A DNA stretch of 64,000 nt from positions 186,001 through 250,000 of the forward strand of contig NW_002476370.1 of the NCBI RefSeq assembly GCF_000189635.1, read 5' to 3'. The translations under genes and the position numbers were made by a program. Numbering within the stretch: position 1 is the first letter of the stretch; the number at the start of each line of letters is the position of its first letter. The notes under the pieces were generated by a model, which saw only the letters and a list, made by a program, of their open reading frames with translations, ran no database searches and was not told the origin of the DNA. Positions 1-64,000 of this stretch are shown here, one piece after another. This stretch comes from Tetrahymena thermophila SB210. Its lineage: Eukaryota; Ciliophora; Oligohymenophorea; Hymenostomatida; Tetrahymenidae.

Positions 1-2581
1 ATTGGGGCATCAGGATTAGGTTCTTGTTTAGGAAACTGCACTAATCTCTCAAATTTGTAGCTCTCTCTATGGTAAAAAATGTTTATTTGTTATAGATTGT
101 GAAATATTTTAATATAAAAATTATTTTAAAAGAATTTTTCTAACTCTTTTAATTAATTAATTAATTAATTTATTTATTTATTTTTGCTTTTTATTTGATT
201 TATTTTTATTTTTTAAAATTTTGTGCTCTTTTTTTTATTTATTTATTTGTTTGTTAATTTAACATATTTTTAAATTTTTAACTTTTACTTTTATTATTAA
301 TTAATTCATATATTTTTAATAATATAACTAACTAACTAACTAATTAATAATATATTTTTTTCTTCAATATTTCAAAAAGTAAAAATTAAATTGGTGATGA
401 AGATGTATCAGGTTTAGTATCTGGTTTAGAAAAGTGCACTAATCTCTCAAATTTTATACTTGATATAAGGTAAAAACAGTTTATTTGTTATTGATTATGA
501 TATTTTAGAATATAAAAATTAATTTAAAAGAATAAAACTAACTATTTTAATTAATTAATTTATTAGATTTAGATTGGAAATTAATTTATATTTTTTTATT
601 GCTCATATTTATTCATTTATTTAACTAATTCTTTCATTTTCAACTTTTGATTTTAATTTATTCATATTTTTTCTTAATTTATTTTATCCTATAAACTAAC
701 TAATTAACTATTAATTTTCATCAATATTTAAAAAGTGAAAATAATATTTTTGATAAAGGAGCTTCAGGTTTAGGTTCTGGTTTAGGAAAGTGCAATAATC
801 TCCTAAATTTGACACTTGATTTAAGGTAAAAACAGCTTATTTGTTTTGGATTATGTATTAAATTTTAAAATGAATTTAAAAAAAATAAAATAAAATATTT
901 TAATTTATATTTATATATTTAATTTCTTTTTATTCAATTTATTTGTCTTTTTTTTATATTCTGCTTGTGCTATATATTTATCTCTTTGTTTCTTAATTTA
1001 ATTCATTCATTTTTTTTATTTTGAGCTTTTGCATTTATTATTTATTTATTAATTAATTTTTTATTTTCTCCTATTTTTTCTTAATTTTTTCCTTCAAACT
1101 AACTAACTAATTAATTATATATTTCTTCTTCAATATTTAAAAAGTTATAATAAAATTGGTGCAATTAGTGCATCAGGCTTAGGTTCTGGTTTAAGAAACT
1201 GCATTAACCTCTCAAATCTGACACTTATACTTAGGTAAAAAGAGTTTATTTGCTTTAGGTTGTGATAATTTTGAATATAAAATGAATTTAAAACAATATT
1301 ATTAATAATTCATTTAATATATTTATTAGCTTTTATTTTATTTATTTTTACTTTTTTAATATTCTGCTTGTGTTTTTTATTTATTTATTTCTTTGTTAAT
1401 TTAACTCATTTTTTCATTTTAAACTTTTGCTTTTATTAATAGTTGATTAATTAAATAATTACTTTTTATTATGTAATATTTGTTCTTCATTTTTTCCTAC
1501 TAATTAAATCATTAACTATATATTTTTCTTCAATATTTAAAAAGGTATAATTAAATTGGTGATGAAGGTACATCAGGCTTAGGTTCTGGTTTAGGAAAGT
1601 GCACTAATATGTCAAATTTGACACTGAATATAAGGTAAAAACAGGTTATTTTCTTTTTGTTTTGATATTTTTGAATATAAAAATTAATTATCTTACTCTT
1701 TTAATTTATTTATTAAATTTTTATTGGATATTTTATTTTATTCTTCTTATATATTTTTATTTGCAAATTTAATTCTTATTTTAATTTCAACTTTTACATT
1801 TATTCATAGTGAATTATTCATTTTATATCATCTTATATTTTTTCTTCATTTATTCCTACCAAATAACTAATTAACTAAATAAATTTTCTTCAATATTTAA
1901 AAAGGGGAAATAATATTGGTGCAATTGGTGCATCAGACTTAGGTTCAGGTTTAGGAAAGTGCACTAATCTCTCAAATTTGACACTTAATATAATGTAAAA
2001 ACAGTTTATTTATTTTTGATTGCGATTTATTTGAATAAATTAAAAATAATATAATTAACAAAGTCTTTTAATTTATCTATGAGCTTTTTATTGGATATAT
2101 TACTTTTTTTTATTCCGCTTATATATTCTTTATTTATTTATTAATTTATTTGATTGTTAATCTAACTCATTTTTTCTTTTTCAACTATTACTTTTAATTA
2201 ATAAATTTCTTATTATTTCATATTATTTCTTCATTATTTCCTTCTAGCTAACTAATTTGCTATATATTTTTTCATAAATATATAAAAAGTGATAATTATA
2301 TTGGTAATGAAGGAGCATCAGGCTTAAGTATTGGTTTAGGAAAGTGCACTAATCTCTAAAAATTGACAGTTGATATTAGGTAAAAACATTTTATTTTGAT
2401 TGCACTATTTTTGAATATAAAAATTAATTTAAAACAATATAACTAACTCTTTTAATTTTTATCTTTCTTTTTATTTTTATTGTGCTAACTTTTTTTTTAT
2501 TTTTTGATTTAAAATGTAATATTTTATTTCAAATTTTATTCTATTTATTTTTTAGTAATTTACACTTATTTATATTAAAAG
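1..2581 (+). repeat. Tandem array of exon+intron units, about 340-410 bp each
   Basis: Seven successive units carry a near-identical coding block followed by a related intron. The recurring coding core begins GGTTCTGGTTTAGGAAAGTG and is followed by the intron start GGTAAAAACAG. Intron interiors share runs of TTAATTAATT and an end close to CTTCAATATTTAAAAAG. Units begin near 1, 380, 736, 1145, 1545, 1905 and 2290. Because introns as well as exons are alike, the array most simply arose by duplication of a genomic exon+intron block rather than by insertion of introns into an existing repeat protein. The last unit has a shorter, more diverged intron. Confidence 0.85.
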
Positions 2582-2669
2582 GTTAAACTAAATATTCAAT
2601 TAAAGATAATAATTTAGAGCAAAGTGCCATAAATCAAAAAGGTTAGTAACCTTAATAGCAAATTTGTGA
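1..2669 (+). CDS. Leucine-rich-repeat protein, 3' part, one repeat per exon (5' end outside window)
   Basis: Only the 3' end is present. Exons: 1-71 (partial), 380-469, 736-825, 1145-1234, 1545-1634, 1905-1994, 2290-2379 and a terminal exon 2582-2669 ending in TGA. Six consecutive exons are exactly 90 nt (30 codons) and each encodes one LRR of the type GDEGASGLGSGLGKCTNL followed by SNLTLDI. Each internal junction joins the last two bases of one repeat to the first base of the next, giving for example D-I-S-D-N-x-I-G. The introns (202-319 nt) start GTAAAAA(C)AG or similar, end in AAAAG or AAAAAG, and resemble one another. The last exon gives a basic tail with KSKRLV, which also occurs at the end of the LRR gene at 28102-29553. 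The repeat resembles ribonuclease-inhibitor-like LRRs used for protein binding. Partners are unknown. Confidence 0.8.
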
Positions 2670-3157
2670 AATACGAAGAATAAATATTATTTGAATATTT
2701 TAATAAAATATGTTTTATTTTACAATATGTTGAAATTAGAAAATTAACCTAAAATATAGATAGATAGATGATTTTGTATTATTTTTATATTTATAAATTC
2801 GTATTTTGATAAATTCATAAATATATTTCTAAACGAATAAAGGAATTAAATTGATATCAAGATGCCATAGAAAAATATAAAAATATAGTGGTTGGTATGC
2901 ATGCCACTTTTTATGAAATAGATTTTTTAGTTTTTTATTAAAAAAAAATCTGATTTTTATATTTTATTATAATATTTTAATTAATAATTTTATTTATTTA
3001 ATTTAAAAAATAAATAATATAATAAAAATAAATAATTTTTTTACACCTAAATTTTTAAATTTAGTTAATTTTTGTGAAGTGGAATAGCCAAAATACTGAT
3101 TTGGGAAATTAATTTCTGTAGTGATTAAGAATTTATTTCTAAATTTTTCCTACCTTT
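2670..3157. other. A+T-rich intergenic spacer
   Basis: This is the 3' flank of the LRR gene, dominated by A and T runs. I see no convincing coding frame or RNA gene. Confidence 0.6.
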
Positions 3158-4430
3158 AAGCACACCCAGAACACCTTAATATCGAAAAACAATAGCATCA
3201 ATCTGTAAGGATAATAATCTGGAATGTTATCTCAATCAAAAAAGAAAAAAAATTGATGGAGATTAGAAAGCTGCAGCCAAATGTAGTATGTCTGTAGGAA
3301 ATAAGACAATAACAGTTCAGAAATTCACCTACTTTCAACTTTGTTTTAAAAAACAGATCTGATGAGAATTAAGGTGGAAGAATCTGCATTCGGATTGATT
3401 CGAAACTCAACTACAGAGTTGTTGATTAGCTAATACCAGAATAAATCCTAGAATAGCAGTGTGAACTACAACTAGTAGAAATTTTTTATTAAATATTTAA
3501 ATTTACAATATTTAATGTTGATATTCCTTGTAAAATCTAAAGAAACAAATATTTAAAAAAATAATTTAGTATATGGAATATTCACCTGATGGCCTCTCTC
3601 CATATTGAAAATTTCATTATTTGTGGTTAATTGAATAATTATTCTAACCCATTCCCTCATCTTTACTACTTAAACCTCTAATATGCTTCAACCTTCTAGA
3701 GAAATACATAGCCTCCATTTATTTTAGACTACATCTTTACATCTTTCAGGTTCAACTTCACCATCGAAACAATTCCCTGCTAAAATGAATCTGAAAATTC
3801 TATACTTCTAGCTAACATACAAATTACTAATCAATTAGATATCTCTTACAAACTATCAAATACCTAGAAAAGACTTGAGCCTCGTGTTATGTTATATGGC
3901 TACAATCTAGAGAATAGGTTGTAAGAGCAAATAAAAAAGTAAATAAAAAATTTCCTTTATTCCACAAAATCTGGTTAGCCTTAAGTCAAAGAGCAAGATA
4001 ACTCAGAATACTTAAGTCTTTCACCACCGAAATTGACCATAATCTGCTCTCAAATTACTCCAAACAATCCTAAAATCTGATGAAGACTGTTAGAAACCTC
4101 CACTATTTCCCAAAATTTCAAATCTACCAGCAATATCTGAGGATGAAGTTGAGTGGAAGCAAGAGCACATTTAAAAGTACAAAACAGTAACTTACATGGG
4201 ACAGCTTTTCTGATTAGTTCTTTAGAATGTGCAAAATAAAAAAAACTCTGATCAACAACTGGTGGACTTAGCAAAATGTGAGGCTACTTTTCCCTCATTC
4301 TTATGAATACCGTCTGATCCCGATAAACAAGAAAAACCCTAACTTGCCAAAGTTAGAGTAATTCAGGTTAATAGCGACTAAGCAAAAAATTCAAAAAAAG
4401 CAAAAAAATTAATTGTATTTATTTATTTCC
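3158..4430 (+). pseudogene. Probable decayed protein gene of unknown function
   Basis: Base composition here is distinctly less A+T-rich than the flanks and a protein-like frame can be followed on the plus strand, but it is broken. A first block (3158-3474) contains an in-frame TGA at 3254-3256; an ATG at 3281 could start a shorter product. A candidate intron 3475-3569 restores the frame, which then runs open to about 4078 with typical protein composition (for example VMLYGYNLENRLQEQ). The coding signal then shifts by one base near 4077 (SDEDCQKPPLFPKIS), and TGAs at 4211-4213 and 4304-4306 interrupt it before it fades near 4430. No family is recognised. Alternatives are an active gene with introns I failed to place, or a fragment of an old mobile element. 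The minus-strand frame over the same bases is shorter and looks like a shadow. Confidence 0.4.
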
Positions 4431-4502
4431 ACAAATATGCAATATATATTTTTGCATCAAAATTTTTATTTATTTTTTTAAAATATATAATTATCATTTA
4501 TT

Positions 4503-5111
4503 TCAATTTTATTGTTTCTTTGTACCTTCTTGTTCTTCAGCTTTTTGATTTTAAAGTGCAGCTTTTCCAAAGTATCTCACTCCTACTGATTTACTGATTC
4601 CTAAATAATTTTATGCAATAATTTTAAATAAAATTATATTTATTTAATTTGCTTCTTTTTTTAGAGTTTTCTTTTATTATTATTTTGCTTATTTCATTTA
4701 ATTTAAAATTTATTTTTCTCTTTCTTTCTCTGAATTTTTTTACATTTCATTTTCTTTTTCTTTTTCATAAATTCTTTTTGCAGACAGAATGAAGCTATCC
4801 AGTTTCATCTTAGTTTCTTCATTGCTCAATTCATACACTGGCTTTAGAGTTATTTCCAATCTTAATAGAGATTCTTATAGCTGTGTGACCATACCTTCTT
4901 GTTTTTCTTCCTAGGCTTTCCTGGTTATCTTATAGTCTTCCTCCAATTAGATTCTTTTGCCTGTCATGTCCTGAGTTAGAAGGTTATACAGATCTTGTGA
5001 TATTTTCTCAGTTTCTATATCCCTTTTTTCTTCTGAGATATCGCTCCATTTATCTTCTTCCCATTCTAATTCTGAGTCTGATGATGAGTATTCTTCCACC
5101 AGTTTCCCCAT
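4503..5111 (-). CDS. Small acidic/coiled-coil protein, 202 aa, unknown function
   Basis: A single open frame runs from ATG at 5111 to TGA at 4503-4505 (203 codons). The N-terminus is strongly acidic with serines (EEYSSSDSELEWEEDKWSD). The middle is Lys/Glu/Gln-rich and probably a coiled coil, about residues 95-145. The C-terminus is basic and Gln-rich. No enzyme motif, signal peptide or membrane segment is visible. A GTAAAA...TTATTTAG stretch inside the gene could be spliced out, but that would change the C-terminal frame to a short unrelated end, so I prefer the unspliced reading. The gene is convergent with the decayed gene upstream. Acidic and basic blocks would suit a nuclear protein, but that is a guess. 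Confidence 0.6.
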
Positions 5112-6248
5112 TTTATAGTTATTATTTTTTTGTATAAGTATTATAATTTATTTATCTTTAATTTTTATAGTTTTTTATTATCTATTTTATTCAATATCTT
5201 TATTATATTTTATAATTCTTTTAATTTTAAATCTTTTATTATTTCTTAATCTTTTTACTTTATAAATTATTAAAGTTGTTGATTAATTATAATTAATTAT
5301 ACAATAATTACTCTAATTTACTGAATTTCTACTTAAAGATGATCATTTAAAGCGGTTTTGGAATTCTAGTCTTATATGGATAAATTTTGCATTTGGCCAA
5401 AAAAGTAAGTAACAATTTTTAGGCTTTAAAAGAAAAAATAATTATAATAATTTGTTAAATCTTAATAAAAATACATACAGTATATAAATTTATTTGTTTG
5501 AAATGAATTAATATTTAATAAAATCATAAATTAATATTTTATATTTATTATTTATTTTCATAAAGTTATTGATCATCATCAGACTCTGATAGTTCATCTT
5601 ATTCTTCTGTATCATTTAGATCCATATAACATTTAAATCTAATTTTTGTAAACAGGTGTTCTTTATCTTTATAATTTTCTTATATTCTGTTTAAAAACAA
5701 CCAAACAAACATTATTTGTTACAGGTTAAATAAATTGTATGAAATATCTCATATAAATATGAAATTAAAATCTTAAAAATCTTTATTTTTAAATAATATT
5801 TACTAATTTTAATAAATAAATTAAAAATAAAATGAATAAATCAACAAAAGAAGTAAATTTAATATTTAATTAATCAAAATTAAGTATTAAGTTGCTATTT
5901 ATTTTAGATTTTGTAAAATATTTCAAAATAATTAATTAATTTATAGCTTGTTATCTGTTTTTTACTATATTCAATTTAATTTAAAATATAGAAAGCAATA
6001 TTATTAGTAAATAAGTAAAAAACACAAACATGAAAATTATGCATTTATATTTAATTACTATGATAATACTGATGAATTTAAAAATGGAGGAAATAACAGA
6101 GAATTAAGTAGATTGAATGAGTGAGTGGGAGATATTTAGTGATTTAATTACTGTGTATTTATTATGATATTAAATCAGTAAAATATAACTTATAAATGAT
6201 TTGCAAAGGAAGTTTATATAGAGTTTATTATTAATTTATATGATTTGT
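5112..6248. other. Intergenic spacer with one possible short exon
   Basis: Mostly A+T-rich. A minus-strand open stretch at 5524-5686, ending in TGA at 5524-5526, encodes an acidic peptide (DLNDTEEQDELSESDDDQQ) and follows a possible acceptor ending AAACAG. It could be the last exon of a small gene whose upstream exons I cannot identify, or chance. A less A+T-rich patch at 5340-5410 has no clear frame. Confidence 0.35.
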
Positions 6249-8009
6249 TCAATTATAAACTAAATATTTGCCAGTTGCAGAGAATTTAGAATATCCTTTT
6301 ATAACCTTTTCAATAGCTTCTAGAAGGTCCTTTTCAGAGATGGCTTTTCTTCTTGCTCTAATGGCGAACATACCAGCTTCAGTGCAGACAGATCTAAGAT
6401 CAGCACCAGTGGTGTTAGGGCATAATCTTGCTAATAATTCATAACGAATATTTTTTTCCATACTCATGTGTCTGGCATGAATTTTAAAAATGTGAGTTCT
6501 GCCTTCTAAGTCTGGAAGACCGAATTCAACCTTTCTATCTAATCTACCAGGTCTTAACAAAGCGGGATCTAAAGTATCAGGTCTATTTGTAGCCATCAAA
6601 ACTTTAATGTTACCTCTGCTTTCAAAGCCATCCAATTAATTTACGATTTCAAGCATAGTACGTTAGACTTCATTATCACTACCAGCACCGTCATCATGTC
6701 TAGCACCACCACTAAATTAATTAATTAATTAATTATTTAAAAAAATATTATAATGAGTTAATCAAAAGTTTATTTATAAATTTTGAAAATTTGGCTTGAA
6801 TGCTTAGAAAGTGTTTATATTTAATTTAATTACATAGCATCGATTTCATCGAAGAAAATGATACAAGCTTTCTTGGTTCTTGCTAACTAGAAGATTTCTC
6901 TAACCATTCTTGCACCTTCACCAACATATCTTTAAACAAGTTCTGAACCGATGACACGGATGAAGCAGGCATCTGTTCTGTTGGCAACGGCTCTTGCAGT
7001 TAAGGTTTTACCAGTACCAGGAGGACCATAGAGTAAAACACCTTTAGGAGGATCAATACCCAATTCAATAAACTTTTCAGGCTAGAGTAAAGGCATTTCT
7101 ACAACTTCCTATTTATTATTCAAGGGAATAAATTGGTTAAATATCAATTCAATTAATAAAAAATGCAATAAATAAAAATCTTATTTTAATTTGCTTTTTT
7201 ATTTATTGTTAATAAATAAATGCTTCAAAGCAAAAACCATATTTTTTAGTTTAAATATTTAAACTAAGTGTTTTTATTAAAATCTTCAAAATAAATGCAT
7301 ATTTTTCTGAAATGATTATGCTTTTTCTTAATTTCTTTATTATTTTAGATAGGAAAATACCGCTATTCATTCTAACTTCGTTACTGCTTTGAAATATCAA
7401 ATTTATGCATGCATCTCCTTTGATTTATATTATTTTTTAAAATGAATTAATTACCTTAAGACGATCTAATTATTCATTAGCACCACCAATATCTGAATAA
7501 GTAACATCAGGTTTTTCTTCTACAGTCATCATGGTGACTGAAGGATCAATTTTAGGAGGAAGAGGAAGTTGAATAGAATATTTTTATTTCTCAACACCAA
7601 CTCTCATACCTTCATCAATATCGGTAGGAGCTAGCTTATCACCTAAACCTACAACGAATTTGGCCATTTGCTTGATGCTAATCATGTATTTATTTTCAGT
7701 GGGTTAGTCACCAGGAATGATTTTATTGCAACGAGCGACTTGTAAAGAATGTTATTAAGACAATCTAATTTCATCACCCTTCAAATCCCATTAAGAAGGT
7801 AAAGAAAGACCTGTATCACTCTCTTTTATACCGCATAGTTTGTTAATTTTTACTACTAAATTCTTATTTTCTTCTTCAGTTGATTTAATGGATTCTGCAT
7901 ATGGACCCATGCCATAAACTTTCAATAAAGAAATATCACCTTCATCCAAAGGGATGTGCTTTTTTTCTTCACCTTGTTAATTATCTTTGTCGTTTGCGCT
8001 AGGAGCCAT
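6249..8009 (-). CDS. RPT1: 26S proteasome regulatory ATPase subunit RPT1 (S7/PSMC2), 430 aa
   Basis: Three exons, 7455-8009, 6834-7108 and 6249-6711, are separated by introns 7109-7454 and 6712-6833; spliced length is 431 codons including TGA. RPT1 is one of six AAA+ ATPases forming the base ring of the 26S proteasome, which unfolds ubiquitylated substrates and feeds them into the 20S core. Diagnostic features are the N-terminal [13 protein letters not shown] and [17 protein letters not shown], the OB-fold region ending [20 protein letters not shown] (here [12 protein letters not shown]), Walker A GPPGTGKT, Walker [10 protein letters not shown], the pore-loop region [12 protein letters not shown] (here [13 protein letters not shown]), and arginine-finger region [20 protein letters not shown]. 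The N-terminus separates RPT1 from RPT2-RPT6. Length matches the family. No key residue is missing. Confidence 0.96.
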
Positions 8010-9891
8010 TTATTTATTTAGTTGATTCTACTTTAATATAAAATGCTTTGCTTTTGTTTACTTATTGCTGCTCTAATTCCTTTCTATTGTTTCTTATTAA
8101 GATACAATTTTTATTTTAATAGTTAATATAGAGATCCTTTCTATTCTTTTTCCTTTTAAAATATTGATTGTCTGTCTGATTTTACTTAGCTCTATATTTT
8201 AAAATAACAATCTTTTAAAATAGCAAAACAAACAAATAAACAAACAACTAATCTAATACAAGCAACTCTTCTTAAACTGATAAAAATTCATTTATTTTTT
8301 TAATGCAGAATCATTCTCTTAATGCATCTCATTTGACAATCAATCAAAATTTAATTAAAATTAATATTTTCGTCAGTCAATTGCAATAACATCAGAGAGA
8401 CTCTTCTAAACAAAAACTATTCACGCACATACAGTAAAATATATATAGTGTTAATTCAATTTTTCTAATTTCTGCTATTCTATTTTCATTTTAAAAAAAT
8501 AAAACATTTAATTAATTTATTTTTCACATAAAACACAAAACGTAAAATTTTCAAAGTTAAAAAAAAAATAATCAAAGAAATTAAATAAAAAATAAAAAGA
8601 AAATAGGAAATTAAATGCTATTTTATCTGAATTATATTAAACTTAAAATAAAATTATATTTATTTAAGTTTAAGTCTATCATTTTAAAATCTTCCTTCAT
8701 CTTTATGTATAAATTAAATAATTTTTCTTATATTTTTATTGAAATTAAGCATGTATAAGTGATTTTTCATAAAATATTAAGATTTTATCATTTTTCATCA
8801 TAAATTTAGTTTTAATATTTTATTAAAGTTAGATGTTTATTTTATTTTATTTAAATTAAATGAAAATAAAAAAAAGAACATAAAGATCAGTAAAAATTTA
8901 AAATATTAAATTCATTTTAAAAAAATATATTTAAAAAATCCAATTTTTTATTTAATATTCACAATTGTTAAATTGAAAAGATATTTTAAAACTCTATCTT
9001 AATAGAATTTAAAAACCTTCATTTTATTGATTAAAAAATATAAATCAAAGCGATTAAATTAAAAATTATACTTGGCTTGAAAAATTATGTTTAGCCTTAT
9101 TTAAAGATGAGCTCATTTGATTCAATTAGAATAAATGTTGCATAAAATACTGAATTAGATTATATAAATTACAGATTTAATACAAATTACTTTAATACGT
9201 GTAATTAAAATATTTATATTAAAACACTTATATTAAATTATGTGGCTTACAAAATGGGTAAAAGTGAAGAAAATTTATTTAATTTTGATTATAATATTAT
9301 AAGTAATTTTTATAAAACTTCAAATTAATTTACTTAATTCCTAAATAAACTACGGTACATATTGATTACATTTTACATACTTACTTTTAATTTGTTGTTT
9401 TTAACTTAAATTCTATGAAAAAATTAATTTATTTGAAGATTATTTTATTTAATTGTTCGAAATTTAAAGTAAAATTTTTGGTCCAGTGAGTGGCCAATTT
9501 AGAAAGGTTTCACAATAATATAAAAAAGAATTAGTTATTCTTTTATAAATTTATTTATTTAACATTAGTCACATAATAAAATATTTAAAAATACTCATAT
9601 TGAAAAATTAAAATTTTATATTATATATAAATAATTATTTAGAAAAAATTTATTTGCTTGTTTTTTATTTATTTAAATCATTTTATTTATTGAATTGACT
9701 GTTTTCTATTACAAAAATTCAAAAATAACAATTAAAAATGTTCTGAAGAATTATACATATACTAATAAACACAATTTATTTATTTATTTAAGGGTTAGTA
9801 GGTTTTTTTAATTTCATAATGATAAAATTTTTTATAAATATATTTTTTAGTTTTATTTTTGTTAGTAATAATAAAATTTTTTAGAAAATAT
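8010..9891. other. A+T-rich intergenic spacer between RPT1 and the CNBD gene
   Basis: Holds the RPT1 promoter side (right of 8009) and the 3' flank of the gene ending at 9892. Only A+T runs, short AAAC/TTTA repeats and no coding-like frame are seen. Confidence 0.6.
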
Positions 9892-12800
9892 TCAAGAAAT
9901 AGATTGCTTTTGATAGGTATTTGGCTCCTCCTTAAAAATGTTTATTTTACTTATTCTTAATGGGTAATTTGAATCTGTGTATTACTCTTTTTGTACTAAA
10001 TGTATATTTTTTTAATTCTCATTTTATTTTTTTAGTTTTTTTAGGTTGGTAGAAAAATTTGCTAATTAAAAGGAAGTTAAGTTATTTAATGAATCAAGCG
10101 AACTAGATTTAGCATTATTTCTGGAGGTACTAGATAGAGCGATTTGAATTCTGTTTTTTTATGTATTTCTACAGGTTTATTCTAAATACTCTTATTTAGG
10201 TGTAATACATTAATTAAGTTAGAGTGGTAATAGTTTTTATTCAAATTTTAAAGAGGTAGATGATTTACCACTTTTTTTCAGCTGCTTATGTAAATTATAA
10301 TAATTTCTCAAGGTTTCTTTGTAACCTTTTTGCTTCTTCAAAAGAAAATCAGAGCTTGGTTGCAACATTATTTTGAATTAATCATTTTAAGCTAAATCTT
10401 CTTTACAAATGTTTGTAAAGTAAGCTTCATCAGAAGTTTAGTATTCATAGCTCTTTAAGTTTATTTTATTTTTAGGAGATAAGGGTGAAAGTTCATTTTT
10501 TTGAGATAAACTTTAGTCGTTTGGGCAAAGTTTTGTAGGTCTGTTTACTATATATATTTATTTAGGATAGCTAAATTCAGTGCTTGTTACACTGTTTCTG
10601 TATTCATTTAATTCCTTGTCAGTAGATTAGTAGTCTATTATTTCTTGTTAATGTTTAACAGGTTGACTAACTTAATATTTGAGAGTCTCTTGTGAATGTA
10701 AGTGTGGTTATTCAAGCTTCTAATCAGAAGAATAATTTGAATTTGATGAAGCTTCTACTTGGTTTAAGCTTATTAGTTTCTCTATGCTTTTACTACTTCT
10801 TTAAGAAATTGGAGATTAAGGAAGTTTAGATAGTTTAGTATCACTTTTTAGACCTTTAATTGCTGGTGAGATAACAATAGAAGGCTTTAAATCTGTAGAT
10901 AATTTTTCATATCTTGTTGGAGATTCAAAATGCATCTTCTTTTTGTCAATTGATTTACTACTATTGCTATTTTCATTTTTTTGCTGTGGCAAGTTTTTAA
11001 AATTTGTAGGATGACATTGAGAAGAAAAGAAATAAAGTGATTATTAAGGCTAAACATTGTTAGGAATGTCAGTTTCATTGATTTTTTAGTTTACTTACGA
11101 TTTGATGATTTTAAGGCTATAAAATTTTTTATTTCTTCTGCTTAGAAAGTTAGGAGAGTAGCTTTTATCTTTATAGATTGGCTCTTCGTGCTGAGTAGCA
11201 TTTCTTTAATGAACATAATTAGGTTCAGTATTTAATTTTATATTTTCTTCACTAAAAAAGCTTAAATCCTCTTTCATCTTTTCTTCTTCTATTGATTTCA
11301 TAGGTGAGCTGATTCTCATTCCACTTGTAGTTGTATTATCATCAAACAGCAATTCCTCACCCAATTTTGTAATTGACTTTATCATATTTTTTTGTGCTAT
11401 ACTCAATTCTTCTTCATTAGTTTGTTAAGATATACTTGAAATTTCCTCAGTATTTTAAGTATTTTAGGAAGCTTTTATATTTTGCTTAGCTTAATTCGTA
11501 GTGTAAGTTTAAATCACTTTTTTTCTTATTGAAAATCCTTCGTTTGAGTTAGTATTTTGATTAGAAGTATTTTACTTAAAAAACTTTTGAGATTATATTA
11601 TATTTTATTGCTATTACTATTAAACTTACTAAATAAATTTATTATTAGTAAGCACAGGGTATAAAGAGAATTTACCATCATTTGTAATGGTATTACTTTT
11701 TTGCAGCTATTAGTATTAAGTTTATGAAATACCTTTCATAGGGCTTTATTTGTTGCTTAATTGCAAAGGGGTTGAAATACTAAGGGAAGAGACTAAATTA
11801 GAATGAGATTAACCCCGCTATAGCTTTTCACTCTTGAAAATATTAATCTCACTTGTATTATTTGAGCTATCTTATGTTTCTAAAGAATAGCGAGGAACAC
11901 TGCTTACATTTATTGAATTTTCGAAGGGAATCTTTTAAGTACTAAGCAATGATGACTGTTGCTAGTTGTTTGATTTGGTATTTAACTTTGGAGATATTTA
12001 CTCTTCTTATTGCTCTTGATAGTTTAATTATTGATAAATAGGAGGATATTGGGTATTACTAGACATGATCTGATAAGCATTTTATTATGGAGTTTATTCA
12101 ACTTAAGCTTCATGAACTGAGGATCTCAAAAGGTTTTATGAATTTAAAGTTGTTGGAGAAGATGGACTTGTGTGATTCATAGAGAAAACATGAGATTCCG
12201 TAATAAATCTCAAGGATGGAATGTTTCTAATGGAGAAATTCTCATTTTATCCAAAAAGCATATTTTCATCACTTAACTCAGGAAGTGATTATTGGAAGCA
12301 TAACTTTTGTGTTTGTTGGATTTCTTCTTTTTATGAGAAAAGCCTTGAGATGGAAAGTTTCTATTTCAGTTTATTTAAATGAGATATATTTCCAAATTAA
12401 GGTAGCTATTCTTTCTTCAACATTTTTGTCTTGTTTAATTTCAATCTTTTTTTTACTTAAGAGAATGTTTCTGCATATTCAAAGATTTCTGACTTGGGAG
12501 CATACTCATCTGCAACTTCAGTTTTTAGATTGCAATTTGAATGATTATTTAGATTTGTTGTAGAAATATTTGCGACACTTGAAGAGTTATGATTTGTGTA
12601 AGAATTATTTTCAATAGGTTTAAGGTTGATTATGTTTTAATTTTACAAATGTAAGGGAGACTTTCTTTAAAATTCAGCACTAGCCCTTTCAGTAAGTGAC
12701 TTATTATCATTTGATTAAGGGGATTAAAATAAAGAGGTTGTTGATTAATGAGGAGAATTATTTAAGCTAACTATGCTTTTAGATTTTAAATGATACTTTT

Positions 12801-14920
12801 TTAAAGCAATTTGATTGATAGAGTTTCGAAGTAAGCTAATTTAATTTAAGGGAGAGTTTTTTTCATCTAATTGATATTCCACAAAAGGATTATTTTGCGG
12901 AGGTAAGCTTTATTTATTAGTGGAACTAGAAAGAACTTAATTAATATTTAGCTATGTTTGAGAAATAAAGTTAATACGCTCATTATACCTTTTAATACTC
13001 TCAGAAGACTTCTTGTGCAAGATATCATGAAAATTATAATCAGATATCTAGTTTAATAAATACTTATTTAGCTTATAGATCTTTGTGTTTGTGGCAGAAC
13101 AAACTGCAGTAAAAAAATGTTGCGCATTCTCTTATTCATACCCAAAGAATTGATTTTATTGTAAAATAACAATAGTTTTTTCTTCAAATTTTTTTTTGAA
13201 CTGAGAGATTTAGTGCTCTCTAACTGTTTAAGTTAAATCTTAAGACTAGCTTTCTTAGCTCTCCTAAGATAGTAATCTCTTAGTTAAAGTTATGTTTCCT
13301 TCAAGGATATAAAAGAGTTCGTTTACTTGATCTCCTTCTCTGTAAACAACCTATTCATGAAAATTAAATTAATTTGATTAAAAAATATTTTTTGGTGAAT
13401 ATTTTCTCAAACAAACATACATAGGAGAATGGATTCTTTTGAATGAATTATTTTTATCTTAAAATATGTTTGATTTTTAAAGTAAATCTTTGTTATCGAA
13501 TAATCTTTACTTTTGTAGTGGAAATAAATAAATTTATTCAATTTTTGTGGTTAGTAGAACAATAAAAGAAATTATGAATTCTGATATTAATTGATAATAT
13601 TTGGTGTTTCAATGGTAATATTATAATTTTTAGAACCACATTCTAAAATTTTTAATTAAATAATAAATCTTTACACCATAAATTATATTTTATTATTTTT
13701 TGTGCAATTAATCTTAATTACTTCAAGAAAATCTTTAAGTGAGAAGTGATTTATTATTATTTATCAAACATCCATTAAAATTTATTTTAATTTAACCTGA
13801 GAAGATAGTTAAATCCATCATTTTTATATTTGTTTGGGGAATACATATTTAAATAAGTATAGGAATGAAAATAATAATAACGCATTTATAAGATATTTTA
13901 CTGGTTTAGATTTATTCTGAATACTTTATTAAATTTGGGTTGGGAAATATCCAGTCAATTTTTGGCTTGCGTTACATACAAATAGAGTAATTTATGGATC
14001 AAAAAATATAAGAAATACTTGAAGAAATTCATACAATAATAAATAAATTAAATAAATCCTTTGATCTATCAATATTTTACCTAATTTCTCAGCAAAGGTT
14101 TCTCTTAAAAAAAGTAAGCAATTTAAACTCCGAAGGTATCTCCTATTTTAGGAAAAAATTGCTAAATAAATTTAGCAAAGTTTTCTCTGAATTTTATTTC
14201 AACATCAAAAATAATGTTGTATAATTCATAAGGAATCCAGGCAGTCACTACTTCTTGACTTTTAGCAATGATTGAAGCTGTCCTTTATCCTAATTTAGCA
14301 AGAGAAAATTCACCAAAAGTGCAATTAGTTTTGAGTTGATTAACTCTTTTGCAAAAAAACTTTTAAGCTTCTTGGGATATGCTATATTCATTCTTTTAAT
14401 TATTTTACACTTGCTTTTGTTGAATTTACAAAAGCTGTAGTTGCGAAGAAGAGTATTTTACGAACATAGGATCGTTAGTCAACTAAAGTAATTCTTTATC
14501 TTCTTATTAAACATCTTATAGGAGTCTAAACTGATAATCTAATTCTTTGATTGCCTCTTGATTCACAACATTCTCCTGCTGCTAGAGTAGGTTAACTTTT
14601 TTAGTAATTGCATTCATTTTCTTTAAAGTTTATGTTGAATGCTAAACGTAGACATTAACATCACCGCTTAAAATAATAAAAAATTTATCTCCTCTATCTC
14701 TTTATCTTACTAATATTTCCCCTCTTTTAAATATTTACAAGTTAAGAGACCTAATGGACAGTCTCATCAGCTCGAAATAGTTAGGTAATTTCTTAATTTT
14801 TTTAAAGTGATCTAATTACTCTAAGTAATTAAAAACTTCTCTAAAAGGCTATTCAGGCAAAGTCTCACCTGCACTATAACTCTGGCATTCCTAAATGCTT
14901 TTTATAACTTTTTCGTTCAT
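9892..14920 (-). CDS. Cyclic-nucleotide-binding-domain protein with long low-complexity tail, about 1432 aa
   Basis: Exons 14081-14920 (280 codons) and 9892-13350 (1153 codons with TGA) are joined in phase 0 across a 730-nt intron (13351-14080). The first fold spans roughly residues 50-240: GDKFFIILSGDVNVYV, then a long insertion of about 100 residues, then a phosphate-binding cassette FGEFSLAKLGQRTASIIA that keeps the Gly-Glu and Arg seen in cAMP/cGMP binders. The second fold, about 281-385, reads VYREGDQVNELFYILEG but its cassette (FFGYEQENAQHFFTAV) lacks the Glu and Arg, so it is probably structural. The remaining ~1000 residues are Ser/Asn/Gln/Lys-rich without a recognisable domain. No kinase or channel domain is visible. 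The start is uncertain: the frame stays open above 14920 to an in-frame TGA at 15065-15067 without another ATG, so an upstream exon joined at an AATAG acceptor near 15020 is possible. Confidence 0.75.
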
Positions 14921-17618
14921 ATATATCAATTTAATATCTTGGTTAAACAATTTGAAAAATGATTGTTTCTTGTAGCTATTCGAGATGCCTTATTAGTGTT
15001 CTATTTATTTTAAAAAGTAAGTCTTTTAATAGCTTTATTTTTTATTGATATTGTTATTGAAGAATCAAATTACAAAGCTTTTAATATTTATAAATATTAA
15101 TCAAAACTGATTTTAATTTAAATTATGTATTTGGTATACATTCATTTCTCTTTAATATTTTGCAGACTAAAAAAAGTCATAATATTTTTAAGCTATTTAT
15201 TTATTCATCATTAATATTATCACTCGTTTTAGTTGTTTTGCAATTAGTGTAATCATAAAATATATTTCTATAAATTTGATGGTATCTTTCTTTGCTAATA
15301 TTCATATTTCTTCTTTTTACTCAAAATTTGGTATCAAATTTAATTAACAATTTTGTATTTGAAGGTGTTATTTTGAATTTCATTTAAATATCTCAATTAC
15401 TCAAATGCCTATTTTTTCCTTAAAGTAATTTATTTATTTGTCCTTAATTTAAAGATTTTAAATATTTATTATTATTGTAATATCTTTGCCTGTATGTTAC
15501 CATTTAGTTCTATCAATTATAGTACAATAAAAAATGAAATATTTAGCCAATCATTTATCAAAATAAATATTTAATTGATGAATGCTTATAACAGATTGAT
15601 TACCATTAATTTAATTTATAATATATGAAGACCTTCTAGTGAAATAAATTATAATTAATTTTGATAATAGAATTCTTTTTCATAAAGATAAAACCTAATT
15701 TAATTATTATAAAGACTCTAATATTTCTTTTTTATATGCTAACCAATCCTAATATCTTAATTTTTATTTAATTTCTTAAAAATTTTATTTTTAATAGTCA
15801 ACTTTAAATATTCATTTCATCAAACAAATATTTACAGATATAAAATTAGCTAAAAATTTAAATACTATTAAAGAATACAAAAAAAATATTGGTCTTGAAA
15901 GAAATAATAATACAAGCGGAATTAATTATTTTTTGAGATGTTCAGTAAACAAAATTTTTTTGAAAAATAAATATTTTCTTTTAAAAATTGTTATTTTTTT
16001 TCTTCAATCAATATTTGCAAAAAAATAATAATTAAATTATTGAAAGATTTTGTTATTGCATTTATTTAAAATTATTAGAACTTTATTTAATTCCTCAAAA
16101 TACTCATAGCAGCAATCAAAGTCTTTACCAAACTTTTTAAATTATGAGCTTTTGGAGTATGATACTGTAATTTTTCTAATTGAATGGACTCCTAACATTT
16201 TAGAGATTTGCTCGAAAATATTAAAATAATTCCCAAAAAAATTATTTTATTTTTAACTTAACTTACAGGTTAGATGGTATAGGATAATTATTTATTTTTT
16301 AATTTCAAAAATTAATTTAAATTTAAAAAATACAATTATAAATATATTTAAGCTGTTTGATATTTCCGATTAATCATTAAATTTTTTATTAAATCAATTA
16401 ATAAGCTCTTTCATTCCTAAATAATGAATAATTTAATAATTTCATTGTTAAATTAATTTAGATGTATTTATTAGAAGAAATTTATATTTTAATTTTAAAT
16501 TATTTTCAATAAAAATTATAAATTATATTAAAGCAAAAAATAATTTAAATATGTTTAGTTTTACATTTCTTTGAAAGATAAATTTTAAAATCAGATAACA
16601 TTTCCTATTTTTAGTTAGTATTCTTTATTTATCACAGTTTAAATTTATAATGTAAAAATCAAATTAAAAGTAAAAACTATTTTGAAACATAAAAAATATT
16701 ACAGCTTTTGCAGTAATAAAAGGTGTTTTTTATGGAGTTTAGAAATTATTAATATATTTAACTTTTTTTTTTTGGAATTTTAAGTCATAATCTAAAAAAT
16801 AATTTTTAATTCATTTTTCTTACAAGAGTCTATCCCAATAGTATTCATTTGTTAGAAATAATTTAAGGACGGAGAATTAATTTTATTTACTTTTGCTTTA
16901 GAATTCAATTTTTTAATTAATATTATTAAAGAAATGCCAAATTTTGTATAAAAATGATAGTAAAATTAAGAAATCATCAATAAAAAATATTAAGATCAAT
17001 TAAAATATTTGCTATAAATGATTAAGTTAAATGCTAGTTTAAATAAAGAATTCTTATTGAATATAATTCCGTAAGATTATATAAAAAAGTTTTAAGTATG
17101 TACTATTTTTAATTTGCGGTGTAAGGTAAATTGACTGCTTTTTAGTAACTATAAGAAGATTGAAGCCTTTTATGAATTATATATTACAAATGAATTTATT
17201 TGATAAAATAAATAGTAAAATTAGTAAGGAGTAAAATTTGACAATAAAACAAAGTAGATAGCTAATAAATAAATTATTTTTACAAAATAACAATCAAATT
17301 TAATTTACTTTTAAATGAGTAAAAGCATAACGAATTTTTGTTTACGTCCTGTCTTCTTTTTATTATCATAAAAGCAAAATTTGATTAAAAAAATAATTGG
17401 GTTTGGTTTAACCTAATTCTTAGTTATAAATAACCAAATACATTATATATTTATTTAAGATTATTGAAATTTGTGTACTTAGTTAGAATAAACCTTTGTT
17501 TTGCTAAACAAAGAAAATAATTAATTGTAAGAAAATCTTATTATCAATTAATTGTAAACTAAAGATATAGTTCAAACCTATAATAAATACTTGATTAATA
17601 ATAAAGCTAATAAGAGAA
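14921..17618. other. Long A+T-rich spacer, possible upstream exon and small frame
   Basis: Positions 14921 to about 15020 continue the frame of the CNBD gene (for example SNSYKKQSFFKLF), so part of this stretch may be its 5' exon or 5' UTR. A 64-codon minus-strand frame at 16198-16004 begins MLGVHSIRKITVSYSK and contains a less A+T-rich patch. It may be a small gene or relic exon, but in DNA where only TGA stops translation such frames also arise by chance. The rest shows no structure I can interpret. Confidence 0.4.
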
Positions 17619-20298
17619 ATGATAAAAGTAATTGAAAAGCGATTGAAGTCAAATAGCTATCAAACGCATGATATCCTTGAGGATTCTTAATGTAATGGCT
17701 CATAAAATAACTATATTGCTAATTCAATGACATTTAAGCCGCCTATCATTTTCAAAGATAATCCTCTTTACACTCATAGATTTACAATTAACTCGAATGA
17801 AAGGAAAACATCATTTTTTTAATACCAGTAGTCTTCTGATGAAGCAACTTGTTCAACTTTAACTAACAATACTCCTATAAATAAGAGGATAAGCAATATC
17901 TCTCAGTTTAAGTATGATTCAGATGAAACACAAAGGATTAGAAATAAAAATGGATCATTATTTTCTTAGCAAAAAGATTCTGCTAGAACTCCTAGTTGCT
18001 AAAATATTCCTTAAACGGATTTTAATAAACTAAGTCTATTAGAAGAAATACAGAATATGGATAATTAAGCAACAGATAAGGCTTTGTGTTTATCACCTAA
18101 AACTATAAACAAAAGATAAGTAAAATCATTTAAATTAGACTAATCATCAGGTGTTACATCTAGTTAAAATAGATTAAAGATTAAGTAGAGGGAGTAAAAT
18201 TTTAACTCTTACCAAAGTGATTAGCATTTAAGTATGAATAGTGTTGAAGAGAAGAGAGAATTCTAATCTAGTAGTAGTTTAAGAATGAAAATGTCTTCTA
18301 GACTAATAAAAACTAGTGATAACGCTTATAATTTCAGCAGCAGTATGAATACTGAAATACCTATTATTTAGGATAGCAATCAGTGTATTTAACTATCTAA
18401 CAAGGGTAGTATATATAATTAAACGAACAGCAATATGAGCACAAACACTTCAAAGCAGAGTTATATGAAATTAATATTTAATGAATAAGCTAGAACTATG
18501 AATGTAGGAAATTTTTAAGATTATCTTTGTTATTTATCTTCTTAGCCAAATTTAAGTGTAAAGTAAAAAAATAAAAAATTCATTAAGCAATCTTAATCAA
18601 ATGCTCGCCAAAGAAGACCAGTGAATGACATTAGTGATTATGAAACACACTTAAATAACTCTTAAAAATTAATTCAGCTTAATAGATCTCAAAAATCAAT
18701 TTCATCCTAAAAAGATTTATCATTAACAAATATAAGTCCTGTTCCATATATTTTTGATAACAGGCTAGAATCAAGCAATAACTTAAGCGCACTGATATCA
18801 AATAAAAAAAGATTGAGCATAAGACTTCATAAAGTAGAAAAAGATGATGCAGAATTATTTCATTCTAAAAAAGATAAAATTCCTTCTTCAGACACAGTTT
18901 AACAAACCTTTTCTCAGTTGCAAAATCAATAGCAATCAACCTAAAAAATAAAAACTCTGTAAATTAATAAAGAATTTTTTATTTATAAATTTTAACTTAC
19001 ATTTTAATATTAAAAGTACAAATATACCTTCTATTTCTATTATTGAGTCAAAAAAAACTAACATGATGAGCTTAAAGCCAATTTCAATCAAAAAAATCAT
19101 GGAGCCAGTAAAAAATAACTAGGTAGATGAATCTGTTCATAAATTTCATTAAAAGGAAGATAGCCCAACAACTAAGACTGTCCACTTTGTTACAAGCATC
19201 TAAAACATTGATATAAATGATGACAGCACATAAGAAACGACAAAATTATTTGTACCAAATTTTAAAAGAAACCACAAGAGAAATAATACTTACGCATCTT
19301 CTCCTGATATTCATCTAAATAATTCACCAGTAACACTAAAAAAAGAGTAAATATTATTATTAATTAATTAATTAATTAAATAAACAGAAAGTCAAATTTA
19401 TAATTTTATTAGAAAAAGCTTGATTTCTGAAAAAACAGAGAGATCCCCATTAAGAATCAAATCCATGATTGATACTTCTCGTGGTTCAATTTAAAGGAAC
19501 TCAATTGCGGGCTAAGTAAAGGCTTTGAATTTTGCTCACAGACTAATTTAGTTAAAAGATATTTCAAAAGCAACTTAAAATATTTAGAAATGCATATAAA
19601 AAATGATTGAATAGCTAAAATAAATCACTTAGCTTCCTAAAATTTACCATAATAAATCATACAATTTTATATTTGATTTATGGTCTCGCTTTCCAGAACT
19701 TAAAAATATATTTCTTGATAAAGAAAAGTTAATAATTAAAACCCCAATATCTGTAACTCCCAAATAGGTTTTGGAAACACTTAAATTTGAAAGACTAAAA
19801 GTTGTTTACGATTTAGATAAAAAAGAAACAAAAATCACTTACGATTAAGCCTTAGAAAAATATTTGCAGAAAGACTTTTAAATTTACACATCATTCATGG
19901 AGGAATTCAACATGAAAATTCAGCAAACTCAACTTAAAAATCTAGAAAAGTAAATAATTGACCAACAAAATACTATTAGCCAGCTTGAATAAAAAATGAG
20001 TTATAATCTTTTATGCAACCCTAATCAATCACAAACAACTTCTATAACTTATGCATTTAAAGAAGATTATAATAATAATCTAAAAAGTTTCTTAGAAAGA
20101 GGAACTTATTTATTATCCAAATAATCAGAAAAATTTGAAACTGCTGAAAAAAAATATGGTAACTTTGAAAATATTCACCTCAAATCAAAATATTTTGGTA
20201 GCTATATATCAAATATTTATGAAAACATCCTCAAAAATAAAAAGAACTAAAACAAATTTGCTAATGCTAAAAGATACTCAGAACACGATGATGAATGA
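17619..20298 (+). CDS. Ser/Asn/Gln-rich protein with C-terminal coiled coil, 873 aa, unknown function
   Basis: Exons 17619-18958 and 19017-20298 flank a 58-nt intron (GTAAATT...AAAAG). Joining them gives 874 codons ending in TGA. Reading through the intron hits TGA at once, which supports splicing. The first two thirds are low-complexity, rich in Ser, Asn, Gln and Lys with many potential phosphorylation sites. A more ordered segment lies near residues 640-740 (FDLWSRFPELKNIFLDKEK), followed by a predicted coiled coil (QTQLKNLEKQIIDQQNTISQ). No catalytic motif, signal peptide or membrane helix is seen. An A/T repeat at 19350-19390 looks intron-like, but removing it would break the frame, so it is kept as coding. 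Confidence 0.75.
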
Positions 20299-20303
20299 GC
20301 AAA

Positions 20304-20346
<43 letters not shown>

Positions 20347-21364
20347 GCAAACAAACTAATTAATTAATTGCTATAATTATAAAGTACAATACTAAAATAA
20401 TTAATTTAAACCTACTAATTTAACTCTTTAAATCTTAAACTTTAAAATAAAAAATGTTCTAATATTTACAATACATACTTTATATTTATCTCTATCAGAT
20501 ATTTCTATTAAACATATTAATAAACATTGCTTAAAAAATTCAATTTAAGTAAAAAAAGCTGATTCAGCACATTTTATTTTTTTTCATAAATAATTGTCTC
20601 CTATTTTATCCAATTTCAAATCGAATTTCAATAAACTTTTATTAAATATTGAATTCTATAACTAAATATTAGTAAATTTAAAAAACTATTTAATTTTTTT
20701 GTTATAATCTATTGCTTAATATGTTAATATCTTTCACATTTCAGACAGATCTAACCTCAAATAATGTGAAGGTATATTTTATATTATGTGAATTTTATTT
20801 TATCTTTTTATATTTATTAAACTATACATTAATTTTTCAGCATTTAAATAAATAAAAAACAAATATTTTTTAGAACAGGAAACAATTCAAATATAAAGAA
20901 GTTTAAATTGTTATTTCTAAAAAAAATTACAATTAATTTCTTTCAGCATTTATAAATTAATACATTTTATAATATTTGTATTTAAAAAGATTATTTAAAA
21001 TCTATTGATAAAATATTATAAAACTAAAAATAATAATATTGATAAAACTTCCCAAAATTTATTTGTAAATATTTAAATTTAAAAAAAAATATTAATTTTA
21101 ATATTTTACATTTTTTAATAAATTTACAATAATCTTTTTATTTTTCATTTATAATTTATTTTTTAATATTAAGAGTCAAGAAATTAATTTAATATAAAAT
21201 AAATCTATAATAGAAATAAATAAATTAAATCATATTTATATATTAAGAAAATGAATGTAAAATCAGATTTAATTTAAAAAATTTAATTGATAAAATATGT
21301 ATGCTAACATTTTTGATTTATAAAATATTCATAATATTTATATAGTTAAAGTTTGATTTTATTT
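20299..21364. other. Intergenic spacer with (AAAT)n microsatellite
   Basis: A tetranucleotide run of about eleven AAAT units lies at 20301-20345, just after the TGA of the upstream gene. The rest is A+T-rich without a supported gene; it is the shared 3' region of two convergent genes. Confidence 0.65.
20301..20345. repeat. (AAAT)n microsatellite
   Basis: About eleven uninterrupted AAAT units begin three bases after a stop codon, in the presumed 3' UTR. Confidence 0.9.
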
Positions 21365-22885
21365 TCAATAATCATACTATTAAATTTCATGAGTGAGGAA
21401 ATGGTTTAAATCTTAGTATGTTTTAACATTTTTTCCACAATTTTCATCGTTTCTTCTAAGTTAACGACATATTTTTTAAACTTTTTAAACTAAACGATCT
21501 TTTAGAGGAAGATTGTAAAGTCTTTCAATATCTTATTATGTGGGAGGAGGAATATAGGCAAGTTCAGTTGGGCAATCTGTTCTTGGTTCAGTTCTCTTTA
21601 AAAGGAGATCATCAAAGGTGGCAGCCCACTCAGTTCTCTTTGAGAAATACTCATCAATTCCGAAAATTTTGAGCACAGATGAAATAATTGAACTATGCTC
21701 AAATTAAGATGTTTCAAAAGGCTTCTAGTGAGGAGCAGGTTCCTTGACTAATGTTCCTTTTTCTATCCAAGGAGATATCAAGAGCATAGGAACACGGATA
21801 CCTAGACGAGTGAAATCAAAGCCATTTCTATTTTTCTTACCATCAGGGTTTGGTACTCCGTTTTGAGGTGGAGAAACATGGTCATAGAAACCACCATGTT
21901 CGTCATAAGTTATAATAAAAAGAGTTTAATTCCATAGAGGACCATTTCTTAAGGCTTCGTAGACATTTTTCATAAGTCTTTCTCCTTCACGAACACTGTG
22001 ATTAGGATGTTGATCATTCATTAAACCAAATGATTTAGTGTTATTGTAATTAGGATTAATAGATTCTGATGGATTAATAAAAGTATAATTAGGCAAGTTT
22101 CCATTAGCTGCATCTGTATAGAATTATTCCATAGGAGGGAAGAGAGTTTCATTGAAATTTTAGTTGAAATAATTAATGTAGAGGAACCAATCATCAGCAT
22201 CATTTTCATAATAATATCTCCAAGTTAAGTTATTATTAGCAAGTACTTCTTGAAGAGTCTTGTTTTTAATTTAACCAGCTTTCTATTCGTTTCCTAAACA
22301 ACCGTCGCAAGTACCGCAGTGTACAAAAAGTCTATTTGGATTAGTAGGTCCTGGATAGCTGCAAAAATAATGATCAAATTAAGCATACTCATTAGCTAAA
22401 GTAGTAATAATTGGAACGTTTGAAGATAATTATGCGCTCATTTCTTAAAGCCCATTTTCTTTATTCTATCTAGCAGCCATAACGAATCCACCCATGTTAG
22501 CATCGCCTTCAGAAGAAGCATGGTTTACGCATGGATTTTTTATGTTCTTATCCTTAATATTAAGGGAGTATTTGCATCCAAATATACGTTCAGTAGTAGA
22601 TTCGTGACTATGACTAGGATCATAGAGGGAATTATCAGGAGCATCAGGGCTGATACAAACTTTTCCTAAAAATGGAAGGAAAGGATCTTTGTAATTACAT
22701 TCGTTTCCAGTCAATCCATTTACTTCTGGATTACCATATTCTCCTCCTTGCTTCATCCATCCAAGCATGTGGTCATAAGAACGATTTTCCATCATTAAAA
22801 CTACTACATTCTTGATAGGATACTAGTTGCAAAGCGCTAAAGAAGCTAGCAAAGTGGCCACTATAACAAAGTTTATCTTAGTCAT
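21365..22885 (-). CDS. Secreted phosphoesterase / non-specific phospholipase C-like enzyme, 506 aa
   Basis: One uninterrupted frame of 507 codons. The N-terminus is a signal peptide ([19 protein letters not shown]), so the product enters the secretory pathway. The body carries the full motif set of the phosphoesterase family that includes plant non-specific phospholipase C and bacterial phospholipase C/acid phosphatase-like enzymes: [11 protein letters not shown] near residue 32, a DPSHSHES metal-site region, TNPNR (residues ~190), [13 protein letters not shown] (~335) and [12 protein letters not shown] (~370). These motifs supply the metal ligands and nucleophile for phosphodiester hydrolysis. 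Whether the substrate is phosphatidylcholine or another phosphoester cannot be told from sequence. The C-terminal ~70 residues are a less conserved extension with several Cys and Asn. Several NxT/NxS sequons (NKT, NNT, NHS) fit a glycosylated secreted protein. Confidence 0.88.
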
Positions 22886-24610
22886 ATTTCGTTTCAAATA
22901 TATTTATTTGGTGATTATTGATTATCTATTAATTTAAAAAAATTTTTTGCTTGATTTAATTAAAAACAAAAAAATTAGAGAGAAAAAAACGAAGAGTAAC
23001 AAAGAATTTTCACAGTATATTAAAATAAACCCACCTTTAATATTTTGCTTATTGATTTGCTAATGATTGAATGGTAATTATTCTGAATTTTGTCAGGGAA
23101 TATATATTTTTCAAAGCAAGATGCTTTTTTCAGATCTGTTGATTAATTCTTAATTTGATTATTCATGAGTTTACGAAAATCTTCTACATTTTAATATCTT
23201 AATTTTTCAAACAAATATTTGATAGTAAGCGCAATGTAAAATAGGTAAAACATATCAATTGCTGATAAAACCATTTTATTTCAACTAATTAATAATTTTA
23301 TGAAGCAATAAAAAGATAATCTATACTTTTATTCATGGCTATTAATTGAATAGATATTTAGTTTACAAGTTTTATTAATTAATTAATTAATCTATTTAAT
23401 AAGATTCGAAATAAATAGACAAATAGATATATATATTTTACATCATAAGTATCATTAATTTTTTCTTTTATGATTTATTAAATTCTTTTACAAATCTTGA
23501 TCATAATGTTATTAATTAATTAATGAAAAAAAAATCAATACATTTTTTGTGGAAAATTAAGATTAAATAAAAAAAAAACAATTTTAAATAAACAATTTGA
23601 TATAAATATTTAATAGAATAACATAAGTTCTTTATTAAAAATTAATATTATTTATTAATATCAAATTTATAAAAATATCTTTTAATCCTATTTACTTTAA
23701 AGAAGGAAACAAGTTATCAAATTATAGTTCATTATGGCTAATTAAGATTAATTTTAAGTAATTTATGATTAATATTGAGTCATTTTAACTCATTAAATTA
23801 ATCATTAATTATAAATCATTATTACTCTTAATTATTAAGTTTTTAAAAAAACTTTCAATAAATCAATTTTTTAAAATTATTATCAAAATTTTAAGTAGAT
23901 AAATAAACATAAAGAAATAAATAATATGAATTTTATGATAGTTTTATTAATTAGAGTATGGCAATATGCCAATCAAAAATTTAGTGGTTTAAATTCCACT
24001 ATAAACTAAATTGGAATATTTAAAAAAATAATATAAATTATAAAAAAATGTAAAATAGATTTATACAATTATTTATTTTAATTATTGAAGATAAATTACC
24101 TTTTATAATTAAATTTATTTAGTTTTCTGAATTTTTCAAGTGAAAATTTCAAAATTGTGGGTTGTTTATTCAATTAATTTAAAATTAATAATGTATAAAT
24201 AAATCTAAATCTATTATTAATATTTTCATACTAGAAAAAAATTATGAAAAAGAATGGCCTTTCTAAGAAATAGTATGTCGCTTGCTTCACTAGATTTAGA
24301 AAGAAAATTAACTATAATATATCCTATTATACTTCACTGTTAAAATTCTAATTTAACCAAAACTTTGATATTTAATTCTAAGTGATTAAAATATTTAGAA
24401 ATCATAATTTAAATCAAAATTCAAAGCTTTTACAATAAATAAATAAAGATAACTAAGTTATTTATTACTCAAAACTTAACAATAACAAGTTAAAAATATG
24501 CAAATCATTTTATTATTTTAGGTTAGAAAATAATGTAAAATTGTAATTTTTTTTTTTAGTAAGTATTACAAAAAAAATCTTTATATAGGCTTAATAATTT
24601 TTTAGTTATT
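22886..24610. other. A+T-rich intergenic spacer
   Basis: Upstream side of the phosphoesterase gene and 3' side of the first paralog. A patch at about 23955-24015 contains small hairpins resembling tRNA arms, but no complete cloverleaf could be built. No coding frame is supported. Confidence 0.5.
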
Positions 24611-25606
24611 TCATTAAATAAACCTATCTGGATATTTTTAATACAGACAACCAATTCTTTTCATTATAAATTTAATAATGGCTATCTTGTTTATATATCC
24701 AAATTAAATAATTAAGCTAAAAAACCCACCAAAAGTAGTTAATGGCATACAAAAAGATAGATTATTGGTATTTTCATCAAGTAGAGATAAAACTAAAGCA
24801 CTAGAAGGTATAGATAAGATTTAAAAAAATACACCACAACATTGAGACGTACCAGGCATTCCAGAGAGATTAGATTTTTTAAGGGAAAATATAAATTTTA
24901 AGAATATATTAATCTTAATACAAGTGATTACAATTAGAATAACAAGGATCGGAATAAATGCAGCCTAAGAATCTATGGCAAGTATGATTGCTACTGCCAA
25001 ATAGCACGAGAAAAATAGAATAATATCTAAGTAGAAGTAAATTAAGCTATTTTTATAGATTTCTTTCAGATTTTCTTGCAATTATTTGGTGCACTAAATA
25101 AATTATGTTGCTGCTATCTATCTACTTGAGAATTAAGTGTTTTTTTTGCAAATTTACTCTTAAATATCTAAAACAAAATTAGGATCTAGTATATTTGCAT
25201 GCTATTCATAAACTAAGCCATCAAAATTTAGATTTTATTCTTACTAAATCTACTTTAAACTAGCTTTCACAAAATCTAATTCATATTCGCTTTGTTTGAT
25301 TGCTCTCGCACTACTATCATCACACCCATTGAAATAATCTTAAGGTGCAGGAGGGATTTTAATATTTTTTTTATTATTGATCCTTAGATTGCTATATATC
25401 TCTACTGCATTAGGTATGAAACCAAAATCTATGTTTAAAAAAAAGAATATTTTAATTGAATTTTTATTATTAAAAAGTAATTAATTAATTACTCAATCCT
25501 TTATTCTATGGAATTTCTGCATGAACTTAATTCGAAAATTACCTGAAATCATATTATTAAGCTAATAAATTTGGTGATCCATTGAAATTATTATATTATG
25601 TTTCAT
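24611..25606 (-). CDS. Multi-pass membrane protein, paralog A, 301 aa
   Basis: Exons 25543-25606, 25493-25516 and 24611-25428 total 302 codons. The 64-nt intron 25429-25492 is ordinary; the other intron, 25517-25542, is only 26 nt (see findings). The protein starts MKHNIIISMD and has a soluble N-terminal half of about 160 residues containing IPPAPQDYFNGCDDSS. Four probable membrane segments follow: IIYFYLDIILFF-like from residue ~165, AAFIPILVILIVITCI, a segment around VFFQILSIPSSALVLSLL, and FGGFFSLIIQFGYI. I do not recognise the family. Exon lengths are identical to the copy at 26218-27214, so the two arose by tandem duplication. Confidence 0.75.
25517..25542 (-). other. Probable 26-nt micro-intron in paralog A
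   Basis: GTAATTTT...CATGCAG. Without its removal the frame meets TGA before reaching the main body of the protein. With it, the reading is ...MISEIPQNKGLNFGFIPNA. The same 26-nt spacing, GT start and TTCATGCAG end occur in paralog B. Confidence 0.6.
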
Positions 25607-26217
25607 AATTTTATGTTTATTTGTTTTAATAAATCATAAGAAGAATTTATTTTTGATTATATTTTTGATATTAATTATCTATATTATTAAAGAAGTAATT
25701 TTTTGTTAGAACAATTTAAATTTAAAAAAAAACATCATTTGTGAGATAGATTTTTCTATTATGAACTTTAAATTTATAGTTATTACCTAAATAATTGACG
25801 TTTGTTTAATTAAAAAAATAAATACCTTAATTTAAAAATAAAAAAGGAAAAGAAAAAAGCTTTAAAAAAACGGTTTTATTATTTAATAAAAAATTGGATT
25901 AATTTAATTGAAACTTTAAAAAATTTTGTCAAATAATTGAGTATTTCTAATGTATTTAATGTAAGTATGTATTGATAATTTTCAACAAAAATAGTAATTT
26001 TAAATCAAAACATAAGCTTTGGTAAAGAAATTATTAAATATAAAGATAATTAAGTAATTATTTTTTTATTATATCTATATGGAAATAAATTATGATTATC
26101 GTTTTTTATTTAAAAGAGATAAAAATGTGAAATATAAATTTTTTTTATTCTTCTTTTAATAAGGATTGCAAATACAAAATAATAATATATAAATACATAT
26201 ATTTTTTTTTAACTTTA
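25607..26217. other. Spacer between tandem paralogs
   Basis: A+T-rich, about 610 bp. It carries the promoter of paralog A and the 3' flank of paralog B. No coding-like frame is seen. Confidence 0.6.
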
Positions 26218-27214
26218 TCATTAAATAAAGCTATCTGGGTATTTTTAAAATAGGCAACCAATTCTATTCATGATTGATTTTATTGTAAATATCTTATTTA
26301 AATGAAATAATGAAATAAGTAAACTAAAAATACTACCTATTGCAGCTAAAGGTAAACAAGTAAATATATTATTGACATTTTGATTCATTAGAGTAATAGT
26401 TAATAAACTAAAAGGAATGGTTAAGATTTATAAAAATACACCACAGCATTGAGAGCCACCAGGCAATCCAGAGGGATTAGATTTTTTAAGGGAAAAAACT
26501 AATTTTAAGAATATATTAATCTTGATACAAGTGATCACAATTAAAATAACAAGAATAGGAATAAAGGCTGTCTAAGAATCGCTTGCAAGCATAATTGTTA
26601 CTGCCAAAAAGCAAGCAAAAAAAGGAATCAAATCTAAGTAGAAGTAAATTAAATTGCTTTTATAAATATCTATAAGATTTTCTTGTAATTGTTTGGCAGA
26701 CTATATAACTTATCCTGCTGCTATCTATCTACTTGAGAATTAAGTATTTTTTTTGCAAATTTAATCTTACATATTAGAAACAAAATTAGAATCCAACAAA
26801 TTTGTATGCTATTCATAAATTAAACCATCAAAATTTAGATGTTATTCTTATTAAATCTACTTCAAAGAAGCTTTAACTAAATCAATTTCATATTCACTTT
26901 CTTTTATAGCTCTAGCACTACTGTCATCACACCCTTCAAAATAATTCTAAGGTGCAGGAGGGATTTAAATATTTTTTGCAGCATTGATCCTTAGATTGCT
27001 AAATATTTCTACTGCATTAGGTATGAAACCAAAATCTATATTAAAAAAAAAAAACATATTTAATTAAGGAATTATAATTTTAAAGTAAATAAAAAAATAC
27101 TTAGTCCTTTATTCGATGGAAATTCTGCATGAACTTAATTTGAAACTTACTTTAAATTGTATTATTCAGATTGTAAATATGGAGATCCATATTAGTTATT
27201 ACAATCTGTGTCAT
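26218..27214 (-). CDS. Multi-pass membrane protein, paralog B, 301 aa
   Basis: Exons 27151-27214 (64 nt), 27101-27124 (24 nt) and 26218-27035 (818 nt) match paralog A exon for exon. Introns are 27125-27150 (26 nt) and 27036-27100 (65 nt). The N-terminus MTQIVITNMDLHIYNLNN corresponds to MKHNIIISMDHQIYQLNN in A. The body shares FGFIPNAVEI, IPPAPQ, GCDDSSARAIK and the membrane segments; differences are scattered substitutions, with no frame damage in either copy. Function unknown. The extracellular or cytosolic orientation of the N-terminal half cannot be decided. Confidence 0.75.
27125..27150 (-). other. Probable 26-nt micro-intron in paralog B
   Basis: GTAAGTTT...CATGCAG, the exact counterpart of 25517-25542. 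Splicing keeps the paralog alignment NKGLNFGFIP intact. Confidence 0.6.
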
Positions 27215-28101
27215 AGTTGAAAGTTTGTTAATTTTTAGAAATCATAAATACAATATACTTCTAATTATTTTTTGTTTTCTTGATTAATTATTTTTATAGT
27301 TTAAAAAAATATCAAATTTTTTTGTTGACTTAAATTAAAATAGATAAATAAACGTTATTTGTTTGAAGATAAATTTTTTCTATATTGAACTTAAATAAAT
27401 TACAAACAGTAATTGAGTTAAAAAATGGTGGTTCATTAATAAATATAAACCTTAATTAAATAATAAAAAAGGTAAAATAAAAAATATTTTTTAAAATGAT
27501 TGAATTTTGATAAAATTTTTTTTTGAGAAAAATTTTTTAATTATTAATAAGCTTGGATAACTGAGTCTTAAAGTATTTATTTGACAGTTTTTATAGATTT
27601 TGGATTTTATTAGCAATTAATAAATTAATTTAAGGTAATTAATTATTAGAATCAATCTTTGACTAAAAATTAAAATATCATAATTAATTAATATAAGAAA
27701 ATTATTAATTTATTCAAAATTAAAAGAATCTTGAAAGTAAAATTAAAATTGTTAAAATTTTAAATTTATCTTATTTAATGTTTTAGTAAAAATAATTATT
27801 AATAAAAAAAGTTTATTTTATATAAAAAATACTAATAGTCTTTTCAATATTTCAGAAAAAAAATTTAATTTTATTATTTCTTGAGTTCTTATAACAAGAA
27901 ATGAAATTATATATAAGTTTTTTAATAAAATGTTATGAAAGACTTTCTTAAGTAACTTAAAATTTTAAATAATATTGTCCATATAAATTTATTTTGGTAT
28001 TTAATCCATTAAAATCTTTAATAACTCTAATTAATTTTAGAATATTTATTTCTATTTATTTTATTTTTAAAAACTCTTAATTTTTTTATAAAAATAAATT
28101 A
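27215..28101. other. A+T-rich intergenic spacer
   Basis: Promoter side of paralog B and 3' flank of the LRR gene. Nothing beyond A+T runs is recognised. Confidence 0.6.
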
Positions 28102-29553
28102 TCAATTAAACAATTTAAGCTAATAAATGACCAATCTTTTTGAGCGACGAATGTCTCTTCTTATTAGCTAACAAAATAAAAGATTTAGCTCATCGTCATC
28201 ATCAAAAGATTAGCTGTTTAACTATAAGTCTAATTATCTTATGAATTAAAGATTTTTGATTGATTTTACCAATTTGTATTTACTTTCTAGTGATACATCA
28301 TTGTTTATTGGAAATTTAATAGTAAGGGATTTTAATTTTATAAGATTTTTTATTTGTTCACATAAAATTAAAATAGCTTCATCATTTATTTCATCTTCTT
28401 CAAATTCAATAGAAAATGAAGTAAGCTAATTTAAATGAATAACTTCAGAAAAGAATTTCTAAAACCCGTTATTGGTGATTTTGCATTCATGAGCAGTAAA
28501 ACTAAACTTACTTAACTGTTTTAAAGACTTTAAACCATCCATCAATCCTTCCATTCCTTCAAATCCAATTTCGACATCTTTTAAAGTTAATTATAAGGAT
28601 GACAAAGAAGTATACAATTATTTAAGAGATTTTCCTAATTAAATCGCACCCTCTTAGCCAATTATATTTTTTTTAGCTATGAACAAATTAAGTGATTGTA
28701 GCTTCTCCATAGACTCAAAACTTTTACAAATTTTTAAAAATCCTTCTGTTTTAATTTAATTATTTAATCCTATATTTAGTGATAAATTTCTTAACTCCTC
28801 TAATTTCTTCAATCCTTATGATAAGCCAATAGCACCATCTTCTTCAATTTAATTTTCTCCATTAAGCTTTAAAAAAAAATATTTTAGTTTCTTTAAGTTT
28901 TTAATTGCTTATCCCAAATTTTAGGCACCAACTACTCCTATATAATTTGTTTGCAAACAAATTTACAGATTTTCTAAATTGACCAAGGTTTGAATACCTT
29001 CTGCTAATGCTTCTGCTCCAGAACTACTAATACAATTTCCATGAAGAATTTGAATAGTTAAATTATTAAGATTTTTTAATTTTTTTAAGCAATTTCCTAT
29101 GTGCTATGCCCCTTCAGTGTATATTATATTTGCTTCAATATTAATGCTAAGACTAGTTAAATTTGTCATAGTTTCTACACCTTCACAAATAAACTTTAAA
29201 GATTCAGAATTAAGGAGGTTATCATTTTACACAGAAAAAGTAAAAGATGTTATTTTTTGGAATGATTTTAAGGCATCTCCTAATCTTTAATATCCAACAT
29301 CATCTATTTAATTAGCTCTTCCAATAATAAGTGAAAGACTTAACAAATTTGACAAACTCTTTAGACATTTTCCCATAGTTTTCGCATAAGTAGAAGCATT
29401 TAATTTTTCTTTATAATGCAAAGCTAATTTAATTTTTAAGTGTAAAATATTTCTTTAATCAAACAAATATTTTTATAATTCAGTTTATGAAAGACTGGAT
29501 GTAATAGTTAACTATTTTACAGTATTAATTTATTTTTTAAATCCCTAGAGCAT
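28102..29553 (-). CDS. Leucine-rich-repeat (RNI-like) protein, about 483 aa
   Basis: A continuous frame runs from ATG at 29553 to TGA at 28102-28104 (484 codons). It is a string of LRRs, about 28-35 residues each, of the form GAxxLGxxLKxLxNLxxLxLxI, for example GAIQLGKSLKQL and GAEALAEGIQTLVNL. It ends in a basic tail RRSKRLVIYQLKLFN that matches the KSKRLV tail of the gene at 1-2669, so both belong to the same expanded ciliate LRR family. Unlike that gene, all its repeats lie in one exon. The start is provisional: the frame stays open upstream past 29600 (VQGRRFDNFSFSRNK precedes the Met), possibly reached by a TTATAG acceptor. No kinase, signal peptide or membrane helix is visible. Role: protein-protein interaction scaffold by family. 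Confidence 0.75.
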
Positions 29554-30149
29554 TTACTTATTTCTACTGAAACTAAAATTGTCAAATCTTCTACCTTGAA
29601 CCTATAACAAATTGTATTCTTATTTTTATTACAAATCTATTTATTTATCAATATTATTTAATTAAAATCCAAAAACTCTAAAAAAAATAATAATAATTCT
29701 TCTATTTTAAAAAAAAATATAAAAAGAATTATTTGTAAAGTTTTATCAGTATTTTTTGTGAATAATAAAAATTAAATATTTTTGTTTAAAAAAAAGTTAT
29801 GGAATTAAACTTGATCAATATTTAAAATAATTTTTAATTTACAACTTAAATAAAAAATTAAATAATTCTTTAATCCAATATTTTATTTCTTAAAAATACT
29901 AAAATAATATTTAAATTATAAATTATTTTGAAATAAACTAAATACAATAAAAGATGTTCTTTTTACATTAAATTAACAGAAATTATATAATTAATTTAGT
30001 GATTTCTATAAGTTTTTAATTTTTTAACTTTTGAGTAACAATAATAACAAAATTAGTTTGTATGTAAATACTTTTTAAAATAAAATAAAAGCTCTTAATT
30101 TATAAAAAACTAAAAAAGAAACTATAGAAATTATGATAACTTACAGATA
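29554..30149. other. Spacer upstream of first tRNA gene
   Basis: A+T-rich. It may include the 5' end of the LRR gene. No separate gene is seen. Confidence 0.5.
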
Positions 30150-30222
30150 TCCCCTATAGTCTAGCAGGTTAGGATAGAAGGTTTTCACCCTTCAGACCCG
30201 GGTTCAAGTCCCGGTGGGGGAA
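30150..30222 (+). tRNA. tRNA-Glu (anticodon UUC), copy 1
   Basis: A 73-base sequence including discriminator A folds as a cloverleaf: acceptor TCCCCTA/TGGGGGA, D-arm around AGCAGGTTAGG, anticodon stem GAAGG/CCTTC with loop TTTTCAC (anticodon TTC), and T-arm CCGGG-TTCAAGT-CCCGG. There is no intron, and CCA is not encoded, as expected for a nuclear gene. A run of T follows within a few bases as a Pol III terminator. UUC reads GAA and GAG. It is identical to the copies at 30767 and 33488. Confidence 0.97.
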
Positions 30223-30766
30223 TTCTTTTTTTTTGTTATTTAAAATAATAAAAAGATTAATTATTTTAAACTTTAAACATTATTTTACTTAAATAACTAA
30301 TAAAATTAAAAAACTAAGTTCTATACTTTTAAATAATCTAAAAATTCTTATTAAATACATACCATAATATATAAAATTAGTATAAAACTAAATTTCAGTA
30401 AATTTTAAAAGTAAAACTTTTATAATTTTGAAGAGTATAATACATTATTTAATACATAATTTAAATTGCTTTTTTTTAATACCTCAGTATATAAATGGTT
30501 TATTTGCTGTTTTTAATAAAATAAAAATAATCAAATTTACAACTCACCATTCATAAATTTAGATAAATTTCTAAAATTGAATTTGCTTAAAAATTTTAGA
30601 CAAAAATTAAGTAAAATTTTTTTGCAGTGTATGAAATATATAAATTACTTGTTTAATCAAAAATAAATTTGAATATTTTCTAAAGTAATTTTATTAGCTA
30701 TTTAATAAAAATTTAAATTTTGTAAACTAAGAAAAATTATTTATATTATTAGCAGTTTTACTGTAA
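30223..30766. other. Spacer between tRNA-Glu copies 1 and 2
   Basis: A+T-rich apart from the T-run. Similarity between the two tRNA loci stops at the tRNA borders plus a few bases (AATTCTTTTTTT). Confidence 0.6.
30225..30234 (+). terminator. Pol III T-run after tRNA-Glu copy 1
   Basis: An uninterrupted run of T starts a few bases after the tRNA 3' end, the usual RNA polymerase III stop signal. The other two copies have similar T-runs. Confidence 0.7.
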
Positions 30767-30839
30767 TCCCCTATAGTCTAGCAGGTTAGGATAGAAGGTT
30801 TTCACCCTTCAGACCCGGGTTCAAGTCCCGGTGGGGGAA
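30767..30839 (+). tRNA. tRNA-Glu (anticodon UUC), copy 2
   Basis: Identical over all 73 bases to copy 1, on the same strand, 617 bp downstream (start to start). Followed by TTCTTTTTTT. Confidence 0.97.
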
Positions 30840-31718
30840 TTCTTTTTTTGGTTTATTAAATTAGTAATTATTTTATTCTAATTTATTCTACAGAAATTCA
30901 AAATCAATTTATTTTTTATGCAGAAATAATATTTCTGCAAATGTTAAATATTACCTTGAAAATATTTCTAAATCAAATAAAAATATTTTGACATTAATGA
31001 GCTATATTTATTTAGAAAAATAGATTTAATAGGTTAAAATTAGAATAATAAAAATAGAAGAATGAATTTCAATTAAAGAAAGTTTTGCTTAGATGAATAA
31101 AGATTAGAGATATGGTTTAAGAATATCAATATGTATGTATGGATGGATAGATGTATGTTAATTCAAATATATTATATATAAAGGTTAGACATTTTGTTAA
31201 TATTATAAGGAGAATACTTATTATTTTCTATCTAAAGCTGCTCATACATGCATGCAACCGTATGTAATCAGTAGCAAAGTTGAAGCTTTTTTTAGTAAAA
31301 GAAAATTGAGAAGGTTATTCTAAATCATAAAGGCAATAAGATAATCTCATAATTAAATTTATAATTTTAAAGAAAGATATTTTTCATTTAAATGTATCAA
31401 TCAACATCGTCATCAAATACTGAATATACTTTTAACTTTTTTGAAATAGTTCTAGAGGAAGTATTTTCCATAAATCTCAATACATTATTTGCATAAATTG
31501 ATTTAGGATTGAGTTAATGAGCAAGCATACGTATGAGTAAATTTATTTGTACGTTTGAATGTATTTATGTATGTATGTTTGTTTTTTTTTGTATTGATTT
31601 AGTTATGAATATTATTAATATTATTGTTATTATTAAAAGTTGGGCTAATTTATTTTATAAGTTAAAGAAAGAAAGAAAAAATCAATGAATAATTATAGCA
31701 ATCAAAAATAAATATATT
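30840..31718. other. Intergenic spacer with ATGT/GGAT simple repeats
   Basis: Short simple repeats of GTAT and GGAT lie near 31131-31160 and GTAT near 31560-31580. Otherwise A+T-rich. It is the 3' side of the Rab gene. No gene is supported. Confidence 0.55.
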
Positions 31719-32336
31719 TCAACAACATTTTCCATCTTTTCCATCTTTTTTATTAGGTTGAGGATTATTAGGTTTGTAATTAATTTTAAACTAATCTTTA
31801 GTAGATGTGTCCATTGATTCTAATGTTTAACGGGCAATACACTTGAAAGCTTCGGAAATATTAACGCCTTCCTTAGCTGAAGTTTCAAAGAATTTTACAC
31901 CATATCTATCAGCAAGTTCTTCTCCTTCACGAGTAGAGACTTTTCTTTAATCCTTCATATCAATTTTTGTGGCTATAATAATCTTTTTAACATTTGGATC
32001 TGCACGTTCATTAATTTACTTCATCCAATCTGCAATATTCTTGAAAGAATTGGGGTCTGTTACACTATAAGCTAGAATAATACCCATAGCACCTTTGTAA
32101 TAATTTTAAGTAATTGTTCTGAATCTTTCTTGGCCTGCAGTATCCCAAATTTAGAGCTTAACGCGCTTTCCATCAATATCTTCATATTTAAGTTTGTAAT
32201 CAATGCCAATTGTTGATAAGTGAGCGCTAGTAAAAGTACCTTCGCAATAGTTGACTAGGAAACAGGTTTTTCCAACACCTGAATCACCAATAAGCAAAAA
32301 CTTAAGTAAAGTATCGTAATCTTGTTTATTTTACAT
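31719..32336 (-). CDS. Rab-family small GTPase, 205 aa
   Basis: A single-exon frame of 206 codons. Small GTPases of this class cycle between GTP and GDP and direct vesicle traffic on membranes. P-loop GDSGVGKT (residues ~17-24), switch I with [11 protein letters not shown], switch [13 protein letters not shown], and [10 protein letters not shown] are all present. The C-terminus GKDGKCC gives a double-cysteine geranylgeranylation site, typical of Rab proteins. Overall it resembles the Rab1/Rab8/Rab10 group, though switch I is IDYKLK rather than IDFKIR/K. The guanine-specificity motif is ATKIDM, i.e. TKxD in place of the usual NKxD, an exchange otherwise familiar from Rho GTPases. Two glutamines are encoded by TAA or TAG in the conserved core. 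Confidence 0.93.
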
Positions 32337-33487
32337 TTTTTTAATGGTTTTTTACAATAAAATTTGTTATAATAAGCTTTATATGCTAATAAATATTTTG
32401 TTCTTCGCCTTTCAGAGTTTTCTGTAAAAGTCTCTATAGTCTTTCTAAAATAACTAGTTTTTTTCCTTTTTTATAGGTTGAATTTTCTTCGCTGAAAAGG
32501 AGCTGATTAATTTGCTTTTTTAATCTGATTTTGATTGATATTTTATTTGGAAATAATTATTTCTTTAATTTCTTTTCTTCTTATTTTTTATCTTATTTTA
32601 TCTGCATACATACATACATAGATAGATGAATGATAAAATATTAAACTTTTACTCATTCTTTCTATTACTTGCGTGTTTTTATTTTAATGAGATAATTTAT
32701 ATATTTATTATTCAATTGACATTTCTCTTTATTTAATTTTTCGAATTTCCTACAAGCAAACATATGTTTGCAACTTTGCAATTCAAGCAACGTATTCCTT
32801 TAATAGCTTTATTCTTAAATCAATTACAAAAATCTTATGCCTTCAATCAAGCAATAAGTTCATGTATTATTGATTATTTATTTTTTTCCTATATCAAACA
32901 AACAAACTTCTATTCTTCTTTAAATTAAAGCCTAATTGATTTTGTGATAAGCTGATTTTAAAATTTCTGATTAAAATCACTTCATATTTAATTTAAATTA
33001 AATACCGTATATGCCTAACTTCCTATACTTTAAAGATTATAAGGAAATCTAATATCAAACGCAAGAACTAAAAACGATTGCTTCATTTGTCACTTTTTGC
33101 TTATAAATTTAAACTGAGAGGAAATAGAATTAGTTTTTTTATCTATTTTAGATAAATTACACCTTAAAATAGTAAAACTGGTTTGTCTTTCACTTAAATT
33201 TAACTTTATTCATTTATATTACAATTTTATTAGTCTATTTTAAGTATGAGATTGGTAGTGTTGGTTACTAAATCTAAAAAGAGTTAGTTAATTAGCTATC
33301 CTTCTTTAATTAATTTAAAATTAAATTCAAAATTATTTTATAAATAAAAAGAAAATGCATCATTTTACAAATAAGTTTTTATTTAGTCTATTTTTAGCAA
33401 TTTTTAAAGCTTTACAATTAATTGTAAAATATTACTTTTTTGAAAAAAAATCAAATAAAAGTGAAATTTTATTATCTAATTATGTAA
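32337..33487. other. Upstream region of Rab gene
   Basis: A+T-rich, with a CATA/GATA simple repeat near 32607-32632. Holds the Rab promoter. No coding-like frame is seen. Confidence 0.55.
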
Positions 33488-33560
33488 TCCCCTATAGTCT
33501 AGCAGGTTAGGATAGAAGGTTTTCACCCTTCAGACCCGGGTTCAAGTCCCGGTGGGGGAA
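33488..33560 (+). tRNA. tRNA-Glu (anticodon UUC), copy 3
   Basis: The 73 bases are identical to copies 1 and 2 and on the same strand, but separated from them by the Rab gene. A T-run follows (ATTTTTTCCC). Confidence 0.97.
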
Positions 33561-33687
33561 TTATTTTTTCCCAAAAAACTTTATTTAAAATCAAACTTTT
33601 AATTTTTTGTTTTTACTAACACTAACTAACTAATAAATTAATTCATACACATATAAATAAATAAATATAAAAACAATTTAAATTCAT

Positions 33688-35873
33688 TCAAAAATTGTTT
33701 TGTAATTTATTTTATTTAATGTTTTTATCATTATAAATTGGGCTCTTCCCGTACATATGGGAATAGGTATTCCTCCAAGCTTCAGCTTGCTCAAGCTTGA
33801 GAGAATATAATTTAGATTTAGTTTTAGTTAAATCTTTGCTTTAATTAAGTTCGCTAATGCTATTGTTTTAGACTTCACTTTAGTTATTTAAATCTTTTAA
33901 TGGAATTTCTTTTATTTAATTTTGATTGTAATTTTAATTTTAATGTTAATTTTAAAAAGCCAAAATATCAGATCGATTGTTGTTTTAGTTAAAAAATAAT
34001 TTATTGTTTGGCTCTACAAAATAAGAGTTACTTAGCTTTAAGTGCTATAAATTTTAAAAGTTATCTGAATAATTCGATCTTTATTATTCTACGTTCTCAA
34101 CATCTTGAAATGAATCAATTTTCTTTAAAGAAAGTTAATTTTGAGTATTTATAATAGGAAGAGATTTATTCATATTATCATTAAATGAAGTATTTTTTGA
34201 GTATTTAACTTTAAGCTCATTTATTTAATTTTACATCTGAGATCTGTTTGAAAGGGGTCCATTTACATTTGGGTAGTTTTAAATGAAGTTCATTTATTCT
34301 TTTTGAGAACTTTATTTTAAGTCTAAAGAGATTTTGACCTAGTTTTCAACCTTTTTTTATAGTCCATTTAATTATTAAAGAAGTTAATAATATATAAATA
34401 TTTTACATTTGATTTCTCTGCTTTGCTTAGCTATAAAAAATTTTAAATATTTTACAGCTAGCTTTTTGACTTTTATACTTTTTCAAATAGATGTTTATGC
34501 TAGTGCCAATCATTTTGTTGATTCAGTTATGCAGTGTTATCTTGATTTATTTTAATGAAATTATTTTATTCTTATTGTTAATTATTACTTTAACACTAAT
34601 CATTACACTGAGATATGTCTTTATTTAACTAAGATTAAGAAGTATTACTATATCTTTCTACTTATTCTTCGCTTTAGGTATTAAATTAATTTTCATTAAG
34701 TTATTAGCAAGGATGGCTTTGCTTAAAAGTTAAATCTGAGCTATAATCTAAATTATTTTCATTAATTTAATCAGCTTTATATTGGCTTGGCTATTCATTT
34801 TCTTATTAATTATTTTATAAATCTCCAGATTATTTGTATGATTCACTTTTTCTTGTTTAATCTATGTCAATTTTTTTAAAACTATTTTGATTAAATTGAG
34901 GTATTTGGTCAGTCTAGTTGAATTATGAATCTTATTTTTCAATCTCGTAGCTTTCTTCTGTGTTTTATACTACTGTCAAGTTAAGACAACTAGTTTTATT
35001 TTTTGCTAAACTTTGCTTTACATTCTCTAAATACTTCACTTTTAGCTATGTTATTGTTTCTTCTTTTGCCAAAATTTCATAGCTTTTTTCTTGTATTAAC
35101 AAATCTTTTTATTATAGCTCTTCTCTTAATTTTATTATTTCCTATTTTAATTATAACATGTCCTGTCTATACTTATCTTCTATTTCTTTGATCGTTTTCT
35201 ATAGCATATTTTGTTATATCTGAATTATTTCTTTGATTTCGTTGTCTTTACCTTCCAATGTTGAAAAAAGAAATCTGCATTTATCTTCTAACTTTTTTTC
35301 TTTCTATTAATAAGCTTATAATTTAGCATTAAATTTATTTTCCATCATTTAAATGAGTTGTTTGAATTTAGAATTTTTTTCTTCTAACATCTGATTCTAC
35401 AATATTAAGTTTTGTATATTTTTTTATTCAACACTAAGGTCAAATTAGGAAGGTAAAGCTGTGAGTGATAAATCTTATTCTTTGTTTGCAAAATTAGGTA
35501 GCGTTTAGCTAGTTTAATGTGAATGACGCGATATCGGAGAATCCTATAAATTACTTTAATCTAGGCGAGAATTTTAAATGAATTTATTACCTGTTGCTGA
35601 AAGCTATCTAATTATTTGTTTTTATTACTTAAGCTATTCATTTTCTAAACTTTTATCTCTAATTTGTTATTACAATATGTCAATACTCTATCTTTATAAT
35701 TCAATTTATTTTAAATGAATCTAATTTTATCTAATAGGGCTGATATTTTAATCTGCGGAATAGTTTTGTACTATCTACTATTTAGGAGTCATTTGCTTAA
35801 CTAATTTATCCAAAACATTAACAACCTCTTCAATCTTATGTTTAGGCGTGTATGATCTAGTAATCCTATTCAT
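33688..35873 (-). CDS. Gln/Asn-rich coiled-coil protein, 709 aa, unknown function
   Basis: Exons 34407-35873 (489 codons) and 33688-34350 (221 codons with TGA) are joined in phase 0 across a 56-nt intron (GTAAAATATTT...AAAAAAAG). The start MNRITRSYTPKHKIEE begins a polar N-terminus. Residues ~150-330 are a long heptad-rich coiled coil rich in Lys, Glu, Gln and Leu. The remainder is Asn/Gln/Ser-rich. The last ~40 residues contain SLKLEQAEAWRNTYSH, which looks more ordered. No enzymatic motif, signal peptide or membrane helix is seen. A structural or scaffolding role is plausible but not shown. Confidence 0.75.
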
Positions 35874-37797
35874 TTTTCTTCTCAAATATTTTTTCTGTTG
35901 ATAAATTAATATTATTAAAAATTAGTAGAAGATTCAATTAAGAAACATTCTCACATTTAACCTTTTATTATAATATTAATTTTTATTTTTAAAATCCCCA
36001 CATATTAATAAAGTAAATCCTAAAAATATGTAATCTCTTCACAGCGAAAAACATAAATAAATATTAAATACTTTAATTAATTTCATATTCGTTTAACTAA
36101 AAGATTTTAAATAAAATTATTGAATTTAACTAGAACTTATTTTAATTTCTAATTAGCAAAATCTCACTTTGACCAAAAAAAATACACTAATGACATAGTT
36201 AATAATTAAATAAATTTTAAAATAAGCATATTTAAACAATAAGTTTTTATGTTAAATTTAAAATAGGAAATAAATAAAAAATAAATAATTTTCTCAAAAT
36301 TTAGTCTAAAACTTATTTTAAAATTTTTTTTTTTAATTTTAATTCCCTAGCTATAGAACATATTAAACATCATTTTAAAAAAGATTAATAATAAATACAC
36401 TTTTATTTAATAAAAGTAAATATCAATCTCTTTATTTTTAATAAATTAAAATATTTTTTTCTCAATTATTTTCAATATGAAATATTAAAATCAAAGTCCA
36501 AATTGGGAATTCAGTATTTAAATATGCAACTATCTTATAAAAATATTCTTTCAGATGCATATGAGAGATTAGGGAAATTTTTATGAAAAGAGTTCAAGGA
36601 AAATATATCTTAGTTTTTTAATAAACTTTGAATTATTTATTAGTTATTATATGATTCTCAATTTTTACTATTATTATCTTACAGAATTTAATAAGGTTTA
36701 ATACAAATAAATTAACTTTTTATCTATAATTTATCAAATAATTTTTACAACTTTGTAATTTTCTACTTCATAATATGGGATGGATGGCATATAGTATTGA
36801 AAAAAATATAATTAAAAATAACATGAAAAGAAAAATTTTAATTAAGAATGAGTTTGCAGATATATTTATTACATAAATATAGTTAATAGTATTTGTAATA
36901 AATAGCTTTTAATTTTTTAAGTAAGATTGTAATTTTATTTCGATTTTACAATAATTTTTTTTTGGTTCAATTCAATGTAAAATTTAATGATATAGAAGTT
37001 GTTATTATAACACCAAAAAAAAATTTATTCATTATTAGAATATAAAATTATTAAGATTATTTACTTTAAGCAATAATAAATAAATCGTAATTTTATCAAG
37101 CAAGTGTGTTAAGAGTAATCCAGACTATGTCTTAGATTTTAGCAACAATTTTTAAACATAAAGTTTCCCTAATGGTAAAAATTATCTCTCTTTAATTTTA
37201 AAAATGAAAATTTTACCTTTTTATCTCATATAATAATAATAAGGCATCTATCTAGCAAATATGAATCAATTTTTTATTTGCTATGCCATAATAAATTTTT
37301 ATTTTCATTAATAAATGAATGAGCTGTTTTATTATTTAAAGCTTTTTAATTTTTTTAGGTAATAAATTATTTTTAAATAGAATGTTTTTTTGTTTGACTG
37401 ACTGTTAATTAATTAATTATTTGTATTATTTATTATTTTTTAGCTAAAATTTTAAATCATTTTTACTTTTTCACAACATGAATGATTTAAATTCTGAAAA
37501 TTATTATATAAATTTAATAAAATAAAAGTAAATTTCCTTTTAATTTCTAGGTATATAATCCATGATTGCTTTATTTTTAATATTTAACATAGACATAATT
37601 TCGTTTAGAGTGAAAATAAAAATGGTTTTCTTAAGTTTTTAATAAAAATAGAAATTTATTAAGCTATAAATTATACTGAATAAAACAATTGAAAAAAATA
37701 TTGATTAGTTAATTAATTAATATATATAGAAACAAGTATTTTATTTACTGTTGAAATAACTCGATAGAAATAATATTGGATAGTTAGATTCATTCGT
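35874..37797. other. Long A+T-rich intergenic spacer
   Basis: About 1.9 kb with only A/T homopolymer and TTAA-type runs. It is upstream of the coiled-coil gene and downstream of the phosphatase-like gene. No supported feature. Confidence 0.6.
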
Positions 37798-39138
37798 TCA
37801 ATCATTTTTCTTTTTAACAGTGACTAAAGCAAGTTTTTCTAAATCGTATCTTTCCAACTGTTTAAAAAAATTAGGGGTGATTTAGAGTTATTATCTTTCT
37901 TTCATGAGGTCAAAACCCGTTTTCAAAGGTATTTTTTCATTATTTATCAAATATGCAAGACAAAAGCATGGTCCTATATTAATTCCATTTAAGTCATGAA
38001 TAAATACTTTTCCCCCTGATATAATACACTTTTAGATAGATAGATAAATAAATTATAAATTAGTTTCACTAATTGGAAATGATGGAAAAAAATAAATAAG
38101 AATATTTACATCTTTAATAAATCTATTAGTAATTCTGAAGTGTTTTTTAATATCTTCGTCACTCTTATTGTATACATCAATATTCAGGTATTTGAAATAT
38201 TTAGTTCTCTTTTTATATTCTTGTGCAGTTACATTTAAAATATGAGTCACTCCTTTAAGTAGCAACTAATTTTATAATAAAAAAATTAAATGATTTATTT
38301 ACTATTTTTACAACTGTTTTTAGATAAATAGATTGCTATCTAGCTATCATTATTTAATTAGCCAATCGATAACACTTGATTTAATATTTTTATTTACCTT
38401 TTTAATACCAAGTCCATGAGTGAAATTTCCTAAATAAATCCCAGGATAGACCTAATTTAGTAAAAAAATAATTTTATTTATTAATAAAGTCAATTAAAAG
38501 CTAACCTCTAACAACTATATTTCTTTTATTGCAGTTTGACATTAAATTTCACATGCACAGAAGCTCAAATGAGGGAATCTATATTTTTATATTAAAGTAA
38601 TAAAATTATAAAGACATTTAATAATAATTAAATATCAAGTTCGATTATTTTAAATGATCAAATTAGTTAATCTAATTGTTTATGCTATAGTTTGTTTAAT
38701 TAATTACCTAGCGCAAGTTATATTTTCTTCTTCTTCTCCGTATTCTCCAATTCTTCCCTCTCCTAAAAGTTAAGGATTAGATTCTCTTTAAAGATCGAAA
38801 TGAGAGTTACTTAGAGCTTCTCTTTATGTATTTCTTGATTACAATTGAGAAGAACTTTCACGCTATAGTAATCTTCTAGATTCTTAGCTAGTTGGACTAT
38901 CTAATCCGCCTTGCTATTCTTTATTATTTGAGGAAGAGGGCTTCTTACTAATTTAATTAAAAGATTTCTAAGATCTTTGCTATATCTTTTTTTATGATTA
39001 AACTGAAGTGACAGTCTAAGGAATCTGATTATCATCTTCATTGTATTGCTCTTCTTCTTTTCCTGTATTTCTAATTACATAATATTTAGAGCTTTGATTG
39101 TAATCTTGATTTTTATCAAAGTTTTAAGACTTCTTCAT
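37798..39138 (-). CDS. Dual-specificity-phosphatase-fold protein lacking the catalytic Cys (pseudophosphatase), 314 aa
   Basis: Five exons: 38708-39138, 38506-38578, 38398-38451, 38110-38265 and 37798-38028, with introns of 129, 54, 132 and 81 nt, give 315 codons. Residues 1-165 are a low-complexity Ser/Gln/Glu-rich extension. The C-terminal ~150 residues follow the dual-specificity phosphatase fold in order: VYPGIYLGNF, LLKGVTHILNVTAQEY, YLNIDVYNKSDEDIKKHF, RFIKD, and SGGKVFIHDLNGINIG. The last corresponds to the signature HCxxGxxRS, here HDLNGINIG, so the nucleophile Cys is Asp and the phosphate-binding Arg is Ile. The fold should bind but not hydrolyse phosphoproteins, as in the STYX family. 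The 81-nt intron is in frame, but splicing it gives the clean family alignment. Confidence 0.82.
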
Positions 39139-41139
39139 GCTTTTGAAAATTAATCTAACTCCTATATTCTTTAATTTGTTTAAGATAATAAATAATAATT
39201 GAAAATACAAGTAAATTATAAATCCTAAAATTTCAATTTAATAAAAGCTTTGTTTGAGAGATAAATATTTTATTTTTTAAAGACTTATAGCAATCATTTT
39301 ATTTAATTTATAAATAATATTTTTAATTTTAACAATAAATATCATTTTTTTGCTAATACTTAAAAATAAATTCTAAATTCGTGAGATAGATAAATTTTAT
39401 TATAAAAATAAATATTTTTTAATAAGTAAAATCTATTTTTATCAAATTAACAATTAAATAAATAAATAGATATAGATATATAAATAAATAATTCAACTTA
39501 GGAAACTAATTTTATTTATTTAAAAATATTATTATTTTTAATATTGATTTTAGGAATATTCAACTACTTTACAATTTACATTACTTTACTCTTCAATTAT
39601 TTTCTATTAAACTCTTTTACCTTTTTAATGAAACAAACTTCAGTTCCATATTAGCTTCTAATATACTATAAGCTGTGAAATTTCAATTTTACTTGCTTAA
39701 TCATTTTTATAGTCATAATTTTTTTGTAGCTATTCCTTGATTCAAAAGTGTTATATTTGTGAAGAAAAGTAAACGGAGATATATTTTAAAGGAAAAAATA
39801 GGACTCTATATTTTATTTTATAATATTATAATTATTATTTGTTTGATGATCATATTTATAAAAATTAAAAAATTTAAAGTATTTAATTGGGAAGCAAAGG
39901 GATAAAATGAGGTGAAAAAGAAAATAAGGTGTTAATAATGGTTAGACAAATTATATTTATTAACCAAATTGAATGAAACTGATTTTTTTAACATGCTTTT
40001 AATTAAAATAATTTAAGATCAATAAATTAAATAAAAAATTTTCAACTATTTTGAAAAAATATGATGAGTTATGTTTATTCGTATTAATTAATAAAAGAAA
40101 CATATCAAAATTTTTTGGTATGGTTTGGTTTATAATTTGACTAATATTAAATAGATTTTGACTGAAAAATAATTAATTATTTGTATGATTGGATAAAAAT
40201 TTTTTATCAAATTAATATTTAATCAAAAGATTAAAAATAAACTTTTTTTAAAATTTGTGTGCACTTATTAATTAATCGAATATAAATAAATGTAATTTGA
40301 AATTAAAAACAAATAAATTAATAACTAGCAAAATTTGCGTTATAAAGAATTATTTGCCAAGATTATAACATTTTTTGCAATTTATAAACTTTCCTTCATA
40401 TTTTTAGCATAAAATATGTAAATATTTACAAAAATGATGAGTTTATAGTCGCTGATTTGTTTTTGTACTCAAATTTTTTTGTTTTTATGTTTAATTTTAC
40501 ATTTTTATATTTAAATATATGCCTAAGATGAACAATTATGTGAAAAATTGATATTTTTTATTTCATCAACTCTTCCATTTCAAATTTTTATTGATAAAAG
40601 AAGGATCACTTTACTTATCAATTTAAAATACTTAAGTTACACTTTACTATTGCTTCATTTTTAAAAATAACTTAAATCTTGAATTATTATTAACTATCTA
40701 CCTTAACTCTTTTAATCAAAAATACCTATAAATACAAATTATAAAAGTTAATTTCTCAAATAATGAATTTTCACTTACTTAAATATCTTAAAAAAACATT
40801 TTTTAATAAAAAAAATTCATTTTATTAATAAATAAACAATCAATACATCATTTTTTTATTAAAAAATATTATATCCTCCTTCTATTTACTCTAATATTAT
40901 GTAATTAGTTTGTTTACCCATAAAATAGAAATTAAAAGAAATAAATGTCTAATTATTTAAATAAATTAAATTTTTAATTCTGGGTAATAATTGACAGATA
41001 GAAATAAATCTAAGCAAATTAATTTGTATGGTGATTAAGACAAATTTTAGATACTACGTATATATAGCAAAAAATGTAAAGTTATTTAAACTTAAAATAA
41101 GCTAGCTACTTTTCAATTTTTAGTAAAGCACATTCTTAA
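39139..41139. other. Long intergenic spacer with one doubtful frame
   Basis: A minus-strand frame of 124 codons (39716 to 39342) opens with a protein-like stretch (MTIKMIKQVKLKFHSLQ) and then dissolves into A/T codons. I regard it as chance or a relic. The rest is A+T-rich without features. Confidence 0.45.
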
Positions 41140-42722
41140 TCAACCACCTTCTGTAGAGCTATTTGTTGGACATAAACTTTGTTAGAGCTAACATATTGAT
41201 GATAAATTTTCTGAATATTTATGACCTGACGGCTCTGGTGCATTTACATTTACCCAATTTTTATAGCAGACTACTCTCTTTTTTGAGAAGTTTTAAAATA
41301 TTTATTTCGGTTAATATGTAATGTCTTCTCTACATGCTCCTTTAAGAAGAGTGCTCACAAAAGTTGTTACTGGATCAATCATTCTAATCTGATCATAGAA
41401 CTCATCATAGAAGAAAATTATTCCTTTAAATTTTAAATTAAATTTTTAAAAAAAGTGATATAGTTAGTAGAGAGCCTTTCTTAGAAAATAAATCAGTAAT
41501 TAAATAAATTTTAACAATTTAAAAAAGAAGCAATCTTATTTATTTTTAAAAAAATTATGATTAGTTCTGTTTTTAAAATTTAAAAAGAAGAGCAATCAAT
41601 CTATCTTCTTCTCTATTATTTTTAATAATTTATTTTATAAAAATATAGACCATCACTTAAAAATATAAGGTTTTTATTAAATATTTTCTAATAATTTCAA
41701 TTATTTTCACTGATTTATAAGAAATTATTTTGTTTCAAAATATTTTTTTTATAGATAAAGAGAGAGAAGAAGCATTATATATTTACATATTTCATAAAAA
41801 TTAATTTGCTCGTGTATTTTCTTTAATCTTTCTTTTAAGCTGATCAATATTTTAGTTATAAAAAACTAACAAAGGAGAAATTATGATGGATAAAGAATTG
41901 ATATTTAAAATAAAATAAACCTTAATCATCGACACCAAGAGATGAAGGAGAATTCATTAAGTTTGTCCCTAGAGGACCATCTAAAAAGCCAGCAACAGTG
42001 CACTATCCAGCTATTGTTTGTGTTGTTTTTGTAACTAGATCTATTTTTCTAATGCAATGATTTTGAGTATCAGCAATGATTAACACTTCATTTAAATATT
42101 AATTCTTGTCAGGAAGCTGAGTTGTATCGAAGCCATCAGGTAATTTATATGTCTAGCCTAAGTAAAGTGGTGTAACAGTAGAATTTAGTTAAAAAGAGTT
42201 ATTTATGCATTAACCAGGTGTCGGATCTGCCATACATTCAGCTGTATTTTATGTAAGAATTGCTACTTATTTGTATTGAGCTATAGCTGCTTTATATTTG
42301 TTTTAGCGAAAAAAAGCCAGTGCCTTAGAGTTATTAAACAAAGAATTTCTTATATCTCCATCTCTAAAACCTCCAGATGTTGATGCCAATATCGAAACAA
42401 CAAATTAATCTGTGATTGATTTTATGGTCTACTCGCTGGCATCAATTACATAAAATGTTTTCTTAGTTGGATTAGTTTAATCATCGACATCAATACCATG
42501 TGTCCAATAAAATGATGAATAATTTGATTAACTCACGAAGCACCAAGTTGCAAAATCCTGATTGCGACTTCCATAGTATGAAGGAATCAGATAGTTTGAA
42601 TATATTGAAAAGTCATCCGCTGATGATAATTATATTATTTGCAAGAAAGAATAAATAACCAGCTAAATTGTCCTAATTTAAATAGTTTGATTTGTTGTTT
42701 TATTTACTATATTAAATTTCAT
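41140..42722 (-). CDS. NHL-repeat-containing secreted or membrane-anchored protein, 361 aa
   Basis: Exons 41921-42722 and 41140-41423 are joined across a 497-nt intron; 362 codons with TGA. The N-terminus has a hydrophobic stretch at about residues 20-35 (LVIYSFLQIIQLSSA), probably a signal peptide or anchor, followed by Asn/Ser-rich sequence. The region around residues 210-290 contains an NHL-type beta-propeller blade: EVLIIADTQNHCIRKIDLVT, then TIAGQC and GFLDGPLGTNLMNSPSSL. The next blade continues across the intron as GIIFFYDEFYDQIRMIDPVT. NHL propellers bind proteins or ligands. Six or more cysteines fit an extracellular location. The protein is short for a full propeller, so it may be partial or associate with other subunits. 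No catalytic residues are seen. Confidence 0.75.
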
Positions 42723-44704
42723 TTGATATTACATTAATTTCCTTATACAAATTAAAATTTACTCTAAGAGAAATCAATAAAAAAATACAAAAGTAAGTTT
42801 ATTTCAAAAAATGAGAAAAACAAAGAGGCAATAAAGATTGCTTTTTAGAAATTTGTTTTCTAATCAATTATTTAAATTATTAGTTTACTCAAAAGTGAGT
42901 TAAAAAATGATTTAATTATTCATTCATTCGTAATTATAATTTAAAAAAAACTAAATCAAAAACAAAAATAATTAAATAAATAACATAAAAATTGTTTTAC
43001 TTTTAGCTTTTATTTGTACTTATTAGATTGCTTTTCCTATTAAGCTATAAGCATTATATTATTAAGAGGCATTATATTATTAAGAGGCATTATATTATCA
43101 TTATGAATCTTTACTGCAAATCAATAATCTATTTTTAATAAAGTTAGATAAGATTTTAACTAAAAGTATAAAAGGATTCAAGAAGATTTAAATTTCTAAA
43201 ATGTATTTTTTTTCTATTTCTCTCTATCAAAAATGTAATAGTAATTAAATATATAATTAAGAAAAATAAATGTTTCTATTTCTATTTAAACTAAATTTTT
43301 ATAAAAGTACGTATTTACTTACTGATTTGCTCGATAATTATATAATTATTTACGCTGATCCGTCAAAAATTATAAATGATTATAACTTTGTAATCAGATA
43401 ACCTTTTTAACCTTAATTTTTTTAGTAAGAAATCAATACATTTTTGTATACTCAACACTAAAAGTAAAAATTATTCTTTATAGCAATTTTTCTGGTAAAT
43501 TATGCTAATGAATTTTGTGTATGAGGTTAAATTTATTAAATTCGGATTCTTAAATTCATTAAATAACTCAAAGATTCAAAAATTAGCAAAAAATTCTTTC
43601 TTTTTTAATAAAGTATTTTTTTTCTTTTAAGATCAAATTTTTAGAAAATAATTATTTTTACCCTAGAAATATTCAAAAAGTAAATTTAGTGGGTTAAAAA
43701 TAATGAACACAGGCGTAAATTAAGCATACTAATTTAGTTTTTAATTACAATTTTATAAATTTGAGTGCATTAAAAGCTAAAATTTAAAACAAACTTTTAT
43801 TCAACTAATGAGATATAAATTTATTTAAATGATTTAAAAGAATGTGCGGTAACAAAATTAATTAAGCAATGATTAATTCTGCACAGTATTAATTATAAAT
43901 GAAATTAGGATAGTAAAGCAAATAAAGCTGATCGCTTATTTAATTAAGAACAAAACATTTTTGTCAAAAATAAGAAATTTTTTAATTATTTAATGAAATC
44001 CATATTTAAATTTAACTAAAAGAGACCAGTATAGGCAAAAAGTCAAATTGTGACACATAACGCATACAATGTAGAAGTGTGCTAGTTATCATATTTCATT
44101 AGGTAATGAAAGTTATCATTTTAAAATTATGCAGTAAAATAAAAATGTACAGTATTTTAACGAAGGCTAAAATCTCAAAGCGCTCCTCAATTCGAGCTTA
44201 TAATAATTAAATTAAGTAAAATTTGAATAAGCTTAAAACTTATTAGAAAAACAATTTACCAATAATCAACAAAATTAATTATTTTGTGAGGCAATAATAA
44301 TTTTATTGATTCTACTTATTAATCATCTAGGATTTGCTTATTCATTTACAGTATTTAATTTACTAAAAGTATTAAAATAGTATTTTAAATCATAGCATAG
44401 CGCGATCTCTCTCTGTTCTTCACTCAATACTTACAATAAATTAGACAATTAATTACTAAGAATTAATTAAAAATCTATAAAAAAAAATATTTCAACATTG
44501 CTAGTTAAATTAATAAATTGATTAAATACTTGGAAGAAATAAAAAAAAGTATTCAAGCCCAAACAAATATCTTTAAACAATTAAAATTTCTTGAATAAGA
44601 CTAAAAATTAATTAGAATTAAAATATTGTTTGTAATTTATTAACAATTATATTTAAAAAACTTACCCTAATATTTAGCACGCACGGTATTCCAAATAAGA
44701 GGAA
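42723..44704. other. Intergenic spacer with short tandem repeat and a less A+T-rich patch
   Basis: An 18-nt repeat occurs at 43051-43100. A patch at about 44010-44200 is clearly less A+T-rich than its surroundings but gives no convincing protein or known RNA; it might be a promoter, an RNA gene or a relic exon. The rest is featureless. Confidence 0.5.
43051..43100. repeat. Short tandem repeat, 18-nt unit, nearly three copies
   Basis: GCATTATATTATTAAGAG occurs twice in perfect tandem (43051-43068, 43069-43086), followed by a third, partial copy (GCATTATATTAT). Confidence 0.85.
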
Positions 44705-47392
44705 ATGAATCCAAATTAAACCAACAATGCTGTAAGTGATTGTTGTAGCAGCGCTTCTAATTAAAGAGTAGGAGAGAACATATAATCCTCCTAAGATCAA
44801 CTCACTTCATACTAAATTTATTAACCTAATATTTAAAACCAGTCCTATTACCCAAACATTATGTATTAACCGGTGAATATAATGAATAATAGTAATAACT
44901 CTACTTTTCCTTAAACTATTCCTGTGTGCGGAAGTCAAGTAGTCCCTGTCTATCCTATTATGCCTTATTACCCATACACTCCAGGCTACCCTGTGGGATA
45001 TCCTACTGTTATCCCAGCAGCAAGCCCTGCAGTTGGAACTAATCCTGCCCCATTTCAATTTTTCTTAATGCAACCATCTTAATTAGGATGCGCCAATAGT
45101 TAATTATAATAACAAGCAAAAAATTAACAATAATAGGAATAAAAAAGTACATAAAATCCAGAAAATGTCAAAATTGAATAAACTGCTAGCAATTTTAATT
45201 ACACTAAAATAGAAGGTAGTTAAAGCACTGAGTTGGCAACTTCTAGCCAGCTCAGCATTTTAAATAATTTAAACGAAAGGTATTAATAGAAGGAATCTAA
45301 AGAACTAAATAATTTTTATGAGTTTTCAAAAGAATCAAGCCTAAGTATCAATCAAACCGAACTCAGGCAGAATAACTTACATGATGATAAAAATAATAAA
45401 AAATCATAAAATTTTACTATCGATTCAAATAAGTAATGCCTTTAAGTAAAATATGAAGACGGCATTGAGCAGTCAAGGAATAAATAAATTCAAACAGAGT
45501 ATTTATAGTAAGTTATTCCATCAGATAAATTACAAAGACAGAAATAAATACAAATAAAATCTGCTAATTCGCCTCAGTCTTACGATCTGAGCTATGAAAG
45601 ACACTCTAAAAGTGCTTCAGATGTGAAATAACTAAAGCAGAAAATCAGCAGAGTTAATGATTTAAATAATCAAAGCCTTTAAAAACACGATTAAAATAAG
45701 AACAGTAAACAATAGAAAAGTATAAATGAAAAAAAATTTGCAAAAACTTGCCTTATGAAACATAGTGATCAGTTTAGCAGTTCCCTTTTAAATTAAAATA
45801 CCTTTGTTGACAATGATTTAATTAACAAATCAGACTAAGATCATTATTGTTCGTCTAATTCTCACTTACAAGTTTCTTCTATTAATAATACAATAAATAT
45901 TTCTGAAAGCGATAATAACTCTGTCAGCAAAAGGGCTAGCAAAAAATAGGAAAAATAGCTAGAGAAATATAAAAAGCATGTCTAGAAAATCAGTGAAATT
46001 AAAGATTAGGATGTATTTGCACAGCAAAAATATCCAGTAGTTGCAGTTGAACAATTGACAAATTTGAATAGCGATTAGTAAAAGTTAGAAGTAAGATATT
46101 TAAATGGTGTAAATCAAAAATAAAACCAAGAAATTCTCAGAGAAAAGGAGATTAACTCATTAAATCAAATGCAATCAAGCGAGATAAATATTAGTAATCA
46201 GTAAAATATGAATGAAACATAAAATAACTCAATATTATTATAGTAAGATGCATCATTTCTAAATCAAAAAATTAATAAAAGTGGTTCAAGAGTTTAAAAA
46301 TTCACAAGCGCTTACAAATAAGAAGTCAATACTAAAATTAATTAAGTTTCTTCTATTTAAAAATAGCATTTACATTCAAAAAATCGAGAGAGCCTAAGCG
46401 AAAAAATTTCTTATAGCAATTTTACAAGCTCTAATTCTGAAATTAACGAAAACCCCAATAATATAATATAAGAGTAAAATGGGCAATCAGAGATTGAAGT
46501 TTCTATCGATTTTGACGAGATTGAGAGTAATAAGGAGTAAAATAATGACCATTTTAATTAAAAAACAAGAAGAAAATCTTCAAAACCTATAAAAACCCCT
46601 TCTGCTTAAGTATAGAATATTTTAGAGGATTATCATATCTCATCTCCTTAAAAAAAAGTAACCCAAAAATCAAAAGCTAACAATAAGAATTCATAACTAA
46701 ATAGATGCAATTAAGATATTTAAAGTTCTCAATGCGAATAACCATAAGAATTAAAAAGAGCAAGAAGCAAAGAAATAAAAAGTAGCAGCATCAGAAAAAA
46801 AAGTTAGGAAGACTTATAAAGCAGTGAACAAGATAAATAATCGCAAACCTCATCATCTATTTCAAAATAACAGTAAATTTAATCGAATAATCACATATAA
46901 TTGTAAGAGGATGAGATCTTGGAGAGTAACCCTTCATTGCAAGAGGACTACATGAAAAAAGGAAATTGTGTTAAAAATGTCATTAAAGCCTTCTAAAATT
47001 GGTGCAAACAAGATATTTCTGATTAAATTGTAATATAATACTGTCCTTTAGACATTTAAGAAGGACTAACTCCCAATCAAGTCAAAAAAAAATTGAATCG
47101 CTATATTAAACAAAAAACACCTAACCATTAAAATTTGTAAAGACTCATAGATCATCATAGATTCAAATCTATATTTTTGTACTTTTTAAAAGTTCCAGCA
47201 TAAAAATGGATAGAATCATCATCCATAAAAGATAAAATTTAGCATTCACAATTTGTTACTTTTATTGTGGAAAACTGGGACAATCAAGAATAGTTAGAAA
47301 GCTTTATGAAGATTCTCAAACGCAAAAAAAACCTTGTTACTAACAAAGAGCTCTTGGATGATAAACAATTCAAGGACTCTTAGTTCTATTGA
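44705..47392 (+). CDS. Large Gln/Asn/Ser-rich protein with Pro/Tyr-rich N-terminus, 895 aa, unknown function
   Basis: A single frame of 896 codons from ATG at 44705; a later in-frame ATG at 44861 is an alternative start, but the coding composition (Pro, Tyr, Asn, Gln) begins before it. Residues ~50-120 are Pro/Tyr/Gly/Val-rich (YPIMPYYPYTPGYPVGYP). The middle is long, low-complexity Ser/Asn/Gln/Lys-rich. The C-terminal ~140 residues look folded: FQNWCKQDISDQ, YCPLDIQEGLTPNQVKKKLN, HHRFKSIFLYFLKVPAQKW and FVTFIVENWDNQEQ. I do not recognise that domain. No signal peptide or membrane helix is seen. Short minus-strand frames within the first 400 bases are shadows. Confidence 0.75.
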
Positions 47393-49025
47393 ATGAACAT
47401 TACTTAGAGTACAGTAATTAAACTCTTTTACCATATGATATATATATATAAAATTTCTTTTTAACGATCAAAATAAAAAAACAAACAAACAAACAAAAAT
47501 CTTCTTTTCTTTTTTAAACAGTAGTTAAAGATACCTCTTTTTCTTAAATTAATAAAAAAGACTATCTATCTATCCTCTTTCTCTTTGATAGTCTATTTAT
47601 ATTTTTAAATTAAACCTAAAAAGTATAATAATAACTTCTTAACTTTACTAACAAACAAACAAATAAATAAAAACAAAATCAATTGACAAAAAATGTCAAA
47701 ATATATTAATCTTATAATAAATTTAATTCATTCTCTTTCAAGCTCTTTATTTATCATACATTTACCTTCTCTTAAACGTTTAACGAAATTATAAATTTAT
47801 CAACCTTGTATTATCCTTTTTTTATCAGTTATATTTATATTATGTCTTATTACTTCTTTCAAGCTTATCTATTTTCATTCAAGTTAATATATACCGCAAC
47901 AGTCATTTGCTTAGTTTTGTTTGATCATTTATTTTATTGTTAGCCATCCATTCTATCAGTTCATTTACACCCAAAAATTACAAAATTTGTTTTACTATTT
48001 TTATCTCACTTCCATAATTTGTAATCTGCTTTTTGATATTATTTGATGTTAAAAGTTTTACCTTTTATTTAAAGGAAATGTAAAAGAACAAAAGTTAGGA
48101 TAAAGTTAAAGATTTAAATACAACACATTCTTAAAAATAATAGCTAATTAATAAGGTTATCTATAAAATTTATAAATCATACTTTAAATGATATTAGATT
48201 TTTGCTTCTTTTATAAAAAATATTGCAATTAATTTTTACCCTGTTTTGAATAATAGTAAATGCTCTGATTGATTAATTTATTTACAATCCTAACAAGTAA
48301 ATAAATAAATAATTAATCTTAGGTCTGTCTTTTGAATTGCTCACAATATTTATCTTATTTTAATTAAATAAAAGCACAAGATGATAATTTAAAATTTAAA
48401 TTGCAAAATTATAATTTAACATCTTTATCCTGAATTCTTAAAATTTATTATTCATTTTTAAGCATTCTCTTTTTAAAATAAAAAAAAAAAATACTTTTTA
48501 TTATTGATAGAATTTAAAAACTTTAAAGCCATTTATTTAATTTAGCAATTTTTTTATGTTTTTGTTTGGTAGTCTAAAATATTTCAAAATAAAATAATAG
48601 AAAAGCAAAATCTATCAAATGAATTATATATAATTTATGTTTTTTTATTAAATTTTGCATAAAACTCCTCCTTAACTTCACAATAAAACATTTATTTAAA
48701 TTTCTATATAAATTTTTAATTATTATTTAAATTTAACAAATATTTCATTTTTTTTCCTTTTTAAATTTTTAGGTAGTTTAATTCGACAATAATTAGACAA
48801 TTTTCTTTTTATTTAGAACATTTTTCTATTTTCAACACTTTTCTTTTTAAATTAATTAGATAGATAACATAAAGAGTTGTTTTTATATTTTATATTATTT
48901 TGTTAGTAATGAATACAAATTTGTTAAATTTTAGGGTATTTTAAAATAGTTTTTCATGGAGAGACAGAAAACAAACAATAAAATTATATTTTTATGTCTT
49001 TTTTATTAATAAGAGGTTATTCCTC
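47393..49025. other. Long A+T-rich spacer
   Basis: Contains short AAAC and CTAT simple repeats around 47470-47580. It lies 3' to two convergent genes and has no supported gene. Confidence 0.6.
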
Positions 49026-49373
49026 TCATTTTCCAAAAGAAAATAGAATAGCAAATAGTAGAAGACATACAATTGCAATTATTATTAAAACAACCTTAAG
49101 TCCATTTGATAGATATAATTCATCTCTGCTTTAATTTATTGATGCTTAGAAGTAAATAGAATCAGGCGAACTTTAAGATCCAACTGGATATGCTTAATTT
49201 TAGTTTGCGTGCTAATTTAACTAAGGATCATAATACATATTTTCATTAGATGGTACATTACCATATTAATATTATTGATTTTACTGCTAATTTTACTAAT
49301 AAGATTGTTAATCCTATTGACTGTAACCACCTGCCTCATATCTATATTGAGGTTGCTAATAGTTGTTGTCCAT
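49026..49373 (-). CDS. Small Gln-rich tail-anchored membrane protein, 115 aa
   Basis: A frame of 116 codons whose glutamines are nearly all TAA or TAG, so it is invisible with the standard code. Residues 1-90 are soluble and rich in Gln, Asn and Tyr (YQQPQYRYEAGGYSQQ). Residues ~92-112 are a single strongly hydrophobic helix (VVLIIIAIVCLLLFAILF), followed by only a few residues (SFGK). This is the layout of a tail-anchored protein with a cytosolic N-terminus. No SNARE heptads are seen. Function unknown. Confidence 0.75.
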
Positions 49374-50386
49374 TTTTTTGTTTTGTAATATAATATGTTA
49401 AATTATAATTGTCTCTTGCTAAATTTCAAAAGTATTTTATAATCAATTTGTTTTAAAACACAAATATCTTAATTAATTTCACAAAAATAACTATTTCTGA
49501 TCAAGTAAACAAATACTAATAATTTAACATTTCGTACATTATTAAATAAAATGTTTAGATTTTTTATTCATTTTAATTTAGTATATTTAATCCTTATAAA
49601 TAAATTGAATAGATTGATGGTTTTCTTCCTTAAAAAAATAAATAAAAATATATAGATATTTAATTTTTTTTAATTTTACTTTTATAATAAATATTTCTCT
49701 ATTGAAAATTCATCAATAACACTAATTAAATTAAATATTGATTTATAAAACTATCATTTTAATAAGAAAATAATCAGACAAGATAAAATTTGATACTAAA
49801 TTTGAGATAAATGCTTATAAAATACCAAATAGTTAAAAATCTGAAATAAAATCTTCAAAAATTAATTAAATGTTCTTATCAAAAGTAGGTAGGATTTCAA
49901 TCAATTATTTATAAAAAAGGAAATTCTAAAATTTATTTGTATGTTATTGATTTGTTTATTTTTTCTCAAAATATAACAAGATAAAATTAAAATTAATACT
50001 CTAACTCATACTAAATTTAATACTAATTAGATATAAAAGCTTATAAATATACTATAATAATTAGTACAAACATAATTTATTTTGAAATTTAAAATAGAAA
50101 TTCATTTTTTATTTATTTATTTAATGATTTAGTTAAAAATATATTTATTTATTTATTTATTGCTTAATTAAAGTAATATGGATTAAATTTTTCTTTTTTG
50201 TATTTATTTATTGTTTGTGTGTTAGTTTTCTTTATAAATTGAAATTATTTTTATGATATAATATTTATTTATTCACTCAAAACTCGAGGCAGATTTCGTA
50301 GTGCAAATGATTTTATAAAATCTAATTACTGCTTTAGATTTTCTCAATGAAGGTTTGTGGCAATTAATTTATTGAACTATTCAAAT
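49374..50386. other. Intergenic spacer with TTTA repeats and 3' UTR of zinc-knuckle gene
   Basis: TTTA/ATTT simple repeats lie at about 50105-50165. Positions 50282-50386 are less A+T-rich and directly follow the TGA of the zinc-knuckle gene; they are probably its 3' UTR. Confidence 0.5.
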
Positions 50387-53300
50387 TCAAAATAATTTAT
50401 CTAGGGTTTCTTGATCTAGCTTATATAGTCCATCATAATTAATGTATAATTAAGGATTAAAACAGTTAATATGCCCAGGCTCTCTGCAATTTAAGCAAAT
50501 TGTTTCGTTCATGGAGTAGAAATCATAGCTTTTCTAAACTATGTCTAAATTAAGAGATCCACATTGTTTTAAAGTGTGTCCTTTCTTTCTGCAGATTCTG
50601 CAGCGAGATTAATCCATAGATTGCTCAAAAGCACAATCTTTAATACGGTGACCAACTAGATAGCACTTGAAGCAAACATAGTTGGTACAGTAATCTTTTG
50701 AGTGATCGCCAAGACAGAAGACACATTTACTTCTTTCTTCAGACTGATTTGTACATAATTATGCTGTATGACCGTTTCTATGGCACTTAAAGCAAGTTAT
50801 TGCTTTATTTTCTTTAAAGTATCTTAATTCTTTTTCATTCTTAAATAGATCCTTAAATTCATCATTCTAATTTTCAGTTGATTCTTCTTTCTAAGGCATG
50901 CGAAGTAATTGGAATTAATCAGGACCTTAAGAAGATCCTTAAAGGAAAGATAAAGCACTATGCTTTTCAATTAAATTTTTCTCTTGTGTAATAAAATTTC
51001 TTTCACTCTTTAGTACTTTATAATTGTATACCACCTTATCATCAGATACTTCTTGTTTACCTTATGCTGGCATGGTGCTTGTCTCTACTGAAAAGCTTAA
51101 TAAACTTGTCTTTCTCTTGTTTCCAGAATCATCTTGTATACTAGGAAGCGGTAAGCTATTATCTTCATTCGCCATAGGAATGTAATTATTTATTTTTTCA
51201 GTATAGTCTTTGACTAATTATGAGGCAAATTATTATATTTTTTCTTCAAAGTTATTGGTGGCACGGGCACGCAGTCTGGGATCCTTTATTTTATCAATTT
51301 GAATTTCCTCTTTCTACTTTTTGTACATGTTTATGTATTCAAGAACCATTTTTTCATATTTTTCAGGTTTTAATTGCATTTCCATGGATTTGATATTTTC
51401 TGGAATGTTAACACTTTTATCAAAGCTGATCTTTCTAATTGGTTTTTGTTCTTCCTATTAAATGCGATTATCTTCATTCTTTTTTAATAATAAAATATTT
51501 TAACCTTAAAAAAGTCTTTACATTTTTCTTTTCATTTAAACTTCTTAATTTGAAAATTATCAATGATTTAAATTGCAAATATTTTTTTTCATAATAATTT
51601 TTTTATGGAAAATTTTGAAATTTAAAAATAAGTTTTTAATAAATTTAAGTCAATTGTTGATTTTTACCTTATTATTAATTTATGGCAAATTAAAAGTAGG
51701 AATTTATGATGAGAATTTAGAAGACTTGCTGTCTTAATGCTCTAGTTCCATTTTGCTTTTTGATCTGTCTGGAAATTCTTACTTAATTAATTACTGGTTC
51801 TTTGTGAATAGCTATTGTTGTAATTGAGAAAGAGAGGTCATTTCATTTGGATATGCTTCTTTTTTGGTTTATTGAGGTGGTTAGATTTAGGTTTAGTTTT
51901 ATGATTTTTGTGCTTGGGTTAATTGCTTAAGTCTTTCCATTTAGGCAAATGTTTCAACATTAGCAAATTAAGCAGGAAGAGTGGGGATTTCTGAAAATTT
52001 ATTTCTTCTTTTGTTGTTTTAATTATCAGTTGGGTTATTGGACATAGCATATAAATTTTATTATGTTATTTTAGCATAAGGATTATCATTTAAATTCTTG
52101 TAGGAATTATTGGTTTCGTTTACAGTAGATTTTGCTAATAAATGTGCGTGCTGAATATGTTGATTTCCTTGGAGCTTTTATAATTCCATAAGGCGGAAAT
52201 TTTATTGTTGTTTGTCTTAACGGTTTCTTTCTAATTCTTCTTGGATCATTTTTTCAAGAGGATTTAATTGCTCTTCTTTTTACGAGTAATCTAATCCAAA
52301 TTCTAGGCCTAATCCAAGATCTAAAGACTTGGAATTTTTAATTTCATTCACCTTTTCTTTATTTTTTTTCTATATCTCCTCTAACATTTTTTCTTACTGT
52401 TTCAAGTATTCTTCATTAAACTTTTCAAATTCATTCAAATCTTCATCATCAATATCCATTTCTTCTCCTTCTTTTGCTTCTGCATTTGCTTCTGTAGCAT
52501 CATCACTTTATTTCCCTTATTGCTTAGCTTCTTCGGTTGCTTAATCTGTATTTTGATTCATCTTCTCCTCCTTCTTTTTTTACTACTAAATCTATTTAAT
52601 AAGCTCTTCTTTTTTGTTTACTTCTTCTTCGTATTTATTTAGTGCTTTGTTAAATTATTCATTCTGCTTCTCTTTTTAAAGTAAAAGAGGGTGTGAGTTA
52701 TTTTAATCAAAATTTAACTTGGACTACAAGTCTTTCATTCCAGCTTACTTTGTTAATCTCTAGGAAGCATCTCTTAATTCCTTCTCTGTGCTATCTTGCT
52801 ACAATATTTTATTTATTTTGCTTCCACTTCCACTGCTAAAATTTGAACCAGAAAGAATATCTTTATTCTATTTAGTTTTCTTTTTAACCCCAGAGACATA
52901 TTATTCTTTCTAAATCTTAGCAAGAGCAAGCAGTCCTTCAGTCATCTACACATTATTATCAATCATATTTTTTTCAATATCTATGTAATAATTTTTAGGG
53001 TCAAATCTTTTCTCTTTTTTGGCTGCTGCAGCGTTGCCTTCTTGATTTAAATTTTCCCCTTTATGTTTGGATTTATTGAAATATGAATGAAGGAAAAGAT
53101 CTTGCTATGCAGCAAGAGTTTATTGCATTTAAAAGTTGTTGCCTGTTCTGTTTTTGAATGCTTCGTTTCCAAGTTAATCCATTTTCTTAAGAAGTTAAAG
53201 TGGATTTGTAGAATCTTAAATTTGTTGGCTTTGATTTTCTAATAACTTATTTTCCTATTCTAGAAGTTCCTCTTTTGTAGGAATTTTTTGCTTTTTTTTA

Positions 53301-54541
53301 TAAGTTGCTTCATCTTCTTCATCTAAAAGGCTTGTCTTTCTAAGTGTGTTCAAAATTTTAGTGGGACTAATATTCATAAAATTTTTGCTTTTATGAGGCT
53401 TTTGCTGAATTTTTCTTGTTGGGAAAGGAAACTCTAATTCTTGCTAAAATTTTATATCTGCATTATTCTTTAAAAAGAAATCTTCTTCCTACATTTTTAT
53501 TTCTCCATCCTCAAGGTCAGCAACTGCTTTTAACTCACCATCCTCTGCATCTTATGCTAATTCTTTGTTGACTTCATATAGATCATCGTCTTTATTATTC
53601 AGTTCTTCTAAAGGTCTTTTTCCTTTAGCATTAGTTAAAGCTCCTAAATAATCTTTATAGCTTGGAGGTTTATCTAGCTTTTAAGTATCACAAACTCTTA
53701 CCCATGAGCCGCAAATTTTTTATCTCCTTCTTGTTAAACCTGATCTTTTCTTTTTTTATGAAGAGGAAAGATTTGTTTTTTTCTTATTTCCTTCACCATC
53801 TGACTCATTTGATGAAGAATCAGATAAATAATTCATTAAAGGATCTTCATCTGAAGGTATGTTTTCTCCTTCTTCTCTTCTTAATGCACGAGATGCTTAT
53901 TATTCTATTAAATCACTTACCTTCTTCTATTTACGTTCTAGGTATTTGGCCTTAGAAATTTCATCTTTATTCAAATGCTAAACGTCCTTGCTTAATTCTT
54001 AATTTGCATGCTGTTATTCATGTTTATTGAATGGATTAAAATGAAAGGTGTTTTATTTGTTAAAATTTTAGTTGTTTGTGTTTTCCTTTGTTTCATCGTT
54101 CTTTTTTGTGTGGTAATTGCTTTATTTTTCAAAATTATTCTTGACTACTGCATTAAATCTAGGCTAATTATTATCTTCTTATATTCTGCTTTGGTTGCCA
54201 CCTCCTTATTTATTAGACTTGGTACTTTAATAGTTATTTAAGCCAAATAGCTTTTTGTTCTTATTTAAATTTTAATAATATTAGTTCTTATTCAGCTTAA
54301 TCTAGAAGTTATTATCTTGCTACATTGCATTATTTAAGAATGCTGTAAAGCCAGCTCCACTTTACATGTTGTGAGCACACTTATCACGGAATGAATCAAA
54401 CTACTAAACACTCTCTGGTTTTTCTTCTTCTATTGTTTGCTTCTTAAATACTTCCCAAGGTTTCTTTCTCTTTGTATTTTCAAACTTGTTCATCGCCTAT
54501 GGATTAGAAGACTAAACATCTTAAGTTAATGTAGAATCCAT
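50387..54541 (-). CDS. Large protein with five C-terminal CCHC zinc knuckles, 1321 aa
   Basis: Exons 51668-54541 (958 codons) and 50387-51478 (364 codons with TGA) are joined in phase 0 across a 189-nt intron. Five zinc knuckles occupy about residues 1187-1300: CFKCHRNGHTAQLC, CVFCLGDHSKDYC (one residue short), CFKCYLVGHRIKDC, CRICRKKGHTLKQC and CLNCREPGHINC (short last spacing). Five tandem knuckles are characteristic of Air1/Air2 and ZCCHC7, the RNA-binding subunits of the TRAMP polyadenylation complex that feeds nuclear RNA to the exosome. Homology on this basis is plausible but unproven. The ~950-residue N-terminal part is charged, Lys/Glu/Gln-rich with coiled coils and acidic runs (EEMDIDDEDLNEFEKF), and includes KKKRSGLTRRRQK, likely a nuclear localisation signal. 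Plus-strand frames in this region are shadows. Confidence 0.82.
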
Positions 54542-56109
54542 AATTGCTTGCTTATCTTAATCTTTATTAATTCTAAAAAATGAAAATTTAACAAATAAAA
54601 AGCTTAACTTTTATATTTTACATTGAAGACTCTTTTAAAATTATAGTAGGTAGTAGAATTATTGCTTGAACCTAGCTAGAGTTATTTATTTTTGAAAAAT
54701 CAGAATTTTGTGACAACGCTATCTATCTATCTATTATGGCCAATAGTTTAATAAATTTGTTTCTTCAAATGAATGATAAAAAATTTTATTATTAAAAATT
54801 TGTAAATATTCCTTTTTAGTATATAATAAATAAATAATCTTATCTCAAAAATTAATTAAGCAAAACAAAAAAAAATATCACCTTATTAATTACAATCACT
54901 TTTTTATAATTACAAAAAATTCCCTCCTACTTCAAAATTTAAAAAAATTATGAATTCAAAAACAAATTAAAAAAGAGAGAAAGAAAGAAATAAATAAAGA
55001 AGAGCAAACAAATTAAATTAATCCAAAATTTATTTTCAGGATTAATAGATATTCATATTATAATTAATTGCAAACTAATTAATTAATAATTATAATTCAT
55101 ATCTATAACAAATACATACATACATAGATAATTCAATTCATGGTTTTAATGATATATTAACTCTATTGGATTAAATCAAATAAGGCTCTAGTGTCTTTTT
55201 TGATAATATATTTTTTTAATTTTAAAATACCTATAAAAAAATAATAATATATTAATAATTAATAAACAATAAGAATTTTATTTATTTAATAAAAATTATA
55301 TATTTTTTTTTAAAAGCAGGAGAGATCATTTTTTATTTCATATAAAAAAACATTTGATATTTTGATTAATTTTGAAATTTCTCAAACTAAACTATTGTAT
55401 AATAATATGTTTATTTAAATTATTGTAGTGATACCTAATGTTTGGCAAAAATAGTTGATAAATATTTAAATGTAAATGTTTAAGTTTTAGTTTAATATAT
55501 TTAGATTTATTTTTTAGCTTGCTTTATCAATGTTTTGAATATGATTAAATTTAAAGTAAATAATTAATTATTAAACTTTTATTAGATAAATAAAGTTTTA
55601 AATATATTAGAGTGCTATAAATTAAAAATACATTTTTATATATTAAACCATAAGAAAATTCATAAAAAAAAGTTAAAGAAAATACTGATTGCTATCCTTT
55701 AAGTGTATCCCTAATATATAATAAATGAAAGTACCTCAATAAAGAGATATTGATTAAATTAATATAGATAAACAAACTAAGAGCTAAATAGTTTAATTTT
55801 GATTATCAAAATTAATTTAATAATTATGCCTTCAGTATAATATAAATGGATGTATCAAAAAAAAAATACTAATTTTTTATTTTTATTTAAAATTTATTCA
55901 GTTTTACTAGTCCTATAAACAATTAAAAATTGCTAAAATGTTGATTTAAAATATTAAATTTATTATCAATTAAAATATTTATTTTCTAACAATTTATTTT
56001 TTGAAAAGTGAAATATTTTTAAAAAGTTAACCTTTTATAAAAATAATAAATATATTAAATTGAGTATTTTTTTAATGCAAATATTTTTAAGTTTTATATA
56101 AAATACTGT
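54542..56109. other. A+T-rich intergenic spacer
   Basis: A CTAT repeat at about 54719-54735 and a short AAAT/GAAA run near 54970-55000. No supported gene. Confidence 0.6.
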
Positions 56110-58224
56110 TCATATTATTATACTTTCTTATTAAGTAATATTCTACTTGCTCTTGATTACTTTTAATCCCATCTATTGCAATATTTAACTCTTTTATTAA
56201 TTTAATAGTAGCTTTGAAGATTTGTTTAGCAGCAATTTATACCCCTCTATATTTTAGATAGGACTTTATAGAAAGCTTATTTTTTAAAAAGATTTGTTAC
56301 TTTAAACTTTCTGTTAATATTTTTAAAAATTATTTAAACTGCTTATGCTTGGTGTATGAAACAATTTTTCGCTTCTTTACTCAATTTATTTTTGGAAATA
56401 TTTATATGGCTTGTAGTTCATAGTTGGAGATATAAGATGATTAAGTTAATCCATGGAATTCTATTTCTTTACTTATTCTTATATTTTGCTTTAATCTTAA
56501 AAAGAAATTGGTTTTAGAAATTAGTATGTTTACTTTGAGAAGTTCAGTTATTCTTTTTCTTTAGTCTTCTTTCTATTTTATGCTGCATTAATAGAGTTAT
56601 TTATTTGAGATAAAGACTATCTTCTTTAATTATTTTACAGAGAGATATTTTAATCATGCTATATAATTACTGAATTACCTCTTCTCTTATTTATAATTTT
56701 GCATATTTATGAATTTTATAGCTAAAATTAAGATTCATTATTAGGTAATTTTAACTGGAGATCTTTATTGATTTGTTAATCACTAGGATTTATTTATAAA
56801 CTGTTAATGTTTTTAGAAGCAATATAGCTGCTTCTTTCTGATGGAGATGAAGATAATTAAGATTTTATATCGATATCTATATTCATTGTTTAAGTACCTT
56901 AACTAATTTTAGAGGAGTTTAGATCTTAGCTTTAGTTTCTTCTTAAAATATTATTTTAAATTTATTAATAATATTTGTTTTGGCTTTCTGAGAGGATTTC
57001 ATGCTATTTAAAATTAATACTTTCGAGCTAAGACAAATTGATTGAGTATTTATTTTTATATAAGTAGCTTTTATTTTACTAAATTTAAAATATTTCGTTT
57101 TTGTTTGAATTATTCGGTTTCTCAAGCTACTGCTTATGATCGCTACTTTCGTTTTAGCCTTTTGTCTACAAAAATGATATGTTTTATAATAAACTTTTTG
57201 GATTATTGCTTTACTTTAAAGCTTTATTTTCAAATTTCTTTTGTATCAACGTCTCAAGTTAGTGTTTCCCAATTATAAAACTTGAGTTGCTTTTTAAATG
57301 CTTCTCTTGAGGTTTGGCCTGTGCTTTGTATAATTTTTGGCAGCTGGCGATGTTATTTCCTTATTAAGGAAGTTAAAAATCCTCATTAGACGCATGTAAT
57401 TTCGATAAAGAAATACTCACTTAAGATTTGATATCTTACTCTCTCTATTTCGCAGACTACTTCAAGTAATAAAGTTAGGGATTTTTTTTCATCTAATCTC
57501 CTAATAATAATAATTGCTTAATGCTTTTATTATGAGTGTCATCCAAGCTATCTAAGCTTATCTTTTATCTCTTTATCCTTTAATTGTCTTCATACTTTTA
57601 GTTCACCATTTTTTATTAACTCTCTTAAGATTGCTCTTTTACTCTCTCTAAGCTATATGCTTACTTCAAATATGGAGCATAATTGCCTTAAAATTTGCTT
57701 TGCTGCAAAGGATTGCTTCTCTGTGTATAAAAAAATCTATCACATATACTCTTAATCAAATTTTCTTACTAGTTAGAATTCTCTGATTAATACAGATAAG
57801 GTTAACCTGTAAATTACTTCTAACTTCTTTAAGCTGAATTATTTCTACTAGGACTAAATTATGCTGTTGAAGCTTTTGAATCTACCATTTTAGATTTCTA
57901 ATTTTGTAGGGCACTTTACTAGGTTTTTCTACTTTAGGCTTTAAAATTTTTAAAGTGGTTTGTGGTAATAACATCACTTTCAATAGATAATTTTATAAAT
58001 TTAAATGAATCATTAATATTCTTTTCTAATTTATTCACAGTCATTTATTAATCTTAGTTTCGGTTTCTTTTAGGAATAGTAAATTTTAGTTCACCCAACT
58101 ACTAGCCTCTGAAATTTCCTTAATTGCTTTGAAGTGTTTCATGAATTTTAGCTTCCTTACTCAATGCATCGAAATGGAGATTTTAATTTAAATTTTGCTG
58201 GCATTAATTCATTGATTTAGACAT
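56110..58224 (-). CDS. Ser/Asn/Gln/Lys-rich protein, 704 aa, unknown function
   Basis: A single TGA-free frame of 705 codons from ATG at 58224. Composition is uniformly Ser, Asn, Gln and Lys, with short ordered stretches such as RFFYTQRSNPLQQSKF and NYKPYKYFQKQIEQRSEKL. No domain, signal peptide or membrane helix is recognisable. It differs from the surrounding A+T spacer by higher G+C and steady use of TAA/TAG glutamine codons, which supports it as a real gene rather than a chance frame. Short frames in other phases at 56943-57278 are shadows. Confidence 0.7.
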
Positions 58225-58862
58225 ATCTAAAAAAGGAGTGCCTAATTTTGTTAAAAATTTTATTCTCTATTTAAATTAATAAACAAACAACTTTAATTAT
58301 TTATTATTTAAATAGCAGTGTTAATTAAAATCTAATTATTTTTTTAATATAAAAATTAATTATCTCATATCAACATTTTTTACATTATTTTTTGAAATTA
58401 TTTTTCCAAACAAAGCATGAAAATAGAAATTCAACTTTTTTTGTTCGAAAAGTAAAATTAATTACACAAAAATTAATGATTTAAGTATTTATTTAGTATT
58501 GATCCAATCACTAAAAGCACAATCAAATAGATTTAAAAATTTATTGAATTATGTTTTTGATATTTTTAAATATTTAATTTAATGTATTATAAAATAAAAT
58601 TAACATTTCAAAAAATAATTTTGTTTAAAAAATTATTAAGCAAGAAAAAAAATAAATAATTAAGTTGTATAAAATCAGCATTATAATATTATTAAATTAA
58701 TTACTATTTCCATTTATCATTAAGAGACTTTTAATACATAAATAAAAATTCAAATTGTAAAAAAAAAAATATTTTAATAGAAATTAGTTAATTTAATTTT
58801 AATTTCAAATATTAATTTATAAAATTTATAGAAATTTAGTAATTATATTCAAATTTGATAAT
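58225..58862. other. A+T-rich spacer upstream of the 704-aa gene
   Basis: Promoter region of the gene starting at 58224 and 3' flank of the glutathione peroxidase gene. Nothing is recognised before the SECIS-like element. Confidence 0.6.
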
Positions 58863-58937
58863 AGAGCTCATTAGCTTCAAACCTTATAACTTCTATTAAA
58901 GATTTAATTATAAAGCTATCATTGAATGATATCTCTT
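58863..58937 (-). promoter_or_regulatory. Candidate SECIS element in the 3' UTR of the glutathione peroxidase
   Basis: Read on the minus strand, the order expected of a eukaryotic SECIS is present: ATGAT (58922-58918), 12 nt (AGCTTTATAATT), an AA pair, 24 nt, then TGAA (58879-58876). AGCTTTATAA pairs with TTATAAGGTT over ten base pairs including wobbles, placing the two TGA quartets opposite each other at the base and the AA in the apical loop. A weaker lower stem (CATT/AATG, then AGAG/CTCT) lies below the quartet. It begins about 50 nt after the stop codon. SECIS elements recruit SBP2 and the selenocysteine elongation factor so that an in-frame UGA is read as Sec. Fold judged by eye. Confidence 0.65.
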
Positions 58938-58985
58938 TTATCTATATTCAAATATTTTTTTTACTAAATTTCATACAAATTTTCA

Positions 58986-59593
58986 TCAGTTAGCTAAAAG
59001 CTTTTGGATAACTCCATCCAAATCTTATGATTTCACTGTAGGTTTGTAAAATCCACAAACTTTGCCTTCTCTATCTACAACAAATTTAGAGAAATTCCAT
59101 GGAATCTGCTTAGCCTTGTTAGTTTAGGGATCGTAGAGCTCTGAGTTAGTTCTCAAAAATTTGTAAATAGGATGAGGATTATCGCCATTGACTTCAATCT
59201 TTTAAAATAATGGGAATGATGCACCAAACTTTTCAGTTATAAAATCTTTAATCTTTGGCTCAGCCCAAGGTTCTTGGGACATAAACTAATTGCAGGGGAA
59301 GCCTAAAATCTCTAGGCCGCTGTCTCTATTTAAAAAAAAATTATTTTTTGAGTTAATTCCATTTGTTTTAAATTTTGTTACTTATATTTCTTATATAGAT
59401 CGACAAGCCCTCTGTATTAGTCTCCTGTCAAACCTCATTTACATGCAACATTTACAATAATTATAGCCTTTTTATTGCTATATTAGCTCATTTTAACAAG
59501 ATTTCCATCTATGTCAACAGCTTCTAAATCGAAGAAAGTATTTTCTAACTTTTTTACGTTTTCAAATTTACTCTTAAAAAAGCAAGCACCCAT
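58986..59593 (-). CDS. Selenocysteine glutathione peroxidase, 183 aa
   Basis: Exons 59382-59593 and 58986-59325 with a 56-nt intron give 184 codons. Glutathione peroxidases reduce H2O2 or lipid hydroperoxides with thiols. Codon 53 is TGA (59437-59435) exactly at the catalytic position: NVACK-TGA-GLTGDQYRGL, matching the NVASxUGxT site of Sec-containing enzymes. Other family signatures follow: GFPCNQF, the catalytic Trp/Asn of IPWNFSKF, and KYKDSGLEILGFP. A candidate SECIS sits in the 3' UTR. The frame on both sides of the TGA is intact and conserved, which argues against decay. Two consecutive TGAs (58988-58986, 58985-58983) end the gene. The N-terminus MGACFFKSKF has no clear targeting signal, though MGAC could be acylated. 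Confidence 0.88.
59435..59437 (-). other. Selenocysteine TGA codon of the glutathione peroxidase
   Basis: An in-frame TGA occupies the catalytic position between ACK and GLT. In this genetic code TGA is otherwise the only stop codon. Confidence 0.85.
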
Positions 59594-60135
59594 TTTAAGT
59601 TTATAAATACACTTAGAAAATATTAATTAATATTAATTATAATAATTATAGCAATATTTTATCCACAAATTTTTTATTTAATTAAAATTTTATAGCTAAT
59701 ATTCTTTATCATAAATGTATTAGATGTCTAAATTTGTAGAAAATTCCATATTACATGCTTACATTAAATGCAGTATTAATCATCTATTTTATCTAATTGT
59801 TACTCGAGGAAAAGCTAAAATGATTAATAAAAATAAAGTCCTATTGAAGTCTGATATTAAAATATATTGATTTGTTTAATTAGCTAAAAATTATTCTAAA
59901 TGTTTGTTATATTTATAATATTGCTTACAGTTTTTTATAAATAAAAGTCTTAAAAAGAATCTAATAATTTCTCAGTTTATAAAATATTAAATGGTATTAT
60001 TAACAAATAAAATGACATGGCAATTAATAAAATTTATCGAATCAATAATGAAGTAATGCAATATAAATATAAATACAAAATTAAAGTTAATTAATATAAG
60101 TTGTTAATAAATTAGATTGAATTAATCAAAAGCAA
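59594..60135. other. A+T-rich intergenic spacer
   Basis: Promoter side of the glutathione peroxidase gene and 3' flank of the F-box-like gene. No feature is recognised. Confidence 0.6.
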
Positions 60136-62825
60136 TCAATCTCCTTTAGAGATATAAAAGACAAAAATGTCTCCAACTCTTAATTCTATTTGATTTTCTT
60201 AATCAGAGAAAATACCAAGTTTTTTGACTTGGCAGACAGCTTCTTCTCCCTTTGGTACAACTTTAATTCTAACACCAAAATTTTCAAAGCTTTTTGGAAC
60301 GAACCCTTTTTTTAAATAAAAATAAATATATAAAAAATGAATAAATTTAATTCATTTATATACCTGGTTATTTAGCTTAAAAGATTAACTTTGAAGTAAT
60401 TACATCTACTCCGGCACAACGAGTTTCTTTAAGATATAAATATGGCTCAAAGAAATCAAGTTTTATTTTTTACTCATTTTAAAAATAGCTATACAAAAAC
60501 CATGTAGTGTACAAGTATTCTATTTCACAAATTCTGTTTGGGTCATAATCTTAAATTTCATTAGGATCAAGCATTATAGGGATTTTAGGAATAGGAGTAA
60601 ATTATGGTTCATTCCAGACAATTGTTTTTAAATCTATCATTCCTGCAAGGCCATAAAAATTAATTTAAATTTTAATATTGTCTCCAACTCTTGACACAGT
60701 TATAGGCTGAACAAAAGTTGGTGTGTTTGAATCAAAGTTATGCTAAATATTTATATTGAAAATAAAATAAAAAAATAAATCCAAAGCAAATAAGCAAGCA
60801 ATTAAATTACTCTACACTCTTCTTTAAAAGCCCACACAACTTTTCTATCCTCAACTGAGTCAAATTAATATTCACAGAAATAACGTTAATTTCTTTTTTT
60901 ATTTGAAAATGTACTTGCATACTTGTAACTGAACGATATCTTGGTGCTATAGCCTATTGTTGATATATTTTAATTAACAATCTAAAAATCAGCTCTTCAA
61001 ATTTGAAAATAATTGATAATAAATTTTTATAATTTTAATTATAGTAAGGAGATTTTAATTTGTTCATCAATACACTACATTAAACAGTAAAAATAATAAT
61101 AGTATTAATGATGGTAATTTTAAAAAATGTAATAATCAAACAATAAATAAATAAAAAAATTCTTAATTCTCATATAAAAAGTATATTTTCACTTCAGAAG
61201 TTTATTGAAGAATGAAATAAAAATGTTAATTAATCTAATAGTTCTAATTATGGTATTTAGAATTTGAAGAATATAAAAGATAAATACTTAATTCTTCATG
61301 TAAAAAGTATAGTTACTTTATATTCTGAAATCTATTGAAGAATGAAATAAAAAATGTTTATTTTAATTGGAATAATCTTTTGAAAATTAAATTTATTTTT
61401 ATTACTGCTTTAAAAAATTATAAATATTAAGAATAATAATTGTGTTAAATGATGGGCATTTATGAAAATAATAATATTGATTTTAATTCTTTATATAAAA
61501 TGTATATTTTATTATCTTCTGATATTATTTAAGAATTAATTAAAAAGTTTTAGTTTTAATTGCAATGATCGTTTGAAATTTAATTTTTTATTACCTTTTA
61601 GACATGGAAGAACTTCAGCAATAATATGTCTATCCATACGAACCCCTTTTATATCTTTGAATTACACTCTTTCTTAAGTCAAATAGCTATCTTTGAATGA
61701 AAGAATGGCCATGGTGCTCTTAATAAAGGAATTATCTAAGGCAACCATTTCTTATTCCAAAATTTCATTTATTTTATAATAAAAGAGAGAGTTTATTAAA
61801 CGTAAATTATTTTGTTCGTCGAATAAAAAGTAGAAAATCTTTTTTTAAGCTATCTCAGGTAGTTTAATGAACTATTCCATAAAGTTGCAGTTTACTTTAA
61901 TCTTCTTGGATTAGTTTATGGTGTTTTATTTAGAGGCCTGCTTGCGTAGCATCATTCCTTCTGAAAACATATCATTATCCTTATTATCATATCTGGTACT
62001 TATTCTGCGTTAAACTGAGCTTATTGAAAAGCGCTCAACCATGCTTGTGTTGTTAAGGTTATTTCTCCCTCTTACAGATTCTCTATAAAGAGTTTGCATT
62101 GAATTATTCATTTGGTCTTTTTAAATTGTGTCAGTTACCTATTTGTGAAAGTTAGATATTTAATTATTTTCTTCAAAGCTATCATTTTTTTATTTTGTTT
62201 CCATGCCAAAATCGCTCTTATCTTCCTCTTCTTCTAAAATTCTTTTGTATCTCTAGTTGTTGTTAAGCTATTAAAATGTATTCTAAGCCATTTTTTTAAG
62301 AGTTTGCTCATTATTTAAGTTTGAGCCAAGCTACGATTACTAATGGGTACTACTCATTCTGCTTCCCATACGAGCAGATATATTATGAGGTTCCTTGTTG
62401 TTAGACAGTTAACTCTCATTTAACGACTAATTGTGTTTATTAGGAAATCCTGCTTTATCTTTTAGAATAAAAATACTGTTATTTTGACTACTAAAACTGC
62501 CATTATTTTATTGGTTTCTATGTGAATTTAGATTATTTAACATATTAGTGCGATCTCCTAAAACAAAACTTTAATTCGGACTAACAGCACTTTTTATTTT
62601 CGTTATTTTTGTTGCTTATCCTTGGTAAGGCATTCCAGTGCTGGTATTATTGTTTTCTTTTTGCTATTTATTTTATGAACAATTAGTGTTTTAAGGATCA
62701 AATTTCTCATATTCTTGCTAGGCCTTTCTCATAATACTAGTAATACACTTATTCTTATTAGGACATTCTGTCTAACCAAAATATATTGATCTCTGATTGA
62801 GTGGTTTCACTTCGTTTTATCCCAT
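60136..62825 (-). CDS. F-box-like protein with beta-rich C-terminal region, 640 aa
   Basis: Four exons, 61595-62825, 60811-60953, 60364-60742 and 60136-60305, are separated by introns of 641, 68 (60743-60810) and 58 nt (60306-60363); 641 codons. Residues 1-325 are low-complexity Ser/Asn/Gln-rich. Residues ~335-375 (FIKLPEIAQKKIFYFLFDEQ, then NLRLINSLFYYKINEIL) resemble an F-box, the Skp1-binding motif of SCF ubiquitin ligases, but with weak conservation. The C-terminal ~230 residues alternate hydrophobic and polar positions with many aromatic residues (SFSYKYASTF, YFCEYQFDSVEDRKVVWAF, VGDIFVFYISKGD) and look like beta sandwich(es); this might be the substrate-binding part. I cannot assign that domain to a family. 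All exon phases agree. Confidence 0.7.
61155..61590. repeat. Degenerate tandem repeat inside an intron
   Basis: Within the 641-nt intron (60954-61594) a block close to CTTAATTCTYATATAAAAAG, then GTATATTTT, a T/A-rich stretch, and ATTGAAGAATGAAATAAAAA recurs about three times, near 61160, 61288 and 61485. The first two copies are the most alike. Confidence 0.6.
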
Positions 62826-63630
62826 ATTTGTTTGCAAATACTAAATGAAAGCTTAAGTAATAACTAATTAATTTCAATTGAATTAAAAATTGTTAATTTA
62901 TTTTTTAAGTTTTAACTATAATTTTTTGAATTTAATTTATGTAAAAACATTTCAAAAGTAAAATAACAAACAAACATAATTTTTTCAAATAGCCTTTCAA
63001 AATTAGTAGAATAAAAATTAATTTAATGAATGATAGAAAATACATAGTTTTTTTGAGCTAAGTATAATACAATATTAATTCATTAAAATTTACATACTTT
63101 TTAATAGCTCAATGAGCTGGATTTTAAAGATATTTAAATTAAAATATCTTTAAAATCCAATTAATATAGAATTATGTTGTTAATTTTAATCTAAAGAAAT
63201 TCTAAATTATGTTTCATAGTTGATAATGAAAAAAAACTTAGTAAGTTATTTAATTTTTTAGTTAGTTAGTTACAGTTTGATATATTATTTTCTACTGTAA
63301 ATAAAATAGAAAAAATTTAATTACTAAATATATCTTCCAAAACAGAATTTAAAGTAGCGAAAAGTTGTTATTTTTTTTTTGCAAAGAAAAAATATTCAAC
63401 AAAATATTTATTATTTAACAAACAATACTTATATAACTCAATCTAATATATCTTACTTTAATAAATCTGCAACCCTATCTTTCCTCTATTAATATTAAAA
63501 AATTATATCTTACTTTAATTTATTAAAAAGATAGTGAAATATATTGATTGATTTTGAGAAAATTATTCTTCCAAATAAATTTATTGCCTTCCTTATTTTT
63601 GAATTTAAAAATTTTGATAAAGAAATTTAC
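62826..63630. other. Spacer with strong inverted repeat
   Basis: A+T-rich, holding the promoter of the F-box-like gene and the inverted repeat at 63118-63159. The frame of the partial gene to the right remains open into this region without coding character; it may be intron or 3' UTR. Confidence 0.5.
63118..63159. repeat. Perfect 18-bp inverted repeat with 6-nt loop
   Basis: TGGATTTTAAAGATATTT, six bases (AAATTA), then its exact reverse complement. It could form a long hairpin in RNA or a cruciform in DNA. It is not followed by a T-run, and no tRNA- or SECIS-like motif is present. Confidence 0.9.
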
Positions 63631-64000
63631 ATCTATTTAACGGCTTGCTGCTAATCTTCTGACAATTGGAGAATTTTTAAGATTTTCATTATAAACTTCT
63701 GGTGTTAGGGAAAAATCTTTTTACTTTCTTTTGAAATTCTAATATTTATCAAATCCCTTATGGATTGATTCTATTTAGTGAGGTTGGTTATCTTTAGAGT
63801 TATTATTCTTATTTTAACTCTTTATATTGGATACTGCGCCTGCTTTATTATAGTTTAATTCAGATTTTATTCTTTCATATATTAAAGGATTTGGGTTATA
63901 ATCAACTTCTAAAATAGGAGTTTTTACAAAGCTTCTATTTGCATTTTTCTCATTTTCGTATTATTCAAAGCTGCTTTATAAAAATTTTTTAATTTGTTTA
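63631..64000 (-). CDS. Partial gene at right edge, unknown protein
   Basis: Coding-like frame entering from beyond position 64000; the 5' end is outside the window. It reads for example SFVKTPILEVDYNPNPLIYE, ...SIHKGFDKYQNFKRK... and ...SPIVRRLAASRQID. The clear coding character ends at 63631, where a GTAAATTT donor follows; the next exon or stop codon was not identified. No domain is recognised. Confidence 0.55.

Follow-up and report, generated by a model that had tools for sequence, protein, structure and literature searches.

In-frame UGA and a SECIS element in the glutathione peroxidase gene TTHERM_00279820 (TtGPx12) of Tetrahymena thermophila, a ciliate with UGA as its sole stop codon

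With a probability of about 0.95, the gene at 59593-58986 on the minus strand of the stretch analysed here is TTHERM_00279820 (TtGPx12), encoding a selenocysteine (Sec) glutathione peroxidase (GPx) in which a SECIS element drives Sec insertion at the UGA of residue 53 and the terminal UGA serves as stop. The stretch, here called the window, comprises 64,000 nucleotides of Tetrahymena thermophila SB210 (contig NW_002476370.1, C167:186001-250000), and the genome searched comprised 101,022,631 bases in 445 contigs. The reading follows from an exact match to a published SECIS, from the spliced frame and its family match, from the SECIS tests and the control with Cys-containing GPx genes, from the presence of tRNA-Sec, O-phosphoseryl-tRNA Sec synthase (SecS) and SPS2, and from ESTs. 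An earlier note on this DNA had proposed a Sec-GPx in a code where UAR is glutamine and UGA the only stop. The observation is real and that main reading, supported by the sequence, is correct; gene and SECIS were already published in 2008 (PMC2612030, Table 2).

Exon 1 of the gene (59382..59593, minus strand, from the ATG) was defined by translation with table 6 and by Pfam GSHPx, and exon 2 (58986..59325, minus), which includes the primary stop TGA at 58988-58986, by translation. The intron between them (59326..59381, minus; 56 nt, GT...AG, GTAAC...AAATAG) follows YKKYK and was deduced from the sequence; its removal restores the frame (...YKKYKDSGLEILGFPCNQF...) and gives a GPx of 183 residues which ends in TGA TGA, since a second in-frame TGA (58983..58985, minus) stands directly after the primary stop as a tandem stop. 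The Sec-GPx reading of 58863..59593 in the earlier note stands, but intron and tandem stop had been left unmarked there, and the unspliced frame drifts past YKKYK because of the intron.

The in-frame TGA described at a conserved GPx residue was found at 59437-59435 on the minus strand, at residue 53 in the context NVACK-U-GLT, and is read here as Sec. When C was typed for U, the spliced protein matched Pfam GSHPx (PF00255) over residues 20-129 (1.2e-40; 137.9 bits, curated cut-off 27), and its best solved relative was PDB 2v1m (1.5e-42), presumably the Schistosoma mansoni glutathione peroxidase. Residue 53 pairs in the alignment with the second Cys of NVACKCG, which we take to be the catalytic site; the crystallised chain of 2v1m has Cys there, as do the Cys paralogs of T. 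thermophila, whereas the window gene has TGA. The other members of the tetrad are presumably Q84 (CNQF), W147 and N148 (IPWNF), and together with U53 they occupy columns that are invariant across four aligned T. thermophila GPx (C typed for U). A GPx catalytic tetrad of C/U, Q, W and N is described in PMC7409322.

Downstream of the stop, a SECIS was located at 58857..58942 on the minus strand by identity to a published sequence, by its fold and by models. All 86 of its 86 bases (58942-58857) agree, without any difference, with the SECIS printed for TTHERM_00279820 in Table 2 of PMC2612030, and the window contains this sequence a single time. The AUGA of the SECIS follows the primary stop after 63 nt, the core AUGA...UGAA lies at 58922-58876, and the predicted fold consists of helix I, an AUGA/UGAA internal loop, a helix II of 12 pairs and an apical AAA. 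The stability of the fold corresponded to a z of -2.69, with equally stable folds in 2 of 200 shuffles. The SECIS-like 3' UTR fold that had been proposed is thereby borne out, by identity, by predicted fold and by first rank under a trained model run with its filters off.

A SECIS descriptor, composed after the element had been seen, ranked the window element first over the two strands of the window (16.1; runner-up 14.6 at 50307), and when the UTR was shuffled 5000 times by dinucleotides its score was never reached. Over loci totalling 142,872 bases, some of which overlap, the descriptor gave nine matches of at least 13, all of them in four selenoprotein UTRs, which the overlaps repeat. At a threshold of at least 9 the SECIS of six of the eight selenoprotein genes were detected; the weak cases were TrxR 00486500 (5.5), SPS2 (no match) and SelT (11.6). 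The other SECIS-like matches in the window, at 50307 (+), 54505 (-) and 46636 (-), were discarded, as no selenoprotein frame was recognised by eye upstream of them.

The covariance model R1 was trained on the SECIS of three TrxR genes and SelW, the window element being excluded, and its training alignment holds the 3' side of SelW one base off register. With filters off, R1 scored the window element above everything else across the 64 kb (24.4 bits, E 0.027; runner-up 21.6 bits, E 0.11); with default filters it missed the element, and the published GPx10 SECIS received 14.3 bits (E 9.2), under many chance matches. A model of six genes (the three TrxR, SelW, SelT and SPS2), again excluding the window element, gave the latter 27.4 bits (E 0.013), and the next match 18.9 bits (E 0.68). 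Changes on both sides were found at 10 of the 10 modelled pairs of helix II in these six training SECIS, and 81.7% of their helix II cells pair (mean after shuffling 50.9%), in an alignment fitted to the structure and so biased in that direction. When 301 nt were searched with Rfam SECIS_1, the window element reached 24.5 bits (E 0.011) and fell short of the gathering score of 35; across the whole window no Rfam SECIS family rose above gathering. In the genome-wide search with Rfam SECIS_1 (E up to 10) the sole match was the SelW UTR and the window element was not recovered; scoring covered 132 of the 1998 first-look candidates, and the absence of the element from that result therefore means little. 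The window also holds three tRNA-Glu(TTC) genes (30150-30222, 30767-30839 and 33488-33560, +), with identical letters in the Rfam alignments.

None of eight Cys-GPx loci had a descriptor match of at least 9 within 600 nt past the stop, a control limited by the close paralogy of four of the eight, by the GPx-like loci C215 and C188 lying outside the set and by the 6/8 sensitivity of the descriptor. A second Sec-GPx was present in the genome. The SECIS printed for GPx 00141160 was found exactly at its locus (L021:2887-3773, genome C65), where the DNA encodes NVACK-U-GLTSDHYTQLVEMYKKYK, then SNQF and IPWNF, with an intron at the position matching that of the window gene. From the UGAA/UGAA SECIS core, the two introns and the gene number we infer that this locus is the TtGPx10 of PMC7409322. 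Were the UGA at residue 53 a true stop, the window gene would be a decaying pseudogene or a gene for a short peptide, a reading favoured by the lack of any stop codon but UGA in this code and by the low scores of the element under generic SECIS models (Rfam SECIS_1, and the search reported in PMC7409322). Past this UGA, nevertheless, the reading frame stays open as far as a normal C-terminus and keeps the tetrad residues Q, W and N, the SECIS stands out within the window, the second GPx has UGA at the equal site together with a published SECIS, and 5 ESTs are given for TTHERM_00279820 in Table 2 of PMC2612030; a true stop is thus extremely improbable.

The genome also encodes components for Sec insertion. 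A tRNA-Sec was detected (68.6 bits) with UUCAA in its anticodon loop; ARAGORN with the bacterial code reported no tRNA in locus L010. The SecS profile matched at 1.7e-126. The SPS2 gene has its own in-frame UGA and SECIS, although its selD profile matches were under the curated cut-off; the SPS2 SECIS string of PMC2612030 matched from its 5' end, with a later A run two A shorter. The bacterial selB profile yielded 27 matches, none over its cut-off, and for eEFSec and SBP2, PMC7409322 names TTHERM_00408870 and TTHERM_00395870. By analogy with the established eukaryotic Sec pathway, the SECIS in the 3' UTR would attract an SBP2-like protein, together with eEFSec and its Sec-tRNA(UCA), the UGA at residue 53 would then be decoded as Sec, and a release factor would read the terminal UGA, with the second UGA as a back-up. 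Ribosomal Sec insertion and enzyme activity of this GPx would be expected on the same grounds. Se-dependent GPx activity is described in PMC7600574 for cell extracts, in which single isoforms were indistinguishable.

Reading of the UGA as Cys or Trp, independent of selenium, would agree with the Cys of the paralogs at this site and with the reassignment of UGA in some other ciliates (PMC4967479). The genes examined here, however, end in UGA as a stop. Moreover, in the eight genes examined, a scope that leaves out in-frame TGAs inside other profile matches, the in-frame UGA stands at the GPx site, in CxxU, at the TrxR C-terminus or at the SPS2 site, which we take to be known Sec sites, and is followed by a SECIS or SECIS-like 3' UTR. 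Such read-through is accordingly very improbable, and the SECIS-driven Sec reading is retained.

These results bear on a conflict in print, between the SECIS of 2008 and two papers of 2020 without a detectable one. According to PMC7409322, Sec without a SECIS is found in TtGPx12 and the reverse, a SECIS without Sec, in TtGPx10; PMC7600574 likewise gives TtGPx12 without a detectable SECIS. SECISearch3 was used in one of these two papers that miss the TtGPx12 SECIS, and one of them calls the Sec insertion in TtGPx12 unexplained. TtGPx12 as presented in PMC7409322 shares its one intron (Table 1), Sec and the CXU/Q/W/N tetrad with the window gene, but its SECIS is marked absent, whereas the window gene has the published SECIS with AUGA 63 nt past the stop. 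For TtGPx10, the same paper has the tetrad missing in one place and Cys at the Sec site in another. Both points of 2020, TtGPx12 without SECIS and TtGPx10 without Sec, are contradicted by the sequence. Given the SECIS of TtGPx12 and the Sec codon at the second GPx locus, the anomaly therefore looks like an artefact of gene models and search sensitivity.

Two further genes emerged as selenoprotein candidates on the evidence of their sequences, in addition to the six of PMC2612030. The SelW-like gene (YCGG-U-GYKPQY) lies at C334:225426-225632 (L022:3427-3818, about 225426-225817, when its SECIS is included) and matched TIGR02174 at 2.7e-14 with C typed for U. Its SECIS, 88 nt past the stop, is the sole genome-wide match noted above (23.8 bits, E 1.37), which is below gathering and not significant alone. 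The SelT-like gene (YCIG-U-SYKGNF) lies at C4:362832-363245 (L032 1501-1914) and matched the same profile at 2.1e-20, again with C typed for U. Its SECIS-like 3' UTR (L032 1997-2062) was matched by R1 (E 0.032); the minimum-energy fold contained the SECIS helix in only two of the shorter stretches tried and not in the 80-nt stretch, and is not clearly that of a SECIS. Among the matches listed in a search of the open-access literature, no description of a Tetrahymena SelW or SelT was recognised. Profiles for SelK and Sep15/SelM had no match in the genome, which does not establish their absence, because these profiles matched nothing in the control genomes either. The MsrA profile gave four matches at three loci, with no TGA inside.

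The three published Sec-TrxR genes, at loci L024, L026 (minus strand) and L028, contain all three TrxR SECIS strings of PMC2612030 exactly, and in each of them a single codon separates the UGA for Sec from the UGA for stop. The genes end in TGC TGA GCT TGA TTT, TGC TGA GCT TGA GCT GCA TGA and TGC TGA GGT TGA TCG, and in TTHERM_00823430 (L026) the codon GCT (GCU) follows each of these two UGAs. Two more TrxR-like loci (L023 and L025) have Cys in place of Sec, their C-terminus being WLCCG, and had no descriptor match of at least 13. In sections 18 and 19 of PMC2612030 the account of TTHERM_00279820 mentions neither the tandem stop nor the discrimination between Sec and stop UGA.

The Sec UGA of TrxR 00486500 lies 66 nt 5' of its SECIS AUGA. 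The stop lies 85 nt from the AUGA in SelT, 88 in SelW, 93 in TrxR 00823430, 117 in GPx10 and 193 in TrxR 00047660, and the remaining three stops of the eight genes lie 60, 62 and 63 nt from their SECIS. A single cut-off in SECIS distance was rejected as the discriminator, as it fails over the eight genes because one Sec UGA lies at 66 nt while five stops lie at 85 to 193 nt. A cut-off particular to each SECIS may operate instead, and would need a resolution of 6 nt in the TrxR genes; SECIS-dependent position limits are described for mammalian and Euplotes TrxR (PMC3737529). In other ciliates UGA can mean Trp, stop and Sec, and a minimal-distance model has been questioned there (PMC4967479). 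G directly followed the Sec UGA in 7/8 genes and the stop UGA in 1/8 (Fisher p 0.010), a contrast confounded because Gly follows Sec in five of the eight; in TrxR 00823430 there is G at both. Another in-frame UGA within five codons past the stop was present in 4/8 selenoprotein genes and 0/8 Cys-GPx genes. Tandem stops are reported for 11.5% of T. thermophila genes (3,046/26,498), apparently counted within 6 codons (PMC6879139), and against this rate the excess in selenoprotein genes has a binomial probability of 0.008, on small numbers, post hoc and with Cys-GPx genes that are related to each other.

It is a tentative and, as a whole, rather unlikely proposition that T. thermophila has at least eight selenoproteins including SelW and SelT, that the choice between Sec and stop at a UGA depends on neither a common SECIS-distance cut-off nor the next codon, and that the terminal UGA of TTHERM_00823430 is partly read as Sec. 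Such a second Sec may extend the C-terminus to SC-U-A-U-A-A before the next UGA. The TrxR genes offer a natural minimal pair with which to test how ribosomes separate Sec from termination at UGA. The window gene shows neatly a single codon carrying two meanings within one mRNA, where the cell has no alternative stop codon. The interest that remains lies in the corrected record, in the two extra candidates and in the TrxR minimal pair.
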